From a virus: a DNA stretch of 64,000 nt. This document shows positions 1 to 64,000 of the stretch, piece after piece. Position 1 is the first letter of the stretch, and the number at the start of each line of letters is the position of its first letter. The notes under the pieces were generated by a model. It saw only the letters and a list, made by a program, of their open reading frames with translations, did no database searches and was not told where the DNA came from. A program made the position numbers and the translations under genes. The DNA is taken from IMG/VR virus record IMGVR_UViG_3300042868_005520, positions 49,198-113,197 of that record. One strand, 5' to 3'.

Positions 1-1
1 C

Positions 2-892
2 ACTGGTTCATTCACGCATAACACATGGAATCGTGCGAGTGATGCGGGATCTGGTGGTACATACGGAACCACAGTATTCAACTACAGATACACCATTCAC
101 GACACATTCGGTGCAACCGCAACCATATCAACAACGAGAACTCCTGGAGGTGCATCTTCTCCAACTGTTGACACTTTTGTTGCTGCTGGAAATGTGTCTG
201 CTCCCGAAACCAATACCGTGCGAGAAAAAGGAAATACTTACTCCACCATTACAGCCACTTTAAGAAGAGTGAATCAGTATGTTCCTCTGACATTCTGGAA
301 ACTCCAATACAGAGAAAATGGCATTGGTGCATACGCAGACACAAACACGCCTTCTGCTGGTTTTCAAGCAGTTAGCGGAAATCCTGGCACTGTTTCTATC
401 AGTACCAATCACGCCCCTGCTAACACAGTGAATCGGGTTGACTATCAAGTTGTGGTTCGTGATCAGTATAGAGACACGATAAACGCAAATGGTGTAGATG
501 TCACTCCAACACCTAATCCTGGTGTATCTTTTGGTTACAAGATATTCTACGGGGCAACCGCTTCCATTCCAACGAATTCGGCGGGTGTGCGTACTCTTCC
601 TGGTGTAAGCATGGCAAGCGGAACCAATGCGTTCCCTAATCCATTCACACTGAACAGCGGAATTGCATTTAAAAACTTTGTTATTGCCTTGCCTACAAAC
701 ATAACCGTATTAACACAAGCAGATTTGGAAGCAATTAGCGCAAGTCCAGGCTACGCACTAAGCGGTTCGCTGACCGCTGTTAATGATGTAGCAGGAAACT
801 CTAAAAATTATAATGTGTATACCCTGACGAACGGAAGTACCTATGCCGAAAATCACCGTCATGTCATAACAACCACAGGAACGGTAGCCTAA
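2..892 (+). CDS. Phage structural protein, C-terminal part (5' end outside window)
   Basis: The reading frame is open from base 2 and ends at the TAA at 890-892, so only the last 297 codons are visible and no start is seen. The product is rich in Thr, Ser, Asn and Gly with alternating hydrophobic residues and no charged helices, which is the look of beta-structured tail, baseplate or fibre proteins. I see no catalytic motif. It lies one base upstream of a tail-fibre gene and probably belongs to the same late operon. An internal ATG at 194 is in frame but is not needed as a start because the frame continues upstream of it. Confidence 0.7.
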   Translation, partial: TGSFTHNTWNRASDAGSGGTYGTTVFNYRYTIHDTFGATATISTTRTPGGASSPTVDTFVAAGNVSAPETNTVREKGNTYSTITATLRRVNQYVPLTFWKLQYRENGIGAYADTNTPSAGFQAVSGNPGTVSISTNHAPANTVNRVDYQVVVRDQYRDTINANGVDVTPTPNPGVSFGYKIFYGATASIPTNSAGVRTLPGVSMASGTNAFPNPFTLNSGIAFKNFVIALPTNITVLTQADLEAISASPGYALSGSLTAVNDVAGNSKNYNVYTLTNGSTYAENHRHVITTTGTVA

Positions 893-893
893 T

Positions 894-2858
894 ATGCCAC
901 TTCATCAATTCACAAGCGGTCTTCAATTAGGATACGGAATACAGCCCGTAAATCCTGTTCCTGTTGATTCATTTTCTGGTCCATATGCTGCGGGAACAAC
1001 CACTGCCGCAGTTGAATTGGCAAATGCCACCATTCCTGCTGCCCTGCGATTCTTGTCACTTGAAGTACGAATTTTGGCTCCTTATGAGGGTGCAACCCTT
1101 GCATACAAGTACTGGTATCGTGGCAGTACAGCAGATAATGGACTTGTAGAATTTTCGTCTGCTTCCAATTCCACTGATTCTGGAGTAACACTAGCAGTCG
1201 CTGGCGCAGGAATTGTGCTGTCTCCCGCAGGAGGAACAGGAACAGTTACATTTATCAATAATGGTGTGTTGTCATTCAACGGCAATACTGGTGCTGTTAG
1301 TGGTGCTTCACTTGGTGCAAACACCTTTACGGCACTCAATACCTTTAATGCAGGTATCACCACATCATCTATTTACGCTTCGACAGGATCCACTTTTGGT
1401 GCACGAGTTGATGTTGCTGGTGTTCTTGATGTTGCTGGTGGTGTCACACTAGAAGCAACTCTTGATGTAACTAGTGTTGCTAAATTCAATAGCAATGTTA
1501 CTCTCGGCGATGAAGTTGCAGATATTATAACCGTAAATGGTCGGTTTATAGCAAATGCAGGTATTACAGCAAATGCAGGTATTACTACAGCATTCATCTA
1601 CGCTTCCACAGGATCCACTTTCGGTGGAACCCTCGTAGTAAACGGTGGAGCAACCTTTGCCGCGACAGATCACTCTGGTGTTGCTAGATTTGCAGCAGGA
1701 CTCACCACAAGTACTCTTGATGTTGTGGGCATCTCCAGGTTTGCAGGTGGTTCAACCTTCTCAGGCATCGCTACATTCACTTCTGGTATTACTACTTCAT
1801 TCGTCTACGCTTCGACTGGTTCTACCTTTGGCGCACGAGTCGATGTTGCAGGTGTTCTTGATGTTGTTGGTGGTGTCACACTAGAAAATACTCTTGATGT
1901 TAGTGGTGTAGCGCGGTTCACCGTAGGTATTACCACATCAACTCTTAATTCTTCAGGAGCAATTAGAGCCAACGGAGGACTGACTGCTTCCACTCTTGAT
2001 GTTCAGGGTGTTTCCAAGTTTGCAGGTGGAGCAACATTCGCTTCCCCTGCTGATTTTGCTTCTGCTGCCAAATTTGCTGTGGGGTTGACCTCTAGCGGAG
2101 ATGTGGTTGTTGGTTCTGCTGGTACCGTACTCAAGACAAACGGCGATGCCACCATTGGTGCAACTCTCACGGTGAACGGAAACTTCTTTGTTGCAGGAAC
2201 ACTGACCACTGTTAACCGAACCGATCTTTCCATTGACGATAAGACCATTACTCTTGGTAGAACTCTTGCAGATGATGCTCTTGCAGACGGTGGTGGACTG
2301 TCTCTCAATGGATCATCTCCTAGAACACTCACTTGGAGCAACAGTGCCGATGCGTGGACAAGCAACGACAACTTTAATGTTACTACTGGTTACGGCTACA
2401 AGGTAAACAACACCACAGCCCTTGCTTCAGGCATGGTTCACGGGTTGAGTGCTTCGACAGGAATAATTACTGGTGGTACATGGGCAGCAAACCTGATTGG
2501 TCTTACCTACGGGGGAACAAACAAGGATCTATCGGGAGCGGCTGCTTTTGGAGTTGTATACAAAGATGCCGACAGTATGGAAGTCACGGCAGCAGGAACT
2601 TCAGGACAAATTCTAAAGTCCAACGGTTCTGCTGCCCCAACATGGATAGATGTGACTTCTCTGTCTGGTCTAACAGCAGCAAAGGTCAAAACCACCGCCA
2701 CGAATACCGCAGGAACATACTTCCTTACATTCGTAACGGCTGCTTCAGACTCTACTGATCTGTTTGTTGATACCACCACAGGCGTAACCTACGATGCAAA
2801 CACAGGTTTATTGTCCTGCACAAAGTTAGAAGCACTTGTTGATGGTGGTACATTTTGA
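894..2858 (+). CDS. Modular tail fibre protein
   Basis: 654 residues, starting at an ATG one base after the previous stop. The first 120 residues form a distinct head domain. The middle is a chain of 20-30 residue modules of the type STLDV..GVARFAGG..TF, several almost identical to each other and to modules in the fibres at 4033 and 6711. The C-terminal part (from about residue 420) resembles fibre tips that contain LSIDDKTITLG and end in VDGGTF. This repeat-plus-tip layout is typical of long trimeric fibres of T4-like aquatic phages. The role is probably host attachment. No chaperone or peptidase motif is visible. Confidence 0.85.
   Translation: MPLHQFTSGLQLGYGIQPVNPVPVDSFSGPYAAGTTTAAVELANATIPAALRFLSLEVRILAPYEGATLAYKYWYRGSTADNGLVEFSSASNSTDSGVTLAVAGAGIVLSPAGGTGTVTFINNGVLSFNGNTGAVSGASLGANTFTALNTFNAGITTSSIYASTGSTFGARVDVAGVLDVAGGVTLEATLDVTSVAKFNSNVTLGDEVADIITVNGRFIANAGITANAGITTAFIYASTGSTFGGTLVVNGGATFAATDHSGVARFAAGLTTSTLDVVGISRFAGGSTFSGIATFTSGITTSFVYASTGSTFGARVDVAGVLDVVGGVTLENTLDVSGVARFTVGITTSTLNSSGAIRANGGLTASTLDVQGVSKFAGGATFASPADFASAAKFAVGLTSSGDVVVGSAGTVLKTNGDATIGATLTVNGNFFVAGTLTTVNRTDLSIDDKTITLGRTLADDALADGGGLSLNGSSPRTLTWSNSADAWTSNDNFNVTTGYGYKVNNTTALASGMVHGLSASTGIITGGTWAANLIGLTYGGTNKDLSGAAAFGVVYKDADSMEVTAAGTSGQILKSNGSAAPTWIDVTSLSGLTAAKVKTTATNTAGTYFLTFVTAASDSTDLFVDTTTGVTYDANTGLLSCTKLEALVDGGTF
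1360..1453 (+). repeat. Fibre module repeat, copy 1
   Basis: A block encoding TTSSIYASTGSTFGARVDVA and the following GVLDV...GGVTLE. Near-identical copies lie at about 1788-1886 in the same gene and about 5158-5251 in the fibre gene at 4033. A shorter companion block encoding ANTFTALNTFNAGI recurs near 1316, 4434, 5113 and 6995. Nearly identical DNA in three fibre genes gives substrates for recombination between them. Confidence 0.8.
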
Positions 2859-2899
2859 TCACCTAGTTTGATCGCCTAGATAGAGTGAAAGGCTTTACT

Positions 2900-3115
2900 A
2901 TGAACGAACCAAATTACAATGAGACTGTTGTGATTCCGTTGCTTCAGAAGAAGTTTCAGGAACTCACTAACGCAAATCTAGTATTGGAGGCTAATCTTCT
3001 TGTGGAAAAGGAGAAAAATGCCTATTTACAAAAGCAGATAGCGTACATTCGTGGCGACACGCCACCAAAGAAAAAGAAAAAAGATGACTTGGTGATAGAC
3101 GGCAACTCCGTCTAA
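2900..3115 (+). CDS. Small coiled-coil protein between fibre genes
   Basis: 71 residues. I choose the ATG at 2900, preceded by AAAGG seven bases upstream, over an in-frame GTG at 2885, because the resulting N-terminus (NETVVIPLLQKKFQEL) aligns with that of the protein at 6171 (NETILIPLLNKRLTDL). The rest is helical with heptad character and ends in a lysine run and a short acidic tail. Both paralogues sit just upstream of a fibre gene that begins with the same type of domain. That position suggests a fibre assembly factor or connector, which is inference only. Confidence 0.65.
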   Translation: MNEPNYNETVVIPLLQKKFQELTNANLVLEANLLVEKEKNAYLQKQIAYIRGDTPPKKKKKDDLVIDGNSV

Positions 3116-3123
3116 AATATTTA

Positions 3124-3981
3124 ATGGCAAAAATAATCACAAAATATTCAACGACTGGTGGCTCATCTCCAAGTGGTTTGACCACTGGCGAGTTGGCTGT
3201 GAATATTTTAGACAAAAAACTGTATGTTGGTGGTGCAGCAGGACCTGTAAGTCTGTCTGATTCGTATGTAAACTCTTTTAATGGTAGAACAGGTGCAGTT
3301 CAGGGTGTGTCTGCCGCCAACGGACTTACAGGTGCGGTTACATGGGCAGCGGGTACAGGTCTAGATGTTTCCTCTGGTGGTGGAGCCATTACCTACGGAA
3401 TTGGTGCGGGATTCGCACTACTACGCTCTGTTGGAAACACAGCCGCCTTGGATAATATATCTAATCCGAGCATTGGTGACTTGGTGTTTGTGCAGGATCG
3501 AGGAACTTACTACTACTGGGATTACTACGCCGCAGGAGGGACACTCGCGTGGATTAACATTAGTTTAATTTCAAATGCATTGCAAGGAGATCTGAACGGT
3601 GACGGATCCGTTAATGGTGCAGACCTCGGCATTTTGCTTAATAGTTGGTCTGTACTATCTGGTAGCAATTCCTTGACTATCGGTGTTAAAGACGGCATAA
3701 CAGGTGCTTTTAAAATATTTGCAGACGGAAGTGCCAATCCCAAGAAGCAAGAAATGGTTGTGGTGTCAACCCAAGGCACCACATCAGCATTCTCAGTAAA
3801 CACAGACACTCTGTATTTTACGGGATTAGTTGAAATAGACGGCGAGAATGTGGATAAGGTTGCGTTAACCGTCTACAACGGAAAAACAGAACTGTATGGC
3901 GACACCACCGTTAACGGAACCCTACAACTCCTTAACGGGGGAATTTCGGGTGGATTTATAGACGGTGGAACATTTGTATAA
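3124..3981 (+). CDS. Tail fibre-like protein with an internal dockerin-type repeat
   Basis: 285 residues. The N-terminus (GLTTGELAVNILDKKLYVGG) matches the fibre N-terminal domain also seen at 4033 and 6711. It is followed by an FNGRTGAVQGV module. Residues 156-175 form a calcium-binding dockerin motif (DLNGDG...NGADLG...W) of the style common in planctomycete proteins. The protein ends in IDGGTFV, like its neighbours. Dockerins bind cohesin domains, so this fibre might engage a cohesin-bearing partner on the host or on the particle. The gene starts eight bases after the previous stop and has no clear ribosome-binding site. Confidence 0.75.
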   Translation: MAKIITKYSTTGGSSPSGLTTGELAVNILDKKLYVGGAAGPVSLSDSYVNSFNGRTGAVQGVSAANGLTGAVTWAAGTGLDVSSGGGAITYGIGAGFALLRSVGNTAALDNISNPSIGDLVFVQDRGTYYYWDYYAAGGTLAWINISLISNALQGDLNGDGSVNGADLGILLNSWSVLSGSNSLTIGVKDGITGAFKIFADGSANPKKQEMVVVSTQGTTSAFSVNTDTLYFTGLVEIDGENVDKVALTVYNGKTELYGDTTVNGTLQLLNGGISGGFIDGGTFV

Positions 3982-4032
3982 TTACCTATATAGTAACAGC
4001 ATACTTTACTATTAACTTTTAAGGAACGTATC

Positions 4033-6084
4033 ATGGCAACTCAACTAACTTTCCGCAGAGGCACATCCGAACCAACTCAAGCATCAGGATTGACTCTTGG
4101 TGAACCAGCGTTTAATACCTCGCTGAGTACTTTCCATATTGGAAGAGGTGCAGGTGTTACGGCTGCTTGGGTTGGTGCACAAATCAGTGGTCTGTCTACG
4201 GGCATTGCTGCGGGACTTACCTTGCAGGTTCCAACCATGTCTGCGGTTAAAGACTATGTTGCAAGCACCACATCGGGTGTTGCCACTCTAAACAGTTTAA
4301 CAGGCACAGTTACCCTTGCTGCTGGCACTAATATTGGAGTCACCACTGCTGGCAGTAGTATTACTGTTACGAACTTGGGTGTGCAAACCTTTAACGGACT
4401 CACGGGTGCTGTTGGCGGTGTCACCACATCTGCTGCAAACACCTTTACCGCACTTAATACTTTCAACGCAGGTATTAGTGCTGCTGGTGGTGTGACTTTT
4501 GCAGGTGACATTGCAGTCAATGGTGGTGATATCACCACTTCAAGTGCTACTGCAACAGTATTTAACACAACTACAACTAACTTGAGTATTGGTAGTGCTG
4601 CTACTACTTTGACAATGGGTGCTACTTCTGGTACTGCATCTATTAGAAACTCTAATATAATTTTGGGCACTTCGAGTAGCACCTTTATTGCAACACCTGT
4701 CAGTACTAATAATGACTTATATATTAGTCCATATGGAAATTTGTTATTAGCACCAAGTTCAAGTAGTGTAGGTGACGGTACATATGCATCAGTGGTTGTC
4801 ACCAATAGTACTGATGCAGCAGGTCAAGTACAGATTGCTGGAGGTGATCTTTATCTTGGTACAAAATCTGTAGATGGAGCGGTGTTTACATCTGTCAATG
4901 TAATATTTGAAGGTTCGGGGAATGCCGATTCCAACAAAACAACAGTAACTGTAGACAACCCAACAGCAAATCGTACAATCACCTTACCTAATGCTTCTGG
5001 TACTGTTGCACTCACTAGTCAGTTAATGGGGGCAGTGAACGGCTCTACGGCTGCAACCAACGCAGTGACTTCTTTCAACGGACTCACTGGTGCAGTCACA
5101 GGTGCATCACTTGGTGCAAACACCTTTACTGGACTCAACACATTCAACTCAGGTATCACCACATCATTCATCTATGTTTCCACAGGATCCACCTTTGGTG
5201 CACGAGTTGATGTTGCTGGTATTCTTGATGTTGTTGGTGGTGTCACAATGGAATCTACCAGTGATCATGCTGGTGCTGCCAGATTTGCTTCAACGCTTGT
5301 TTCCACAGGTTCAATAACCGCAAATGGTGGATTGACTGCTTCCACCCTTGATGTGAGTGGTACTGCCAGAACAACAGGCAACATGACTGTTGGTGCAACG
5401 CTCACAGTCACGGGAAACTTACTTGTTAACGGCACAACAACCACGATTAACTCCACTACACTTTCAGTGGACGACAAAAATATTGTGCTTGCTGATGGTA
5501 ATGTACTAGATGCATCCGCCGATGGTGGTGGTATTACTCTTAAAGGAGCCACAGATAAAACCTTTAATTGGGTGGATGGAACCGATTCGTGGACAAGCAG
5601 CGAACACATGGATCTTGCCGCAACAAAGGTGTTCAAGATTGGAACAAGCACGGTTCTATCATCAAGTGCTCTTGGCAGTGGTGTTACTGGATCTAGTCTT
5701 ACCGCAGTTGGAACACTCGCAACAGGCGTATGGCAAGCCACAGCGATTGGTGCAACCTACGGTGGTACGGGACTTACTTCATACACCATTGGTGATGTGA
5801 TCTACGCAAACGGCACAAGTTCTCTTGCTAAACTTACTACTACCACGGCAGGATATCTGCTGGCGGCAAACGGTGCTGGTGCTGCTCCTGAGTACAAGCA
5901 AGTACTGATTAAAGACGCTGCTGCAAACTCTATTGCCACGATCCTATCTGGATCAGGAACTCTTACTGCTACTATTCAGAATGCTACCTCATCACTAAAG
6001 GGAGTTGCATCGTTTGATAACACAAACTTTACTGTTAGTACTGGAGCAGTTACGATTACAGGAGTAGACGGTGGCACTTACTGA
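4033..6084 (+). CDS. Large modular tail fibre protein
   Basis: 683 residues with AAGGA upstream of the ATG. The N-terminal domain (QLTFRRGTSEP..GLTLGEPAFNT) is the usual phage fibre start seen in Mtd-like and T4-like fibres. It is followed by GLTGAV and NTFTALNTFNAGI modules shared with the genes at 894 and 6711. The distal region (LSVDDKNIVLA, then KGATDKTFNW) parallels the tip of the fibre at 894, and the protein ends in VDGGTY. A stretch near residues 150-300 is unlike the flanks and may be a swapped-in module. The likely role is adsorption. Confidence 0.85.
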   Translation: MATQLTFRRGTSEPTQASGLTLGEPAFNTSLSTFHIGRGAGVTAAWVGAQISGLSTGIAAGLTLQVPTMSAVKDYVASTTSGVATLNSLTGTVTLAAGTNIGVTTAGSSITVTNLGVQTFNGLTGAVGGVTTSAANTFTALNTFNAGISAAGGVTFAGDIAVNGGDITTSSATATVFNTTTTNLSIGSAATTLTMGATSGTASIRNSNIILGTSSSTFIATPVSTNNDLYISPYGNLLLAPSSSSVGDGTYASVVVTNSTDAAGQVQIAGGDLYLGTKSVDGAVFTSVNVIFEGSGNADSNKTTVTVDNPTANRTITLPNASGTVALTSQLMGAVNGSTAATNAVTSFNGLTGAVTGASLGANTFTGLNTFNSGITTSFIYVSTGSTFGARVDVAGILDVVGGVTMESTSDHAGAARFASTLVSTGSITANGGLTASTLDVSGTARTTGNMTVGATLTVTGNLLVNGTTTTINSTTLSVDDKNIVLADGNVLDASADGGGITLKGATDKTFNWVDGTDSWTSSEHMDLAATKVFKIGTSTVLSSSALGSGVTGSSLTAVGTLATGVWQATAIGATYGGTGLTSYTIGDVIYANGTSSLAKLTTTTAGYLLAANGAGAAPEYKQVLIKDAAANSIATILSGSGTLTATIQNATSSLKGVASFDNTNFTVSTGAVTITGVDGGTY

Positions 6085-6170
6085 TTGAAAATATTACAGT
6101 GGTTGGGTAGCAGAGCGTAAAGGCTCTGCTGTCCACATACATACTACAGCCTCTTGAAAGGAGATATATT

Positions 6171-6689
6171 ATGGAAAGCAAGAACCCGAACGAAACTATT
6201 TTGATTCCCCTTCTAAACAAGCGACTCACTGATCTTGTTGTTGCAAATATTTTAACTGAAGCGAAGTTACTGTACTGCGAAGAAGAGAAAACAGAACTAA
6301 AAACACTGTTGGAGAAAGAGCAGACTGCGGCAAAGCAGTTGGTTGAAGACAACTCATCTGCTTTCTCCAAAGCACTACAAGAGCAAACGCAGAGCATTCG
6401 TGATACCTGTGAGCAGGAAAAAACTGCTGTGCAACAGGCTGCGGAGCACAGCAAGCAAGAAATTGCTAAAAATTGGGAGCAAGAACTTGCAACCCAAACA
6501 GGAAACCTTAATGCAAGGATTAATGCCTTAACGGCAGAACTCCAATCATCCAATCAAATGGTTAGTTCTCTCCGTAAAGAAATTCGGGAGTTAACGGTAC
6601 CAGTCGTTGTTGTGGAGGAAAAAACTACCACACAACCGAAGCGAAACAGCAAGAAACTGGCTCCTGCAATGAGTAGTGATACCTACTAA
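6171..6689 (+). CDS. Coiled-coil protein, paralogue of the 2900 gene
   Basis: 172 residues with a strong GAAAGGAG site seven bases before the ATG. Its first 35 residues align with the small protein at 2900. The remainder is a long, Glu/Gln/Lys-rich coiled coil (about residues 35-140) with a basic tail containing PKRNSKKLAP. It lies between two fibre genes, 21 bases before the next. No enzyme motif is seen. A structural rod or fibre assembly role fits its position, but I cannot assign one. Confidence 0.7.
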   Translation: MESKNPNETILIPLLNKRLTDLVVANILTEAKLLYCEEEKTELKTLLEKEQTAAKQLVEDNSSAFSKALQEQTQSIRDTCEQEKTAVQQAAEHSKQEIAKNWEQELATQTGNLNARINALTAELQSSNQMVSSLRKEIRELTVPVVVVEEKTTTQPKRNSKKLAPAMSSDTY

Positions 6690-6692
6690 ATA
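6686..6692 (+). promoter_or_regulatory. T4-late-type promoter word CTAAATA
   Basis: CTAAATA overlaps the stop of the preceding gene and is followed by GGGGTAGGAG, which supplies the ribosome-binding site for the TTG start at 6711. Confidence 0.5.
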
Positions 6693-6710
6693 GGGGTAGG
6701 AGAATTTACA

Positions 6711-8384
6711 TTGGCAACACAAATTCAAATCAAGCGTGGCTCTACCACTCCAGCAGGACTAACTGTTGGCGAAAGTGCCATGAACACAAGCACCAACCAA
6801 ATCTACTTGGGTGGAACGGGTGGAACTGTTTTGGTTGGTGGAGAAGTCACGGGTGGTGTAGACATGGGTGCAGGTTCGGCTGTTTCTGCCAATCGCATTC
6901 CCACACAGAGTGGTGTCTACAACTATGTTCGCAATAGTACCGTTACTTCGTTTAATGGACTCACAGGAGCCGTGGGTGGTGTTACCACATCTGCTGCAAA
7001 CACCTTTACGGCACTCAATACTTTCAATGCAGGTATTAGTGCAGCAGGATCCACTTTCTCGTCCACCACAAACACACTTGATGTGATTGCGTCAACAGAA
7101 GGCGCAGGGCTTCGCATCGCAAAGGCTGTTACAGGAACAAACAGCAGAGTTGGTGGAATTCGTCTAGGCAGATCGGGTACTACTGCAAGCAACACATATC
7201 TTGAAGGTAGTGCTGGTACATTTACTATTTACAACGGAGTAGACAACACAGCCAATGCTTTTGCATTATTCTCTAGTACAGCATTCACTATTGGTGCTAC
7301 TACAGCCTCTCAAATGAACCTGAACTGTCCAGGGACAGTGCAGATTGGTGATGCTACTGGTACTGTTACACTACACGGTCAAAAGTTCACACTTGACGGT
7401 TCAACACGCTTCTTTACTTTTGGTGATAATAGTGGTACTACCGCAGGATTCGTGGGCATAAACCGCGCATACAACGGTCTGTGTGCAGACTACGCCCTTG
7501 AAGTAAACAGCCCCACTGGCAAGGGCTTGCAGTTAATCTACAACGATAACACGGGGGCTGCGTCCAACTGGGTGAACATGGATGTGAGCAGCGGTGGTAA
7601 CTACACACTGCGTCCAAGCGGTGGCTTGGCTACGGTTACGGGAACGCTGAATGTGTCTGCTGGTGTTTGTGCTGCTGGTGCAACATTCTCAGGTAATGTG
7701 ACAGCCCAAAGTACATTGTATACTGATAATATACAAGCCATAGGAAATCAAATAAATATTGCTAATGTAGCAAGTGGTAGAGTTGCTTTTGGTGACTACG
7801 ATGGTGCTGGCAACTCTACTTTTGTGTTTATAAGAGATGCTACATCTAGTCTATTAATTTCAAATCCAAATGGGGTTGTCGGAATTGGTGATCCTAACAA
7901 TGTGGGCAGCGGATATGCCCTATTATATGATGCTGCTGTTGGATCCTTGGACGGTAATAATTCTTCTCTTACTAATTTTAGTAGTGGAGATTTCAATGGT
8001 CGTCTTGATATGAATGGTGGGTACTCCGAACGGGGTGCCACGGCTTCACAGGCAACAAACACCATAACATTCAATGCTGCTTCAGGAAACACACAGAAGT
8101 TTGTTCCTAGTGCAGTGGTCAACACCGTTAATTTTACTAATATAAACACCGCCTCAACACAATGCACATCCGCAACTCTAATATTCCTTCACGGTGCAAC
8201 TCCTTACGGACTTACTACGGGAACATTCTCTGTGCAACTAGCGGGAGTAACCAAAACTGTGAAGTGGTCTGGCGGATCTGCACCAACGCTAACAAACACT
8301 GCAAACAAAACAGATATTCTTAACTTCCTGACATATGATGGTGGAACTACTTGGCTTGGATTTGTTGGAGGTCTGAATTTCTAA
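6711..8384 (+). CDS. Tail fibre protein with TTG start
   Basis: 557 residues. A TTG start is chosen because TTG-GCA-ACA continues as ATQIQIKRGSTTPAGLTVGE, the same N-terminal domain as the fibre at 4033, and GTAGGAG lies about ten bases upstream. GLTGAV and NTFTALNTFNAGI modules follow. The central part (residues 120-420) lacks repeats and looks like globular beta domains. The C-terminus contains PYGLTTGTFSVQLAGVTKTV and differs from the VDGGT endings of the other fibres. It is coupled to the next gene through TAATG. Confidence 0.85.
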   Translation: MATQIQIKRGSTTPAGLTVGESAMNTSTNQIYLGGTGGTVLVGGEVTGGVDMGAGSAVSANRIPTQSGVYNYVRNSTVTSFNGLTGAVGGVTTSAANTFTALNTFNAGISAAGSTFSSTTNTLDVIASTEGAGLRIAKAVTGTNSRVGGIRLGRSGTTASNTYLEGSAGTFTIYNGVDNTANAFALFSSTAFTIGATTASQMNLNCPGTVQIGDATGTVTLHGQKFTLDGSTRFFTFGDNSGTTAGFVGINRAYNGLCADYALEVNSPTGKGLQLIYNDNTGAASNWVNMDVSSGGNYTLRPSGGLATVTGTLNVSAGVCAAGATFSGNVTAQSTLYTDNIQAIGNQINIANVASGRVAFGDYDGAGNSTFVFIRDATSSLLISNPNGVVGIGDPNNVGSGYALLYDAAVGSLDGNNSSLTNFSSGDFNGRLDMNGGYSERGATASQATNTITFNAASGNTQKFVPSAVVNTVNFTNINTASTQCTSATLIFLHGATPYGLTTGTFSVQLAGVTKTVKWSGGSAPTLTNTANKTDILNFLTYDGGTTWLGFVGGLNF

Positions 8385-8785
8385 TGTTTCCATCAAAGGT
8401 AGGTTTTCACTCCTCTATTCTTACTCCGAGGCTGACCAGTACTCTTGGGGCTTTGAGCAGAGGCGTAGGCAATTACGGTACGATGGGGTATGTTCTCATG
8501 GGTAACATAAACAAGCGTGAAAGATTTTTCGTAACAACAACGAATGCTAACATTACAGTTCAAATAGAAACTACAAGCACATCAGCAAATCCTTTTTCTG
8601 TGATTACAGGAACAAATGCGTTTGCTACTCCTATTGAATTAAAAATCAACAATGGAGAGTATATTCATATTGGTATGAAGGGATCCGTTGTAGGTACTGG
8701 AACTTTATCCTTGCGTTCAAATAGTTCTACAGGAACAATTTTGGCAAGCGTTGCATACCAAGTTATCACTGGTGGCAGAGGCTAA
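8384..8785 (+). CDS. Small structural protein coupled to the fibre
   Basis: 133 residues, starting at the ATG that overlaps the stop of the fibre at 6711 (TAATG). Beta-rich and Thr/Ser-rich (FFVTTTNANITVQIET), no signal peptide and no recognised domain. Its place at the end of the fibre operon, directly before a terminator, suggests a fibre tip or adhesin accessory. This is inference. Confidence 0.65.
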   Translation: MFPSKVGFHSSILTPRLTSTLGALSRGVGNYGTMGYVLMGNINKRERFFVTTTNANITVQIETTSTSANPFSVITGTNAFATPIELKINNGEYIHIGMKGSVVGTGTLSLRSNSSTGTILASVAYQVITGGRG

Positions 8786-8810
8786 ACCAAATAATCATCC
8801 GAATACTTTA

Positions 8811-8833
8811 GAGGGGCGAAAGCCCCTCTTTTT
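8811..8833 (+). terminator. Rho-independent terminator after the fibre operon
   Basis: Perfect 7-bp stem GAGGGGC/GCCCCTC with a GAAA loop followed by TTTTTG. Confidence 0.9.
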
Positions 8834-8881
8834 GTTATGATTTGCTCTACATACTCTACCTAATCAACACAGGAGTTCGCT

Positions 8882-10801
8882 ATGAAATCACTTCCCACGC
8901 TGTACCAATCTTTCATTCACCTTTCACGCTATTCTCGTTGGCTTGACACCGAAGGACGGCGTGAGTCATGGGAGGAAACAGTTGACCGCTATTTCCGCTT
9001 CTTTGATGAACACTTTGCGGAAAAGGGTGTAAAACTAAATAAGACTATACGCGATGAGTTGCGTGATGCAGTTTTAAATTTAGAAGTAATGCCTTCTATG
9101 CGTTCACTAATGACCGCAGGAGAAGCACTGAAGCGTGACAACACGGCAGGATACAACTGCTCGTATGTTGCCGTAAACAAGGTTCGTGCCTTTGATGAGA
9201 TTCTGTATGTTCTCATGTGTGGCACAGGAGTTGGCTTTAGTGTAGAAAGGCAGTATGTTGAAAAACTTCCTACAATTGCTGAAGAGTTTACACAAAGCGA
9301 TACGCTCATTGTGGTCAAAGACTCCAAAGAAGGTTGGGCAAAAGCCTACCGCGAGTTGGTGTCCCTACTTATTGGAGGTCAAATCCCCCGATGGGACACC
9401 TCTAAAATTCGTCCTCTTGGTGCGCGTCTCAAAACTTTCGGTGGACGCGCAAGTGGACCGCAACCACTGGAAGACCTCTTCCGATTTACCGTCAGTACTT
9501 TTAAGAAGAGTGCTGGCAGAAAACTCACATCTATCGAATGCCACGACATTATCTGTAAGATTGCGGAAATTGTCGTGGTCGGCGGAGTGCGTAGATCTGC
9601 TCTTATCTCTCTCTCGAACCTCACCGATGAGCGAATGCGTGATGCTAAAGTGGGGCAGTGGTGGTTGGAAAACCCACAGCGAGCGTTAGCAAACAATTCG
9701 GTTTCATACAAAGAGAAGCCAGAGATTGGCGTGTTCATGGAAGAGTGGCTGTCACTCTACAAGTCCAAGAGCGGAGAACGGGGCATCTTTAATCGTCAGG
9801 CTGCACAGAAAACTGTGGAGAAACTTGGTGATCGCCGTGATGCCACTTACGAGTTTGGTACGAACCCCTGCTCCGAGATTATTCTGCGTGACAAGGAGTT
9901 CTGCAATCTGAGCGAAGTCATTGTTCGTGCAGACGATACCCCCGAAACTCTAAAGCGCAAGATTCGTCTTGCCACCATTCTTGGCACATGGCAAGCCTCG
10001 CTCACGAATTTCCCGTACCTGTCAAGTGAGTGGAAGAAGAACTGCGAAGAAGAGTGCTTGCTTGGTGTTTCACTCACAGGCATTCTTGACAACAAACTCA
10101 TGCGTGATCAGGGTGCTGAATTGGAAAGACTGCTTGCTGGTCTTCGTGCCACTGCTGTTGAAACGAACAAGGAGTGGGCAAAGAAGATTGGTATTAATCC
10201 TGCTGCTGCGATTACTTGCGTGAAGCCTAGTGGAACGGTGTCTCAGTTAACTGATTCCGCAAGCGGTATTCACGCTCGTCACAACGAGTACTACATTCGT
10301 ACTGTTCGTGCAGATCGCAAGGATCCCATGTGTCAGTTTATGATTGACAAGGGATTCCCTGCTGAACCGTGTGCCATGCGCCCTGATCACACAATGGTGT
10401 TCTCGTTTCCGCAGAAGGCAGTGGGATCTGTCACGCGCACAGACTTGACTGCTATTGCTCATCTAGAGTTGTGGCTCACCTATCAGCGGCACTTCTGTGA
10501 ACACAAGCCGTCCATCACCGTGACTGTCAAGGAGTACGAGTGGATGGCGGTGGGTGCGTGGGTGTACGATCACTTTGATGAAGTGTCAGGTGTGAGTTTC
10601 TTGCCCCACTCCGATCACTCCTATGTTCAGGCTCCGTATCAGGACTGTACAAAAGAAGAGTACGAAGCAGCAGCAGCAAAACTGCCCCTGTCTATTGACT
10701 GGAGCGAGTTGACGAAGTACGAGAAGGAAGACACTACCAAGGGCACACAAACCTTTGCGTGTAGTGCTGGCTCGTGTGAAGTAGTAGATTTGACTAATTA
10801 A
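8882..10801 (+). CDS. nrdJ: Adenosylcobalamin-dependent (class II) ribonucleotide reductase
   Basis: 639 residues, with AGGAG before the ATG. It reduces ribonucleoside triphosphates or diphosphates to deoxy forms using a B12-derived radical. Cys93 (YNCSYV), Cys330 (NPCSEI) and Cys341 (EFCNLS) match the active-site trio of Lactobacillus leichmannii RTPR (Cys119, 408 and 419), and the 11-residue spacing of the last pair is conserved. The C-terminal redox pair Cys627/Cys632 (CSAGSC) is present with the family's five-residue spacing. The protein is about 100 residues shorter than the Lactobacillus enzyme. It follows a terminator, so it has its own upstream signals. It supplies dNTPs for phage DNA synthesis and needs host cobalamin. 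Confidence 0.95.
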   Translation: MKSLPTLYQSFIHLSRYSRWLDTEGRRESWEETVDRYFRFFDEHFAEKGVKLNKTIRDELRDAVLNLEVMPSMRSLMTAGEALKRDNTAGYNCSYVAVNKVRAFDEILYVLMCGTGVGFSVERQYVEKLPTIAEEFTQSDTLIVVKDSKEGWAKAYRELVSLLIGGQIPRWDTSKIRPLGARLKTFGGRASGPQPLEDLFRFTVSTFKKSAGRKLTSIECHDIICKIAEIVVVGGVRRSALISLSNLTDERMRDAKVGQWWLENPQRALANNSVSYKEKPEIGVFMEEWLSLYKSKSGERGIFNRQAAQKTVEKLGDRRDATYEFGTNPCSEIILRDKEFCNLSEVIVRADDTPETLKRKIRLATILGTWQASLTNFPYLSSEWKKNCEEECLLGVSLTGILDNKLMRDQGAELERLLAGLRATAVETNKEWAKKIGINPAAAITCVKPSGTVSQLTDSASGIHARHNEYYIRTVRADRKDPMCQFMIDKGFPAEPCAMRPDHTMVFSFPQKAVGSVTRTDLTAIAHLELWLTYQRHFCEHKPSITVTVKEYEWMAVGAWVYDHFDEVSGVSFLPHSDHSYVQAPYQDCTKEEYEAAAAKLPLSIDWSELTKYEKEDTTKGTQTFACSAGSCEVVDLTN

Positions 10802-10833
10802 AAAATCTAGACATTTTTACTCGACAGCCTCTT

Positions 10834-10840
10834 CTAAATA
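10834..10840 (+). promoter_or_regulatory. Late promoter giving a leaderless message
   Basis: CTAAATA ends five bases before the ATG at 10846. In T4 late promoters, transcription starts about six bases downstream of the TATAAATA box, so the message would begin at or next to the start codon. Confidence 0.55.
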
Positions 10841-10845
10841 ATAGT

Positions 10846-11610
10846 ATGAAGAGGCGCGTAGTCCAATCTCTTCTGATGGCTCTAGCACTCGTCTTGCTGC
10901 AAGCCTGTGTTCAAGATATAACTGCCGCTGCGCCGAAGAGCGTGGAGCCGCCGAAGAGCGGGGCAGTCGATCCAATGGCAGAAGCCCCTGTGGAGACTCA
11001 GTTCTTCATGAGGGGTTTCTCGCCGTTGGCGGCAGACGAGGAAGCCGCTGTGGGGCATCTAGAGGGCGAGAACGGGGAGGTAATAGGTAGTGCCGTTCTC
11101 ATTGCTCCCGATGAAATCCTTACAGCAGGACACTGCCTAGACGATACGGGGGCAGCGTGGTTCTCCACTGGCAACCACTGCTACAGAATAATTAAACACA
11201 CCACCCATCCGTTTTATAAAATTGGTGACACCATGCTGTACGATGTGGCAGTGGCGTGGCTAGAGGAACCGTGCGGTGTTCAACCCCTTCGGGTGGTGAC
11301 AGCACCCCATTATTTCACTCGTACCGAACCACTCACCGTTATAGGATTTGGTGGGGGCATTAAGCGTAGAAGCAATCCCAACACATTCCACTACTTTGGA
11401 ACGGTGGTGGAAGACCCCACATACTTTAAGTTTATTCCCTTTGAGGGCACCGTTTGGTTTGGTGACTCAGGTGGTGCAGTCATAGATGCCAACGGAGTAC
11501 TTGTAGGGATTGTGTCTTCATTTACTATATTCAACGGTCACTTGTACGAAAATTCCGCAACTCGTTTGGATCTCGTAAGCGATTGGATCGCAGAACAGAA
11601 GGGCAAATGA
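10846..11610 (+). CDS. Secreted trypsin-like serine protease lipoprotein
   Basis: 254 residues. Residues 1-21 are a lipoprotein signal with the lipobox LLQA|C21, so the mature protein should be anchored to a membrane after export. The S1-type catalytic triad is visible: His96 (TAGHC), Asp133 (YDVAV) and Ser208 (GDSGG). The segment 22-60 is a proline-rich linker. This is a full-length small chymotrypsin-fold domain. Phages rarely carry exported proteases. It could process a host surface protein or protect the infected cell. It overlaps the next tiny gene by ATGA. Confidence 0.9.
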   Translation: MKRRVVQSLLMALALVLLQACVQDITAAAPKSVEPPKSGAVDPMAEAPVETQFFMRGFSPLAADEEAAVGHLEGENGEVIGSAVLIAPDEILTAGHCLDDTGAAWFSTGNHCYRIIKHTTHPFYKIGDTMLYDVAVAWLEEPCGVQPLRVVTAPHYFTRTEPLTVIGFGGGIKRRSNPNTFHYFGTVVEDPTYFKFIPFEGTVWFGDSGGAVIDANGVLVGIVSSFTIFNGHLYENSATRLDLVSDWIAEQKGK

Positions 11611-11693
11611 AACTCACCCAAATTCAGCGTGTGCTTCTTGGTGCTTGCAGTTTTTTAGTTGGTGTTTTACTGGCTCGCGCAGTAGGTTTCTAG
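11607..11693 (+). CDS. 28-residue single-span membrane peptide
   Basis: Starts at the ATG overlapping the protease stop (ATGA) and encodes 28 residues with one hydrophobic helix (VLLGACSFLVGVLLARAV). The overlap indicates translational coupling to the exported protease. A small membrane partner or inhibitor is possible, but the function is unknown. Confidence 0.5.
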   Translation: MKLTQIQRVLLGACSFLVGVLLARAVGF

Positions 11694-11702
11694 TATTGCA
11701 CC

Positions 11703-11709
11703 ATAAATA
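11703..11709 (+). promoter_or_regulatory. Late promoter ATAAATA, leaderless
   Basis: ATAAATA ends exactly five bases before the ATG at 11715, the same spacing as at 10846 and 34361. Confidence 0.55.
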
Positions 11710-11714
11710 CTTAC

Positions 11715-12293
11715 ATGATACTAGCGGGAATAGATTACTCATTGTGTGGACCAGCCGTGTGCCTGTTCAAGTCGAACGCCACGGGGAAATTTTCATACAG
11801 TGGATGCTCATTTTTTTTCCTTACTGAGAACAAGCGGCAATCGGAAATTCGTTGCATGAATGTGTTTGGTGAGCGGCTGAGTGATTGGAACTCAGACGAA
11901 CACCGCTACGAAAGCATTGCAGATTGGGCTGTGGACATTGTAATGGGCTGCTCCCATGTGGCTCTTGAAGGCTACGCGTACTCCGCTAGTGGCAGGGTGT
12001 TTCAGATTGCCGAGAACACAGGCATCTTAAAATATAAACTGTACCTGTTAAGCATTCCTGTTACGGTGATTCCTCCCACCGAAATAAAGAAGTTCGCCAC
12101 AGGCAAGGGCAATGCAGACAAGAACGCCATGTACGCGGCGTTCTCGCATGAAACAGGAGTTAATCTAAAGTCGGTGCTGACACCAAAACGAGCAGACTCA
12201 GTGAGTCCTGTTTCGGATATTGTTGACTCGTACTACATCTGCAAGCGAATGTTTGAATCGCTTCCCGAAGAATTACGCTGCGAAACCGATTAA
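11715..12293 (+). CDS. RuvC-like Holliday junction resolvase / RNase H-fold nuclease
   Basis: 192 residues. The first strand carries GIDYSLCG (Asp7), a second acidic site lies in ALEGYAYS (Glu near residue 77), and the C-terminal helix holds SDIVDSYYI with further aspartates. This acidic set and spacing match the RuvC/RNase H fold of metal-dependent resolvases. It would cut branched phage DNA during recombination or packaging. The stop overlaps the stop of the convergent minus-strand gene by four bases. Confidence 0.8.
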   Translation: MILAGIDYSLCGPAVCLFKSNATGKFSYSGCSFFFLTENKRQSEIRCMNVFGERLSDWNSDEHRYESIADWAVDIVMGCSHVALEGYAYSASGRVFQIAENTGILKYKLYLLSIPVTVIPPTEIKKFATGKGNADKNAMYAAFSHETGVNLKSVLTPKRADSVSPVSDIVDSYYICKRMFESLPEELRCETD

Positions 12294-12592
12294 GGAGTCG
12301 GCAGGTCTACGGTGTTGGGAGTTGATACGGGAGCAGCCTTTGGAGTTTTGGGGGCAGCGTTGTCTCGCTTGCGACCAAAGAATTCCTTCCACGCCCACGC
12401 CACAACCAAGAACACAATGGGAAGATACCACAGTATCCATCCCCAATTGCCGACAATCTTGTCGCCGCTCAGGATGTCGTGCTTGAGTTTCAGCATGACA
12501 GGACTGTCTGATGTGGTATCAGGAATAATAATGGGGGAGGTGTTGCATCCCGCAAGGAAGAGCAAACAAAGAATATAGTTTAGTTTAGACAT
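12290..12592 (-). CDS. Small lipoprotein with one membrane helix
   Basis: 100 residues. The start is the ATG at 12592, preceded by AAAGGAG. The N-terminus has a lipoprotein signal (LCLLFLAGC), followed by a short periplasmic segment, a Trp-rich membrane helix (WILWYLPIVFLVVAWAW) and a basic, Pro-rich tail. It is the last gene of the minus-strand block and follows a holin-like gene. A spanin-like or lysis accessory role is possible because outer spanins are small lipoproteins, but the extra helix is unusual. Confidence 0.65.
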   Translation of the reverse strand: MSKLNYILCLLFLAGCNTSPIIIPDTTSDSPVMLKLKHDILSGDKIVGNWGWILWYLPIVFLVVAWAWKEFFGRKRDNAAPKTPKAAPVSTPNTVDLPTP

Positions 12593-12602
12593 GGCTTCTC
12601 CT

Positions 12603-13040
12603 TTAAGACTTGTTTGAAGCAGCGGCTGAACCAAAGTAGAAGCCTACAATGCTCACCAAGATTTGACGAGTTTCAGACGCAAACAAGAATCCGTTGATCT
12701 CAACAAAATACTTGCGGGTTGATTGCGGAATAAGTCCAAACAGCCCTTCGGGTGTGGTAGCGTCTACTTCAACGAATGTGGGCAGACCAAAGAACGGCAG
12801 AATGAACGGAGCCAGCATAGTAGCAAACAGCACTGCAAGAACAATGAGTTGGCGAATGCCCCTACCCACATCCATAGGAACACGCTGTGCTGCCTTGTCT
12901 TGGTTCTCTGTGGTCTGCTTGTTGGCAGCAATAAGCCGCTCAAAGATTTCTTTTTGATCCTGACTCTTCTGAGCCATGTAACGAAACAAGAATCCTGTAG
13001 CCGCTCCTCCAACCAATGAAATCAATTCGGTACTAATCAT
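12603..13040 (-). CDS. Membrane protein, possible holin
   Basis: 145 residues with three likely membrane segments: the N-terminus (about 5-22), the middle (LIVLAVLFATMLAPFILPFF) and the C-terminus (ILVSIVGFYFGSAAA). A Gln/Lys-rich amphipathic helix (DQKEIFERLIAANKQ) follows the first segment. This layout resembles three-span holins such as those of gene transfer agents. A late promoter lies about 39 bases upstream. No lysis enzyme is adjacent, so the call is tentative. Confidence 0.6.
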   Translation of the reverse strand: MISTELISLVGGAATGFLFRYMAQKSQDQKEIFERLIAANKQTTENQDKAAQRVPMDVGRGIRQLIVLAVLFATMLAPFILPFFGLPTFVEVDATTPEGLFGLIPQSTRKYFVEINGFLFASETRQILVSIVGFYFGSAAASNKS

Positions 13041-13077
13041 TTCAATCTGCCTTTCTATAGCACAACTGCACTACTGT

Positions 13078-13260
13078 TTATTTAGGCTTCATCTTCTTCC
13101 TACGAGCAATATTTGATTTGAGTCTTGGGTTGCCAGGCGGCATATCAGGAGGCAAACCTGCAATGCTGCCGCCTCCTGCGGTATTTGTTGGTGGTGGCGA
13201 TGCCATTGGGGGTGGAATTTCTTCGGAAATAAACTTTGAGAATTTTTTGATTGTAGACAT
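13078..13260 (-). CDS. Small Pro-rich protein with capsid-targeting-type N-terminus
   Basis: 60 residues from the ATG at 13260, with AAAGG upstream. An upstream in-frame start at 13317 would overlap the preceding gene and has no ribosome site. The N-terminus ends in FSKFISE followed by EIPPP, a possible prohead-protease cleavage site of the (I/L)-x-E type. The rest is Pro/Gly-rich with a basic tail (RRKKMKPK). It may be a small internal head protein. Confidence 0.6.
   Translation of the reverse strand: MSTIKKFSKFISEEIPPPMASPPPTNTAGGGSIAGLPPDMPPGNPRLKSNIARRKKMKPK
13079..13085 (-). promoter_or_regulatory. Late promoter CTAAATA before the holin-like gene
   Basis: CTAAATA on the minus strand overlaps the stop codon of the 13078 gene and lies about 39 bases upstream of the ATG at 13040. 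Confidence 0.5.
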
Positions 13261-13268
13261 GGTTTCCT

Positions 13269-16200
13269 TTATACGATGGTGTAAACAGGTGGAACTGCGG
13301 ACTTGGTGAGTAGCCATGCTCCTCTTACTCCGTTTGGAGCCACACCATGATAGTCAGTAGCAATATCGTCTATCGTGATGGTGAGTGGAATATCTGAGCG
13401 AGCACTTTGAGCCAACACGATTCTTTCTCCAATAAGACCAGGACGAACCGTGAGTCTCCATGCGTACAGTCCTGCGTTTGCGCCAGATAGCAATGGAGCA
13501 CCCGAAACAATCACTTGATCATTTAGTTGTGGATAGTCTATGATACGCGGAGGACCGCATTTACTATTACCTGATATAATTCTCCAATTGTTCAATGCAG
13601 TATGAACCAATTTAGCATCGCCGTCCAATTTTCCTCTAGGATCAGGAGAAAGTGCAGCGTAGGTGGAATCACACCATACAGCAAGAGGACCTGCTCCTGC
13701 TAGTATAAGATGATAATTCAGTTCCCACCAATATCTACGATCATCGGCAAATCCACCATCTGTCCAATACGGAGTGGTTATCCACGGAGTAAATCTCTTC
13801 CACAAATCAGGAGACGCTCGTTGTGCACTTCGTATAGTTCTCATTTCGATCATGAATCCCAAGAAGCCCATGTTGTTTCGGGCTTCTTCCACCTCAATGG
13901 CGGCTCCTTCTACTCCTGAAACACCAATAGGTCCGTGTAGACGAATATACACCTTTCCACCAACACCAAGATTTCCTGCCGTTACATACGATGCAATCGT
14001 AATTCCTCTTCCACCTACCCATAGAATATCGGTAGGAGAATATCTAAAGCCCTTCCATGCAGTAATTCCTGTATCTGTAGCAGAGAAAGCGGCTGCGGCA
14101 GAGCGTCCCTCACCAAGTGAGAGTGTTACTCCGTAATCGTACTTTGATACTCCTGCCAATCCTGTTTTGTGATAGAATCGCACAGTATCATTAACGGGAG
14201 TGTAGTCGTAGCCTGTTCGGTTACCATCATACGAATTTCCATTGAAGAAATATTTTTGTAAAAAGTTTGTTGGGTTGGGGTAATACGCTGCCAACTTTCC
14301 AGGATTAGCCCCTGCACTGTCTGCTTTAGAACCAACATACGCGTAGAAGTTTGGGCAAATAAGATCTTTAGGACCAGGAGGAGGACTGTAAGTTGGATCG
14401 GAGTTTCCACTTGAATTAAACAGAATGTCTCCTATAGTACTGTGCTGTCTATAGTAATTTCCTGCACTCAGTCCCATATCGCGTAGGGTGTTGTACACTA
14501 GATTTCTGTAGTGTCCACTCTCAGTTAGTTCTCGCATTGTGCCATCCCATGCCATTTGAACATAAATTTGAGAGATATTTTCAGGATTTAGTTGTCCTAA
14601 ATCTCCACCAAGGTATGAAGTAGGCAAGTAATTGGTTGCAGAAGCAGAAAGCCGTGAGTCTTTGTATTTTCCGCCTCCACCGAAACAAGCACCAGCAACA
14701 TACGCAATTTCTATTGCTTCAGAAACAGATCCCACGGTTGATCCTACACCTTTATATTTTCCAAAAGTTGATAAGAGTCCGTTGTATATCTCCATGAAAC
14801 GAGAATTGAATGTATGAGAAGCATCCGTGGTTATTCCTGACGGATGGAACTTATAAGTGGTCATTCGAGGATCGTTTGCCAGTGCTCTCAGAAGATCGGG
14901 ATCCACTGCATTGATTGGTCCTGTGTACCCTGCGGAAACTCCAAGATCATCGTACAGGAATGACAGGGTGAATCCATTTGGATTGGCAGCAGGATTATTG
15001 TATCCGAATGTACCACCGTAGCCAGTGTATCCTGATGCTCTAGTCCATCTCTTTCGTGGAACGCCATCACCCACTCCGAAGTAATACAGAGTATGATAGT
15101 CTGAATTTTCGGCATCATCAATAATGTAATTGATTGGTGTTGGTACAATATTTCCTACGGTACGATCTCCAATTACTCCAGCAGAAATACCGTTTACTAA
15201 ATCTACCATTACACTTTTAAGATAAGCGGCTTGTTCATCACAGAACAGAGAAGGCATTTTTCTTCCGCTTAGTAAGGTTGCTCCTGGTATTACAAAAGCA
15301 CTCTCTACTGTAAAACCTGCTCCTATACTTTTTGTAAATGTTGACGCGCTTACTAGAGGAATTCGCTTGAACTGTCCAGCAAATGCTGTTGCACCTTCCG
15401 CAGCAACATATAATCGTTCTGTGGAGGTAAAGTGTATGGTGTCGTTGAATTGCAGAGTAAATCCTGCTACTCCTCCCCATGCTGTGATTCCTGTGTCGTC
15501 AACAGCAAGTGCAGATTGCAGAGTGATTCCTGTGTACAGAGTAATACCAGGAAATGATGAGGCTGCTCCAAACTTATTGTATGTAACATATTCGTGAGCA
15601 ATTGTTCGTGCGTCTGGACTCATGGTTCTACCAAATACCGCAGTAGTTGCTGCCGCAGTGGAACCGTAGCCTGTCCATCCCAATCCGTAATTTACTCCGT
15701 CCGTAGTGTTTGCCCAATACTGATGCACAGCATGATATGCTCGTTCGTAGTTTCCGTCTTTGTTCATGACAGGAATAAGATTTGGCAAGAATCGTGGATA
15801 TAAACACCGTCTGGATGGAGGAACATTTTTAAGGCGGTCAATTATTCTCCACTTTAAGCGATCAGACACAACAGACCCACCCAGATGTTTATGCAAACTA
15901 TTTTCTATAGCACTGGATTCGTATGGAATAACAAGCGGAGCCGCCGAAAGTATTCCTGCCGCTACAGCAGATTGTGAATTGGCAAGTGGATAGTTATCAA
16001 AATTACCAGGAAGATCATATCCAACACCAGTGTGAGCCTTTCCGTAATCAATATCAATCCAGTTTGCACTCCACACTGCATAGTCGGCTGATGTACTAGG
16101 AGAACTCAAAGAATTAATTGTAGGATTGCTCAAGTAGAACGACTGCCCTTGCAGCATTTCACCAAACACCATGAAGTGAATGCGCTCGGTGAGTCCGCTT

Positions 16201-17609
16201 TGGTAGATTACACCCTGCTGTGTCCACGAGTTGTCCGCAGGGTTTTGCTTTAGTGATTCAACACGGAATCCTGAAGTAGTTTTGTACTTGTTGTTTAGTC
16301 CTGCTCGAATCAGCAACAGGGAGAACTCAGGAGTTGCCGCAGTAAGATTAGTTTCGGTGTTGGACTCGTACTCACCCGTGAGTATGGTGCAGTAGGTGTT
16401 CGATGTCATGGGAGTCACAAACGAAACATCAAACAAGGAGTTTGCTCCTGCCGATACGCCTTTCACATTGAATCCGTTTTCAATGTACGCGCTTACCGTG
16501 CTGCTGTTACCTTTGTTTGGTGGAATCACAATTGTTCCGTATGCCACTGCCTTGCGCTTGTCTGCTTTATTAAACAGAGAAGACGAGTAGGTGTTCCCCA
16601 CCGTGCCAAAGCCTCTCGCACCAGGCACAAGCCGCTTGCGTGCGTCTTGGTTGCCTTTAGTACCAGTATAAGTAGTTGGTTGTGCTCCAGGTGGAGTAGT
16701 AACAAACTCCGTCATTAGACTTCCTGGTTCTAGTTGTGCTGCCTGAACATAGTATGTGGCAGAAGTGGATGTGGATATGAATCCCAATCCACTCACTGTG
16801 TTGTCTTGTAGCCCAATTTGTATTGGTACCAGAGTAAGTGCATTAACTGGAGCATTACTAGTGACAGAATATCGTTTCCAAGTATTGGTAAGTGTGATCA
16901 TTGTTTTGACATTGGTGGCATTTCTAATGAATATCTGCTCTCCACCCAACTCTCCCTTTATAAAAATGCTAAATGTCCACGGTTTTCCTGCGAACCAAGC
17001 AGGAGTAACAGCAACTGGCAGTGAAAAGAAAGAGGAATTGTTGGGGGCAGCAATGCTTTGGACAATCTTTACTGAAGTGGGTATTCCTATTGGACCTGGT
17101 ACTTCGCTAGGAGTAGAGGCAGTAAATTTGCTGTCTTGTATCCAATTTCCAACTTCTGGAATACGCAAATCACTTTCGGTTGCAAACGAAAACACTGCCA
17201 CATTAGAACGAACTGCATACTGTGGGCTTGAGTCTCCTATACTGGCAGTTCCGCCACTTGGATGAAATCCATCCTTGTATTCAAAGTTTACTACTCGTAT
17301 TCCTGCGGACTTGCCAGTGGCGGTAATAACTCCTAATGCTACGGGTTCTATGGTCTGCGGTCTGTATTCTGTATCGTAACCTATTTCGGGTGTACAAATC
17401 GAAACATACGAGCCACTACCAAACTGTTCGGGATTGGAAAATGAAATCCCGTACAGTCCTGCACTTACTCGATGGGTTCCCAAAATACCGTAACCATCGT
17501 TCACCGTGGGAGCCTTGTCCGTGTCGTACTGCATATTGATCCACGCATCACAGGTGGGAACAGTAGTAGTAGAAGAAGTAATTTGTGCTGCCGAACGAGA
17601 AGAAGTCAT
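13269..17609 (-). CDS. Giant tail-associated adhesin (1446 residues)
   Basis: The largest protein in the window. Residues of about 150-310 form a jelly-roll carbohydrate-binding-like domain (WTFSIFIKGELGG, then AQLEPGSLMTEFV), a module common in phage fibres and glycosidases. The central part is rich in Tyr, Trp, Gly and Asn and holds several TGITAW segments that suggest internal repeats. The region of about 560-640 has clustered Trp/Tyr and His and could belong to a glycan-degrading fold, but I see no definite catalytic motif. It is coupled by ATGA to the next upstream gene at 17606. The likely role is host surface recognition or depolymerisation. Confidence 0.7.
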   Translation of the reverse strand: MTSSRSAAQITSSTTTVPTCDAWINMQYDTDKAPTVNDGYGILGTHRVSAGLYGISFSNPEQFGSGSYVSICTPEIGYDTEYRPQTIEPVALGVITATGKSAGIRVVNFEYKDGFHPSGGTASIGDSSPQYAVRSNVAVFSFATESDLRIPEVGNWIQDSKFTASTPSEVPGPIGIPTSVKIVQSIAAPNNSSFFSLPVAVTPAWFAGKPWTFSIFIKGELGGEQIFIRNATNVKTMITLTNTWKRYSVTSNAPVNALTLVPIQIGLQDNTVSGLGFISTSTSATYYVQAAQLEPGSLMTEFVTTPPGAQPTTYTGTKGNQDARKRLVPGARGFGTVGNTYSSSLFNKADKRKAVAYGTIVIPPNKGNSSTVSAYIENGFNVKGVSAGANSLFDVSFVTPMTSNTYCTILTGEYESNTETNLTAATPEFSLLLIRAGLNNKYKTTSGFRVESLKQNPADNSWTQQGVIYQSGLTERIHFMVFGEMLQGQSFYLSNPTINSLSSPSTSADYAVWSANWIDIDYGKAHTGVGYDLPGNFDNYPLANSQSAVAAGILSAAPLVIPYESSAIENSLHKHLGGSVVSDRLKWRIIDRLKNVPPSRRCLYPRFLPNLIPVMNKDGNYERAYHAVHQYWANTTDGVNYGLGWTGYGSTAAATTAVFGRTMSPDARTIAHEYVTYNKFGAASSFPGITLYTGITLQSALAVDDTGITAWGGVAGFTLQFNDTIHFTSTERLYVAAEGATAFAGQFKRIPLVSASTFTKSIGAGFTVESAFVIPGATLLSGRKMPSLFCDEQAAYLKSVMVDLVNGISAGVIGDRTVGNIVPTPINYIIDDAENSDYHTLYYFGVGDGVPRKRWTRASGYTGYGGTFGYNNPAANPNGFTLSFLYDDLGVSAGYTGPINAVDPDLLRALANDPRMTTYKFHPSGITTDASHTFNSRFMEIYNGLLSTFGKYKGVGSTVGSVSEAIEIAYVAGACFGGGGKYKDSRLSASATNYLPTSYLGGDLGQLNPENISQIYVQMAWDGTMRELTESGHYRNLVYNTLRDMGLSAGNYYRQHSTIGDILFNSSGNSDPTYSPPPGPKDLICPNFYAYVGSKADSAGANPGKLAAYYPNPTNFLQKYFFNGNSYDGNRTGYDYTPVNDTVRFYHKTGLAGVSKYDYGVTLSLGEGRSAAAAFSATDTGITAWKGFRYSPTDILWVGGRGITIASYVTAGNLGVGGKVYIRLHGPIGVSGVEGAAIEVEEARNNMGFLGFMIEMRTIRSAQRASPDLWKRFTPWITTPYWTDGGFADDRRYWWELNYHLILAGAGPLAVWCDSTYAALSPDPRGKLDGDAKLVHTALNNWRIISGNSKCGPPRIIDYPQLNDQVIVSGAPLLSGANAGLYAWRLTVRPGLIGERIVLAQSARSDIPLTITIDDIATDYHGVAPNGVRGAWLLTKSAVPPVYTIV

Positions 17610-18055
17610 AGTACCACCACCCTTATTTGATTTGTCGTAAACTGGAGTGTGGTGAATGGTACGGCAAGAACTCTATTACCATTTGGACCAGTTAGAGTAC
17701 TAATACCCACTCGTATCCAAAATGAAGTGGTTAGTTTTGGAAATTGAGTTGAGTTTAGTGCATGAGCATATACTGTAGTAGGTGCAGGTCGCGAAACTCC
17801 AGGCTGTATAAAAATTTTATATTTGGTGTCCTGCATGGGAGTAATAAAAGAAAACTTGAGTGCTCTACCATCTATTGAACTACCACCAGCATAGTTAGAC
17901 GGATCCAAACGAAGGTTGTATCCGTCTACAAAAATTAAATTATCCCACTTGTTGGTGGTAAACGAGGTTATAGCAGTACCAGACACAGCCGTATGGCACC
18001 ACGCCTTAACGGTGCTGTTGTGTGCAAAGAATGGAAGTTGCGGTGAGTTTGCCAT
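17606..18055 (-). CDS. Structural protein upstream of the adhesin
   Basis: 149 residues, beta-rich (YKIFIQPGVSRPAPTTVYAHA). It contains a segment (SFITPMQDTKYKIF) that resembles SFVTPMTSNTYCTI in the adhesin downstream, so the two share a domain type. Its start overlaps the stop of the 18055 gene (TAATG) and its end overlaps the adhesin start (ATGA). It is probably part of the same tail structure. Confidence 0.65.
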   Translation of the reverse strand: MANSPQLPFFAHNSTVKAWCHTAVSGTAITSFTTNKWDNLIFVDGYNLRLDPSNYAGGSSIDGRALKFSFITPMQDTKYKIFIQPGVSRPAPTTVYAHALNSTQFPKLTTSFWIRVGISTLTGPNGNRVLAVPFTTLQFTTNQIRVVVL

Positions 18056-18438
18056 TACAATTGCCTCAGAATCTGTGCTAGTTTGCCGTCCATTGGGATG
18101 TCCGAGACTACGATGCCGTCAAAAATCATCCGCTCATCTATGTATTCCAAATACATGAGAACGGTTTTGAGTGCAGGGTAGATGTCCGCTTCCAATTTGT
18201 GAAACAGCATACGAGACGCTGCCGCACGACCAAACACATTCCCAAGCACCATGATATGGTTCAGGAGAAGAATGGTTCGCAAAGTGCCGCAGCGGTTATA
18301 CCGCTTCAGCAACCGCTTTACATATTTGATTTTTGAAATATCTTCCAAGAATTCATCCATCCCCATGCAATCAGGATTGGTGTAGTTTCCCATTGCATAG
18401 AGAGAGAAGTTGTCTTTGGTCAATATATTAATGTCCAT
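18055..18438 (-). CDS. Conserved T4-like phage protein (DUF7207-like)
   Basis: 127 residues, mostly helical. It carries motifs I associate with a protein found near structural genes in T4-like aquatic phages: YTNPDCMGMDEF near the start, YVKRLLKRYNRCG, and LNHIMVLGNVFG. The function of that family is not known to me. The family name is from memory. It is coupled to the structural gene downstream. Confidence 0.6.
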   Translation of the reverse strand: MDINILTKDNFSLYAMGNYTNPDCMGMDEFLEDISKIKYVKRLLKRYNRCGTLRTILLLNHIMVLGNVFGRAAASRMLFHKLEADIYPALKTVLMYLEYIDERMIFDGIVVSDIPMDGKLAQILRQL

Positions 18439-18453
18439 GATAAAAGTATTCGC

Positions 18454-19731
18454 TTACCAGCGCATACCGTACTTGTTTAGTCTGTCTTTAATTGCATGAC
18501 TTTTAGCACTTTGTTCTGCTCCACCTGGTAGTGTAGTCCGCTTCTTCATAGTCTTCTTTGGGGTCTTTGCGGCTTCATCCACAACCTTCTTGATGCGCTT
18601 GGTTCCCTTGCCGCTTTGATCAGCAATGTTTGATCCAAGAGCAGGATCCATGATTGGAAGACCTGTGGTGAATTCTGTGGTTACATCTTCCTTTACAGAC
18701 TTCTTGGAGCGAAGCATCTTGAAGTCTTGCGAGTCAAGCCGCTTGTTCTTGTTTGCATCAAGTTTCTTCTGACCGCCAACAAGTTCTTCCTTTACAGACT
18801 TCTTTGATCGAAGCAGTTTGAAGTCTTGTGAATCGAGACGCTTGTTCTTGTTTGCATCAAGTTTCTTCTGACCGCCAACGAGTTCTTCCTTGACACCCAT
18901 AGCCGTCTTGATGCCCTTCACAGCATTGGCTTGCTTTTTGCCCGTGAGCGAATTGTAGTTCTTGTCGGAACCGTACTTCATGGACGACAGTTGTGATCCA
19001 CGCTTGGCAACATACGCGTCCTTGGTCGCCTTGCTCAACTCGTCAATCTGCTCTGCGCCTTCCTTCACTTCCACGCCTTCTTCAGCCATCACAGGCTCTT
19101 CCTTTGGTGAAACAAAAGCGGTTACACGGTACATGGAATCATCGCCCAATTCAACCTTAACGGTAAGCGTGAACTCTTGGAATCCGTCTTGACTGCCAGC
19201 GCGACCATCAAAGCGAATGCCGCCAGTCAGTGCATCGTATCCATCAACACGACCAAAGCGTGTCAGCGGAAGAGTAAACACACCAACCACAGCATTGTTT
19301 TCTCCTGGTGCCGAAGGTGGAACCTGTGCGTATCCTGACCACACGCGTGGTGTCCACGGAAAGTCAAGCAGCAGCACATTGAGCCGTGCACGAATCTTCA
19401 CCAGTGCATCGGTGGTATTCAAGTACGAGTACTTTGAAAGAGCATTAAGCATGGCATTGGCGTTGGCAATGAACTGTGCGTTGAACTTGAATGCGCCAAC
19501 ATCAGTATCAAGCGAACGATTAGGATAGCCTGTAAGGGTTTCCTTGTATTCGCTCTCGTTGAGTGTGTTGCGGAACGCTTTGAATTGCTTGGTTTCTTTC
19601 ATGTGCTTTGCCTTTGAAATTTCGATGGCAGCCAGTTGCTTCTGTGCCTTCTCTTTGGATGGGTGGGTTCCTAGAATCTTGGAACCTGTAGAATCAGTGA
19701 CTACGAATTTGCTTCCGCTTTTCTTGATCAT
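18454..19731 (-). CDS. Internal protein with two EF-hand-like repeats
   Basis: 425 residues. The first 40 (GTHPSKEKAQKQLAAIE) form a small module seen in many phage proteins. Residues 43-58 contain FKAFRNTLNE, resembling the capsid-targeting peptide seen elsewhere here but placed internally. The region 60-215 looks globular. Two consecutive 33-residue repeats follow, each with a calcium-loop pattern (DANKNKRLDSQDF) and a basic end (LRSKKS). The tail is very basic. It may be a virion-internal DNA-associated protein. The gene has no gap problems and stops 15 bases before the next start. Confidence 0.6.
   Translation of the reverse strand: MIKKSGSKFVVTDSTGSKILGTHPSKEKAQKQLAAIEISKAKHMKETKQFKAFRNTLNESEYKETLTGYPNRSLDTDVGAFKFNAQFIANANAMLNALSKYSYLNTTDALVKIRARLNVLLLDFPWTPRVWSGYAQVPPSAPGENNAVVGVFTLPLTRFGRVDGYDALTGGIRFDGRAGSQDGFQEFTLTVKVELGDDSMYRVTAFVSPKEEPVMAEEGVEVKEGAEQIDELSKATKDAYVAKRGSQLSSMKYGSDKNYNSLTGKKQANAVKGIKTAMGVKEELVGGQKKLDANKNKRLDSQDFKLLRSKKSVKEELVGGQKKLDANKNKRLDSQDFKMLRSKKSVKEDVTTEFTTGLPIMDPALGSNIADQSGKGTKRIKKVVDEAAKTPKKTMKKRTTLPGGAEQSAKSHAIKDRLNKYGMRW
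18687..18884 (-). repeat. Two tandem 99-bp repeats encoding EF-hand-like loops
   Basis: The copies at 18687-18785 and 18786-18884 are nearly identical and encode KKLDANKNKRLDSQDF plus its flanks. This points to a recent duplication. Confidence 0.85.
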
Positions 19732-19734
19732 GGT

Positions 19735-21180
19735 TTAGTCTGTTGTTGTGGTTGAACGGTAGTCTGCATCACCTGAGCGGCGGCGTTGACTTGTCTTGGT
19801 GTCTTTGGTGCGCCGATCCTTTGCCCACTCCATCTTTTTACCTTTTCCCATACGAGCCATTGGATTCGTTGATCCACGAGCAGGTGGAATAGGCTTGCGA
19901 AGTTCTTCTGCGTGTTTCGCGTAGTCTGCTTTCAGACCCTGAAGTTTTGCAGTGACCTCACTGGCTTCATTCACTTTCTTCTTGACGATAGGTCTTTCTA
20001 TTTTTCTCGCGTGTTTCAAATCGGCTTTTAATTCTCGATCCTTGAGTTGATTTGAAGTACTATTTTTTGGGTTGTATTTCAAATCTGGATGTTCTTCAGC
20101 GGTTCTTTTGTCTGATGGTTTACCCATCATTTTAATTAAGTCAACTCTTCTCATTCTTGCGTGTGCGATCTTAGAATCCCTAAGTCCTTTACTTGAATAA
20201 TCATCTTCATCAGTAACACGATTGGCATCACTTGTTGCTTTACTCTTAATTTTGTCCAACGCGGCTCTTCTTGCAGGAGTAATTCTATAGATTTCAGTAA
20301 CCTCACTGGCTTCTTTCACTGGCTTTGGCTTTGGCAACTTTTCGGATTCCATTTCATCGCGCAGTTTACGAGCCTTCTCTCGCGCAGTAGCATTTTCCTT
20401 TGGACTCTTGCGGTTCATGGTGGTCATGTACTCGTTGAGTTCACTCTGAAGATCAAAAAAGGTTTTGCCTTCGCTCACACTTTTCCAACCGCCGCCTTGT
20501 TCGTTGTACCACTTAACAGCCCAACCGTTGGCGTAGGCAGAAGGGTACACATCAAACTTGCTACGAGCCTTGGACTTCGCTTGTGACCACAGTTCAGGAT
20601 TTGTTGGCTTGTTCTTTTCCATTAGTTCCTGTGCGGCTTCAACCAAACCAAACTCATCCATGCTTTCGGTGTTTGGTGTTTCGAATGACTCCTCAACGGT
20701 TTCTCCACCAAGAGTCTTGCGGAAAGCGTTGAACAGAACAGGTGATCCTGTAATCTTCTTTACCATTGAGTCCATCATGTCGATCATAAGATCGCGATAC
20801 ACTTTGGATGCACCCATCTTGACGGCTGTCTCAGGAGATTGCAGAGCGCGGCGAGCCACGATTACATCCTTCTTCTTTACAAGACCACTACGAAGCAGGG
20901 TCTTTGTGCGTTCGCCTTCAACACTTTCGGTGGTGATGTTTGATTCCTTGGACAGACTAGTGCGGAGAGCGGTGTACAGGTTGCGGTTATTCAGAACACG
21001 ATCCACCACATCGACAAGAATTTCCTGCATAAGCATACGGTATGCGGGATTCTTCATTGCCTTGTCGGGATCCTGAAACAGAACCGCTGCACGGCGAATG
21101 TTGTTCTTGGAAACAAGACCAAGCCGCAGCAAGGTGTTGAGTTTCGATGTGATTCCGCTATCGTGTCCGATTCCGTCCAT
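19735..21180 (-). CDS. Basic internal/virion protein with a YPSAYANGW domain
   Basis: 481 residues. The N-terminal third holds two similar helical halves (LLRLGLVSKNNIRRA and LLRSGLVKKKDVIVA). The centre contains AKSKARSKFDVYPSAYANGW followed by AVKWY, a small domain widespread in large DNA viruses and phages. The second half is highly charged, with repeated KEASEVT segments, and ends in a Lys/Arg-rich tail. The ATG at 21180 has AAAGGGAG upstream and a late promoter 21 bases before it. A DNA-binding or core protein is likely, but this is inference. Confidence 0.55.
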   Translation of the reverse strand: MDGIGHDSGITSKLNTLLRLGLVSKNNIRRAAVLFQDPDKAMKNPAYRMLMQEILVDVVDRVLNNRNLYTALRTSLSKESNITTESVEGERTKTLLRSGLVKKKDVIVARRALQSPETAVKMGASKVYRDLMIDMMDSMVKKITGSPVLFNAFRKTLGGETVEESFETPNTESMDEFGLVEAAQELMEKNKPTNPELWSQAKSKARSKFDVYPSAYANGWAVKWYNEQGGGWKSVSEGKTFFDLQSELNEYMTTMNRKSPKENATAREKARKLRDEMESEKLPKPKPVKEASEVTEIYRITPARRAALDKIKSKATSDANRVTDEDDYSSKGLRDSKIAHARMRRVDLIKMMGKPSDKRTAEEHPDLKYNPKNSTSNQLKDRELKADLKHARKIERPIVKKKVNEASEVTAKLQGLKADYAKHAEELRKPIPPARGSTNPMARMGKGKKMEWAKDRRTKDTKTSQRRRSGDADYRSTTTTD

Positions 21181-21199
21181 AGTAGAGTCTCCCTTTTCT

Positions 21200-22261
21200 T
21201 TATTTAGACGATTTCAAGTGGCTAGTCATGCGGGGGGCGTTTCCTTTTCCGCTTTGTTGTGTTTCTGGTTCAACTCGTCTTTTTTGAATTACAGCGCGTT
21301 TTCTCTCTTTGGGAGTCATCTCTCCCACCGTCTCAGGAGTCTTGCTGCTTACTTTGTTTGCAGGACGGCATTTAGGGTATTTACCCTTGGAGGTGTCGGA
21401 TCGACCACATGGGGGGTATTCCCCTGTCTTGGGGTCTTTCTTGCCGCCAATGTCCACCCACTTCTCTTTGAACCACCGCGAAAGGTCTTCGTCCATTTTA
21501 CATGGAGGCGTGGGAAATATTTTATTGTGCTTGGAGAATCCCCCTGTTTGACCAGGAGTATCGGCTCTTCGCTTTTTCTTGTCGCTCTCAAGCAGTCGCT
21601 CTGCGGCGGCACGGTAAATATCTGTGTAGTTAATGCCTTCTTTAATCATCGTTTTCATACCCCGTTGTAGGTCTTGGTACAAATCCTTTACATCAGAGGA
21701 ATTAGCCTGTCGGGGCATTCCGCTCTTGAAAGTCTTGAAGTCGTTTGCGGCAGCAGCAGCACGAAGTTTGGACGCGCTCATGCCCTGCACACCTGTTGCG
21801 TTCTCGTCTCGTTTTCCTGCACCAACAATCGTCAGGCTCTTTAGTTTAAGGCGGTCTTTCCTGCGAGTGGAACTCATCAGGTCTTTGAAAGCCTCGTAAC
21901 TTCCTTGACGATCTTCTCCGCCCACAAGGTGTACATGATCGTATCCCTTTTCGGCAAGCCAGTACAGCATCTCCACAGGGTTCTTGATTGTATTCAAGTC
22001 CTTGAAGTTTGCGTCAGGAAAGAACCGCTTCAGGTACTTGAATTTCTGTCGGGGGGTGAGTGGGTTCTTCTTGGGGTCGTTTGTGCGACTGCTGAACATA
22101 GCGTACTCTGCGCCCAAACTCTTTGCCGTGCTAATGACCTTATCGACTAGCAGTTGGTGACCTGATGTGGGGGGTTGAAAGCGACCAAAGGCAACAACGA
22201 TAGACTTGCCTTTAGTCTTGGGTTTAACAATATCCCGAACTTTTTTTTCCACTGTGATCAC
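21200..22261 (-). CDS. Nucleotidyltransferase (NMN adenylyltransferase-like) with basic Cys-containing tail
   Basis: 353 residues. Residues 22-170 form a cytidylyltransferase/NadM-like Rossmann domain: GRFQPPTSGH (26-35, a variant HxGH site with Thr for the first His) and GMSASKLR near 160 (the ISxTxxR-type signature). The C-terminal 100 residues hold LSRWFKEKWVDIG and a CGR..KCR segment, a small basic domain found in large viruses. The first domain would transfer AMP or CMP to a phosphorylated small molecule, possibly in NAD metabolism. The missing first His leaves activity uncertain. Confidence 0.7.
   Translation of the reverse strand: MITVEKKVRDIVKPKTKGKSIVVAFGRFQPPTSGHQLLVDKVISTAKSLGAEYAMFSSRTNDPKKNPLTPRQKFKYLKRFFPDANFKDLNTIKNPVEMLYWLAEKGYDHVHLVGGEDRQGSYEAFKDLMSSTRRKDRLKLKSLTIVGAGKRDENATGVQGMSASKLRAAAAANDFKTFKSGMPRQANSSDVKDLYQDLQRGMKTMIKEGINYTDIYRAAAERLLESDKKKRRADTPGQTGGFSKHNKIFPTPPCKMDEDLSRWFKEKWVDIGGKKDPKTGEYPPCGRSDTSKGKYPKCRPANKVSSKTPETVGEMTPKERKRAVIQKRRVEPETQQSGKGNAPRMTSHLKSSK
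21201..21207 (-). promoter_or_regulatory. Late promoter CTAAATA
   Basis: CTAAATA on the minus strand, overlapping the 3' end of the gene at 21200-22261 and 21 bases upstream of the ATG at 21180. Confidence 0.55.
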
Positions 22262-22294
22262 CTCTTTATTGTTACACCAGACACCAACTGCCAG

Positions 22295-23503
22295 TCAAGG
22301 TTTATTCCAAGTCTTTTCTGTGGTCAGATTGCTGCGTGAAAAATCCAATCGGTCTACCAATTTAACTGCATTGTTGCTCAAGCGGTCGATTGCAACAAAT
22401 CCTTCAGGAGTAGTAACTCGATATCCGCTCTTGTCCTTGATAAAGGTTCCTACGCCTGTTTGCATGGAAGCCATCTTCTGAACAATTGTGAGTTTCAACT
22501 GAGCCAGTGCATTATGTAGTGCAAAAACACGAGCAAGTTGGTTTCTGTTGTTGCGAACCCAATCAATAGATGGAGTAGTTTTTGTGCTTGCTACTTTGCG
22601 TTTGCCTTGTGCGCGGTCAAGCATGAATTGCAGGAGTTGATTCACATCAGCATGAGAAGTAGCAACTCCTCCACGCACCAATCCGTTGATGTAGGTCTTG
22701 ATTTCTATCTTTACTCCCTCGTTCTTGCCAATGCCGTTCAAGACAACACGCAAGTCAGCAGCAGTCTTGGTAAGACTAGCAATAGAGTTTTCAATTGTGC
22801 TGCGTTCCGATGGGGAGAATAGTCCTGATCCGTTTGCAAACTTCATTGTGGCGTTATCAAACCAAACATCCTTTACTTTTTTCATGTAACTAATATCGGG
22901 ATTGAATCGTGCAGTCATGGTGGCGATTGATTCGCCCTCGTATGCGGTATGGAACACAATGCCAATCTTTGCTGCTGCCATGCGTGTTCCCAAATCACTT
23001 TTTGGATCCACGGCGTATTTGATTGTGTTCGGCTGAAAGGTAAGGTAACTCTTGCCGTCAATGAGTTCCCGCTGTTTTGATTCCCCATCGAACATCATGT
23101 CGCCTTGCAGCACACCACGAATACCAAGTTTGGAAAAATGCTTTAGCGCAAGTTTAAGTTTTAAGTTCAATCCCTCTACGGGATGGTTGGCATCAATATC
23201 TGAATTGGTAAAGTTCAATTTGGGAGTCACATTGAACACACTCTTTGTGCCAACAAAAAATCGACCGCTTTGGGGGTCGATTCCACAAATAATGGCGGGT
23301 GCGCCATCCCACTTTACCGTGATGTCGTATGCACTAGGAGCGTTCGCTGTGAGAGCCTCCACAACGCCCCGTAAAGCCTTTATGGCGCGTCCGAACCCTG
23401 CGTAGCCGCTGTTGAGGATCTCGTCCTCAAGATGCTCCAAATGGACATTCTTTCCACTTGATTTTTTAAATGCTTCGACTAGGTGTTCGGTAAATGCTCT
23501 CAT
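22295..23503 (-). CDS. DUF6267-like protein with ligase-type KWDG motif and capsid-targeting N-terminus
   Basis: 402 residues. The start (MRAFTEHLVE) fits the ten-residue T4-type capsid-targeting peptide with cleavage after Glu10. The body matches a family widespread in T4-like aquatic phages: HLEHLEDEILN, then VKWDGAPAI (Lys64 in a KxDG context resembling motif I of nucleotidyltransferase ligases), FVGTKSVFN, LQGDMMF and GIVFHTAYEG. An ATP-dependent nucleic-acid ligase-like activity is plausible, but I have no proof of it. A late promoter lies 19 bases before the ATG. Confidence 0.75.
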   Translation of the reverse strand: MRAFTEHLVEAFKKSSGKNVHLEHLEDEILNSGYAGFGRAIKALRGVVEALTANAPSAYDITVKWDGAPAIICGIDPQSGRFFVGTKSVFNVTPKLNFTNSDIDANHPVEGLNLKLKLALKHFSKLGIRGVLQGDMMFDGESKQRELIDGKSYLTFQPNTIKYAVDPKSDLGTRMAAAKIGIVFHTAYEGESIATMTARFNPDISYMKKVKDVWFDNATMKFANGSGLFSPSERSTIENSIASLTKTAADLRVVLNGIGKNEGVKIEIKTYINGLVRGGVATSHADVNQLLQFMLDRAQGKRKVASTKTTPSIDWVRNNRNQLARVFALHNALAQLKLTIVQKMASMQTGVGTFIKDKSGYRVTTPEGFVAIDRLSNNAVKLVDRLDFSRSNLTTEKTWNKP

Positions 23504-23520
23504 AATTCTCCTGTGCTTCT

Positions 23521-24186
23521 CTATTTAGAAGCATAGGAGTTCCGCTCGGAGCGGTAGAACTTGATTGCATCTGCCAAATCTGCAATATATTCCCGTGGAT
23601 CGGCTGTAAACACCTGACAGCCACCCTGTTCCACACCAATCAGAATGGCAATATTTCGGAGTTCCACTCCTGTGCGATCCTGCCACATAAGCGAATACGC
23701 CGTGGCTTGCATGAAGTAGTCTTGAATTGCGTCTTCGCTTTTCGGATATGTGGAAGACTTAAAGTCGATAACCGACGGCTTGTCGTCAAAAAATCCAATG
23801 CAGTCCGTCCTTCCCGCCAATCCCACACGCTTTGACCACAGCGGCACTTCGATAGCGTGGATCGTGCCGATGCGGTCGATAGACTCCTGCATTTCGAAAA
23901 ATAGGTCGGACTCACAAGTCCCCGCATTCGTCTGTACGGAACTGTGATCGTTTTTGAGATACGACTCGATAATTGAGTGAAGTTTCGTGCCACGGCTGAG
24001 TACTCTCTTTGATTCTTCGGGGTTTTCTCGCCGCCACTTGGCGAAGAAGGCTCGCTTCTTCCATCCCGTAACGGTGGTAACAGAGGGAAAAACGCCATCA
24101 GGGGTCTGATAGCGTCTGCCGCCGTCTGTGTCTACGCTGTTTACATTTTCGTCTAGCGTCACTAATTCATGATGAAAGGTTTTCAT
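23521..24186 (-). CDS. PD-(D/E)XK exonuclease (MGME1/Cas4-like)
   Basis: 221 residues. The N-terminus YQTPDGVFPSVTTVTGW, then GTKLHSIIESY, and the nuclease core AGRTDCIGFFDDK..VIDFKSS (Asp and DFK catalytic residues) match the RecB-type single-strand exonuclease family found in many T4-like aquatic phages. A QATAYSLMW helix closes the fold. It would trim DNA ends in recombination or degrade host DNA. Its start lies directly after the stop of the next upstream gene (24187). Confidence 0.8.
   Translation of the reverse strand: MKTFHHELVTLDENVNSVDTDGGRRYQTPDGVFPSVTTVTGWKKRAFFAKWRRENPEESKRVLSRGTKLHSIIESYLKNDHSSVQTNAGTCESDLFFEMQESIDRIGTIHAIEVPLWSKRVGLAGRTDCIGFFDDKPSVIDFKSSTYPKSEDAIQDYFMQATAYSLMWQDRTGVELRNIAILIGVEQGGCQVFTADPREYIADLADAIKFYRSERNSYASK
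23522..23528 (-). promoter_or_regulatory. Late promoter CTAAATA
   Basis: CTAAATA on the minus strand, overlapping the stop of the exonuclease gene. It is followed by an AGGAG site before the ATG at 23503. Confidence 0.55.
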
Positions 24187-24369
24187 TTATTCGTCTGGTG
24201 TTTCTTCAATGATCTCCGTGCCTTCAGGCAATTCGTCATTGCGTTTCTGCTGCGGAGGAGGAGTAATGGGAGTCTGATTGCGATTCTGTTGTCGCTGTGC
24301 AGCCTTCCACTGTGGATTGTTCTGCTGATTCTGCTGTATCCAACTCAAATAATTTCTCATGTTGCTCAT
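24187..24369 (-). CDS. Small Gln/Asn/Pro-rich protein
   Basis: 60 residues from the ATG at 24369, preceded by AGGAGAC. An upstream extension to 24561 lacks a ribosome site and overlaps the neighbour. The composition is Gln/Asn-rich (IQQNQQNNPQW), then Pro-rich, then an acidic tail. It is unordered in appearance. Function unknown. Its position before the exonuclease suggests co-transcription. Confidence 0.55.
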   Translation of the reverse strand: MSNMRNYLSWIQQNQQNNPQWKAAQRQQNRNQTPITPPPQQKRNDELPEGTEIIEETPDE

Positions 24370-24406
24370 AGTAGTCTCCTGTAGTATATAGGGTGAATAG
24401 TCAAAG

Positions 24407-25222
24407 TCAAGAATCAGAGCCAAGTATTTCTGCGTGTGTGTCCATGAACTCCTGAGACGCAGCAATGTACTTGGATGTGGTTTTAGAAAACTCTGCGAAT
24501 ATTCGCTGAGTGAACGGATGGGTATTTCCGAATTGCACAATACACGGAAGCAGAATAGCATTAGCGGCTTCTTGTATGTAGGAGTGCTTTACATCAAATC
24601 CTCTTCCACCTTCTTGCTGCTTTGCTTCCAACAGCCCAATTGCTTGAATAAACGGCTGTTGTTTCTTTTCGGTTAGCAGTGGAAGCGCAGCAGTTGCAGC
24701 AGAAACAATATCACGAACGCAGTTCACACACGAACTTCTAATGCTGTAGTCGCACTCTTCTTTAATAGACAAGAACTCGAATGGCATGGTGTTCTCACGA
24801 ATCTTCTTCAGCACATCACGGCTTTTAAAGAATTGAATGTCTTCTTTCTGAACTCGCACCAAGTCGTATTTCTGCATGGCAGCAGACATACTGCACACGC
24901 GATTAAAAAGATCACGCGAAGAAAACGCTTCCGCATATACCGATTGAGAGTCCTGAGTCCAACACCTGAACATCTGTGCAATCTTTGGTTTGTATCGCAA
25001 CTGAGTGTTGTCTGCTTCCACCACAAGCACCGAAGGGTGGTATCGTTCGACTAGATTCTCTACAACAACACCTGCAAGGTGGGAAGAAGATCCCGCCGAG
25101 ACTCGACATTGTAGTGATAGGGGTTGTGTTGGATTAGAGCAAGCAAAGGTTAATACGGCAAACCCTTCGGTTGTCTTCACACGAACCGATCCACATCCAT
25201 CGGTTTGTTCATATTCAATCAT
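24407..25222 (-). CDS. Hypothetical protein, 271 residues
   Basis: I do not recognise this protein. It has a beta-rich first third, a central CVNC segment with neighbouring cysteines (SSCVNCVRD, possibly a half metal site) and a helical C-terminus. Three bases separate it from the upstream gene stop, and the ribosome site is weak (AAGAAG). It lies between an exonuclease and a basic virion-like protein. Confidence 0.55.
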   Translation of the reverse strand: MIEYEQTDGCGSVRVKTTEGFAVLTFACSNPTQPLSLQCRVSAGSSSHLAGVVVENLVERYHPSVLVVEADNTQLRYKPKIAQMFRCWTQDSQSVYAEAFSSRDLFNRVCSMSAAMQKYDLVRVQKEDIQFFKSRDVLKKIRENTMPFEFLSIKEECDYSIRSSCVNCVRDIVSAATAALPLLTEKKQQPFIQAIGLLEAKQQEGGRGFDVKHSYIQEAANAILLPCIVQFGNTHPFTQRIFAEFSKTTSKYIAASQEFMDTHAEILGSDS

Positions 25223-25225
25223 TTG

Positions 25226-25765
25226 CTATTTCTTCTTTCGTGGTCGAATCCCGAATGTTAACCGCTTACGCATCGAGAGTTTTCGTTTTCTGTTTGCCTG
25301 TCCTCGTTTTGATCTAGCCTTTCGCGCAGATCGTTTGGAACGGAACTTTATTTTTCGCAACTGGCTTACATTGCGGCGAACACAGGTACGCTCTCCGCGT
25401 TTCATGAATCCTGGTCCGCACTTAAACAGGATTCGTTTCTTGCCCTTGCGAACCACAATCTTGCGCTTCGCAGCAACCTCGTTCAGAATTTCGCTTTCAA
25501 TGTCAACTGATTCTTCTATGTCTTCGGAGTCATCGTCTTCAATAGTGATCTCGGCTTCTTCCACGGGATCAAGAATGTAAATAACACCGTCCTTCTCTTC
25601 CCACTCAACATCATTATCTTCTAGATACGCAACCACATCTTCATGTGATAAGTTTGGCATATCAAGCACAATCTTTTCCTCTGTGAGTTCGGCATCGAAC
25701 TCTTCGAAGATGATTCGCTGTAGTGAGCAAAAAGCGTGGTCGCGTAAGTCTTTGAATGGTTTCAT
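25226..25765 (-). CDS. Acidic-to-basic internal protein
   Basis: 179 residues with sharply divided charge: residues 15-95 are acidic (EEFDAELTEE, DDDSEDIEES) and residues 100-179 are packed with Arg and Lys (RKRKLSMRKRLTFGIRPRKKK). A small CGPGFMKRGERTC segment with two cysteines joins them. Such proteins often bind nucleic acid or form part of the head core. The start overlaps the stop of the 25762 gene by ATGA. Confidence 0.6.
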   Translation of the reverse strand: MKPFKDLRDHAFCSLQRIIFEEFDAELTEEKIVLDMPNLSHEDVVAYLEDNDVEWEEKDGVIYILDPVEEAEITIEDDDSEDIEESVDIESEILNEVAAKRKIVVRKGKKRILFKCGPGFMKRGERTCVRRNVSQLRKIKFRSKRSARKARSKRGQANRKRKLSMRKRLTFGIRPRKKK

Positions 25766-26991
25766 ATCTGTATGCCTATTCTATCGGATGCGCGTGTGTA
25801 TCCGTTTTTGCTGCGAAGAAAAACTTTAGACTTTACTTCTTCGGGAGTGTCACCAATGAGATCGAATTCGGGAACTCCTGTATTATCTAGGGAAAACTTA
25901 ATGTAGTAAACCTGTTCGTCTACAGCATCACGAAACAGTTTGGTGAAATCAAGTTTGGGAGTTTTTGAAAGATTTCCAATGGCTTTTTCACACTCGTACA
26001 TTATTTCATTTGCTGTGGGAGACTTCTTTTTCTTTAGGTACTCGTTTCCCGAAATGAATGTGGCAAATAGACTCTTGTTGTACGCCGTGGAACTAGATCC
26101 CTTCGCCTTTGCAATAAAGTCATCTGCGGCTTTTTGTGTAATGCCACCAAACTCCTTGAAGCCTTTTCCTGTGAGATATGCTGCAACAAGTATTGGTCCG
26201 TAAAGAATACTTGCACCCGACAAAATTTCAAGCACTTTGTATTGTACGGTTCGTTGCCATTTTGTTTTCTTGGCAGGGGTCTTGTTCAGGAGATTGATGA
26301 TGTCTCCAGGCTTTACAACATTGGAAGTGGTTCCTGACTTGGCGGAAATGATATAACGCCGATTCTTGGTGGTGTCTATCACCGAATAGTCCATTAGCGG
26401 TTCATTTGGACGAGCAGGAATGAAAACTGCTGTATTGCTTTCATTGAGTCCTTTAATGAGTTTATTACTCAACACTCCGAAAGGACCAGCCACCTCACCA
26501 AAGTCTTTCACGATGTCTGCCACAGGAACAGTCTTTGCAGAACTGTAAAATTTCTTTAAGTGTACTTTATTCTTTTCGGTTGGATCATCACAGTAGTCGA
26601 TAAGCGCAGACAGATACGCCCGTACACTACTAGTCAAGTCTTTGCGTTCCTCAATGCTTTCACGAATTAGTTTAGCGTAATTCTTGAAAGTATATTCTGT
26701 ATCCTTAACACCGAAAGCCTGTGGCTTCAGGCTTGCAGCAGTGCTTGAGCGAACACCTGGCTTGGCAATCTTGTCGAACTCAACACGAACTATCTTTCTA
26801 CCAACAAGAACGGGTGGATGCTTATCAAATGCTTTTGATGTGATAAAGACAATCTCGGTTCCTGCGTCAAGATTCCCGACTGGCTGATTTGTTTTAAAAT
26901 CAAATACCTTTGAAGCCTTCTTTAAAACTGAAGGAATATCCTTCCCTGTATTAAAGTACTTGCTCCAAGCAGCCGTGCCTGTTGTTGCCAT
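25762..26991 (-). CDS. Conserved phage protein of unknown function, 409 residues
   Basis: Start ATG with AGGAG upstream. Mixed alpha/beta protein without signal or membrane segments. A segment YIISAKSGTTSNVVKPGD near residue 225 is reminiscent of a nuclease-type strand (IxAKSG), which hints at a PD-(D/E)XK-like fold, but I cannot identify a full catalytic set. It is a large member of the minus-strand late operon and is coupled to the 25226 gene. Confidence 0.5.
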   Translation of the reverse strand: MATTGTAAWSKYFNTGKDIPSVLKKASKVFDFKTNQPVGNLDAGTEIVFITSKAFDKHPPVLVGRKIVRVEFDKIAKPGVRSSTAASLKPQAFGVKDTEYTFKNYAKLIRESIEERKDLTSSVRAYLSALIDYCDDPTEKNKVHLKKFYSSAKTVPVADIVKDFGEVAGPFGVLSNKLIKGLNESNTAVFIPARPNEPLMDYSVIDTTKNRRYIISAKSGTTSNVVKPGDIINLLNKTPAKKTKWQRTVQYKVLEILSGASILYGPILVAAYLTGKGFKEFGGITQKAADDFIAKAKGSSSTAYNKSLFATFISGNEYLKKKKSPTANEIMYECEKAIGNLSKTPKLDFTKLFRDAVDEQVYYIKFSLDNTGVPEFDLIGDTPEEVKSKVFLRSKNGYTRASDRIGIQI

Positions 26992-27001
26992 GAATTACTC
27001 C

Positions 27002-29323
27002 TCACTTCTTTGCTTGGGCATCCGTCTTCTTGTTCATAGTTTCGCGTTGCTTTACATCAACCTTCCACAAATCCCAATCAGATAGTTTTCGATTTTGTGG
27101 CATCTTGGATTCCGTTTCAGTAATGCAGATCATACCAACATCGGTAAAGTCCGCAGACTCCCAAATCATATCATTGCCACGATCAAGCACCATGCGGCGG
27201 GTCTTTTTATTTATGATCTGCAAGCCAGTACCTGCAACATTCAGTTCTACTTGATTAGCACCCATCATAAACACAACGGATCCCATTACGCGAGTCTTCT
27301 TGATCTTGACAGAAGTTTCCTTGCCGTCCTTCTTGCCGTAAATTTCAAAGGTTGTTCCCTCTGGCTTCTTGTTTGCAAGTGCAACTAGATCAGCAGCAGT
27401 CTTTTCGTTCTTCGCGATTGTGTTTCCTGCAACAGCATCACGAGTTACCTGTGATGCAACGCTTGCAATCTGTTTGCCGTGTGAATCTGAGCGGTTGGTT
27501 CCTCTACCAATACGAGCACCCACACCAAATGTATCGGGAGCGTCTCCCTCGATCTTTGGCTTCTTCATCTTTGGCTTTGCCGCAGCCTCGGAAAGACTAT
27601 CGTGGTACGCATTGAAACTTGTCATTACCGCACTCACGCTTTGATTCTCGCGTCCCATCAATTTGGAAACCTTGTGCTTCTTGAGGATCTGCTTGATCTT
27701 GGCTTCCTGTTGGGCAGGAGTCATACTGTTCTCTGCCTCTAGATTCATTACCTTCTTCAAGTCTTCAATCGCCCCATCAGGAAGAGCGTAGATCCAGTCT
27801 TCAAGAGCAGCCTTCATGCCACCTTCATTCAACTTTACAGAAACAGATTCGTGAAGTGATTGTGTGATACGACTGATACGACCGCTTCCGAACTTGCTCA
27901 TGTGATATCCTTCTGTCTTTGCCTTGGGCTTTTCTTTGATTGCTTCACCACCACGGGTCTGACTCATCAGCCCCACACTCTTCTGAAATCCATTAGAGAA
28001 CTTAATCATGTCTTCCACAGCAACAGGCTTACCACCTTTAGTAATGGTTCGCGTCTTCATCGTGGTGTTTGCACCGCTTCCGTTTGCAATATCCATTGCA
28101 CACTGTGCAGCCCAACGGTGGTGTCCGTCAATAACATAACCGTCACTCACATAAATTGGTTCAAGAAGGCGCGATGCTGCTTTGCCGTAGTTCGTGGGAT
28201 CCGCTGCGGCAGCAGCAAGAGTTCCGTACATTCCTGCAACCTTCTCACCTTTCAATTGACCTTGAATTGGTTTTAGTGAAGTCACATCTACTTCTTCTTC
28301 CTTTACCTCGTATCCCGAATCTTCAAGAGCCTTACGGTACTCTTTTTCCATATTGATTTCACTCTTCAAGTCTTCGGGTGTTACTTGATCAGGAGTAGTG
28401 TACCCCTTGCTTGCCATGAGAGCCTTGTACGCAACCGATTCGGTATTCTTCGGATCAACCTGTGAAGAAAACTGTGGCATCTCTTCGCGAGGAATACCCT
28501 TGGTGACTTTTTCCTTTGTCTTTGCGTCAAAGCAGAATCCAATATGTGAGAATACTTCCGAGCACAATTCAAAATCGTATGCAGTTTGTCCACGCATTGC
28601 CGATAGAGCAGCGTGGTTCAGTTCATCAATAAAGTCGCGTTCTGCTTGTGCATCACCGAATACAGATTCCGAATCATCCTTTGGACCAGCAAGTTCTTTT
28701 TGGTGAATGGCTTTTGCAACCACATTGGCTTTACGAATGTCTGGCTTTGCAGCAGCCTTCTCCGTAGCCTTTGCGTCTTTTGCGAATGCGCCGTCCATTT
28801 TTGTGGTTGGATTCTTTGTGCCAACATTACTTAGTTGCGCTGTTTCGGCATCTAGTGCTTTCGGCGGTTCGTTTGTTTGGCTACTTTGCGGTTGTGCTTG
28901 ATACTTCGGATCAGCGGTTGTCGCTTTCGCTTGGGTGGCGGGAGTTCCTCGTCCATTGGGTTCGGCTGCTGCTGTGGGTTTTCCTGCATTCGACTTTGGT
29001 GCTCCTGTTGCTGAAGGCTTTTGTTCGAATCCGTCCTTGTCCAATTCTACAGACTGTGAAGTATCTCCTGGTTTGTCTACTCGTCCTGCGGGTGCAGACT
29101 TACCTGCAATCCACGCCTTGGCTGTTTCATCTGAATCAAAGTAATCAGTAACTCCGTCTTTGTTCTTGGCTCCCCATGCTCCGCTTGCTGTTTGCCATGT
29201 TTTACCCTTCTCGCGTCCACCTAAAACCCCGCCGAGTTTCTTCTCTGCGGATTTCACTGGCTTTACGGCTGTCTGAACTTCAAGAATAACTGAGTGCAGA
29301 CTTTTATATGGTTCAATGTCCAT
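27002..29323 (-). CDS. Large multidomain protein with ParB-like domain
   Basis: 773 residues from the ATG at 29323 (GGAG eight bases upstream). A TTG two codons earlier is a weaker candidate. The N-terminus (YKSLHSVILE) resembles the capsid-targeting peptides of the neighbours. Residues 40-75 carry the WGAKN..YFD module shared with the genes at 30236 and 56131. A long Ala/Pro/Thr linker follows. Around residue 395 YVIDGHHRWAAQ matches the ParB/sulfiredoxin-fold core (DGHHR), which in relatives binds nucleotide or cuts DNA. The C-terminal 200 residues look like a separate beta domain. It is probably a virion-internal protein. Confidence 0.65.
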   Translation of the reverse strand: MDIEPYKSLHSVILEVQTAVKPVKSAEKKLGGVLGGREKGKTWQTASGAWGAKNKDGVTDYFDSDETAKAWIAGKSAPAGRVDKPGDTSQSVELDKDGFEQKPSATGAPKSNAGKPTAAAEPNGRGTPATQAKATTADPKYQAQPQSSQTNEPPKALDAETAQLSNVGTKNPTTKMDGAFAKDAKATEKAAAKPDIRKANVVAKAIHQKELAGPKDDSESVFGDAQAERDFIDELNHAALSAMRGQTAYDFELCSEVFSHIGFCFDAKTKEKVTKGIPREEMPQFSSQVDPKNTESVAYKALMASKGYTTPDQVTPEDLKSEINMEKEYRKALEDSGYEVKEEEVDVTSLKPIQGQLKGEKVAGMYGTLAAAAADPTNYGKAASRLLEPIYVSDGYVIDGHHRWAAQCAMDIANGSGANTTMKTRTITKGGKPVAVEDMIKFSNGFQKSVGLMSQTRGGEAIKEKPKAKTEGYHMSKFGSGRISRITQSLHESVSVKLNEGGMKAALEDWIYALPDGAIEDLKKVMNLEAENSMTPAQQEAKIKQILKKHKVSKLMGRENQSVSAVMTSFNAYHDSLSEAAAKPKMKKPKIEGDAPDTFGVGARIGRGTNRSDSHGKQIASVASQVTRDAVAGNTIAKNEKTAADLVALANKKPEGTTFEIYGKKDGKETSVKIKKTRVMGSVVFMMGANQVELNVAGTGLQIINKKTRRMVLDRGNDMIWESADFTDVGMICITETESKMPQNRKLSDWDLWKVDVKQRETMNKKTDAQAKK

Positions 29324-29356
29324 GTTCAAACTCCAAGAGAAGAAAGTCTAAAATTA

Positions 29357-29399
29357 AAAGGGGAAGTTGGTGGTGTATTCCACCTTTCCAACTCCCCCT
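29357..29399 (-). terminator. Strong terminator after the 29426 gene
   Basis: On the minus strand GGGGgAGTTGG pairs with CCAACTtCCCC through one mismatch, with an inner GGTGG/CCACC extension, followed by TTTTAATTTT. Confidence 0.8.
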
Positions 29400-29425
29400 C
29401 TATTGTGTCAATCCAAGTCAAACTA

Positions 29426-30151
29426 TTAGGAAACAGTCCAAGTACCACTACCACCCGCTGGAGAGGTGTAGTAGATGGCTGCGGTGAATCCGTTATTCAC
29501 CCGCGTTCCTCGTGCATATCCTTCAAAAGTACTTCCTGCAATACCCGAAGTACCGCGAGTCACACCAACGGTAGTGACATCGAATGCTGCACCTGTGGCG
29601 TAAGTACTAGCCACGGTTCCGTTCACACGGAAAGCGGCTGTTCCGCCAGCGGCAGCAGAGGTTGCTCCACCTGCGGCTACAACATAGAATGCATCCGAGA
29701 ACACGATTCGATCATTAGGCTGTACGCTGATTGGTCCACGCGCAGTGAAAGTGTTTCCTGTGGTGTACGAAAGAGCAAGAGTAACACCTGATGCCATTGT
29801 TGCTCGATAGTCTGCACCGTTACGAACAAACTTCTTCAGATAGATACCAACCGTTTGTCCTTCAAGCGCACCAAGAACAATGCCGTTTGCCATTGTTTCG
29901 CCACGAGGATTCTGAAGTGCAGCACGCATTCCTGTTGCGTAGGACGGCAGAACCGTTCCAAACGGAGGAAATCCTGCGCCTGTGGTCAGACCCGTGATGC
30001 CGAAACCCAGTTTTCTGGCGTAGTTCTCAAGCATCTTCGCGCCTGTGGTTCCTGCGGCACCAGTTAAACCATGCGATGTGAATAGATGTGCTAATTGGTT
30101 GCCGAGTTTATTCGCCTTGGCGAGTTCGACTGAATCTGCTGTGAATGCCAT
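29426..30151 (-). CDS. Probable abundant virion protein
   Basis: 241 residues from the ATG at 30151, with AAAGGAG eight bases upstream. A longer frame from 30199 lies over the promoter. The first 110 residues are alpha-helical and Ala/Gly-rich. The rest is beta-rich with Gly/Thr/Ala repeats (AAGGATSAAAGGTAAF) like decoration or head-fibre proteins. It has its own late promoter 39 bases upstream and a strong terminator just downstream, a monocistronic unit that suggests high expression. Confidence 0.65.
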   Translation of the reverse strand: MAFTADSVELAKANKLGNQLAHLFTSHGLTGAAGTTGAKMLENYARKLGFGITGLTTGAGFPPFGTVLPSYATGMRAALQNPRGETMANGIVLGALEGQTVGIYLKKFVRNGADYRATMASGVTLALSYTTGNTFTARGPISVQPNDRIVFSDAFYVVAAGGATSAAAGGTAAFRVNGTVASTYATGAAFDVTTVGVTRGTSGIAGSTFEGYARGTRVNNGFTAAIYYTSPAGGSGTWTVS

Positions 30152-30189
30152 AAGAGGTTCTCCTTTGAGTGATTTTGGCTTGTCGCTAT

Positions 30190-30196
30190 TATTTAG
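30190..30196 (-). promoter_or_regulatory. Late promoter CTAAATA
   Basis: GCTAAATAATAG on the minus strand, 39 bases upstream of the ATG at 30151 and in the gap after the 30236 gene. Confidence 0.6.
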
Positions 30197-30235
30197 CATA
30201 CGCGAAGCCTCGCCTCGCGCTAATAGGGTGAATAC

Positions 30236-31084
30236 CTATAGTGTTTTCGTGAACGCCTGTGCTGCTGAACGAGAATCAAAATATTGAACGGAGCCGCTCT
30301 CGTTCTTTGCTCCCCATTTTTTGTTTTCGGTACGCCATACGGTGCCCACAGGGAACTGCTGTCCTGCTGTTGCGGTTCGTCTTACTTCGGGTGGATCAAT
30401 CTTGCCCTGTTTGCCACGGAGTGAAACGGTGGTGCGTACAATCTTTTGCAGTTGGCGGACACGCTTCTCCTGCTCAGGAGTTCGTTTTACCCCTTGCAGT
30501 GCTTCTAGTTCCGCTTCTCCTGAGTCTCCAAGCCACACGCCGCTTTCCATGCCTGACTTGAACCGCTGCATTCTAGTGGGAGTCATGACCTGTATATTCT
30601 TCATTGCTTCTGCGTCTTGCATGAGTCCACGCCAAATACTTTCTCCGCCAGCAGACTGTACGCCACCCGTAACAATGGTGTACCCCTTCCCATTCAGGAA
30701 CTTGTACAGGCTTTGGGCAAGAGAAAATCCAATTGCACTGCTGCGGTACTCTTTTCCTGCCGTAATCATTGTGACTCGCCATCCACTGCTTCCCGTCTTG
30801 CTGCTACGCTTCATTGTGAGTTCCACAGCCACCGTGTTCGTGGGGCGATGCACAACCAATACAACTAGTTGAGGAGCCGCCGTAGTCTTGGACAAGAACA
30901 CACTAAAATCGTTTCCGATTTGTCCAATGCGGCGAACAGCCTTCTTTGTAGACTTGCCTTCATCCTTTGCGTCATCAGCAATATTCTTTAAGTGTTTACT
31001 TGCACGCAAGCCCACACTACCACCAGCCACTCGTGACACGAGTACTGATTCAATCTCATTTAATATTTGAGAGAATGATTTCAT
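30236..31084 (-). CDS. Capsid-targeted GNAT-like protein with WGAKN module
   Basis: 282 residues. MKSFSQILNE fits the ten-residue capsid-targeting peptide. Residues of about 70-155 resemble a GNAT acetyltransferase core: strands LVVLVVHRP and AVELTMKR, then YRSSAIGFSLAQSLYKFL and a conserved GGESIWRGL. The glycine-rich acetyl-CoA loop is not perfect. The C-terminus (about 244-280) carries the WGAKN..YFD module. If injected with the DNA, it could modify a host target at the onset of infection. ATGA couples it to the 31081 gene. Confidence 0.6.
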   Translation of the reverse strand: MKSFSQILNEIESVLVSRVAGGSVGLRASKHLKNIADDAKDEGKSTKKAVRRIGQIGNDFSVFLSKTTAAPQLVVLVVHRPTNTVAVELTMKRSSKTGSSGWRVTMITAGKEYRSSAIGFSLAQSLYKFLNGKGYTIVTGGVQSAGGESIWRGLMQDAEAMKNIQVMTPTRMQRFKSGMESGVWLGDSGEAELEALQGVKRTPEQEKRVRQLQKIVRTTVSLRGKQGKIDPPEVRRTATAGQQFPVGTVWRTENKKWGAKNESGSVQYFDSRSAAQAFTKTL

Positions 31085-31590
31085 TTCTTTACCAGTGCGT
31101 ACATCTGCACAAACTGATCGCTTGACTGATCCTTTAATCTATATCCGTGCTGTCCTGCAAATCGCTTTATCATGGAATCGTACAGGCGAACGCGAGAATC
31201 ATTTTTCTTTTTCTCTTTTGCTGCCGTAAAACGAATTACCTCTGGATCGTATTCTTCGATGAGTTGTTTCATAGCCGCAAGGGCTGTTGCGAATATTCGT
31301 CCTGTTTCGGATTTCATCTCCGCTTCCTGATCTGGTGGTGGCGAAGCCTCATCATCCACAGTGAATCCAAACACCCAACCCGCAATGGTGCCCTCGTCTC
31401 TTCGACGATCAGATTCACCGTATCGGATGGGGCGACCATACGCTTCAAACAAATGCGGCTTTCCGTCCACCAACCAGTTTCCGTACCACACCACACCACC
31501 ATGATTCAGGTACAGCGGTGTCTTCACCATTGTTAATGGGATAGGAGTTGAGTTGAAGATTTCTTGAAGATGCTGTCGAAATGCTTTCAT
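31081..31590 (-). CDS. Capsid-targeted protein, tandem family member 1
   Basis: 169 residues. It begins MKAFRQHLQE, a capsid-targeting peptide with a likely cut after Glu10. The C-terminal half shares IFATALAAM, IRFTAAKEK, YDSMIKRFAGQHGY and a final LVKK with the genes at 32810 and 33292 and, more weakly, 31587. The function of this domain is unknown. Its start overlaps the stop of the 31587 gene by ATGA. Confidence 0.65.
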   Translation of the reverse strand: MKAFRQHLQEIFNSTPIPLTMVKTPLYLNHGGVVWYGNWLVDGKPHLFEAYGRPIRYGESDRRRDEGTIAGWVFGFTVDDEASPPPDQEAEMKSETGRIFATALAAMKQLIEEYDPEVIRFTAAKEKKKNDSRVRLYDSMIKRFAGQHGYRLKDQSSDQFVQMYALVKK

Positions 31591-32813
31591 AGTGACTGCC
31601 TCTTGACTTTACCGTGAAGTTGACGATCATATCTATTGGCGCGGTAGTCCATTGGAACATCAACTTCTTTGTTTGCGTTACGGTCGTACTGTGTACGCAC
31701 TCCTCCAACCACAACGGAAAGAATAAGATTTTCTATGAATGCGGTATCACCCAATATAATCTTGGGTAGTTCTTCTTTTGCCTTTACCGATCCAATGTAG
31801 CCCATGAGCATCCAACCTTCAGTTGTTTGAATGCGAACACGCCAACGCCAAACCTTTGCACTGTCTTTCCAATACGGAGAGTCTTTGGACGAACTAGGTG
31901 TGTAGTTTTTACCGTCTATGCGAACTGTTTTGGGAGCATTGAAATTCTTCATGGACTTTACAGGCACACCGTACACAGGATACAACTCTACAATCTTTCC
32001 ACTAATATTAAATGGACGAGCGTAGTACTCCTTCTTTGGACGCGGAATGTCGCCGTGCTCCACTCCTTCGCTCATGCCCCGCCTCCACTTGTTGTTGTCT
32101 TTGGAGCGATTGGTTGCGCGAGTCACGAGTCGAATGTTCTTCTTGCCGTTGTTCAGCGCGTTGCCGTCCTTGTGGTCAATCTCGCGTCCATCGGTGCTTT
32201 TTCCTTCGCGTCCCATCTTGCGAAGAATACGCTTGCGCGATGTTTTCTTTTTCATTGCAATGCGCTGCTTGGGCGTGGGGTTTGCACCACCGTACATCTT
32301 GGCGTACTCTGCTTTGTAGTCGCGGTCTTCTGCAAGTTTAGCCGTGGTCACGGTTCGCTGTTCAGCACGGCGGCGACCGTAAACTTCGGTGTTTGCAATC
32401 TTGTACCCGTACTGCTTGCCGAAACGGCGCATCAGTGCACTGTACACCGCATCGCGCTTGCCTTCGGAGGTCTTGGATATCATGTCTAACTGTTTGGGTA
32501 ATTGATTAAATGTTTCCATGTGCCACTTCAAGAACATCTGCACCGCTTCCACAACTGTAGCCAGTATGCGATACGGCTTTCCTGCGTGTGTGAGTTCGTG
32601 TGAGCCATCCAAGGTGAAATTGATTTCCCACCCTTGGTTAATCTTTGTGATATCAATGTTCAAATACTGTGGTATTCCCAAATACGGGTCAGCATCGGTT
32701 TGTGCTTGGTATGTGATTTCAATTACACTGCTCTGCCATCCAATACGCTTTAGTTCACGCACAGAGAAAGGCTTATCGAATAGTTCGGTAAGGTAGGAGC
32801 GGAAGTCAATCAC
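31587..32813 (-). CDS. Capsid-targeted HNH endonuclease
   Basis: 408 residues. Residues 1-10 (MIDFRSYLTE) are the capsid-targeting peptide, followed by LFDKPF as in the paralogues. Residues 11-140 are a diverged copy of the tandem family domain. Residues of about 187-240 form an HNH nuclease: ILRKMGREGK, then EIDHKDGNALNN (Asp213-His214), KKNIRLVT and TRATNRSK. A beta-rich third domain (260-400) holds WRWRVRIQTTEGWMLMG. A nuclease tethered to a capsid signal would be delivered with the genome and could cut host or competitor DNA. ATGA overlaps join it to both neighbours. Confidence 0.75.
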   Translation of the reverse strand: MIDFRSYLTELFDKPFSVRELKRIGWQSSVIEITYQAQTDADPYLGIPQYLNIDITKINQGWEINFTLDGSHELTHAGKPYRILATVVEAVQMFLKWHMETFNQLPKQLDMISKTSEGKRDAVYSALMRRFGKQYGYKIANTEVYGRRRAEQRTVTTAKLAEDRDYKAEYAKMYGGANPTPKQRIAMKKKTSRKRILRKMGREGKSTDGREIDHKDGNALNNGKKNIRLVTRATNRSKDNNKWRRGMSEGVEHGDIPRPKKEYYARPFNISGKIVELYPVYGVPVKSMKNFNAPKTVRIDGKNYTPSSSKDSPYWKDSAKVWRWRVRIQTTEGWMLMGYIGSVKAKEELPKIILGDTAFIENLILSVVVGGVRTQYDRNANKEVDVPMDYRANRYDRQLHGKVKRQSL

Positions 32814-33289
32814 GCTGCACCTCGCTTTGGCTTTATGCGTTCAAGCACAAACATATTTTCGAAATAGTCTTCTTCGTTCTTAATCAACTTGTATCCGTAC
32901 TGTGGAGCAAACCGCTTGATCATTGCCGTGTACACACGGGATCTTGATGTGGGTCTGTCCTGCTGAAGAGTTCGGTCAAAGTCTTGTTTGCTTGCAGTAA
33001 ATTTAAAGTACTTTGGGCGATCACTTTTTTTCTCCATGAACCGCTTGAACGCATCCATTACTGATGCAAATACTCTTGCGCCATCGCCTTCGGCACGAAT
33101 GCCTGTGTCTCCGTCCACATCAAAGGAAACTATTATAGTTTCTTCGGTGGGATACCTGTTAAAGAGTACTTCAAGTATTCCACCCTTTGCACCCGTATAG
33201 GAGTACCTCTTGCTTGATACGCCAGCCTCTTTCACAAAGGTGAACGGCTCATCAAAGAGTTCGGTGATGTAGGAGCGAAATGCTTTCAT
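32810..33289 (-). CDS. Capsid-targeted protein, tandem family member 3
   Basis: 159 residues. MKAFRSYITE precedes LFDEPF. ITELFDE also occurs at the start of T4 Alt, which is packaged and trimmed there. The body has the family core (GDGARVFASVMDAFKRF, KYFKFTASK, YTAMIKRFAPQYGY) and ends in ERIKPKRG. It is closest to the 33292 protein. Confidence 0.65.
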   Translation of the reverse strand: MKAFRSYITELFDEPFTFVKEAGVSSKRYSYTGAKGGILEVLFNRYPTEETIIVSFDVDGDTGIRAEGDGARVFASVMDAFKRFMEKKSDRPKYFKFTASKQDFDRTLQQDRPTSRSRVYTAMIKRFAPQYGYKLIKNEEDYFENMFVLERIKPKRGAA

Positions 33290-33291
33290 GG

Positions 33292-33792
33292 TTACTCAGA
33301 GAATGCAGGAGAATACTGGTCGCCCAAACCTTTTTTACGAACAATAAAAATCATTACCTTTTTTCTTTCGTTTGACGAACTCAACTCGTATCCGTATTTA
33401 GGGGCAAACCGTTTAATCATTGCGGAGTACACACGCGCTCTTGATGTGGGACGGGTTTCCATGCTAACACTATCCCAGTCTTCTTTGTTTGCACTAAACT
33501 CAAAGTAGTCAGGCTGATTCTTTTTCAAGAACCGCCCAAACGCGTCCATTACTGATGCAAATATTCTTGGGGCATCGCCTTCACCACGAACAGCAATAGA
33601 TCCACCCACATCAAAGTCCACATACACAGAGTCGCCTTGATTGCTGAAGTTTACTTCAAGAGGTCCACCCTCTGCGCCTTTGTACTCGTAGGTCATTGTT
33701 CCTGGCTTTTGCCAGTTTTTATCTGCTGTGGTTTTGACTAGCCTGAACGGCTTGTCAAACATTTCGCGGAGGTGCTGGCGGAATGAATTCAT
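33292..33792 (-). CDS. Capsid-targeted protein, tandem family member 4
   Basis: 166 residues. MNSFRQHLRE then MFDKPF. The body aligns along its whole length with the 32810 protein (GDAPRIFASVMDAFGRF, DYFEFSANKED, YSAMIKRFAPKYGYEL), so the two look like a recent duplication. It ends IVRKKGLGDQYSPAFSE. No enzymatic motif is visible. Confidence 0.65.
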   Translation of the reverse strand: MNSFRQHLREMFDKPFRLVKTTADKNWQKPGTMTYEYKGAEGGPLEVNFSNQGDSVYVDFDVGGSIAVRGEGDAPRIFASVMDAFGRFLKKNQPDYFEFSANKEDWDSVSMETRPTSRARVYSAMIKRFAPKYGYELSSSNERKKVMIFIVRKKGLGDQYSPAFSE

Positions 33793-34361
33793 ATCACGCC
33801 TTCCACATCATTGTCAACCACGGTGTAGCCTGGGAACATACGCGCAAGGTTGTTCATCACGCGGTTCTTGCCCCGTTGAAGCGCACGATCACGCAGCAGA
33901 TTCTCGCCTGTTGCGGCAGAGATAATGGAAACAGTTTTACGAAAGCGATCCACGCGTCCTTGGTAGTCTGTCATGCCGCTGTAGTTGGGTGCCTTCTTCG
34001 CAGCAGCAAGGTATTCAGGAATGTCACCGTGAATCACATCCTGCGCGGTTTCGCTTGGCGGAATTTCGTACACCACAATCTTGCCACCGTCCCACCACCA
34101 CAGCAGCGGCAAGTACGAGCGCAGAGTCTTTACATCACTTGTGGGTGGAAGCCCCCACTTCTCAAGCCAACGCGCATTGGGGTTGTCGTGCCCTGTATCC
34201 GTGTACGATGCGTACTGTTTGCCGTCATAGGTGGTTTCGCCACGCAACCGCTGGAGCGTCTTGGCAGCAATAGTCTTGTAGCCCTTGGGCTTGCGGACAC
34301 CCTTCACGGCTTTGGTGGCAGAGATCACGGCTTCGCGAAGATGTTGACGGAATGTATGCAT
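33789..34361 (-). CDS. Capsid-targeted protein, 190 residues
   Basis: I choose the ATG at 34361 (MHTFRQHLRE), which restores the ten-residue capsid-targeting peptide and lies five bases after a late promoter. ATGs at 34367 and 34376 overlap that promoter. The body (YKTIAAKTLQRLRGETTYDG, then WLEKWGLPPTSDV) is unlike the tandem family and contains WWWDGGKIVVYEIPP. The C-terminus is helical. Function unknown. It is probably a head-packaged protein. Confidence 0.65.
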   Translation of the reverse strand: MHTFRQHLREAVISATKAVKGVRKPKGYKTIAAKTLQRLRGETTYDGKQYASYTDTGHDNPNARWLEKWGLPPTSDVKTLRSYLPLLWWWDGGKIVVYEIPPSETAQDVIHGDIPEYLAAAKKAPNYSGMTDYQGRVDRFRKTVSIISAATGENLLRDRALQRGKNRVMNNLARMFPGYTVVDNDVEGVI

Positions 34362-34366
34362 CTCCA

Positions 34367-34373
34367 TATTTAG
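34367..34373 (-). promoter_or_regulatory. Late promoter, leaderless start
   Basis: CTAAATA followed by TGGAG and the ATG at 34361, a five-base gap identical to those at 10846 and 11715. It sits directly behind a terminator. Confidence 0.6.
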
Positions 34374-34374
34374 C

Positions 34375-34399
34375 AAAAGAAAAACCCCCTTGCGGGGGC
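34375..34399 (-). terminator. Terminator after the 34407 gene
   Basis: On the minus strand CCCCC-GCAA-GGGGG is followed by TTTTTCTTTT. Confidence 0.8.
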
Positions 34400-34406
34400 T
34401 AATCGT

Positions 34407-35144
34407 TTACGAGTTCAGGTACTGAGAGTACCCGTTCTCTAGGAAGATGTTCTTCTCTGTGCGGGGCACCAAACCTATTTCAATAATTGCTGCTTCGGGT
34501 TCGGATCCCACCACATCCCGCACCTCTCGGAGTGCGCTCTTGATGGAGTCACGGGATATGCCTTCAATGATTGGGGAGGGTGAGTTCGCAGAGAACTTTC
34601 GTGCGTACACTTTCAGCCACCCCTTCATGTACGCAAGCCGCTGCACATGGTAGGCAAGATCAATGTACAGTTCCTTGATACGCTGCCCAACGAGTTCGGG
34701 AGTCCAGTCTATTACGATTCCGTCCCGTGAGAACGCTAGTACCCTTCGGGAAGTTAGCCACTCCCCTTCTGCTGCCAGTGCCTTTTTCAATTCTGCTGGC
34801 GAGATGCCGAACCGCTCTGGATGGTTTACTATTTGGGTAACATGGAACTCCCCCTCACCCCCAAAGGTGAACCACGGTTTCGTGGGATGCCACCACCCTG
34901 CATTGGTGCTTGTAGCCCACTGGTAGGGAGCGCGTGAAGGCTTTCGTGCGCCCCGTTCACGCTGATGCCTGGCAAGATCTCGTGCTGCCATCCTTGCCAT
35001 GACTCCACCGTACAGGCGGGTTTGGCGGCGGGAGTACAGCAAGTCCTTACGAGACTGCGGAGCAGTATCACGGGGAGGCGTGTACGCGTTGGGATTGTCC
35101 TGAATCTCTAGCCGCTCGGAGATGTACTGCCTGAACGGAATCAC
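34407..35144 (-). CDS. Capsid-targeted protein, 245 residues
   Basis: MIPFRQYISE is a capsid-targeting peptide. Residues 45-80 are strongly basic (MARMAARDLARHQRERGARK). Then WWHPTKPWFTFGGEGEFH and helices up to IEIGLVPRTEKNIFLENGY follow. The latter half somewhat resembles the protein class that carries SREIGLVP-type ends in T4-like phages, but I cannot assign it. It overlaps the 35141 gene by ATGA and is followed by a terminator. Confidence 0.6.
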   Translation of the reverse strand: MIPFRQYISERLEIQDNPNAYTPPRDTAPQSRKDLLYSRRQTRLYGGVMARMAARDLARHQRERGARKPSRAPYQWATSTNAGWWHPTKPWFTFGGEGEFHVTQIVNHPERFGISPAELKKALAAEGEWLTSRRVLAFSRDGIVIDWTPELVGQRIKELYIDLAYHVQRLAYMKGWLKVYARKFSANSPSPIIEGISRDSIKSALREVRDVVGSEPEAAIIEIGLVPRTEKNIFLENGYSQYLNS

Positions 35145-35512
35145 CCCTCGGATCCCTCGTCTAGTACACTTCCCGCACCCTTGGAGCGGAGCAGTCCACG
35201 AATGTCGGCGAGTTCACGAGCGGCATCCCGATCACCCTTCACCACTAGCCCTTCGTACTTCGTTTTCAATTCACGCAGACGGGTGGTGGTCATCTTCTCT
35301 AGTTGGGCGCGAGTATGGGATTCCTGTACAGGTTTCGCCTTTACGAATTTACCAATAGTCTTGTGTAACTTCTTGTGTGCGGCTTCACCAGCGGCACCAG
35401 GTAATTCTTTTAAGTCTTGGGCTTCTGCTGCCTTGAGTTCTGCCTTTGTGACTTCTTGAACAGTGCGAGTAAAGTCGGGAAGGCGGTCAGTAGTGAATGG
35501 ATTAGGTTTCAT
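35141..35512 (-). CDS. Helical Lys/Glu-rich protein
   Basis: 123 residues with AGGAG upstream. Almost entirely helical with heptads (AELKAAEAQDLKEL, RLRELKTKYEGLV). The N-terminus lacks the ten-residue capsid peptide, although VQE occurs at residue 20. It shares 11 bases with the preceding gene in another frame. Function unknown. Confidence 0.55.
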   Translation of the reverse strand: MKPNPFTTDRLPDFTRTVQEVTKAELKAAEAQDLKELPGAAGEAAHKKLHKTIGKFVKAKPVQESHTRAQLEKMTTTRLRELKTKYEGLVVKGDRDAARELADIRGLLRSKGAGSVLDEGSEG

Positions 35513-35729
35513 TTGTACGGTTCTCCTGTGAAATTATGTAGGCGCGTACAGGATCTGATTCCCCACTCCACCGCAGCATACGATTAAAGAATTCACGCCG
35601 CCGCTCGCATCCTGTACAGCCGCTGATCCCCATAGCAGAGGTAAGAGTATGAAGCGCATCACCTAATCCCCGTACAGGAGGCGTTTGAGGAGAAACCGCA
35701 TTAGGAGGTTGTGGAAGAGGATCTGCCAT
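35502..35729 (-). CDS. Small CxxC protein (GCTGCERR)
   Basis: 75 residues. The core GISGCTGCERRREFFNRM is a motif of small phage and bacterial proteins of unknown role, with one CxxC pair and a following helix. The start ATG at 35729 lies three bases after TTAAATA on the minus strand, so its message may have almost no leader. Confidence 0.6.
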   Translation of the reverse strand: MADPLPQPPNAVSPQTPPVRGLGDALHTLTSAMGISGCTGCERRREFFNRMLRWSGESDPVRAYIISQENRTNET

Positions 35730-35870
35730 GATTATTTAAAAGTATGCCCCGTGTTTCCCCCACAATACGGTGCCTTTCGAAAGGGTTGAAATAATGGGGG
35801 AAGCCCCTGTATCGCGTGGGGCGGTGTGGGGTGATGTGGGAGTGTACGCGCAAACTATTTTTTCACTGAA

Positions 35871-36158
35871 CTACTGCGCCCCATACTTTCGTCCGCGCAA
35901 TGACGCAGCACGATCTAGATTCTCTCTGTACCTCTGAGGTACACCCGCACCAATTTTTTTAGTTAACTCGCGGAACTGCGCCCCTGGTCCCACAGTGGCA
36001 TCAACTCCTGTCACGGGTGGAGTATTGAACGCACGAGCAATAGATTTTTTCTTACACTTTGCACACTTGCCCTCTAGTGGCAGATCACGGTCTGCAACAG
36101 AGTGAAACTCGTCCCATGAGTGGGTGCATTTAGTACAGGTGTATTCGTATGTGGGCAT
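35871..36158 (-). CDS. FmdB-type zinc-ribbon protein
   Basis: 95 residues. MPTYEYTCTKCTHSWDEF and CAKCKKK give the two CxxC pairs of the FmdB family zinc ribbon, which is common in T4-like aquatic phages. The tail (FRELTKKIGAGVPQRYR) is typical of the phage version. Its role is unknown, possibly regulation or assembly. GTAGGAG precedes the ATG. The 141 bases to the next gene downstream (35730-35870) hold GC-rich inverted segments but no clear gene. Confidence 0.8.
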   Translation of the reverse strand: MPTYEYTCTKCTHSWDEFHSVADRDLPLEGKCAKCKKKSIARAFNTPPVTGVDATVGPGAQFRELTKKIGAGVPQRYRENLDRAASLRGRKYGAQ

Positions 36159-36176
36159 GATATAGATTCTCCTACT

Positions 36177-36185
36177 GTATTTATC
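36177..36185 (-). promoter_or_regulatory. Late promoter GATAAATAC
   Basis: GATAAATAC on the minus strand, about 19 bases upstream of the FmdB start and overlapping the stop of the 36181 gene. Confidence 0.5.
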
Positions 36186-36600
36186 CCTCTTTAGCCAAGC
36201 GTTTCATGTATTTGCGGTGTTCTTTCAGGAGGAAGCACTGTTTAATTGGGAGTTTATACTGGCGACACAGGGCAATAGCCTGTTTCTCAGTGGCTTCCTC
36301 TAGTTTAAAGTAGTCTTTCTCGTTGAACACAGGGTCTTCATCACGCCATTGGATGAAATGGGCGTACTCGTGCACTAAAGTAAAGAGCCATTGGCGTGTG
36401 GAGCGTGAGCCAGTGCCCACTATAAGGGTTCCGCGCTCCCCTGCCTTGTGATCAGGAGACTGAAAGTACCCTTGAACACGGGATCCCCCGCAGTTAACGC
36501 GGAAACCAGTGGACAGCACCACTCGCACATTACATTTTTTGCATTCACGACGAACTAATTTCAGGAATTGCTGTACCCGTGGGTTCTTCATGTAGGACAT
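36181..36600 (-). CDS. HExxH metallopeptidase-like protein
   Basis: 139 residues from the ATG at 36600, with GAGGAGG nine bases upstream. A longer frame to 36753 has no ribosome site. The zinc site HEYAHFIQW and a downstream Glu-rich helix (LEEATEKQAIALCRQY) match the SprT/ImmA-type or phage-associated minimal metallopeptidases. Two Cys near residues 20-23 (CKKC) could bind a second metal. It might process phage or host proteins. Confidence 0.7.
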   Translation of the reverse strand: MSYMKNPRVQQFLKLVRRECKKCNVRVVLSTGFRVNCGGSRVQGYFQSPDHKAGERGTLIVGTGSRSTRQWLFTLVHEYAHFIQWRDEDPVFNEKDYFKLEEATEKQAIALCRQYKLPIKQCFLLKEHRKYMKRLAKEG

Positions 36601-36798
36601 AAGGCGAATCCTCCTCTCTATGTTGTCGAGTATATTGGAATCATGCGATTTAAATCCAATTAATGTATTCGTGTACTCTAATGCCGTGGATTTCCACGGG
36701 TTTTGGTAGGAATCGCGTTCTCCCTGCGCTCTCACCTGTGAAAAATTGCACAATGTAGGGGGTAAGTGGCAAATAACAGGGTCTGATAATGAAATATT

Positions 36799-36829
36799 CA
36801 GTATTATTGGACATTCGCCCTGTGAAAAA
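36799..36829 (+). promoter_or_regulatory. Shared control element, copy 1
   Basis: CAGTATTATTGGACA (36799-36813) and TGTGAAAAA (36821-36829). The same two words recur at 39299-39327 upstream of the ATPase gene, with 20-22 bases from start to start. TTGGACA could also act as a -35 box. It is probably a binding site or promoter that co-regulates the pair. Confidence 0.55.
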
Positions 36830-36853
36830 CCCTATTTTTTCACTCCAAACGGG

Positions 36854-36882
36854 TTGTAAAACCCCTATATTTCATGTACAAT
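36854..36882 (+). promoter_or_regulatory. Sigma70-type promoter, leaderless
   Basis: TTGTAA, 17 bases, TACAAT (36877-36882). The ATG at 36889 follows after six bases. An ATG at 36874 lies across the -10 box and so is not a usable start. Confidence 0.6.
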
Positions 36883-36888
36883 TTGGGT

Positions 36889-39258
36889 ATGTCGAATACT
36901 TCGCTCGTCTCTACCTCGTCCGCACCTAATGCCGCCAAGTCTACGCTTGCGCGACTGCTTGCCGCTGAAAATATTACTGTTTCACATGAGCGCGTTGAAA
37001 CCGCGTCATTCGATTTGAAGTCGCGCCAATTGCGTCTGCCTATGTGGTCAGGTGCATCGGTGCAGTTGTACGATATGTTGGTTGGTCACGAAGTGGCTCA
37101 TGCACTTTGGACTCCTGCACAGGGATGGCGTGATGGCATTGATTCCATTACTGCTGCTACGGGTTGCCCTCGCAAGACTGCACAGTCGTATTTGAATATT
37201 GTTGAAGACGCTCGTATTGAGCGGCTCATGCAGCAGAAGTTCCGTGGCTTGCGTTCAGACTTTCTTTCAGGCTACAAGACGCTGAATGATCGCGGCTTCT
37301 TTGGTAATGTTTCAAATCCTAATTCACTGTGCTTTGCTGACCGCGTGAACCTCAATTTTAAATTGGGCGTGTACCTTGGCACCGCTGTGCGCTTTACCGC
37401 TGCCGAAGCCCCGCTTGTTGCTCGTGTTGAAGCACTCACTACTTGGGAAGAGGTTGTTGCTGTGGCTCAGGACATGATTCTGCTTTCACAACAGGAGCAG
37501 GAGCAGAAGGAAGAGCAAGAGCAGAACGAGCAGCCGCAGCCACAGGACAGCACCGAAGACGGCGAAGACGGTGACGCTGATAGTGAAACCACTACTACAG
37601 CACAGGGCGAGACTGAAGCCGAAGGCGAGAACGCCGATGCGGAAGAGTCTACTGTGGGTGATGACTCAGACTCTGATGGCGAAGACGGTGAAGCCACCGA
37701 TGAAGCCGATGACAGTAGCACAGACGGCGAAGGTGGCGAGAGCGGTGCTGGCAAGGGTACGCCGAAGTCCGACAAGACTCCTGCACCAAAGCCCGAAGCC
37801 GAAATGCCAACCACGAACGAGTCTATGGAAAAGGCTTTGAGTGATATGGCTAAGGGTGACGCACATGAGATTGGCGAAGTGGTTCGCGTTGAAGTGCCAG
37901 CGGCAAACTCCACCACTGTGGACTACAAGGCAATCATTCAGATCATGCGCGAGTGCGAAATGGCTCAAGTCATGGGCAAGCCTGTTCGTATCTCGGACTA
38001 CACCACTGCCGCTGTGGCAATGGCAAATGCTTTTAATCGCCGCAAGGCAGCGGATCAGTGGCGCAGAACTTCAACTGCAAAGACGGGTTCATTGGATACT
38101 CTCCGTATGAATCAGTACAAGTGGAATGAAGACATTTTCCGCCGTACCACCCGCATTGCAGACGGCAAGAATCACGGCATCGTGATCATGCTTGATTGGT
38201 CGGGTTCAATGAGCGGCATCATGCAGTCCACTATGGGGCAGTTGTTTATTCTTGCAGACTTCTGCCGCAAGACGGGTGTGCCGTTCGAAGTGTACGCGTT
38301 CACTGATGGCTTGTTCTCGAATCTCAAGGAGCACTATTCACAGGCGGCTCAGGACGAGCGCAATGCAAAGGATCGTGACGAGGCAGCAGCAGCGGATAAG
38401 CGTACTACAAATGTTACGCGCATCACTATGCTCAATCTCCTGTCAAGCCGCATGAGCGGTGCAGACTACGAAGCCATGAAGTCGTGCCTGTGGAATTGGC
38501 GCAGAATGGGTTCGGTTGATCACCGCTTTGCACTGAACGGTACGCCAACCACCTCGGCACTTATTGCTGGCGCAGATTTGGTTTCTGCATTCATTAAGCG
38601 TACAGGTGTGCAGATTGCCCATACGATTGTTCTCACTGATGGTGAGCCAACGGATCAGATTCGTTTCAACGGCTCCAAGTGGGATCGCGAAACAGGTTCG
38701 TCATGCGCTTCGCACAATCGGATTGTTGTACTGATGGATCCACAGACGGGTGCATCGTATGACCTGAACACCATGTACAAGCGTGGTGCACAGAACAAGT
38801 ACGGCTACTCCACTCAGACTGATGAACTCCACCAGTTTGGATCGGTTGCGATTTCACCGAAGGGTCATACCCACTCAATGATTGCAGTGGACATGATTCG
38901 CCGCCGCACGGGTTCCAAGGTGCATTGGATTGGATTGAATGACGGGTCTTCGCGCACCATTACAGCGGAGCGGTTCAACATGACTGCTGCACCGAAGAGC
39001 GATTGGAAGCGTGATGGTTTCATTCGTGGTGCAGTGGCAGGTTGGGATAGTGCTGTAGTGATTGACGCTTCGCGTTTCATGCGCGAGTCGAACGGCGAAG
39101 TAAGCACCACTGCTCGTAACCTGATGGACAAGGCAGACGAGAAGATGGACAAGGCAACAACGAACCGCGCCCTGACGAATGCATTCATTGATTCGCAGAT
39201 TGCACAGGGATCGCTCCGCACTGTTGCGAATATTGTTGGCGAATATTTGGCTGTTTAA
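36889..39258 (+). CDS. CobT-like VWA-domain protein
   Basis: 789 residues. An N-terminal HEVAH near residue 66 within a helical domain, a long acidic linker (about 200-305, Glu/Asp/Gln-rich) and a C-terminal von Willebrand A domain. The MIDAS motif DWSGS is near residue 435, with a later LTDGEPTD. This is the architecture of the cobaltochelatase CobT family and of MoxR-associated VWA proteins. Together with the downstream CobS-like ATPase it should form an ATP-driven remodelling pair. A cobalamin role is possible since the reductase at 8882 needs B12, but chelation is not shown. Confidence 0.8.
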   Translation: MSNTSLVSTSSAPNAAKSTLARLLAAENITVSHERVETASFDLKSRQLRLPMWSGASVQLYDMLVGHEVAHALWTPAQGWRDGIDSITAATGCPRKTAQSYLNIVEDARIERLMQQKFRGLRSDFLSGYKTLNDRGFFGNVSNPNSLCFADRVNLNFKLGVYLGTAVRFTAAEAPLVARVEALTTWEEVVAVAQDMILLSQQEQEQKEEQEQNEQPQPQDSTEDGEDGDADSETTTTAQGETEAEGENADAEESTVGDDSDSDGEDGEATDEADDSSTDGEGGESGAGKGTPKSDKTPAPKPEAEMPTTNESMEKALSDMAKGDAHEIGEVVRVEVPAANSTTVDYKAIIQIMRECEMAQVMGKPVRISDYTTAAVAMANAFNRRKAADQWRRTSTAKTGSLDTLRMNQYKWNEDIFRRTTRIADGKNHGIVIMLDWSGSMSGIMQSTMGQLFILADFCRKTGVPFEVYAFTDGLFSNLKEHYSQAAQDERNAKDRDEAAAADKRTTNVTRITMLNLLSSRMSGADYEAMKSCLWNWRRMGSVDHRFALNGTPTTSALIAGADLVSAFIKRTGVQIAHTIVLTDGEPTDQIRFNGSKWDRETGSSCASHNRIVVLMDPQTGASYDLNTMYKRGAQNKYGYSTQTDELHQFGSVAISPKGHTHSMIAVDMIRRRTGSKVHWIGLNDGSSRTITAERFNMTAAPKSDWKRDGFIRGAVAGWDSAVVIDASRFMRESNGEVSTTARNLMDKADEKMDKATTNRALTNAFIDSQIAQGSLRTVANIVGEYLAV

Positions 39259-39298
39259 TAGAATAAATGTAAACCCTCACCCCACAAGGGGTTAAGTA

Positions 39299-39327
39299 CA
39301 GTATTATTGGACACTAATTGTGAAAAA
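39299..39327 (+). promoter_or_regulatory. Shared control element, copy 2
   Basis: CAGTATTATTGGACA then TGTGAAAAA, as upstream of the CobT-like gene. The bases just before it (39270-39296) can form a weak hairpin (AACCC/GGGGTT). Confidence 0.55.
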
Positions 39328-39358
39328 GCCTGTGATCACAGGCAGATTGTGATATAAT
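39328..39358 (+). promoter_or_regulatory. Palindromic operator over a promoter
   Basis: GCCTGTGATCACAGGC is a perfect 16-base palindrome covering the -35 region. TATAAT follows at 39353-39358, seven bases before the GTG start. A dimeric repressor or a CRP-like factor could act here. Confidence 0.55.
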
Positions 39359-39365
39359 AAATCTC

Positions 39366-40709
39366 GTGAAGAACTCCTCTTTTATCGTTTCGTCTACCCA
39401 ACACGCCTTTATCGTTGCCGTGCGTCCATACCTCGCGCAACACGGAATCACTGATGCCAAGACAGGCGGCTTGATTCCATTCGCTGCGTTTACTCTTGCT
39501 GCGAAGTCTGCGGGTTACTCTGCTGTTCCTGCATGGTGCATGACCGCAGACCGCAAGAGTGGTCGCGGTGTTTACCGTATCGCTGAACTGTTTGCAACCG
39601 ATTCGCAATTCACCATTACCGAAGTGAAGCGCGGTCGACCAGCAGGTTCAAAGAACCTTGGCAAGACTGCCAAGACTGTTAAGTCTGTTAAATCCATTAA
39701 GTCCACTCTCAAGGAGATTACCGCAAAGACCCCTACCCTCGCTCCTGTTGTGCAGTCATGCACTGCCGTGGCAATGACCACTGGCATTTCCACTGCTGAA
39801 CTCGCTCGTGCAATGTCGCACGGTGAAAGCGAAACCTTTACCCCTGCTGCTGATCCCAACTACATTGCGTGGGGTTACCACAACGAAATCAAGAAGGTGA
39901 TTAAGTCGAAGTCGTTCTGCCCTGTGTTCATCACAGGTATGAGCGGTAACGGCAAGACCACTATGGTGGAGCAGATCTGCGCTGATCTTGATCGTGAATG
40001 CGTTCGCGTGAACTTTACCGCTGCAACGGACGAAGACGAACTGCTTGGTGGTTTCCGTCTTATTGCTGGCGAAACAAAGTTCGTGCCTGGTCCCGTGCTT
40101 GTTGCAATGGAACGCGGTGCTGTTCTTCTGTTGGATGAAGTGGATCTTGGTGGTCACCTCATCATGTGCTTGCAGTCTGTGCTTGAAGGCAAGGGCAAGT
40201 TTATTCCGAAGATCGGCAAGTATGTGCGTCCTGCAAAGGGATTCACGATTGTTGCCACTGCCAATACAAAGGGCAAGGGCAGCGATGACGGTCGATTCGC
40301 AGGAACGAACATTCTTAATGAAGCGTTCTTGGATCGCTTCGCGTTCACCTACGAGCAGGACTATGCAGACCCGAAGATCGAGAAGAAGATTCTCGCGAAG
40401 TTTGCGGGTTCTGTTGGTGTTGAGGACGATGCATTCGTTGAGAATCTCGTGCAGTGGGCTGATATCATTCGCAAGTCGTTCAAGCAACAGGTCGTGAGTG
40501 AAATCATTACGACTCGCCGCTTGCGCGATATCGTGTTTGCGTACTCTGTGTTCGGCTGCAAGATGACTGCCATTCAGCGTTGCGTTGCGCGGTTCGATGA
40601 ATCCACGAAGGATTCGTTCACGCAGTTCTACACAAAGATTGATGCGGACGCACAGATGCCGCAGCCTGTTGATGCTCCTGCTGCGGACTCCACGAAGTGC
40701 CCTTTCTAA
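39366..40709 (+). CDS. cobS: CobS-like AAA+ ATPase with AT-hook N-terminal domain
   Basis: 447 residues with a GTG start in a leaderless context. Residues 1-95 form a domain (AVPAWCMTADRKSGRGVYRI) ending in the AT-hook KRGRPAGSK; the gene at 41089 has a free-standing copy. Residues 165-420 are a MoxR/CobS AAA+ module: Walker A GMSGNGKT (191-198), Walker B LLLDEVD (254-260), sensor ATANTKG and LNEAFLDRF. The match to the CobS of T4-like aquatic phages is close. It pairs with the CobT-like protein upstream. An AT-hook on CobS is odd and suggests contact with DNA. Confidence 0.85.
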   Translation: MKNSSFIVSSTQHAFIVAVRPYLAQHGITDAKTGGLIPFAAFTLAAKSAGYSAVPAWCMTADRKSGRGVYRIAELFATDSQFTITEVKRGRPAGSKNLGKTAKTVKSVKSIKSTLKEITAKTPTLAPVVQSCTAVAMTTGISTAELARAMSHGESETFTPAADPNYIAWGYHNEIKKVIKSKSFCPVFITGMSGNGKTTMVEQICADLDRECVRVNFTAATDEDELLGGFRLIAGETKFVPGPVLVAMERGAVLLLDEVDLGGHLIMCLQSVLEGKGKFIPKIGKYVRPAKGFTIVATANTKGKGSDDGRFAGTNILNEAFLDRFAFTYEQDYADPKIEKKILAKFAGSVGVEDDAFVENLVQWADIIRKSFKQQVVSEIITTRRLRDIVFAYSVFGCKMTAIQRCVARFDESTKDSFTQFYTKIDADAQMPQPVDAPAADSTKCPF

Positions 40710-40729
40710 ACTAAAGGAAATACGCCCAT

Positions 40730-41080
40730 ATGTCCACACCACAAAAACATTTCCCCGAAGGAGCCTTTCGTGCACTATACGACCTACCGCTCACTACAGG
40801 AATTGATCAAGTACACCGATGCGGTGTTGCGTTTCCAAACGGATACCAAATCTCTATTGTGTACGGTCGCGCACTGTACAGCCGTGAGGCTGGCACTGAA
40901 GAGAACTTCCAAAGCACCTTTGCCCCTGACCAATGGGCAGACCGCGTAGAGGTGGCAATCATTGCACCTGACAGCACATTCGTTACTTTCCAAAACGGCG
41001 AACAAGTAAAAGGTTACGCCACTGTTACTGAACTACTCCAAATCGTAAATTGGGTAGCCGCACTTCCTCTCACTAAATAA
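40730..41080 (+). CDS. Hypothetical protein, 116 residues
   Basis: AAAGGAAATA lies upstream of the ATG. Alpha/beta with FPNGYQISIVYGRALYS and VEVAIIAPDSTFVTF strands and a C-terminal helix (VTELLQIVNWVAAL). I do not recognise it. It follows cobS by 20 bases, so it is probably co-transcribed. Confidence 0.6.
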   Translation: MSTPQKHFPEGAFRALYDLPLTTGIDQVHRCGVAFPNGYQISIVYGRALYSREAGTEENFQSTFAPDQWADRVEVAIIAPDSTFVTFQNGEQVKGYATVTELLQIVNWVAALPLTK

Positions 41081-41088
41081 GGACTCAC

Positions 41089-41469
41089 ATGACTAATCTC
41101 AACACCAACTCGTTTCCCCTGCTCGCCTCGTACACTCCAGGACAGATTGAATTCATTAAGTTCCTGCAAGCAAATCGTTTAACTCTTACCGTGTACGACA
41201 CCTGCACTGTGAACCGCAAGGATCTTGTGGAACTCCTGAAGAAGTCTGTGTACATTGCTGTTCCCGCGTGGATTGCTGCAAAGCGTGAACGCCGCGCAGG
41301 ACGAGGCAATTATTTCATTCCTGAAATTGCTGCTGACATTACTACGCTCACTGTGAACGCAAACCATCGTGGTCGCAAGGCAGGATCACCAAACAAGAAG
41401 GGTCGTGCAAGCGCACCTGCTCCTGTTACGCCTCCTGCTCCTGCTCCGCAACTTGTTGCCTCGCTCTAA
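41089..41469 (+). CDS. Stand-alone copy of the CobS N-terminal AT-hook domain
   Basis: 126 residues. VYIAVPAWIAAKRERRAGRG..YFIPEI and the AT-hook-like RGRKAGSPNKKGR align with residues 50-100 of the CobS-like protein. The Pro/Ala tail is unordered. It may bind DNA or compete with the ATPase for a partner. CTAAATAAGGA at 41073-41079 could serve as a late promoter as well as the ribosome site. Confidence 0.65.
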   Translation: MTNLNTNSFPLLASYTPGQIEFIKFLQANRLTLTVYDTCTVNRKDLVELLKKSVYIAVPAWIAAKRERRAGRGNYFIPEIAADITTLTVNANHRGRKAGSPNKKGRASAPAPVTPPAPAPQLVASL

Positions 41470-41486
41470 TAAAAGGATTCACTCTT

Positions 41487-41738
41487 ATGCCATTCTCAAC
41501 CATTACCCAACGCATTCACCACTCGCAGACCCTTGTGCTGAAGGGAATCATTGCAGAACAAGAACGCGAGATCTCACGCCTACGCCGCATGATTCTAGGA
41601 AAGACCTCTGAGTCACAGATTCGTGAACCCGCACCTCGCGACACCACTCGCGACACCTTGTCGGGAGAGCGTGACTACGGCATAGGGGGTGATGAATGGA
41701 GAAACCCCAACACAGGCATTGATGACTGGCGCGATTAA
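41487..41738 (+). CDS. Small helical protein
   Basis: 83 residues with AAAAGGA upstream. An N-terminal coiled coil (LVLKGIIAEQEREISRLRR) and an Arg/Asp-rich unordered tail. Function unknown. Confidence 0.55.
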   Translation: MPFSTITQRIHHSQTLVLKGIIAEQEREISRLRRMILGKTSESQIREPAPRDTTRDTLSGERDYGIGGDEWRNPNTGIDDWRD

Positions 41739-41744
41739 ATAATT

Positions 41745-41818
41745 GTTCCTGTAACTCAGCAGGATAGAGTAGCCCCCTTCTAAGGGGCAAGTCAGTGGTT
41801 CGAATCCACTCAGGAACG
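41745..41818 (+). tRNA. tRNA-Arg (UCU)
   Basis: Acceptor GTTCCTG/CAGGAAC, T-loop TTCGAAT, anticodon stem GCCCC/GGGGC with loop CTTCTAA, reading AGA. The CCA end is not encoded. TTAAATA lies just upstream. Confidence 0.95.
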
Positions 41819-41827
41819 CTAAACACC

Positions 41828-42037
41828 ATGCACACGAACTACACAACTATTAAATGTGGATCTGTTCTACTGTGGAAGAGTGGGTGCAATACCCCCACTG
41901 CCACGCTGTGCCGCAATGCGCTCTCCGCTGTTGTATACGGGGACGAGGTTGTGGTAGCCAATACGAACGGCTCCACTACCGTTTACCGTATCACCCCATC
42001 ACGCACTAGTGCTTACCCCCTTCGCACACTTCACTAA
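41828..42037 (+). CDS. Hypothetical protein, 69 residues
   Basis: The ATG at 41828 is ten bases after the tRNA. An earlier in-frame start would lie inside the tRNA. Beta-rich (GSVLLWKSGCNTP, VVYGDEVVVANTNG). No recognised domain. Confidence 0.5.
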   Translation: MHTNYTTIKCGSVLLWKSGCNTPTATLCRNALSAVVYGDEVVVANTNGSTTVYRITPSRTSAYPLRTLH

Positions 42038-42048
42038 GAGGCTACACC

Positions 42049-42195
42049 ATGTCACTCTCCACACAATACTTTACTGAACTCGAAACCCAATACATTAATT
42101 GGAGTGAATTTGAAAGGAGTATTCGCTCTGATGCACCACCTGATGAGGACGATGAGCACGAGCCGCTTCCCCATGAGGAAGACGAGGATGACTAA
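42049..42195 (+). CDS. Small acidic protein
   Basis: 48 residues from the ATG at 42049 in the context TAAGAGGCTACACC. The second half is extremely acidic (PPDEDDEHEPLPHEEDEDD). Such proteins can mimic DNA or act as anti-restriction or inhibitory factors, but nothing more can be seen here. Confidence 0.5.
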   Translation: MSLSTQYFTELETQYINWSEFERSIRSDAPPDEDDEHEPLPHEEDEDD

Positions 42196-42240
42196 ATACA
42201 ACTGTAGCCGCTGGTGATTCGTTCGCCACCCGCTACAAGT

Positions 42241-42272
42241 GCCCACTCTCGCTACGCGGGGGTGGGTTTTTT
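42241..42272 (+). terminator. Terminator
   Basis: CCCAC...GTGGG stem flanking a GC-rich loop, followed by TTTTTTT. Confidence 0.7.
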
Positions 42273-42380
42273 TATATCTGCGCTTTCGCTCACGCGCTCA
42301 CGCGATCAAAAAACAGTGTATGGCGAATTGTGGTGGGGCTTTACGGTCGCGTTAGCCGCTTCCAACCCAACCGCCCTCTA

Positions 42381-42606
42381 ACCTTTTTAAATAATCGCGG
42401 TGGGTATCTCCGCCCTGTAGCCTTTTAAAATATTCGCGGTGGACTACAGTAGTTCTCTAAATGATTCTCAACAACTCTTTGAGTGTGCTGCCCATAGTAA
42501 AACACTTACGGGTGGAAACGCCGAACGCTGTCCCCCTATGCCGAAAAAAAAAAAATCGGGTTGGGTATGAGAGCACCTCCAAACCTTTTAAAATATTGGA
42601 ATGGGG
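42381..42606 (+). repeat. Three copies of an AT-rich/GGTGG element
   Basis: The copies begin near 42382 (CCTTTTTAAATAATCGCGGTGG), 42421 (CCTTTTAAAATATTCGCGGTGG) and 42584 (CCTTTTAAAATATTGGAATGGGG). They could be binding sites or degenerate late promoters. Confidence 0.6.
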
Positions 42607-42616
42607 TACGCCTCTA

Positions 42617-42644
42617 TTGCATCTCCTGCACACCGTGATACAAT
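42617..42644 (+). promoter_or_regulatory. Sigma70-type promoter, leaderless
   Basis: TTGCAT, 16 bases, TACAAT (42639-42644), then six bases to the ATG at 42651. Confidence 0.6.
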
Positions 42645-42650
42645 AAGGGC

Positions 42651-43070
42651 ATGACATCGCCCCACACCGTTGGAGTACGCGCCATGTATGTGCCGCAAGA
42701 CATTCGATACCAAATGCACGGCGTGGTGCTGCCTGAACTCCACAAGACCCTTCCCGCCATGTACGCTCTCATTGGCTGCTCCTTCGTGGAGCGGGTGTCC
42801 TGCCTCCTACTGCCCATGAGCCGCCTGTGGGTGGACGAGGAAGGCGGCTTGCAGCAGATGGAGTTTGCGGGCAGACGCGCACCTCAATTAAATGTACGAG
42901 CCTCTATACTTGCAGGACAGCGTATATGGGGAAATGTAATTGTGTGCGGTGAAGACATTAACGGCACAATGCGGAATTTAGAAATCCAAAAAGAGGACGA
43001 GGTTTTGGATATTATTCAACTAAGCGCAGAAGAACTTGTTTTTGAACGCATCGCAGGGAACCCTAAATGA
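42651..43070 (+). CDS. DUF3846-like protein
   Basis: 139 residues. FVERVSCLLLPMSRLWVDEEG, then APQLNVRASILAG and IWGNVIVCGED follow the pattern of the small DUF3846 proteins seen in phages. The role is unknown. It opens an operon of overlapping small genes, expressed from a leaderless promoter. Confidence 0.6.
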   Translation: MTSPHTVGVRAMYVPQDIRYQMHGVVLPELHKTLPAMYALIGCSFVERVSCLLLPMSRLWVDEEGGLQQMEFAGRRAPQLNVRASILAGQRIWGNVIVCGEDINGTMRNLEIQKEDEVLDIIQLSAEELVFERIAGNPK

Positions 43071-43375
43071 ATCCATATAAAAATAACGGCACAAGAACAG
43101 CAATGCATCTACACCATCCCGCATTCGGCACGGTGGAGTTTGCGTGGGACAGCAGCGATTGGATTGTGGTATGCTTTCATTCTGCGGACGCAACGCGAGT
43201 CCCCTCTATAAAGGTACTCTTTAGTAACTTTTATAATGAAAAACCAATGACTGTTGAGAAGGCGATGGGCAGGAGTATATGGAATGCTCTGTCTACAGCG
43301 GAATTGCGTTGGAATGGAACACTAGCACCTTGTGCCCCTTCGCGTCTTTCGGCACTACATGAAGCCACCGCATGA
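43067..43375 (+). CDS. Hypothetical protein, 102 residues
   Basis: Its start overlaps the previous stop by ATGA. FAWDSSDWIVVCFHSADATRV and a helix (VEKAMGRSIWNALSTAEL) are the only notable parts. No domain recognised. Confidence 0.6.
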   Translation: MNPYKNNGTRTAMHLHHPAFGTVEFAWDSSDWIVVCFHSADATRVPSIKVLFSNFYNEKPMTVEKAMGRSIWNALSTAELRWNGTLAPCAPSRLSALHEATA

Positions 43376-43515
43376 GCAGTGCTGCACTCTACCTCTTGCC
43401 CCTATTCGCCCTGTTCACAGGCACATTTGCCGTTGTCCTGTGGATCGCCCTGCTGTGGGATGCCGCAACAGGTATTAACCCCGCACCCCGTTCACGAAAG
43501 AAAAATAAAGCATGA
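43372..43515 (+). CDS. 47-residue single-span membrane protein
   Basis: Starts at the ATGA overlap. One long hydrophobic helix (LPLFALFTGTFAVVLWIALL) and a basic tail (RSRKKNKA). An inner-membrane microprotein of unknown function. Confidence 0.6.
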   Translation: MSSAALYLLPLFALFTGTFAVVLWIALLWDAATGINPAPRSRKKNKA

Positions 43516-43634
43516 CTAATTTTATAAGTTTTGTTGCTCTCATGGCTACCCTTGTAGTTGGGCTTGCACTACTCTCGCTTGCGTTTGCCGTTGTAGTGGG
43601 AATTGCCCTTCGCGCATTCCGAGGAAACGCATGA
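43512..43634 (+). CDS. 40-residue single-span membrane protein
   Basis: The start overlaps the previous stop by ATGA. One helix (VALMATLVVGLALLSLAFAV) and a short basic end. With the preceding gene it forms a coupled pair of membrane microproteins. Confidence 0.6.
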   Translation: MTNFISFVALMATLVVGLALLSLAFAVVVGIALRAFRGNA

Positions 43635-43703
43635 GCAGGTGATTCATTAATTAAATTGTTTCGTCTCCTCCCACCCACACCACTCTTACAGAAAAAAAAT
43701 AAA

Positions 43704-43979
43704 ATGAACACCAAGAATATTCGCGAAAGCCTGACCGCTATTGAAGAAGTAATGTTTCTGATTGACTCCCGTCACCTTGAAGCCAACACCGAAGAAGAAT
43801 TCTGTGATATGTACACCGCACTAAGTGAAGCACTGGCTACGCTGAAGAGCGAGACAGGCGTGACCACTGCGGACGATGCGTTCGGTGAGCACATGGAGGC
43901 TATTGGTGTGTTCGAGCCTATGGATACACCCATAGGTGCATTGGAAGGCTATCGAAGCATTGAGCGGGGTTCCTCATGA
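43704..43979 (+). CDS. Hypothetical helical protein, 91 residues
   Basis: The ATG at 43704 follows an A-rich leader without a clear ribosome site. Helical (IRESLTAIEEVMFLIDSRHL). It overlaps the phosphoesterase start by ATGA, so it is co-translated with it. Function unknown. Confidence 0.55.
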   Translation: MNTKNIRESLTAIEEVMFLIDSRHLEANTEEEFCDMYTALSEALATLKSETGVTTADDAFGEHMEAIGVFEPMDTPIGALEGYRSIERGSS

Positions 43980-44536
43980 GCGCGTGTACCTACTTCATTG
44001 GATGCACTCACTTTGGTCACGAAGCCATGTACCGCTTTCTTCGTGCGGACGGCACACGGGTTCGTCCGTGGGCTTCGGCAGCAGAGGGTGATGCGGTAAT
44101 GGCGGCAAAGTGGAACAACACCGTTTCCAAGGGAGACAAGGTGTATGTGATGGGTGATGTGGCGTTCACACCGAAAGATTTAAAAATCCTTGGGTACTTG
44201 AACGGCACAAAGATTCTAATCAAAGGCAACCACGATACTCTGCAACTCTCGCAGTACGCAAAATATTTTAAAGATGTTCGTGCGTACCACAAATTGGATA
44301 ATGAAATTCTTTCGCATATTCCAATTCATCCCGTGTCTCTATGGAGAGCAAAACGGAATGCTTCTTGGCTAAATATTCACGCACATCTTCATGCCGAAGA
44401 AGTAATGCTTGCCGAAGGAGTGGTAGATCTACGATATTTCTCTTGCTGTGTGGAGAGAATCGGATACACTCCTATTAGTATTGATGAGATCAGAAACCGT
44501 GTTGCGGCACTTCACCACAAGGAATCCAATGTCTGA
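43976..44536 (+). CDS. Calcineurin-like metallophosphoesterase
   Basis: 186 residues with all five metal motifs in order: GCTHFGHE, GDVAF, KGNHD, SHIP and HAHLH. The first motif has CTH where DxH is usual, so one metal ligand differs. Small phage members cleave cyclic nucleotides or nucleic-acid phosphates. A role in removing host signal nucleotides is possible. Its stop overlaps the start of the next gene. Confidence 0.8.
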   Translation: MSACTYFIGCTHFGHEAMYRFLRADGTRVRPWASAAEGDAVMAAKWNNTVSKGDKVYVMGDVAFTPKDLKILGYLNGTKILIKGNHDTLQLSQYAKYFKDVRAYHKLDNEILSHIPIHPVSLWRAKRNASWLNIHAHLHAEEVMLAEGVVDLRYFSCCVERIGYTPISIDEIRNRVAALHHKESNV

Positions 44537-44768
44537 TTTATTTGTCGGAGACAATGATCACGGTGATGCAGTTCCGCCTACTGATGTTCTACTGCAAATG
44601 ATTAAACTACTCCGTGAGGATGTTGTGCAACTTGCCTATGAACTCAACGAACTCCAAGCGTTACATAAACACAATGAATCTGTAGCAAAGAGTTACGAAA
44701 AGATTGCCACCAAATATCATGCCACTCTTGAGAAGTTAGCACAGGAAGAAAGCACCAATGAGAATTAA
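44529..44768 (+). CDS. Small coiled-coil protein, 79 residues
   Basis: The ATG at 44529 overlaps the phosphoesterase stop. An acidic start, then a coiled coil (LLREDVVQLAYELNELQALH). Function unknown. Confidence 0.55.
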   Translation: MSDLFVGDNDHGDAVPPTDVLLQMIKLLREDVVQLAYELNELQALHKHNESVAKSYEKIATKYHATLEKLAQEESTNEN

Positions 44769-44958
44769 GCCACCCACACTCGGAGAAAAGATTGCCATGA
44801 CACTAACAAACGACAACGCTCCAATTAATGATGCATCCACTCTTGTGGCTCGTCTTGAGGAACACTCAGACTTTGCCAATAAAGTAATGCGGGATCTCCT
44901 GCGTGAAGCATCAGATCGAATTCAGCAATTGGAAAAGTCTACTACCCCTGCCGTCTAA
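44758..44958 (+). CDS. Small helical protein, 66 residues
   Basis: Overlaps the previous gene by 11 bases. A start at 44797 is an alternative. Helical end (NKVMRDLLREASDRIQQLEK). Function unknown. Confidence 0.5.
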   Translation: MRIKPPTLGEKIAMTLTNDNAPINDASTLVARLEEHSDFANKVMRDLLREASDRIQQLEKSTTPAV

Positions 44959-44961
44959 ATA
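44955..44961 (+). promoter_or_regulatory. Late promoter with conserved leader
   Basis: CTAAATATGTG, then GAGGGCTAATATG at the start of the 44979 gene. The leader is nearly the same as at 56976. Confidence 0.6.
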
Positions 44962-44978
44962 TGTGCTAGAGGGCTAAT

Positions 44979-45365
44979 ATGAAATTTAATTCCACCAAAT
45001 ATAAAAATATAGGCGAAGCGTGTTGGAAAGGCTATACAGCCAAAGGCACAAAACTTAAAGGTGGTCGGCAAGTGCCCAACTGCGTTCCCGTACAAGAAGC
45101 CTCTCCTGCGTGGCAGCGCAAGGCAGGAAAGAACCCTGAAGGCGGCTTGAACGCGGCAGGGGTGGCTTCGTATCGCCGTGCCAATCCAGGCTCCAAACTA
45201 CAGACCGCAGTAACAACTCCTCCTTCCAAACTAGAACCAGGCTCCAAGGCAGCAAAACGCCGAAAGTCGTTCTGTGCGCGTATGGGGGGTATGCCTGGTC
45301 CAATGAAGGATGAAAATGGAAAACCCACAAGAAAAGCCTTGTCGTTGCGTAAATGGAATTGTTGA
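44979..45365 (+). CDS. Basic Cys-containing phage protein (DUF6321-like)
   Basis: 128 residues, very basic. NPEGGLNAAGVASYRRANPG, PGSKAAKRRKSFCARMGG and a final RKALSLRKWNC match a conserved domain in large phages and viruses. The domain name is from memory. It probably binds nucleic acid and may be packaged. It is expressed from a late promoter. Confidence 0.65.
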   Translation: MKFNSTKYKNIGEACWKGYTAKGTKLKGGRQVPNCVPVQEASPAWQRKAGKNPEGGLNAAGVASYRRANPGSKLQTAVTTPPSKLEPGSKAAKRRKSFCARMGGMPGPMKDENGKPTRKALSLRKWNC

Positions 45366-45384
45366 ATTTGGTACATAGAAGACT

Positions 45385-46461
45385 ATGGCAATACTAAAAA
45401 ACTACAATCCCACCGTTCACGACATTCATACTTACTCACCCGAAGCAACACTCACACCACTTGTTGGTGGTGAGCAGAGGGGATTCAACCCTGCTTGTCA
45501 GGGAGCAGCAGTTGATTGGTCAGGAGTCTCTCTGCGTCCTCGTGCATTTGCGCGAGAGTATTCTAAATTACTAAGAGGCAATCTTACCACTCCATATGTT
45601 GCGGAGAACATAAATTTTTGGAACACCAGCAATCCTGCTGCTGTTCTTATCTCGCCGAAACACGCACTCATCTGCGAACACTATCGTGGCGCAGGGCGAC
45701 CTGTTGGCGAAAATGAAGTCTATACATTCTTAGGAAAATCAGGAACTCGGCATTCGCGAAGAGTTATAAAGGTAACTTTTGCAATTGCCCCTGACCACAC
45801 CCTATTAGAGTTTGAATCGGCATTCCCTGCGGATGTTTGCGTTTACGATCATATCGCCGATGCGCGATATATTCCACTCAAACACCCTGTGTGGGTACAC
45901 GACTGTCAAGGCAGGGCATACAAAATGTCAATGGACAAATCCTTTGTGAGCAATGCTGATGTGTGCAGCGGGTTTGGTGTTATGCCAATCATGGACGGTG
46001 TTAATGACGGCGCACAGGCTGGCGGATGGGTGGTTATTTGGGGTGGTGATTCAGGCAGTCCTGCATTCGTTATTGATGAAGCAGGACATACTGTATTCGT
46101 TGGACTAATGAACGGCGGGATGCAGGTAAACGCTCCTGAGATTCGTGCAATTAATTCCGAACTCAAACCACACGGTTATACAGTAACTCATGTGAAATTG
46201 TCTTCTAAGATTGAAGACTTGAATGATGACGGTAAAGTTGATGGTGCAGACTTGGCAGCACTGCTTGGTGCATGGGGCAATGGAAACATCTTCATGGATC
46301 TCAATGGAGACGGCAAAGTAGATGGATCCGATCTTGCTCAACTGCAAGCAGCATGGGGTGCGTACACAATGTCTCGAAATGTTCCCGTACCAATCCCTGT
46401 TGTGGCACCACCAACATCACCAATAAATAAAAGTGGAAGAGGACAAAATAAAAGAGGATGA
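45385..46461 (+). CDS. Serine protease with double dockerin repeat
   Basis: 358 residues, no signal peptide. Residues 85-260 form a trypsin-like domain: His99 (SPKHALICEHY), Asp137 (PDHTLLEF) and Ser223 (GGDSGSP). Residues of about 278-324 hold two dockerin-type calcium loops (DLNDDGKVDGADLAALLGAW and DLNGDGKVDGSDL..W), the full two-repeat form. A Pro-rich, basic tail follows. Dockerins dock to cohesins, so the protease may be held on a scaffold or on the host surface. Without a signal it may instead ride on the virion. Confidence 0.8.
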   Translation: MAILKNYNPTVHDIHTYSPEATLTPLVGGEQRGFNPACQGAAVDWSGVSLRPRAFAREYSKLLRGNLTTPYVAENINFWNTSNPAAVLISPKHALICEHYRGAGRPVGENEVYTFLGKSGTRHSRRVIKVTFAIAPDHTLLEFESAFPADVCVYDHIADARYIPLKHPVWVHDCQGRAYKMSMDKSFVSNADVCSGFGVMPIMDGVNDGAQAGGWVVIWGGDSGSPAFVIDEAGHTVFVGLMNGGMQVNAPEIRAINSELKPHGYTVTHVKLSSKIEDLNDDGKVDGADLAALLGAWGNGNIFMDLNGDGKVDGSDLAQLQAAWGAYTMSRNVPVPIPVVAPPTSPINKSGRGQNKRG

Positions 46462-46709
46462 AAGATATATAATAGTGTCATCGGGGCGGTGGCGTGACAG
46501 TGCGAACTATTACGCTACTCATGCGTTGCGGGAACTTCGCTACCTGTTGACCTTCAGAGACTAGGGGGGGAAGCCGAAAGGCTTCCTCCTCACTTTGAAA
46601 TAATCGTTCCAAAGAATTCAATCTGAATACTTAAAACCACCTAGGGGTCTATCTGACCACTAGATAATGCACCCCCTCAATTCCGAGGGATTTTTGAAAG
46701 GAGCGTCTG
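46462..46709 (+). other. Structured intergenic region, possible ncRNA
   Basis: 248 bases. TATATAAT near 46467 could be a -10 box. Several GC-rich segments and a GGAAGCC-GAAA-GGCTTCC hairpin (about 46572-46589) follow. Nearer the next gene CCCTC..GAGGG with ATTTTT forms a weak terminator. No open frame of interest. Confidence 0.4.
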
Positions 46710-47465
46710 ATGAAGACACTACTCACAAGTTTGGCACTGGGAGCCTCAGTCACAGGAACCGCGTTTGCACAGGCTACACAGCCTGTAGCGGCTTCCCCAA
46801 CGGCTGTACCGCTCGTAGACGCACTCACGCTAAAGGAAACCTTTAGCCTGTTTGCAAAGGACGGCAGCAACAGCAGTGTTGCGGCTCTTGACTCCACGAT
46901 TGGCGTGAAGGCAATTGGTTTGGATTGGCATATTACTGTGCCAGCGTATGTTTCCGATTCGTCGGGTTACGGCGGTCTTGATGTTGGTACTTCGTGGACT
47001 GCGCTTGATGCAGTTGATTTCATTGGCTCCAAGACATCACTTGCCATCCAAGGTGGTTTGTGGATGCCTATTGGATCCGCCAATTACGAAACCACGAATC
47101 TTGATCCGCATCTCGGTCTGCTAGTTGGATTTGATTGGGGCAAGTTTAATCTTGCACAGTCTGCTGACTGGCGTTTCGTTGGTGGCTCATATTACGATCC
47201 GTATTTGGATCGCGTGAGCGATGATGTTGCTACTCTCGTCACTAATTTTGATTACACCCTTTCGGAAACAGTTTCCGTTGGTGTAGACCTGACACAGAAG
47301 TATGTGTGTTCGGTTGGTGATGGAGTGGTTCTGCTCGGTCCATCGGTCGAGTGGAAGGCTGCATCGAATGTTACTGTTGGCGCAGGAATCGGTTTTCCTG
47401 TTTGGCAGCAACTCGCAGTTGAGAACAACTGTGTTGCTAATGCCGCCGTTTCTTTCAAGTTCTGA
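46710..47465 (+). CDS. Outer-membrane beta-barrel-like protein
   Basis: 251 residues with GAAAGGAG upstream. Residues 1-20 are a Sec signal ending AFA|Q. The mature part alternates polar and hydrophobic residues with repeated aromatic-ended strands (VGFDWGKFNLAQSADWRFVG) and ends in AAVSFKF, the terminal Phe signature recognised by the BAM machinery. This is the pattern of a small porin-like barrel. A phage-encoded outer-membrane protein could alter the surface to block superinfection or change permeability. Confidence 0.75.
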   Translation: MKTLLTSLALGASVTGTAFAQATQPVAASPTAVPLVDALTLKETFSLFAKDGSNSSVAALDSTIGVKAIGLDWHITVPAYVSDSSGYGGLDVGTSWTALDAVDFIGSKTSLAIQGGLWMPIGSANYETTNLDPHLGLLVGFDWGKFNLAQSADWRFVGGSYYDPYLDRVSDDVATLVTNFDYTLSETVSVGVDLTQKYVCSVGDGVVLLGPSVEWKAASNVTVGAGIGFPVWQQLAVENNCVANAAVSFKF

Positions 47466-47492
47466 TTTTAATTCTTAAAAGGATTTACTACT

Positions 47493-47657
47493 ATGGCTAC
47501 TACTACTGCTACTAAGTCTTGCCCTGTTATTGGTTCGTTCTGCTGGAAGAACCCTCTGCACCTTGTTGCTTTCTTTGCTCTGCTTCCGTTTGCCATCAAG
47601 GGCGCAGTGTTTCTCTACCATGCGGCAGAGAACGCAGTCGGCACGCTTGTTAAGTAA
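47493..47657 (+). CDS. 54-residue membrane protein
   Basis: AAAGGA upstream of the ATG at 47493. One hydrophobic helix (LHLVAFFALLPFAIKGAVFL) after a Thr-rich start. It follows the barrel gene by 27 bases and precedes a terminator, so the two are likely co-expressed. Confidence 0.6.
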   Translation: MATTTATKSCPVIGSFCWKNPLHLVAFFALLPFAIKGAVFLYHAAENAVGTLVK

Positions 47658-47691
47658 TTAACTAGACAATTAAATAATTGATTCGGAGAAG

Positions 47692-47715
47692 GAGAGCGGA
47701 AACGCTCTCTTTTTC
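47692..47715 (+). terminator. Terminator of the barrel operon
   Basis: GAGAGCG-GAAA-CGCTCTC followed by TTTTTC. Confidence 0.9.
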
Positions 47716-47760
47716 TTTTGTAAAATTGGCAAGTGAAATATACAAAGGGGGTCAAAGGGC

Positions 47761-47788
47761 TTGTGTAAACAGGGAGATGGTGTATACT
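47761..47788 (+). promoter_or_regulatory. Sigma70-type promoter, leaderless
   Basis: TTGTGT, 16 bases, TATACT (47783-47788), then seven bases to the ATG at 47796. Confidence 0.6.
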
Positions 47789-47795
47789 GTGATAC

Positions 47796-48233
47796 ATGAG
47801 CCAAACACCTACACCGCACTTTCTGTTCTCGTCTGATGGTACTGTATGCACGGGATTCCTCAGTTTCCGCGATGGAGTAATCATTGCCACCGTGGACTGC
47901 GCGGGAGTTAATTGGCGCAACAATCTTGCTCAGTGCACCTTTGTGCAGTACCGATCAACACCACAGGGTCGTAAGAAGTGGAATGATTTAATCTCTTATG
48001 GTCGTGTAACTGAAAAGGTTTACAGCACAACATATCCAACCGTTGCTTGGCTCGAAACAAAGGATCAACCAAGTGTGAAAACAATATGCTTGGGATTGCT
48101 GATGACTTTTTATCACTCTGCAAATTCAAGCACCGATCCACTTGAAACACTTGATATTGCGGATCACCGTATTCTTGCAAGCAGTCATGTAGCCCGTGAA
48201 ACTATTAATACCCTTTACGCTTTGGAGGCATAA
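47796..48233 (+). CDS. Hypothetical protein, 145 residues
   Basis: Leaderless start. Beta-rich N-terminal half (FLSFRDGVIIATVDCAGVNW) and a helical end (VARETINTLYALEA). I do not recognise it. It is followed by a GTG-started gene two bases on. Confidence 0.6.
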   Translation: MSQTPTPHFLFSSDGTVCTGFLSFRDGVIIATVDCAGVNWRNNLAQCTFVQYRSTPQGRKKWNDLISYGRVTEKVYSTTYPTVAWLETKDQPSVKTICLGLLMTFYHSANSSTDPLETLDIADHRILASSHVARETINTLYALEA

Positions 48234-48235
48234 TC

Positions 48236-48670
48236 GTGGCAGATATTTTACAGCGATGGCAGCAACAGTTTCCTCTGTGTTTTGAATCACAAGACAACGA
48301 CCTGTATGGTGTGTCTTGTGGTGATGGGTGGTATCCAATTATTGAAAGCCTTCTTGGTGGAATCGAAAATCATCTGAAGGCAAAGTACGAAGCAGGATTT
48401 CGTCCTGTGGTGGAAAATGGAGAGTTCCCGTTCACCATTCAGTGCATTAAAGAAAAGTTTGGAACCCTTCGCTTCTATGTGAGCGGAGCCGATGACACGG
48501 TTTACAGAATGATTGTGGGTGCAGAAACAGCGTCCTCCATTACCTGTGAAGCCTGTGGTGCACCAGGAAAGTTCTCACGGCGAGGCGCATGGTTCCGAAC
48601 GATGTGTAGTAATTGCTCTACCGAGCACGGTTATGTTTTAGCAGACGAGGAGACGAGTGATGTTGAGTAA
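48236..48670 (+). CDS. Zinc-ribbon phage protein
   Basis: 144 residues, GTG start. QCIKEKFGTLRFYVSGAD is followed by CEACGAPG and MCSNCSTEHGY, two CxxC pairs that form a zinc ribbon. This pattern is frequent in small phage proteins of unknown role. Confidence 0.65.
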   Translation: MADILQRWQQQFPLCFESQDNDLYGVSCGDGWYPIIESLLGGIENHLKAKYEAGFRPVVENGEFPFTIQCIKEKFGTLRFYVSGADDTVYRMIVGAETASSITCEACGAPGKFSRRGAWFRTMCSNCSTEHGYVLADEETSDVE

Positions 48671-48707
48671 AGACGCAGTAAACGAAACGAACCCACAGGA
48701 GAGTATT

Positions 48708-48956
48708 ATGAAGACCATTATTGAAAATAAATTGACAGAGGGAATTACTCTGCGCGTCACCTTCACCAAGAAGGACGGCACAGAGCGCGTGATGACTTGC
48801 ACGAAGAACATGGAAAAGATTCCCGTGGAGCATCACCCAAAGGGAACAGGCAAGCCGCGCACAAGCGATGCGATTGCAGTATTTGATTTGGACAACAATG
48901 GTTGGAGATCGTTTTCACCGAGTTCGGTTCTTGCAGTGGAATCCATTTACAATTAA
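48708..48956 (+). CDS. DUF2693-like SH3-fold protein
   Basis: 82 residues from the ATG at 48708 with AGGAG upstream. An earlier ATG at 48660 lacks such a site. LTEGITLRVTFTKKDGTERV, MTCTKNMEKIPVEHHPKG and NNGWRSF match a family of small phage proteins with an SH3-like barrel. Function unknown. Confidence 0.75.
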   Translation: MKTIIENKLTEGITLRVTFTKKDGTERVMTCTKNMEKIPVEHHPKGTGKPRTSDAIAVFDLDNNGWRSFSPSSVLAVESIYN

Positions 48957-48995
48957 AATAATCATGGTTTGACTGTACCAAAAACAGGCTGAAAT

Positions 48996-49071
48996 ACAGG
49001 GGATTCTGTCAATAAGTTATCGGACTTTACCCTCCGTGACCATTGACGGAATCCCCTGTTTTTAGTATAAT
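48996..49071 (+). promoter_or_regulatory. Inverted repeat fused to a strong promoter
   Basis: ACAGGGGATTCTGTCAA (48996-49012) pairs with TTGACGGAATCCCCTGT (49043-49059) with one mismatch, followed by TTTTT, so it can end transcription of the upstream gene. The right arm starts with the -35 box TTGACG, and TATAAT follows after 17 bases (49066-49071). Confidence 0.7.
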
Positions 49072-49079
49072 TTGACTAT

Positions 49080-49931
49080 ATGGCTACCGCTCCGTCCGCT
49101 ACCGTCTCCTCACCGTCTCGCACCAAAATGCCGAAAGCATCCACTTACAATATCTACACGCTCAACGCTTCCACGCCCCCATACGGTCTGTGGATCAATA
49201 TTCCGTTTCGCACCAAGGGCAGCACCGCTATTCGCGATGAAGCAAAAACTCGCGGAGCGCGTTTTGTTCCTGCTGCAAAGGGCAAAATGAAGTGGTGGCT
49301 TCCGCAAAATAAGTTTACTACTGAAACCATTGCTTGGTTGAACACGAACCAAATGATTCACGGTGAACGCTTGGCTCCTGTGTTTAATGCCAATGCTTTG
49401 CAGTTCAGCGACATCAATACAGCACTGCCGTTTCGCTTGTGGCTTGTTGTTCCGTTTGCCCACAAGGACGGAGTGAAGAACCTTGGTGCAAAGTGGAGCG
49501 GCGATTTAAAGAAGTGGTATTTCGATAATCGCACACTCACGCCTGGCATTTTCACCAATATGTTGGCGAATAAATGGGCTTGGTGCTTTAGCGGTACAAC
49601 CGTTTTAAATCCAGGACAGATTTCAGAAATCAATTTTTCTGCTGAAGACTTGGATAGTAAGCGTACTGCTCCTCTTACTCGCACAGTGGTGCAGCCTACA
49701 GCGGCTCCTGCTGCTGATGTTCCGTTTCGGATGCAGTTGTGGTCATTCGAGAAGAATGATCACCTCATCGTCATGTGTACTACAGCCGATGGTCGTGTTA
49801 ATATTAAGTCTTCAGACGAGACTTATGTAAGCAACATCTACACCAAGGAAGAAGCGCGTACCTGTTGGAACTGTATTGTTGCTGACGGTTGGGTACTCAC
49901 AGTCACACACAAGCAAGGAGAACACGAATGA
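49080..49931 (+). CDS. Double DUF5710-like protein
   Basis: 283 residues, ATG eight bases after the -10 box. Two copies of a small domain: YGLWINIPFRTKG..AKTRGARF..WWLP (about 34-75) and FRLWLVVPFAHKDGVKNLGA..KWYFD (about 119-150). DUF5710 domains occur beside primases and relaxases and may bind nucleic acid. The C-terminal 65 residues share a domain with the next gene (EEARTCWNCIVADGW). Confidence 0.7.
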   Translation: MATAPSATVSSPSRTKMPKASTYNIYTLNASTPPYGLWINIPFRTKGSTAIRDEAKTRGARFVPAAKGKMKWWLPQNKFTTETIAWLNTNQMIHGERLAPVFNANALQFSDINTALPFRLWLVVPFAHKDGVKNLGAKWSGDLKKWYFDNRTLTPGIFTNMLANKWAWCFSGTTVLNPGQISEINFSAEDLDSKRTAPLTRTVVQPTAAPAADVPFRMQLWSFEKNDHLIVMCTTADGRVNIKSSDETYVSNIYTKEEARTCWNCIVADGWVLTVTHKQGEHE

Positions 49932-50155
49932 ATGAAGTATTCACTATACGACAGTGGATGTTTACACGAAATCATGAGGAGTTAGTCATCATGAGCACCA
50001 CCACTTATGATCGTGGAATGATAAGGATTCAGTCTCGTGACCGACACGGAACCATATTAGACGATATGCACACGAAGGTTGAAGCGCGTACCATGTGGTA
50101 CGCTCTACTCGCTGACGGTTGGTTTCTTAATAAAAAGGAGAAAACTTATGCATAA
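49928..50155 (+). CDS. Copy of the C-terminal domain of the 49080 protein
   Basis: 75 residues, ATGA overlap with the previous gene. RQWMFTRNHEELVIMSTTTY and VEARTMWYALLADGWFL align with the end of the 49080 protein. Probably a duplication of that domain. Confidence 0.65.
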   Translation: MNEVFTIRQWMFTRNHEELVIMSTTTYDRGMIRIQSRDRHGTILDDMHTKVEARTMWYALLADGWFLNKKEKTYA

Positions 50156-50303
50156 CAAAAAAGATATTGTTGATCGCTTGATGCTCAAGCCACCACTGCA
50201 TACTTTGACTAGTTACGAATTAGTCGAAGCAGCAAATGAAATTACTCGGCTCCGCAAGGAACTTGCCGAGATTAAAAATTCAAGGAGAACACATGAAGAT
50301 TAG
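50148..50303 (+). CDS. Small coiled-coil protein, 51 residues
   Basis: ATG at 50148 with AAAAAGGAG upstream. The second half is a short coiled coil (ANEITRLRKELAEIKNSRR). Overlaps its neighbours at both ends. Function unknown. Confidence 0.55.
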   Translation: MHNKKDIVDRLMLKPPLHTLTSYELVEAANEITRLRKELAEIKNSRRTHED

Positions 50304-50430
50304 AGCAGGAAAATTCGTCTACGATGCCCTGTGCGAAGGACAACGCCTACGCCCCAAGACATGGGGCAAGAAGGATCGGTGTCCACGCAAGGAGCGAAGA
50401 CAGGCAAAACGAGAATTACAAAATCACTGA
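50293..50430 (+). CDS. Small basic protein, 45 residues
   Basis: ATG at 50293, CAAGGAG upstream, overlapping the previous gene. Lys/Arg-rich (KKDRCPRKERRQAKRE). It could bind nucleic acid. Followed by a terminator. Confidence 0.55.
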   Translation: MKIRAGKFVYDALCEGQRLRPKTWGKKDRCPRKERRQAKRELQNH

Positions 50431-50440
50431 ACCCCCTACA

Positions 50441-50466
50441 AGCCGCCCTATGAGGCGGCTTTTTTC
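50441..50466 (+). terminator. Terminator
   Basis: AGCCGCC/GGCGGCT with a six-base loop, followed by TTTTTC. Confidence 0.9.
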
Positions 50467-50488
50467 ATAGATACTTTGGGAGTTTATC

Positions 50489-50830
50489 ATGCTTGACAGT
50501 GAAAGAATCATCGGCATTGATTTGGTGCGTATTGACGGCGACCAAGGAGTCTACGGAATATATCAATCCGTGGATGGAGGAGGTGAGTGGGAGAAACTCA
50601 CAGAGGCTTCGCGAGTGTATGACCTGTTGGATTACGCAAAGGATAAATTTGCAAACACCACACCAATGGTAATTCCTCAACAGATTCAAAGCATTCTTCG
50701 GTATGAAATAATGGAAGAGGCGGCAACGGAAAAGTTAAAGGCAGTACCAAATAAAGTAGAAACAGTACAACCAAAAACAAATACTATATGGTGGAGACGA
50801 CTCCTTGAACTTGTTTTGAAAAGGAAGTAG
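50489..50830 (+). CDS. Hypothetical protein, 113 residues
   Basis: Preceded by TTGGGAG. Beta N-terminal half (IIGIDLVRIDGDQGVYGIY), then helices, with a basic, Trp-rich end (WWRRLLELVLKRK) that may touch a membrane. Unrecognised. Confidence 0.6.
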   Translation: MLDSERIIGIDLVRIDGDQGVYGIYQSVDGGGEWEKLTEASRVYDLLDYAKDKFANTTPMVIPQQIQSILRYEIMEEAATEKLKAVPNKVETVQPKTNTIWWRRLLELVLKRK

Positions 50831-50832
50831 CC

Positions 50833-51006
50833 ATGAAGAAAACCGAGAATGAACTCCGCGAAGAACTGCTTAACTCTGCTGCTCTAGCAATTCATTCCTA
50901 CGAAGAGTACTTGCTTGACAAGGTTGGATGGCGCGAACTTGCCCTTGTAATGGATGCCCTCCGTAAATCCATTACCGCGATAGACAAACACAAACTATCG
51001 AAATAA
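50833..51006 (+). CDS. Small helical protein, 57 residues
   Basis: ATG two bases after the previous stop. Helical throughout (ENELREELLNSAALAIHSYE). Function unknown. Confidence 0.55.
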   Translation: MKKTENELREELLNSAALAIHSYEEYLLDKVGWRELALVMDALRKSITAIDKHKLSK

Positions 51007-51281
51007 TCTATTTTCGTGAAGTATAGATTTTTATATTGAGTGGTTTTTTCCACTCGTATAAGTATCTGTGTGCTGGTTCAATGAATGATAGTATTAAGAT
51101 ATAAGAAACATATATCAGAATACACTCTCAGTACCAGAGGGACACCCAACAGAATTAAATAGACGAAGAAGACCCCGAAGAGGTCACGCTGTCCCCCGAT
51201 CAAATCAAATATACGAAATGCTCCCATAGGGGTTGCGTTCTCTTTGCGCCTTGCTATAATTAGGGAGTAAGGAGTCAGAGC
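51007..51281 (+). promoter_or_regulatory. Intergenic region with promoter
   Basis: 275 bases. GAGTGG-TTTTTT-CCACTC hairpin near 51040. A sigma70-type promoter TTGCGT (51233), 16 bases, TATAAT (51255-51260) and the site AAGGAG precede the gene at 51282. No gene seen. Confidence 0.55.
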
Positions 51282-51551
51282 ATGACAGCGTACAGGCTAC
51301 ACATCGACATCGCCATGCCTTTGAGTGAAGCAGAAGCACTCGTGGTTTCTCAAACCGTGATTACTGCACTTCAATCCCCTCATCTCCTTGAGGAACTTCG
51401 GAGCCGCGAAGTTCCCTCTATTAACTACCGTCTTGGTCACGATACGGATCGAGGGAAGAGCAACTACTTCCTGAAGACCCCTAGTGGTCATGTTACCAAC
51501 AAGAAAAGTCGAGTTGCAATTACCGAGGATACCCATGAAGAAGTCAATTAA
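51282..51551 (+). CDS. Hypothetical protein, 89 residues
   Basis: AAGGAG upstream. LHIDIAMPLSEAEALVVSQT, then a basic C-terminus with HVTNKKSRVAI. Unrecognised. It overlaps the next gene by 17 bases. Confidence 0.6.
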   Translation: MTAYRLHIDIAMPLSEAEALVVSQTVITALQSPHLLEELRSREVPSINYRLGHDTDRGKSNYFLKTPSGHVTNKKSRVAITEDTHEEVN

Positions 51552-51756
51552 GTCTGCTCCAAAGAAGTCTACCAAGAAGTCCCCTAAGACCGCTCCTACT
51601 GTTCTCTATGTGAATACTGAACTAGAGGCAATTGCAATTTCAGTAATGCTGTCGGTTGCACTGATTGTTGCCCTTGTCTCTGCACCTTTGGTTCCTGCAC
51701 TGTGCATCACAGGACTTGTTGCTGCTTCGTTCCTGCTTGCATCAATTCATCGTTAA
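51535..51756 (+). CDS. Small membrane protein with basic start
   Basis: 73 residues from the ATG at 51535. A Lys/Ser-rich cytoplasmic start (KSAPKKSTKKSPK), then two hydrophobic segments (IAISVMLSVALIVALVSAPL and ITGLVAASFLLA). A membrane protein of unknown role. Confidence 0.6.
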   Translation: MKKSIKSAPKKSTKKSPKTAPTVLYVNTELEAIAISVMLSVALIVALVSAPLVPALCITGLVAASFLLASIHR

Positions 51757-51882
51757 ATTTTTTGGGCGGTGGGCGGACGGCTCCGCAGATCCGCTTATAT
51801 CGGATTCAATCAGGATCGACACCTGAACCGCCTATTTTACTACTTCACCCCCGTCTGATTGCCTACTCACCTTGGATACGCT

Positions 51883-52161
51883 ATGAACGAAAACGAATTC
51901 TTAAATTACGAGTCTGATACCGAAACCGATCAAATTGCTTTTATTGACTACGAAGGAATGGGATTGTGGATTTTTGGAATTCATCACGGCGCAAGTGTAA
52001 AGCCTGAATTCGAAACTTCCGAGATCGTGGATCGGGATTCCGATCTAAATAAGTTGGTGGGACGAGCAGTTCGTGATTGGGGTGTTGATCCCCGTGAATT
52101 GTGGGTTTCACCGTGTGCGCGAGAAATTGCTGTTCTCGCATTAACAGGAATGAAAATCTAA
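51883..52161 (+). CDS. Hypothetical acidic protein, 92 residues
   Basis: ATG at 51883. Acidic start (NENEFLNYESDTETD), then beta strands (GMGLWIFGIHHGASV) and a helix near the end (REIAVLALTGMKI). Unrecognised. Confidence 0.5.
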   Translation: MNENEFLNYESDTETDQIAFIDYEGMGLWIFGIHHGASVKPEFETSEIVDRDSDLNKLVGRAVRDWGVDPRELWVSPCAREIAVLALTGMKI

Positions 52162-52175
52162 CGGAGCACTACATT

Positions 52176-52382
52176 ATGAGTACACCCAAGAAGCCCATGC
52201 AGATCACCCTTACGCTGAATATTAGCGACACGGTGTTTCTAAAGATTGCAAAGTTGGCGCACGACACCAACACCACATTCAATCAACAGATTAATCGTAT
52301 TGTGCAGGAAGGTATTTCTCGCGTTGGCGAAACTACACCTGCACCCACTGTGCCTACTACCGTTTCCACTCATACATTTTAA
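52176..52382 (+). CDS. Ribbon-helix-helix-like small protein
   Basis: 68 residues from the ATG at 52176. QITLTLNISDTVFLKIAKLA, then TTFNQQINRIVQEGI fit a strand plus two helices as in Arc-type repressors. Possible DNA-binding regulator. The Pro/Thr tail is unordered. Confidence 0.6.
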   Translation: MSTPKKPMQITLTLNISDTVFLKIAKLAHDTNTTFNQQINRIVQEGISRVGETTPAPTVPTTVSTHTF

Positions 52383-52383
52383 C

Positions 52384-52452
52384 GGTACGCCATGCACGGA
52401 ATCATTTATGGATTTGGAGACGACTACTCACATGGGGGTACGCCATGCACGG
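52384..52452 (+). repeat. Duplicated translation start region
   Basis: GGTACGCCATGCACGG occurs at 52384-52399 and again at 52437-52452. Each copy contains an ATG (52392 and 52445) that opens a different frame. Confidence 0.75.
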
Positions 52453-52648
52453 GAAAGACGAAGCCGAATTGGAAGCCCTTCGGGACTTGGCGAAAGCCGT
52501 TGCTGAATTACGCGGAGGGTTGCCGCCACTTGAACGGTTCAGGCGTGATCGCGGAGGGGCATTGGAATACTCCCCTCACACCCTCTCTCTATTCCGATCC
52601 GCTTGGAGAAAATTAAATGTCTGCAAAAAATTTCATACAAGCGAGTAA
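52445..52648 (+). CDS. Small helical protein, 67 residues
   Basis: Chosen over the overlapping frame 52392-52616 because its N-terminus is a clean charged helix (DEAELEALRDLAKAVAELRG). It ends four bases before the next start. Unrecognised, and the choice of frame is uncertain. Confidence 0.45.
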   Translation: MHGKDEAELEALRDLAKAVAELRGGLPPLERFRRDRGGALEYSPHTLSLFRSAWRKLNVCKKFHTSE

Positions 52649-52651
52649 TGA

Positions 52652-52834
52652 ATGTCTAGAAAACACGCAGCAGGAAAAGGCGACTCCTATCGCAAGGTTG
52701 ATCGCGTGGCTTGGGAGAGTGGGTGGGAAGCCGCCTTTGGCTCCAAAGGATCTGCCCCCAAGCGGAACAGTAGTAAGCGGAAGAATGGGGGGAAGAGAAA
52801 TCCACCGAAAGATTCTTCTGCGGGTAATGCATAA
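52652..52834 (+). CDS. Small AGKGDxYR protein
   Basis: 60 residues. HAAGKGDSYRKVDRVAWESG, then WEAAFGS, is a motif of small phage proteins known from T7-like and other phages. The rest is basic and unordered. Function unknown. An overlapping frame from 52617 is rejected for the first 70 codons. Confidence 0.65.
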   Translation: MSRKHAAGKGDSYRKVDRVAWESGWEAAFGSKGSAPKRNSSKRKNGGKRNPPKDSSAGNA

Positions 52835-53060
52835 TTTAAGTGAAGAGTACTACGGAGCAGGATGGATTGTGGGGTTAGAACACTACCTGTGGCACATGGC
52901 TCTTCGACAGAGTACTGAAGAAGGACAAATTCTTCTGTACTGCGCGGAAACAAGTGGCGGGTGGTGGATGTGGGATGATGCTCAAGGAGGACCGCTGTTT
53001 GTTCCTCTTGCTGTGTGGCGCACCGCTTACAATGAAAACGAAATGGCTTTACCAATATGA
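52827..53060 (+). CDS. Hypothetical Trp-rich protein, 77 residues
   Basis: Starts at the ATG at 52827, overlapping the previous stop by eight bases. WIVGLEHYLWHMAL and SGGWWMWDDAQGG make it unusually Trp-rich. No domain recognised. ATGA overlap with the next gene. Confidence 0.55.
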   Translation: MHNLSEEYYGAGWIVGLEHYLWHMALRQSTEEGQILLYCAETSGGWWMWDDAQGGPLFVPLAVWRTAYNENEMALPI

Positions 53061-53389
53061 CCGCAAAAAATTCAAAAACTCAGTGGTCGTGGCGCAACCG
53101 ATACGGTCAAGAGCGCATCACCACAAAAACAGGTGAGAACACTTTTACTGTTGAAGGCGCAAGTGCGTTTATTCGTTCTGCGTGGGTTGAAAACGAACCA
53201 GGGGTAATTGACTTTGTAGACTTTGAAGGCGGACCATTTATTAGTTTGCGGTCTTCCATGTGGGAATACGGTGTTGCAGGAGTAGACCGTGAGCGGGTTG
53301 TGGTGGGCGTGGCTATGTCGGCACTCCGTGTAGAACTCGGCGAATTGCGGACAAGCGATTGGGTTCGTGTTGAACTCACTGTTGCATAA
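53057..53389 (+). CDS. Hypothetical protein, 110 residues
   Basis: ATGA overlap with the previous gene. Contains GQERITTKTGENTF and a strand-rich middle (VIDFVDFEGGPFISL) with a similar WEYG/GG context to the previous protein. The stop codon overlaps the promoter of the tmRNA. Unrecognised. Confidence 0.6.
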   Translation: MTAKNSKTQWSWRNRYGQERITTKTGENTFTVEGASAFIRSAWVENEPGVIDFVDFEGGPFISLRSSMWEYGVAGVDRERVVVGVAMSALRVELGELRTSDWVRVELTVA

Positions 53390-53392
53390 ATA
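53386..53392 (+). promoter_or_regulatory. Late promoter for the tmRNA
   Basis: ATAAATA ends five bases before the GGTAT at 53398 that begins the acceptor piece, which is the expected start of transcription. Confidence 0.55.
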
Positions 53393-53397
53393 CTTTT

Positions 53398-53740
53398 GGT
53401 ATTGTTGATCTCGGAATGAAATCCGTACAAGACGGGGGTTCGAATCCCCCCGACTCCATTAGCCTAATCTAGAGCACCTGTAAAACTCTAGAGACGGCGA
53501 GACAAGTCCTCGCAACAGTGGGGCATTTCCCGAAGTCCTAGGCTTCGGGTCACGGGGTCGAAAGGAATAGATTGGCGAAAAGTAAGGATGAAGGAGATAC
53601 CCGACACGGGTAACAAGTGTCGTAAATAAACCGTTGCAAACCATGATTGCTAACAAACTAGCAATGGCGGCTTAAAGCCGTGGGGACTAGCCCTCCCGCA
53701 TCTGAAAGGGCTGAAAGGGGAGTCGCAAGGCTCCCTTTTC
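53398..53740 (+). ncRNA. ssrA: Circularly permuted two-piece tmRNA
   Basis: The 3' half precedes the 5' half. Acceptor piece 53398-53458: P2 strand, T-arm GGGGG-TTCGAAT-CCCCC (53434-53450), acceptor CGACTCC and discriminator A; CCA is not encoded. Coding piece from 53554: GGGGTCG, which pairs with CGACTCC and gives G3:U70, the alanine identity pair. P2 is supported by GGAT/ATCC, GAGAT/ATCTC and ATACC/GGTAT between the pieces. CGACAC/GTGTCG (53602-53622) fits a PK1-like helix. A frame ending ANKLAMAA-stop (53649-53675) has the usual Ala-Asn start and Ala-Ala end, and its stop lies in a hairpin loop. The resume codon is uncertain. The 95 bases between the pieces hold three hairpins and would be removed. 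It would rescue stalled ribosomes and tag nascent peptides. Confidence 0.75.
53718..53739 (+). terminator. Terminator of the tmRNA
   Basis: GGGAGTC-GCAA-GGCTCCC followed by TTTT. Confidence 0.85.
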
Positions 53741-53771
53741 CATTTATACATACAATACAAGGAGATCGCGC

Positions 53772-54020
53772 ATGAGTTACCTATTCAACGAAGCAATACC
53801 ATTTGGTGGCACAGGTGGGCAATTTGGCGGCAAGAACAAGGGAGTTCTACTCACCAATACTACGGGTAGTGGAAATACTGTAGACATTTACACTTACAAG
53901 GCTAACGGCACAACACTTTCAAATCGTGTTAGCCTGATGGGCAATGAGTCTAAGATTTTTCAGATTCGTGCATGGGGTATTTCCTGTGGTGCTGGCATCA
54001 CGGGTGCGCTGCTCTCGTAA
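53772..54020 (+). CDS. Small Gly/Thr-rich protein, 82 residues
   Basis: AAGGAG before the ATG. Beta-rich (GVLLTNTTGSGNTVDIYTYK), looks like a small structural or decoration protein. Its position between tmRNA and tRNAs is unusual for that. Unrecognised. Confidence 0.6.
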   Translation: MSYLFNEAIPFGGTGGQFGGKNKGVLLTNTTGSGNTVDIYTYKANGTTLSNRVSLMGNESKIFQIRAWGISCGAGITGALLS

Positions 54021-54047
54021 TTAAATAATTGAGATGGGGTTGCTCCC

Positions 54048-54075
54048 TTGACACTCTTGCCACACACGCTATACT
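54048..54075 (+). promoter_or_regulatory. Sigma70-type promoter for the tRNA group
   Basis: TTGACA, 16 bases, TATACT (54070-54075). The first product downstream is tRNA-Gly at 54125. Confidence 0.65.
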
Positions 54076-54124
54076 GTGTGCATGGCAAAGAGAATTCTGT
54101 ATCACATTAAAGTAGATGCAATAC

Positions 54125-54196
54125 GCGGGTGTCGTATAGCGGCTATTACGCGGGTTTTCCAAACCCGTCACGAGAGTTCGATTCTCTCCTCCCGCA
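54125..54196 (+). tRNA. tRNA-Gly (UCC)
   Basis: Acceptor GCGGGTG/CTCCCGC with one T-T mismatch, anticodon stem CGGGT/ACCCG with loop TTTCCAA, T-loop TTCGATT. Reads GGA. Confidence 0.9.
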
Positions 54197-54198
54197 TT

Positions 54199-54264
54199 GT
54201 AGGTATGATGTAAATGGAAACATTCCACTTCGTGGATATGCAAGTTCGAATCCTGCTACCTACA
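54199..54264 (+). ncRNA. tRNA-like element with a triloop anticodon arm
   Basis: Perfect acceptor GTAGGTA/TACCTAC with discriminator A, D-arm ATGT/ACAT with GG in its loop and a T-loop TTCGAAT. The anticodon arm is TCCAC-TTC-GTGGA, leaving only three loop bases, and there is a mismatch in the T-stem. It cannot present a normal anticodon. Confidence 0.6.
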
Positions 54265-54306
54265 CCTAATTAAACCGAGTTACATTAGCACTACAGGAAA
54301 CATTAT

Positions 54307-54537
54307 ATGAGCAAGCGAGAACTAAAGCAAAACATGGATTTGTTTATTACAATTAATCCACACCACCCTGATGAGCCAGCACTCCACATCAGGGGAGTGG
54401 ACACTCACGAACAGGTGGATACATATAATGTTGATGAGGTGGAAGACCTTATTGACCGACTTCATGTAGTGCTTGGTGAAATGGTTCACAAGCAGAAAAT
54501 CATGGAGTTAAATAAAACTCCATCGCTTTGGGATTAA
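54307..54537 (+). CDS. Hypothetical protein, 76 residues
   Basis: AGGAAACATT lies before the ATG. DLFITINPHHPDEPALHIRG and a helical end (VEDLIDRLHVVLGEMVHKQK). Unrecognised. Confidence 0.6.
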   Translation: MSKRELKQNMDLFITINPHHPDEPALHIRGVDTHEQVDTYNVDEVEDLIDRLHVVLGEMVHKQKIMELNKTPSLWD

Positions 54538-54552
54538 ATATATTCGTCCATC

Positions 54553-54626
54553 GCCTTGGTAACTCAGTTGGTAGTAGTAGCAAACTTTTAATTTGCAAGT
54601 CGTGAGTTCAAATCTCACCCAAGGCA
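54553..54626 (+). tRNA. tRNA-Lys (UUU)
   Basis: Acceptor GCCTTGG/CCAAGGC, anticodon stem GCAAA/TTTGC with loop CTTTTAA, T-loop TTCAAAT. Reads AAA. Confidence 0.95.
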
Positions 54627-54645
54627 CAATACACAGGAACCGCAC

Positions 54646-55074
54646 ATGGCAAAGAAGACAAAGAAACCCGTCAGCAAACGAACCAAACCTGTGGTTGCCG
54701 CCAAGGCTCCCAAGGCTCCACGCAAGCCCTACACAAAGGCTGTGAAGCCCGTAGAAGCCCCTGTGGTTGTGGTTACCACCGAACCCGCTGTACAGACGCT
54801 GTTACAGGTAGAGCCAACGGACAAGCCTTTAAATATTACATGGAATTATCCTGTTGAATATACCAAAGTCAGCAAAGACGAACCGCTGGTGGACGAGGTA
54901 TTGAATTACAGTACTTCAGTAATTTCCAAGGTGAAATCATTCTTTAATAAGTCTGATTATATTACTGATATTCGTGATGCTGCGTTTGCACATCCCCTGA
55001 TCTTTGGTGTACTGTTTGCCATCGCACTATTTGCATTCTCTGCACTCGTGTACACAGTCATTGGTCTGTATTGA
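54646..55074 (+). CDS. Membrane-anchored protein with basic N-terminal part
   Basis: 142 residues, start near AGGAACCGCAC. Residues 1-45 are Lys/Pro-rich, a middle part is globular, and the C-terminus is one membrane helix (LIFGVLFAIALFAFSALVYT). A tail-anchored inner-membrane protein of unknown function. Confidence 0.6.
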   Translation: MAKKTKKPVSKRTKPVVAAKAPKAPRKPYTKAVKPVEAPVVVVTTEPAVQTLLQVEPTDKPLNITWNYPVEYTKVSKDEPLVDEVLNYSTSVISKVKSFFNKSDYITDIRDAAFAHPLIFGVLFAIALFAFSALVYTVIGLY

Positions 55075-55116
55075 AATATTGAGTCAAATCAAATATAGAA
55101 ATATCAGCACTACCCA

Positions 55117-55145
55117 TTGACAGTACATACTAACCGTGTTACAAT
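55117..55145 (+). promoter_or_regulatory. Sigma70-type promoter
   Basis: TTGACA, 17 bases, TACAAT, then TAGG. About 70 bases of leader precede the gene at 55225; the leader contains GGGCTGACA, which recurs near 57703. Confidence 0.65.
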
Positions 55146-55224
55146 TAGGACATCGAAACGCAGAATGATGTTGGGCTGACATCCGATGCGTAAACTTTCT
55201 AAAGCCCACTATTGGAGATTTGCA

Positions 55225-55500
55225 ATGGCTACTAAGACTCTCAGCAATCGTCGTCGTGTTCTCAACTTCCTCGCCGCTGGCAACAGCCTGACTTCCGCTC
55301 AGGCTGCTACGAAGTTCGGTGTGAAGAACTTCCGCGCCATGATCAGCGACATTCGTTCGCAGGTCGAAGCGTTTGGTAATTGGGAAGTCGTTAGCACCGT
55401 CAAGAACGGCAAGACGATTTACAGCATGGAAGACACCCATGATGGTGATCGTACCTATGCTTTCAAGCAGGACGGTACGCGTTACATGGTCAATGCCTAA
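55225..55500 (+). CDS. Helix-turn-helix protein, 91 residues
   Basis: ATG at 55225 with TTGGAG upstream; an earlier in-frame ATG at 55186 is less likely. LSNRRRVLNFLAAGNSLTSA, then QAATKFGVKNFRAMISDIRS, form a winged-helix-like DNA-binding fold, followed by a beta wing (GNWEVVSTVKNGKTIY). Expressed from a strong promoter, it is probably a regulator. Confidence 0.7.
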   Translation: MATKTLSNRRRVLNFLAAGNSLTSAQAATKFGVKNFRAMISDIRSQVEAFGNWEVVSTVKNGKTIYSMEDTHDGDRTYAFKQDGTRYMVNA

Positions 55501-55524
55501 TCATTGACTAATTACTTGCCCTTG

Positions 55525-55559
55525 GGGTGGCTGCGACCGATTGGCGTAGCCACCCTTTT
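55525..55559 (+). terminator. Terminator
   Basis: GGGTGGCT/AGCCACCC with a 15-base loop, followed by TTTT. Confidence 0.8.
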
Positions 55560-55590
55560 GGGTTTATATACTCTTTATGAAAGGTTTAGC

Positions 55591-55992
55591 ATGAATAAGT
55601 CATCTGTTTTTGTTGCGTATGCGGCTTTGTGCGTTGCAGGTTTTGCAGGTATTTCTCTGCTTGGAGTTACAGGCAAGAGTGATGATGTTCACGCAATCAC
55701 TGCATTCTTTGCGTTTTATGGATTTCTGTGCACCACTGGTCTTTTCTATGTGATTGCAAAGCAGAAGGCAACCATTGATGCCATGACTGCACGAACCGAC
55801 TCTATGCACGACACAATGTTCACCTTGAGTGAACAAAATAATGAGGACGCGGTTCGATGTGTTGATGAACTTCGTTCGGATATTGAACGCCGAATTGACG
55901 GTTTAGAAAATTTTGAACTGTCTAATATTTGGCGCAGCATTGAGGATTTGCAGAACGCAGATGCTGATGCAAAGTGCGGCTCTAAGAAGTAA
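55591..55992 (+). CDS. Membrane protein with coiled coil
   Basis: 133 residues from the ATG at 55591 (GAAAGG upstream). Two membrane helices (VFVAYAALCVAGFAGISLL and ITAFFAFYGFLCTTGLFYVI), then a coiled-coil tail (ELRSDIERRIDGLENFEL). Function unknown. An upstream in-frame ATG lies before the terminator. Confidence 0.65.
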   Translation: MNKSSVFVAYAALCVAGFAGISLLGVTGKSDDVHAITAFFAFYGFLCTTGLFYVIAKQKATIDAMTARTDSMHDTMFTLSEQNNEDAVRCVDELRSDIERRIDGLENFELSNIWRSIEDLQNADADAKCGSKK

Positions 55993-56002
55993 ATTTTAAT
56001 AT

Positions 56003-56051
56003 TGCGGTGCAGCGTCAGGGCTGTTGGGGGTTCGATTCCCCTTCCACCGTT
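56003..56051 (+). ncRNA. Truncated tRNA-like element
   Basis: CGGTG/CACCG acceptor remnant and a complete T-arm (GGGG-TTCGATT context). A short AGC/GCT hairpin stands where D and anticodon arms should be. About 46 bases, too short for a working tRNA. Confidence 0.5.
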
Positions 56052-56092
56052 TTTGGTATGGATTGCGGCTTGCCTTACAGGGTGTAACTACG

Positions 56093-56099
56093 CTAAATA
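56093..56099 (+). promoter_or_regulatory. Late promoter CTAAATA
   Basis: CTAAATAGTGG about 31 bases before the ATG at 56131, with AAAGGAG between. Confidence 0.55.
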
Positions 56100-56130
56100 G
56101 TGGTTAGACACCCAAAGGAGATCTAGTTAC

Positions 56131-56967
56131 ATGAAAAAGTTCACACAATATCTTGATGCCACGGCACTAAACGAATCGCTCAACAACAAAGAGATCACAG
56201 AAACTCCACTTGTTGAATCAAAACTGTCTCGTGTTTTCCAATATGTGGAAGACGATAAGCGTGACTTTGGAATTGTGAGCGCATCGCGTGGTGCTAATTC
56301 CGCAGAACAGAACAAAGCCAATCACGAAGAACTCAAGAAGGCGATTCGCGCTATGGGTTACGGTTACATTGAACTTCGTGGTGGCTACAAGGGTGACGAA
56401 GGTGTTGTTGAAGAACTCAGCATACTTGTTCCCAACATCAAGAAAAATCAAATCCTTTCGCTTGGACGCAAATTTGGACAGCACTCTGTGATGTACAAGA
56501 ACGATCAGGACTTTTACTATATCGGCACAAACGAAGAAGCAGGTATTGGCAAGGTTCTTATGAGGTTTAAGAAGGGTGAAGGACAAGAGAATCTTGAACT
56601 TGCAAAACACAAGGTTGTAGACTTCTTCTCCCAATTAAAGAAGGGCGCACACTCAGACAAGAAGTTTGTTTTCAATGTGAAAGACGAAACTCCCTCTGAA
56701 GGAGGAGAATCTTCTGCTGATCAACACGCTGCATCCACTCACAAAGCAGGTGATGTGTGGAAAACTTCTAGTGGGTTGTGGGGCGGCAAGAACTCACAGG
56801 GCGAATACGAATACTTTGATGATCAGCCAGCGGCAAAGAAGTACGCGAAAAACACTAAAAAGGGCTTAAAGATTCAAGAACGCGAAGAGTGGAGTTTTTC
56901 AAAGGCTGCATATTTGAGAAGGGGCGAAGACCCCAAGTGGATAACAATTTATGAGGACTTGTCGTAA
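56131..56967 (+). CDS. DUF3293-like protein with WGGKN module
   Basis: 278 residues. It begins MKKFTQYLDATALNE, a longer variant of the capsid-targeting peptide. Residues of about 45-160 (FGIVSASRGANSAEQNKANH, ILSLGRKFGQHSVMY) resemble DUF3293. Residues 205-240 carry the WGGKN..YEYFDDQPAA module found also at 27002 and 30236. Transcribed from a late promoter although it lies in the accessory block. Possibly packaged. Confidence 0.6.
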   Translation: MKKFTQYLDATALNESLNNKEITETPLVESKLSRVFQYVEDDKRDFGIVSASRGANSAEQNKANHEELKKAIRAMGYGYIELRGGYKGDEGVVEELSILVPNIKKNQILSLGRKFGQHSVMYKNDQDFYYIGTNEEAGIGKVLMRFKKGEGQENLELAKHKVVDFFSQLKKGAHSDKKFVFNVKDETPSEGGESSADQHAASTHKAGDVWKTSSGLWGGKNSQGEYEYFDDQPAAKKYAKNTKKGLKIQEREEWSFSKAAYLRRGEDPKWITIYEDLS

Positions 56968-56975
56968 ATCAATTA

Positions 56976-56982
56976 CTAAATA
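56976..56982 (+). promoter_or_regulatory. Late promoter with conserved leader
   Basis: CTAAATAAGTG, then GAGGGCTATATG, nearly the same as upstream of the 44979 gene. Confidence 0.6.
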
Positions 56983-56997
56983 AGTGTGGAGGGCTAT

Positions 56998-57126
56998 ATG
57001 CCTAAAAACACAAATAATAAAAAAGCATTGAGTAAATCATTGCTAAAGAACGCAATAGAAAAATTGCGTACTGATGCTGTTGCTAAGACACGCAGTTCGG
57101 TCAAATCAAATAAACAATCATCGTGA
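56998..57126 (+). CDS. Small basic protein, 42 residues
   Basis: ATG at 56998 in a late leader shared with the 44979 gene. Very Lys/Ser/Asn-rich (KNAIEKLRTDAVAKTRSS). A DNA-binding or packaged peptide is possible. Function unknown. Confidence 0.6.
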   Translation: MPKNTNNKKALSKSLLKNAIEKLRTDAVAKTRSSVKSNKQSS

Positions 57127-57133
57127 TTGTGTG

Positions 57134-57161
57134 TTGACTCCTCCCGTGGTTTTGCTACAAT
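57134..57161 (+). promoter_or_regulatory. Sigma70-type promoter
   Basis: TTGACT, 16 bases, TACAAT, then TAGG and GAAAGGAG before the ATG at 57184. Confidence 0.7.
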
Positions 57162-57183
57162 TAGGTCTTGAAAGGAGTTCGTA

Positions 57184-57648
57184 ATGAACTTTAACACTCT
57201 GGTTGCTTCGGCGGTTGTCACCCTCTCGCTCACTTCTATTGCTTCGGCTCAGTGGTCTAACAGCGGTGGTGGACTCAATATTGGAATCGGTGGCTCATAC
57301 GGTAAGTTCAAGGACAAGATTAGCGAGACAGGCGCAAACGGACAAACCGTTAGCCGCACTCGCACGATTACCAACAACGACTTTCGTTGGGGCGTTGGCA
57401 TGGGCGGGTACTCCAACACCAACAACTACGGTGGTGGCTACGGCTACGGTGGTGGTGGCTACGGCTACGGCGGTGGCGGTGGATACTACGGTGGAGGCTA
57501 CGGCGCACAAGTAATGCCGTACTACGGTGGTGGCTGTTATCCTGTCGTGGTTCCGTACTCCCCGTTCACTGGCACCTTCGGTAATCCGTGTTACGCTCCA
57601 CAGGTGTTTGCTCCTGCGGCAGTCTGCCCTCAGTTTATTGTTCGTTAA
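57184..57648 (+). CDS. Secreted Gly/Tyr-rich protein
   Basis: 154 residues. Signal peptide MNFNTLVASAVVTLSLTSIA then SAQ. A short middle region precedes a Gly/Tyr low-complexity block (about 75-110, repeats of GGGYGYGGG) and a Pro/Val/Cys end with three cysteines. Such Gly/Tyr repeats form flexible or adhesive surfaces. A phage-encoded exported protein of this type is unusual. Confidence 0.65.
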   Translation: MNFNTLVASAVVTLSLTSIASAQWSNSGGGLNIGIGGSYGKFKDKISETGANGQTVSRTRTITNNDFRWGVGMGGYSNTNNYGGGYGYGGGGYGYGGGGGYYGGGYGAQVMPYYGGGCYPVVVPYSPFTGTFGNPCYAPQVFAPAAVCPQFIVR

Positions 57649-57892
57649 CTAGTTTGGATATTCTAAAAATGCCTATCCCGTTTCGCTACCAAAGATCATG
57701 GTCGGGCTGACAACCCACTAAAACGCGAGACAAAGCCAAGAAATACTCCGTTAAGTCCAGAAGCACATACGCATACACCCATACGATACTAGTTGGGTTG
57801 GCAGGAGAGGAATGCTTGGAGTTTGAAGACTGTTGGGGTTCTTCATGCGGTGTTCAGAGTACCGTGGCACAGCACACTCACTGAAATGGTTT
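57649..57892 (+). other. Possible ncRNA region
   Basis: 244 bases without a good frame, ending in a strong terminator. It contains GGTCGGGCTGACAACCC, similar to the leader of the 55225 gene, and several short inverted repeats. It may be a stable RNA or a tRNA leader. Confidence 0.35.
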
Positions 57893-57925
57893 GACGGCTC
57901 CATTCAAAAGCCGTCGTTTTTTTTT
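57893..57925 (+). terminator. Terminator before the tRNA trio
   Basis: GACGGCT/AGCCGTC stem followed by nine T. tRNA-Glu starts at the next base, so the tRNAs need processing of read-through or their own promoter. Confidence 0.8.
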
Positions 57926-58000
57926 GGTTCTGTCGTCTAGTCTGGTCTAGGACACCTCCTTTTCACGGAGGCGACACGGGTTCGAATCCCGTCAGAATCA
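57926..58000 (+). tRNA. tRNA-Glu (UUC)
   Basis: Acceptor GGTTCTG/CAGAATC, anticodon stem CCTCC/GGAGG with loop TTTTCAC, T-loop TTCGAAT. Reads GAA. Confidence 0.93.
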
Positions 58001-58004
58001 TTTT

Positions 58005-58086
58005 GGGAGAATACTCAAGTGGACAACGAGGCTTGACTGTAAATCAAGCGGCATAGCCTTCGGGGGTTCGAATCCCTCTTCTCCCA
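58005..58086 (+). tRNA. tRNA-Tyr (GUA)
   Basis: Acceptor GGGAGAA/TTCTCCC, anticodon stem CTTGA/TCAAG with loop CTGTAAA and a long variable arm as expected for bacterial tRNA-Tyr. Confidence 0.93.
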
Positions 58087-58089
58087 TTC

Positions 58090-58161
58090 GCCGCCTTAGC
58101 ACAGTGGTAGTGCAGTTGATTTGTAATCAACAGGTCATCGGTTCGAATCCGATAGGCGGCT
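58090..58161 (+). tRNA. tRNA-Thr (UGU)
   Basis: Acceptor GCCGCCT/AGGCGGC, anticodon stem GTTGA/TCAAC with loop TTTGTAA. Reads ACA. Confidence 0.93.
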
Positions 58162-58204
58162 TTGTTAAGACACGGTTCAACTACTCTACAAATGAACATA
58201 GGAT

Positions 58205-58408
58205 ATGGAAACACTGGCATTTACTCTTTACGGAATCGGAGCAGTAGCCGTTACATCAGCGGCTACGCTAAAACTGTACGCACACGCATACGCTCGTGGG
58301 TATGAAAACGGCAAGCACTATGGATTTTCTGATGGGTTGAATCACGCTAGGCTGAAAACTGTAAAGCCGCATAATTCATCTCGCAAGCAGATGGTTGCTA
58401 CTGTCTGA
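58205..58408 (+). CDS. Small membrane protein, 67 residues
   Basis: AACATAGGAT upstream of the ATG. One N-terminal helix (LAFTLYGIGAVAVTSAATLK), then RGYENGKHYGFSDGLNHAR, a small motif common in phage membrane proteins. Convergent with the structural gene at 58409. Confidence 0.6.
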   Translation: METLAFTLYGIGAVAVTSAATLKLYAHAYARGYENGKHYGFSDGLNHARLKTVKPHNSSRKQMVATV

Positions 58409-59794
58409 TTAAACTAATAGCAAATCAGCAGTCAAGATTGGTCTGTTCATCGCCAATAGTAGGTCGGTGTTTAGACCAATTCTATTTTCCGAAACAGTTG
58501 TTTCGTTAAGATATACACGAACTCGATTCTGCTTTAGAGTTTCATCGGAAGTAAACTTCACGGTGAATGAGTGGGCGTTAGACGCAGCAGTTCCTGCTCG
58601 GTAATTAACTAGTAGAGTTTCACCACCAAACAGTTCTGCAATAGCAGTTTTTGTTTGCGTGTTTGGTGATGTGATCTCTAGAATATTTGTTCCTGTAGGA
58701 ATAATTGAAGTGCTACTGAATTCTGCTGTGGTGTAGTACTCAGTAATTGCACCAAGAGAAATTCCTGTAACCACAAGCGGTGACCCTGTGTCTGTAGTAG
58801 TACGACCAGTCAATGTGCAGGTTACTGTTCCCAATACAACTCCCTGTTCGGTATCAGGAGAGAAGAACGAGAAGGTTGTGCCTACACTTGTGGCAGCACC
58901 AAAGGAATTCCATTGCTGTACAGCAGCAGCACTATCGTCTGCAAGAGATACTGTGGTGGAAGCACCAACAGAAACTAGTACACGAATGCCTTCAGTCTGT
59001 ATTGAGTTTGTGTCTCCAGCAGCAAGAAACTTACAGTTCTGTAGAGTTCCACCACCAATCGGTGTGTTCTCGCTTTCCCATGAATAAAATTCAGTGATAC
59101 TTGAGGAGTTTTCTTCTCCTCGAATTAGCACTGCCAGCAGAGAAGATCCTCGTGAATCCCAAATATTTAAGAATGGGGTGAGATCAAATTTCACGGTTGA
59201 TCCGCTCCACGATCCCATAGGTATTATTTCAGATGCGGCTAGTTCTGTGTCGCCGCCTTCAATAGTCCATCTTGTTGTGGCTGCTTCGGATGGCTTGTAC
59301 CAAGATACAGACGAGTCTATAGTGGTGTCTAGAGGCAGCAGAAAGGCTTCTAGAAGCCCTCCTGTGTTTCCTGTGGATCGTGTCAGCGTGAGAGTAGCAT
59401 TGCCGATTGTGTACGGGCTACCTGCGGTGTAACCTTCTAAAGTACCCACAGCAGCAGAAAAATATTGGCGTGGATTCAGCAGTATGACTGCTCTGAATTT
59501 TTCTGTTTTTGTTCCACCAACCTTCAATATATTTCTAGCACGATACAGTAAGTTGCCGCTATCCCCACCCGCGTAGGGTGCAGCATTGGTTTCTACTGTT
59601 TGCTTCACATCACTCAATTCAATAAACTTGGAACTGAATGAATCGAATGCGGGTATCTTTACTGCTGCTGAAAGATTTGTAATATAGGTATCGCTGTTGC
59701 CGTCTACTCCATATATCGTTGCCCTCACGGTGGGTGTTACATCGTGAGTTAACCGCGAACTAGAGTAATTATTGCGATAACTAGAGTGAAGCAT
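58409..59794 (-). CDS. Structural protein, 461 residues
   Basis: Start ATG at 59794 with AGGAG upstream; an earlier in-frame ATG lies inside the neighbouring gene. Beta-rich, no signal. FDLTPFLNIWDSRG followed by LLAVLIRGEE resembles the jelly-roll of DNRLRE-type extracellular domains. The C-terminus repeats LNTDLLLAMNRPILTADLLL. Probably a tail or fibre component, co-transcribed with the 59805 gene. Confidence 0.65.
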   Translation of the reverse strand: MLHSSYRNNYSSSRLTHDVTPTVRATIYGVDGNSDTYITNLSAAVKIPAFDSFSSKFIELSDVKQTVETNAAPYAGGDSGNLLYRARNILKVGGTKTEKFRAVILLNPRQYFSAAVGTLEGYTAGSPYTIGNATLTLTRSTGNTGGLLEAFLLPLDTTIDSSVSWYKPSEAATTRWTIEGGDTELAASEIIPMGSWSGSTVKFDLTPFLNIWDSRGSSLLAVLIRGEENSSSITEFYSWESENTPIGGGTLQNCKFLAAGDTNSIQTEGIRVLVSVGASTTVSLADDSAAAVQQWNSFGAATSVGTTFSFFSPDTEQGVVLGTVTCTLTGRTTTDTGSPLVVTGISLGAITEYYTTAEFSSTSIIPTGTNILEITSPNTQTKTAIAELFGGETLLVNYRAGTAASNAHSFTVKFTSDETLKQNRVRVYLNETTVSENRIGLNTDLLLAMNRPILTADLLLV

Positions 59795-59804
59795 AGTGCT
59801 CCTA

Positions 59805-61505
59805 TTACGAAGCGTAGAACGAGAAGGTGATTCCTGTTCCTGTGTTGTGTGGAGCAAATCCTACGGAATATGCTGGATAGAACACCTTTAGTTTATTGAT
59901 GTTGTCTACTTCAAGGAATAGTTCATCTCCGTGATACAGTACATACGATGCGGCTCCTGCGGTGGATCCGTATACAGCAGCATCTGCTTCTGATATTACA
60001 CACATGAATTCGTTCTGAGATGCGTTGACCCCTGTGGCAATCCGCGAAACCTTTAGACGAACTCCTGTGCTGCAAGTGTATCCTGCGGCAGAGTTGTATT
60101 CGGTTAGGTTCTTTGCCACATATCCTGCAACATTTGTACGAGCCATGAACGACGGTTGTGTTGCGTAAGAATCAATTGCCACACTAACCGAACCACTTGA
60201 TACGGTATTTGCAAGAGTCTGCAACTGTGTGTTTACGGCATTCTTGACCAATGAATAAATTGATAGTGAATCACTAAAGTCGAAAGCACCAACACTAACT
60301 GTTGGATCGTAGAGAGCCTTCTTTGCAGCAATCAAGAAGTCTGTATTGGTCTTGACTTGAGCAATTGTGGCATTCACTGTGGATGTTGGAGTATCAAGTT
60401 TTTCCAATTCGATTGGCATAAATCCACCCGAATATCCCTTGACGATTACTGGTCCGTTGGCAGTGTCTCCTGCAACCCACAATCCGTATTCTGCACTCGT
60501 TGTTCCCGTGACAGGAATCGGAGCATAGGATGGAGCAGTAATACCAATCTGCGCGCTGAATGTGGCGTATGCATTGAATGAGAACCCTGAGTTAACAAGG
60601 TACATATTCACTGCGGCACCACACCAACCTTCACCCGTAGTACCACCAACTCGTGTTAGTATTCCCGTTGGGCTTACTGCGGCATTCATGTATGTTGGAA
60701 CAGTAGAGAGAGACAGGCTGTCTGCTGCACCCTGACCAACAATAGTAACGGTGTCTGTGGTGTAGTTTAGATTACGAATATCAAGATCCGTAGCAGATAC
60801 AGTTACACCCGTTATAGTGGACACATTCACATTCAGTGCATTGTTGGTGGAATAGACTGCTTGGATAGCAGCCGTTGAACCAGCAAAAGCATACAAGGAT
60901 GTTGGTAGAGTGCTTTCGACTCCTGTGCCGTACACAGTGATGCTATCACTATTGGTAGTTAGTCCACGAATAGAAACCGTGCTGAAAGTCACTCCAACAG
61001 CAGTGGCTCCACTTACTCCAAATATTCCAAGATTGGAGAAGGACGATACCGTTACAGGAAGAGGAGCACTTACGGTGATGCCAACAGGGTATCCACTTGC
61101 AATACCTTGAATACCAACATAGTCTATGCCACTGGTGCTGCCACTAGCGGCTCCACCGTATAGATTTCGAATATCCAAATCGGTTGCAGATACGCTCAGT
61201 GTTCCAACCGTGATGCCTACAGCCACTCCTCCTGATACGCCCACAACGGTGAGAGATGCTCCTGTGGTGCCTACAATGGTTGTGGCAAGACTATAAAATC
61301 CAGATGGAGCAAGAAATTCATATCTTCCCCATGAGCCGCAAACACCCACTGGAAGGGGCGTAGAGCCATTTACATATGTTGCTGTGTTGTCTGCACCGTA
61401 GGCAATCTTGACAATCTGATGATGTGCGGTATTGACATAATCGCTGGCTATGGTATAAGTAATACCACTGGTAACAATATCGTAGTTGTCGCTAGTCTCT
61501 GCCAT
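59805..61505 (-). CDS. Structural/fibre protein with repeats, 566 residues
   Basis: GGAGAAGCAA before the ATG. The N-terminal 270 residues hold repeats of VSATDLDIRNL and GVSGG..VGITV, typical of beta-helical or fibre shafts. The C-terminal 150 residues look globular (GVRLKVSRIATGVN, HGDELFLEVDN). A baseplate or fibre part is likely. Divergent from gp33 across a 60-base control region. Confidence 0.65.
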   Translation of the reverse strand: MAETSDNYDIVTSGITYTIASDYVNTAHHQIVKIAYGADNTATYVNGSTPLPVGVCGSWGRYEFLAPSGFYSLATTIVGTTGASLTVVGVSGGVAVGITVGTLSVSATDLDIRNLYGGAASGSTSGIDYVGIQGIASGYPVGITVSAPLPVTVSSFSNLGIFGVSGATAVGVTFSTVSIRGLTTNSDSITVYGTGVESTLPTSLYAFAGSTAAIQAVYSTNNALNVNVSTITGVTVSATDLDIRNLNYTTDTVTIVGQGAADSLSLSTVPTYMNAAVSPTGILTRVGGTTGEGWCGAAVNMYLVNSGFSFNAYATFSAQIGITAPSYAPIPVTGTTSAEYGLWVAGDTANGPVIVKGYSGGFMPIELEKLDTPTSTVNATIAQVKTNTDFLIAAKKALYDPTVSVGAFDFSDSLSIYSLVKNAVNTQLQTLANTVSSGSVSVAIDSYATQPSFMARTNVAGYVAKNLTEYNSAAGYTCSTGVRLKVSRIATGVNASQNEFMCVISEADAAVYGSTAGAASYVLYHGDELFLEVDNINKLKVFYPAYSVGFAPHNTGTGITFSFYAS

Positions 61506-61545
61506 TTGCTTCTCCGCTTTTGCAGTGTCGTGATCAAGTCAAGGA

Positions 61546-61552
61546 CTAAATA
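61546..61552 (+). promoter_or_regulatory. Late promoter before gp33
   Basis: CTAAATAAGAG, 13 bases before the ATG at 61566. Confidence 0.55.
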
Positions 61553-61565
61553 AGAGTACCACCCT

Positions 61566-61808
61566 ATGTATATTTCCGAAAGTAAACCCGTCATGGACAT
61601 CAACAATATCCGTTTTCCCCGCGAAGTAGAAAATCATGTCAAGAACTATGAAGTTTCATATATTGACGCAGTGATCGCAGTATGTGAACGGTACGGCATT
61701 GAGCCACAGGTGGGAGCGAAGTTCTTGAGCAAGCCAATTATTGAAAAAATAAAGGCTGAAGGACAGGAACTAAATCTGCTTCCTAAAAAATCAAAACTAC
61801 CTGTTTAA
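61566..61808 (+). CDS. gp33: gp33-like late transcription coactivator
   Basis: 80 residues. FPREVENHVKNYEVSYIDAV, then CERYGIEPQVGAKFLSKPII and GQELNLLPKKSKLP match the small gp33 proteins of T4-like aquatic phages. In T4, gp33 bridges RNA polymerase and the sliding clamp at late promoters. A second in-frame ATG at 61593 is a possible start. Its presence supports the late promoters annotated here. Confidence 0.85.
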   Translation: MYISESKPVMDINNIRFPREVENHVKNYEVSYIDAVIAVCERYGIEPQVGAKFLSKPIIEKIKAEGQELNLLPKKSKLPV

Positions 61809-61810
61809 CC

Positions 61811-61838
61811 TTGACTCGGTACGATTATGTGGTACTAT
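61811..61838 (+). promoter_or_regulatory. Sigma70-type promoter of gp32
   Basis: TTGACT, 16 bases, TACTAT (61833-61838). A TTAAATA at 61874-61880 could be an extra late promoter. Confidence 0.6.
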
Positions 61839-61850
61839 TGGCTACATAGT

Positions 61851-61871
61851 TGTGGTGAATTGTTCACCACA
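61851..61871 (+). promoter_or_regulatory. Hairpin in the gp32 leader
   Basis: TGTGGTGAA-TTG-TTCACCACA, a perfect 9-bp stem near the expected 5' end of the message, 38 bases before the start codon. T4 gp32 represses its own translation through a leader structure, so this may be the analogous site. Confidence 0.5.
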
Positions 61872-61909
61872 CATTAAATACATCGTACAAATCGCACAAG
61901 GAGTTTACT

Positions 61910-62833
61910 ATGGGATTCAAGGATATGAAGTCGGCATCGGGTTCAAACTACCAATCACTTGCCTCTGAAATGGACAAGATGGCAAAGAAGTCGGAGTCCT
62001 ACAAGGATGACCGTATGTGGAAGGCTGACACCGATAAGACAGGAAACGGCTATGCAGAGATTAGATTTCTTCCCGCACCCGATGGCGAAGACTTGCCGTG
62101 GGCGCGTATTTGGAATCACGGGTTTCGTGGACCAGGTGGTTGGTACATTGAAAACTCCCTCACGACCATTGGTCTGAAGGATCCTGTGTCTGAGATGAAC
62201 TCTCAGTTGTGGGCAAGTGGTTCTGATGATGATAAGAAGATTGCGCGTGATCGTAAGCGCAAGTTGTCGTACATCAGCAATATTCTTGTGGTCAGCGATC
62301 CAAAGAACCCTCAGAATGAGGGCAAGGTGTTCTTGTTCCGTTACGGCAAGAAGATCTTTGAGAAGATTCAGGAAGCAATGAATCCACAGTTCCAAGACGA
62401 GAAGCCCACCAATCCCTTTGACTTTTGGAATGGTGCAACCTTTAAGTTGAAGATTCGTCAGGTTGAAGGCTACACCAACTACGACCGCAGCGAGTTTTCT
62501 GCTCCGTCTGCCGTGCTTGGTGGAGACGATGCTGCTCTAGAGAAGTTGTGGAAGAAGCAGTATTCCCTCAAGGAGTTTACGGATCCAAAGTCATTCAAGA
62601 CATACGAAGAACTGAAGACTCGTCTTCGTGATGTGTTGGGCGACAATATTCGTGCTTCCACCTCTGAGAATGCGTACAAGGGTGGAGCAGAGAAGGCTTC
62701 GTTTGATGATGAGGATGCGGCTCCTGTTGTAAAGAAGTCGGCACCACAATCAAAGAAGCCTGTGAAGGAAAGCACTGACGACGATACCGAAGACGCACTT
62801 TCTTACTTCGAGAAGTTGGCAAGCGAAGACTAA
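61910..62833 (+). CDS. gp32: gp32-like single-stranded DNA-binding protein
   Basis: 307 residues with AAGGAG upstream. The core contains NGYAEIRFLPAPDGEDLPWA, WNHGFRGPGGWYIENSLTT, KLSYISNILVVSDPKNPQ and NPFDFWNGATFKLKI, as in T4-like aquatic phages. The zinc-binding Cys set of T4 gp32 is absent. An acidic C-terminal tail (DDDTEDALSYFEKLASED) follows a Lys-rich linker and should contact replication partners. It coats ssDNA in replication and recombination. Confidence 0.95.
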   Translation: MGFKDMKSASGSNYQSLASEMDKMAKKSESYKDDRMWKADTDKTGNGYAEIRFLPAPDGEDLPWARIWNHGFRGPGGWYIENSLTTIGLKDPVSEMNSQLWASGSDDDKKIARDRKRKLSYISNILVVSDPKNPQNEGKVFLFRYGKKIFEKIQEAMNPQFQDEKPTNPFDFWNGATFKLKIRQVEGYTNYDRSEFSAPSAVLGGDDAALEKLWKKQYSLKEFTDPKSFKTYEELKTRLRDVLGDNIRASTSENAYKGGAEKASFDDEDAAPVVKKSAPQSKKPVKESTDDDTEDALSYFEKLASED

Positions 62834-62861
62834 ATACTTATGACCTTCGGTTTCGCAATAA

Positions 62862-62890
62862 AGGGGCGCACTTCGGTGCGCCTCTTTGTT
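62862..62890. terminator. Bidirectional terminator
   Basis: AGGGGCGCAC-TTCG-GTGCGCCTCT, with T-rich ends on both strands (TTTGTTTT on plus; T-rich run on minus). It separates gp32 from the convergent gene. Confidence 0.85.
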
Positions 62891-64000
62891 TTATGGCATA
62901 ATAGAGTATGCTTGCATCTGCTTGATGGTTGGTTCGTTGTTACGAATTCGAATATCATCATTGAAATTGTTTGTTGTGTTGCTAATCTTGTTCTGCACAT
63001 TTGCAGTGTTGTTTGTGTTACCACCTGTAGCCGTAGGCATATTACGAGCCTCGTTCAGTCCGTTCTGCTCTGCTGTGGCTTGAGCAACCATTCTGCCTAC
63101 AGTTGTGTTTGCGGTAGCAGGGTTCGTAACTTTTCCTTCCACCGTAGTACTACTTGATGCGCCACCTTCTCCCGCTGCCCCCGTTGCGCTTACAACAGCA
63201 GTAGTTGCGTTTCCTGCTTCTTTCTCTGTTTTCTGATCTTCGGTTGCACCTACTTCAATAAGAGAGCCAACTCCAGGAATCGAAGCCACCATGTCGTAGA
63301 TACCCTTGCCGCCAATTTGATCTGCAAGTACTTCTGCTAGTTTTCCACCAACCCATCCTCCACCAAGACTTCCTACTAAGGTTCCAATTCCTGGAACGGG
63401 TATGAGTGTTCCTAGTGCACCACCACCAACAGTTCCAAGTGCTTGTCCAAGAGTTCCAACAATAGATCGACCTATTTTTTCTTTCTTTTCATCTACTGAT
63501 AGTTCGGGATCACTCTTAATGGATGCAATATCTATAGCCCCCATTACTGTTGATATAATGGCACCAAGACCAGGAAGGCTAACAATGCTCTTCGCAACCT
63601 TTCCTGCATTTTTTCCAATAAAGGAACTTAATCCTTTCACTGGATTCATACTGCTTAGTGCTGATCCTGCTTTTGCTGCAAGGTTGCTAAAGAATCCACC
63701 ACCAGTACTAGCAACACCTGATACTGCTTGACCTGCTCCACTAAGAGCACTCTTTCCTAGATTCATTGCTCCCTTAGCAACACCTGATACTGCTTGACCT
63801 GCTCCACTAAGAGCACTCTTTCCTAGATTCATTGCTCCACTAAGAGAACTCTTTCCTAGATTCATTGCTCCCTTAGCAACACCTGATACTGCTTGACCTG
63901 CTCCACTAAGAGCACTCTTTCCTAGATTCATTGCTCCCTTAGCAACACCTGATACTGCTTGACCTGCTCCACTAAGAGCACTCTTTCCTAGATTCATTGC
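62891..64000 (-). CDS. Repeat-rich structural protein, tape-measure-like (5' end outside window)
   Basis: The frame runs to the window edge; 369 C-terminal residues are seen. The first part is tandem copies of a 22-residue unit (NLGKSALSGAGQAVSGVAKG). A glycine-zipper membrane-like domain (GTLGQALGTVGGGALGTLI and GTLVGSLGGGWVGGKLAEVL) follows, then an Asn/Thr-rich tail. Long helical repeats plus a hydrophobic zipper fit tape-measure or membrane-penetrating tail proteins. Confidence 0.6.
   Translation of the reverse strand, partial: AMNLGKSALSGAGQAVSGVAKGAMNLGKSALSGAGQAVSGVAKGAMNLGKSSLSGAMNLGKSALSGAGQAVSGVAKGAMNLGKSALSGAGQAVSGVASTGGGFFSNLAAKAGSALSSMNPVKGLSSFIGKNAGKVAKSIVSLPGLGAIISTVMGAIDIASIKSDPELSVDEKKEKIGRSIVGTLGQALGTVGGGALGTLIPVPGIGTLVGSLGGGWVGGKLAEVLADQIGGKGIYDMVASIPGVGSLIEVGATEDQKTEKEAGNATTAVVSATGAAGEGGASSSTTVEGKVTNPATANTTVGRMVAQATAEQNGLNEARNMPTATGGNTNNTANVQNKISNTTNNFNDDIRIRNNEPTIKQMQAYSIMP
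63713..64000 (-). repeat. Tandem 66-bp coding repeats
   Basis: At least four near-identical 66-bp units and one 33-bp half unit, in frame with the 22-residue protein repeat, reaching the window edge. Confidence 0.9.

Follow-up and report, generated by a model that had tools for sequence, protein, structure and literature searches.

A capsid-targeted protein of a T4-like phage may deliver an HNH nuclease as one of three modules separated by predicted prohead-protease sites

HNH nuclease genes are familiar in phages, and one that lies inside a protein beginning with a capsid-delivery peptide raises the question of whether the nuclease travels in the virion and in what form it would reach the cell. 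Such a gene lies near the middle of the window, by which we mean the whole 64,000-nucleotide stretch analyzed here (positions 49,198 to 113,197 of IMG/VR record IMGVR_UViG_3300042868_005520). In chain order, its 408-aa product consists of a capsid-targeting sequence, a GNAT-like family domain, an HNH module, and an OB-like beta domain (Table 1). The initial annotation had placed a packaging signal, a family domain, an HNH core, and a further beta domain in one protein, and this was confirmed by the peptide match, the paralogues, Pfam and PHROG matches, and the structure models. The N-terminus aligns with those of ATG-started relatives, supporting the GTG start; the gene sits in a run of co-directional genes and overlaps both neighbors by 4 nt (GTGA upstream and ATGA downstream), as in a coupled operon. 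The full-length protein had no match among annotated phages, and Pfam matches to US22 and Topoisom_bac (E ~0.01, far below the cut-off) were set aside. Our preferred reading, to which we assign a probability of roughly 0.6, is that the gene encodes a single packaged polyprotein that would be cut in the prohead into three cargo proteins and then injected, the processing being read from the sequence.

Table 1. Features of the putative cargo polyprotein and its surroundings (window coordinates; the slash marks the predicted cut)
Feature	Position	Strand	Details	Basis
Putative polyprotein gene	31587..32813	(-)	408 aa, GTG start, 47.2 kDa, pI 9.9	ORF list, mass
Capsid-targeting sequence MIDFRSYLTE	32784..32813	(-)	Residues 1-10; predicted cleavage after E10	T4 IP likeness, enrichment
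First module	32328..32783	(-)	Residues 11-162, 17.6 kDa, probable GNAT fold, phrog_16075/6387 family	AlphaFold, Foldseek, paralogues
Predicted prohead-protease site, family-domain/HNH joint	32328..32336	(-)	L160-A161-E162 / D163	Homology start, linker
HNH nuclease module	32067..32327	(-)	Residues 163-249, 87 aa, 10.1 kDa, pI 10.7	Pfam HNH_3, PHROG, relatives, dN/dS
HNH catalytic core	32109..32183	(-)	Residues 211-235 (D213, H214, N226, N235)	I-HmuI alignment, conservation
Predicted prohead-protease site, HNH/OB joint	32067..32075	(-)	M247-S248-E249 / G250	Alignment with OB-protein targeting peptides
Third module	31590..32066	(-)	Residues 250-408, 18.3 kDa, OB-fold-like	AlphaFold, Foldseek, free-standing relatives
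Array of seven contiguous genes with T4-type targeting-peptide starts, including 31587-32813	30236..35144	(-)		ORF list, motif count

By gene order and alignment, the genome is T4-like: gp18, 19, 20, 21, 22, and 23 are ordered as in T4 and lie at the end of the record opposite the window, the gp21, gp22, and gp23 of the record were aligned to their T4 counterparts, and gp23 is ~54% identical to gp23 of Synechococcus T4-like phages. The gp21-type prohead protease encoded in the same genome is a clear Peptidase_S77 match (E = 1.7e-40), and the hydrophobic-x-Glu triplet MLVE of gp23 aligns with the T4 maturation site FLTE, which suggests that this protease has the same hydrophobic-x-Glu specificity. 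The protease match is absent in several of the relative records that carry the modules described below; these records may be fragments. The T4 late promoter TATAAATA does not occur in the 64-kb window, where 1.03 copies are expected by chance, and the late transcription signals of this T4-like phage may differ from those of T4.

The peptide MIDFRSYLTE agrees in alignment with MKTYQEFIAE of T4 IPII and IPIII at positions 4, 7, 8, and 10; in the T4 capsid signal, residues 4 and 7 have been assigned to targeting and residues 8 and 10 to processing (PMC9026906). It thus has the features of a T4-type internal-protein start, namely, an aromatic or hydrophobic residue at positions 4 and 7, L or I at position 8, and E at position 10. 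Across the 113-kb record, 8 ORFs start in this way against 0.22 expected in shuffles, and in related phages many proteins that are not related to one another have ten-residue starts of this kind.

Evidence for the nuclease came from several searches. The window protein scored 25.6 bits against Pfam HNH_3 (cut-off, 24.8; relatives, 31.6-34.6 bits) and had a PHROG HNH match (4.5e-7), and the only meaningful PDB match was I-HmuI (1u3e; E = 0.033), whose D74/H75/N87/N96 align with D213/H214/N226/N235; residues 211-222 read EIDHKDGNALNN. Much in the initial annotation depended on the HNH residues being conserved in homologues: H214, N226, and N235 are invariant in 86/86 relatives, as are N218 and R236, and D213 is kept in 79/86. 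With a median dN/dS of 0.085 for relatives of the module within this phage group, the HNH module is, by these sequence measures, intact and under purifying selection. In the structure model (pLDDT about 60-78 here), predicted strands 210-214 and 227-231 and helices 232-236 and 238-245 are compatible with a beta-beta-alpha-metal arrangement. The HNH belongs to a family with many free-standing phage members of ~72 aa, which start M[A/P]RDYKxEY, and the HNH part alone, when searched against annotated phages, matched other HNH proteins, mostly small and free-standing among the matches listed.

The two flanking domains were assigned from structure models built from two separate alignments; the whole-protein alignment of 71 relatives had mixed modules. 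The first domain was modeled together with the HNH (AlphaFold pLDDT 72), and its best Foldseek matches were all GNATs (E = 1.3e-4, probability 1.0, TM to target 0.44); it had no Pfam match and no match in a profile search against PDB sequences. The products of 32810-33289 and 33292-33792 are paralogous to this domain, and paralogues keep (R/T)GEGxA and a GY-x-L ending. On this weak-to-moderate model a GNAT fold is probable; acetyltransferase activity is not implied. The third domain is mostly beta (AlphaFold pLDDT 79), and its top Foldseek matches were mostly OB folds (MCM N-terminal, RPA, SSB, and S12; best E = 7e-3, probability 0.99); a profile search against PDB sequences was empty, and Foldseek against viral models gave no significant match. 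This model, likewise weak to moderate, points weakly to an OB-like domain, and nucleic-acid binding by it would be a guess.

Comparison with relatives from 48 viral contigs (L numbers are our labels for viral records) indicates, at the level of sequence, that each of the three domains is a cargo module that can be separated from the others. The first domain stands alone in the window neighbors and in L022. The HNH follows a targeting peptide of its own in L018 (97 aa), L023 (93 aa), and L021 (which has an extra C-terminal part), the first domain in L006-L011, L017, and L019, and a PNK-like HAD phosphatase (phrog_415, 1.8e-11) in L012, L013, L015, and L016; it precedes the OB-like domain in the window phage and its near-copies L004 and L005. 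The OB-like domain, in turn, is the only domain after the targeting peptide in L015, L017, L019, and L026 and follows other domains in L007-L011, L016, L020, and L022; in L024-L031 no close HNH relative was found alongside the OB module. The first-domain gene of L022 is 93% DNA-identical to that of L012, the identity ends at the joint, and no HNH is present there in L022.

Upon pairwise alignment of differently built proteins, the point at which homology begins either coincides with a hydrophobic-x-Glu triplet or lies a few residues from one. Homology with proteins in which the HNH directly follows a targeting peptide or the HAD phosphatase begins at L160-A161-E162, and M247-S248-E249 aligns with the targeting-peptide end of free-standing OB proteins (e.g., MKSFTDHLCE/GMEHGD in L015). 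All HNH and OB joints checked carry such a triplet (LAE, LIE, LVE, VPE, VHE, LKE, LTE, and LEE at HNH joints; MSE, LSE, LRE, VKE, VRE, LCE, ITE, and FNE at OB joints), with the middle residue variable and the outer two keeping their class; the background frequency is ~1.2% per position. The window protein has [LIM]xE at residues 10, 162, and 249, i.e., at the joints, and otherwise only at residue 276; residue 162 abuts a low-confidence linker (163-166) in the AlphaFold model, and the triplet at 276 falls within a strand of the third domain that is predicted with confidence. The aromatic targeting residues are gone from most internal joints and the processing residues remain, a pattern expected if selection keeps cleavage and not packaging; L010 and L022 keep one Phe, and the Trp at the window OB joint belongs to the end of the HNH. 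A cut at LAE/DRDYKAEY would also yield a nuclease with a start close to that of the free form, since the joint or targeting peptide replaces exactly the start of the free form: the predicted D-RDYKAEY is nearly the free-form M[A/P]RDYKxEY.

Three considerations temper this argument. The motifs at the joints might be left over from targeting peptides that the modules once had themselves, and not sites kept by selection; because they may be inherited together with the module, a combined probability near 1e-11, obtained by treating the joints as independent events, is overstated and was not relied on. Depletion of hydrophobic-x-Glu inside mature cargo domains was considered as independent proof of proteolysis and rejected, as 60 triplets were counted where 58.8 were expected; for a three-residue motif that is undepleted inside mature domains, the motif alone is no proof of cleavage. 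Finally, the triplet is absent at the estimated boundary in the multidomain relative at L018 6904 and at one L011 joint (WVKNE/TSHD), so the joint rule is not universal for all cargo modules.

Under the polyprotein reading, the ten-residue N-terminal signal would take the entire 47 kDa chain into the core of the prohead, where the gp21-type protease would cut after E10, E162, and E249 to give a GNAT-like protein of 17.6 kDa, a very basic HNH protein of 10.1 kDa, and an OB-fold-like protein of 18.3 kDa. The three fragments would remain in the head and then enter the cell with the DNA, and the HNH would most likely nick or cut DNA early in infection, be it the host chromosome, a plasmid, or a competing phage. 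We infer each of these events, from packaging, cleavage, and injection to DNA cutting and its target, from sequence features. T4 IPI-III inhibit GmrSD restriction enzymes (PMC12373910), which makes counter-defense the default role of such cargo; for a packaged nuclease, the DNA of the host, a plasmid, or a competitor is another possible target. The initial annotation's proposal of a weapon against host or competitor DNA is best regarded as plausible for what is, by sequence, an intact HNH. Its picture of an HNH attached to a capsid-delivery peptide stands insofar as a conserved HNH lies behind a T4-type peptide, a matching protease gene is present, and elsewhere the HNH occurs alone with such a peptide; lasting attachment is doubtful, since the joints carry protease motifs and the nuclease, once mature, would probably be free, at ~10 kDa, and not part of a 47 kDa protein. 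A further point weighs against the mechanism: a nuclease carried in the virion would have to leave the DNA of its own phage intact.

If only the ten-residue signal were removed, the GNAT-like, HNH, and OB domains would instead form a single packaged multidomain effector, injected as one enzyme in which the OB domain holds DNA for the HNH. All three domains do form one chain in the window phage, an OB-like domain beside a nuclease is a sensible DNA-binding pair, and internal hydrophobic-x-Glu triplets are common in proteins and undepleted. We nevertheless consider this unlikely, as HNH and OB are apart in most relatives and have varied partners, each is also found behind a targeting peptide of its own, and the triplet is kept at each HNH joint and each OB joint while the adjacent sequence changes.

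More doubtful still is that the HNH is a selfish, homing-type gene that lodged at a cargo gene's end and travels in the virion as a hitch-hiker, with either no role in infection or a delivery that aids homing into co-infecting phages. I-HmuI, its sole PDB relative, is a homing nickase of an intron and has additional parts for DNA recognition; the family of free-standing phage HNH proteins is large, and the module is present or absent between near-identical alleles (L012/L022), all as this explanation would have it. Against it, no intron, intein, or DNA-recognition domain (NUMOD/AP2) was found with the HNH module, which had no NUMOD/AP2 Pfam match; the architecture is not that of a homing endonuclease but an in-frame fusion behind a targeting peptide, and the module begins with a capsid-targeting peptide of its own in L018, L021, and L023 and is combined elsewhere with the PNK-like phosphatase module and with the OB module. 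As to the general statement that HNH genes in phages are usually free-standing homing enzymes, being a homing enzyme is one usual state among others: this subfamily is commonly seen as a free-standing phage protein of ~72 aa.

Terminase-associated HNH proteins occur in other phages, and the HNH might similarly act in head assembly or DNA packaging and not after injection; it would be in the prohead as DNA enters, and its pI of 10.7 is very basic. It is, however, missing from the L022 gene, and no close HNH relative turned up with the OB module of L024-L031, which makes the HNH accessory and a role of this kind highly improbable. That the N-terminus is a chance look-alike of a packaging signal on a cytoplasmic protein deserves next to no credence given eight matches where a fraction of one was expected, seven of them in one array, the similar starts in related phages, and the prohead protease gene.

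Capsid-targeted injected proteins, multidomain polyvalent proteins, and prohead proteases that cut scaffold or propeptides repeatedly are already known. T4 IPI, IPII, and IPIII carry a capsid-targeting sequence, are cut by gp21, are injected, and have sizes of about 8, 10, and 20 kDa (PMC9026906). The window protein resembles them in the key positions of the ten-residue peptide, in the gp21-family protease of the genome, in being small, basic, variable cargo from an accessory gene cluster, and in the size range of its predicted fragments; it differs in that T4 IPs are single small proteins from which an N-terminal peptide is removed, whereas here three modules, one of them a nuclease, share one peptide and have protease motifs between them. 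Polyvalent proteins of phages and conjugative elements are multidomain, packaged, and likely injected, often with a peptidase in cis (Iyer et al. 2017, PMC5512222). They too join several unrelated domains, including GNATs and nucleases, and the window protein is likewise predicted to be packaged; it had no Pfam or PHROG match to a peptidase or signature polyvalent domain, which are common but not obligatory in polyvalent proteins, and its predicted protease is the separate prohead protease. In SPN3US and phiKZ, a gp21-related protease makes multiple cuts per head protein at a short motif ending in Glu (PMC10052503, PMC9026906); those extra cuts remove propeptides, whereas the cuts predicted here would separate folded functional modules. 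Free-standing phage HNH proteins (phrog_4590/4578; Pelagibacter and Roseobacter phages) and I-HmuI have the same HNH core and invariant residues, the free-standing forms being without the capsid-targeting peptide seen here.

A literature search, which had most subscription papers outside its reach, returned neither a targeting peptide with several effector modules separated by prohead-protease sites nor an HNH nuclease as T4-type cargo; T4-type internal proteins are known so far as single-domain injected inhibitors. We give an even chance to the broader proposal that T4-like phages have plug-in cargo polyproteins, in which one targeting peptide is followed by exchangeable modules (GNAT-like, PNK-like phosphatase, HNH, and OB), each preceded by a protease site, so that maturation would free separate effectors, the HNH with a near-native N-terminus. 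If true, a nuclease packaged in the capsid, together with a polyprotein from which the head protease frees several effectors, would widen what a phage delivers at time zero, and a targeting peptide plus hydrophobic-x-Glu joints would be a simple rule for finding injected effectors in phage genomes; it would also raise the question of what protects the genome in a virion that contains a DNA nuclease.

Several other observations were made in passing. The PNK-like phosphatase lies between the first domain and the HNH at L012:7959-9278, L013:149-1423, L015:8501-9775, and L016:9253-10608, flanked by LAE or IPE and by VHE, which puts a nuclease and a phosphatase-like enzyme in a single cargo chain. 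A small cargo module (SHDFKDFKDPW...) is found in L011:6994-8004, L016:7704-8513, and L023:4381-4653, where it occurs after KIHE/G, a targeting peptide (YLSE/G), or another domain. The 195-aa targeting-peptide protein at 33789-34376(-), a neighbor of 31587-32813, is free-standing in the window and is fused via ELSE/G or ELRE/G to an OB-like domain in L007, L008, and L020. The DUF6267 protein at 22295-23503(-) has the T4-type targeting start MRAFTEHLVE; this protein and the cytidylyltransferase-like product of the next gene, 21200-22261, are the two parts into which a single PHROG family of 764 residues, phrog_455, is split here. The 775-aa protein at 27002-29329(-), with a ParB-like stretch (VIDGHHRWAA; phrog_2859), has an N-terminus, EPYKSLHSVILE, that resembles a variant targeting peptide, and relatives, too, have it conserved on the downstream side of the cargo array. 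Lastly, visual inspection of the targeting-peptide proteins at L174:3096-4004 and L177:3231-4004 suggests a likeness, through SF and EIIR motifs, to Alt-type ADP-ribosyltransferases.
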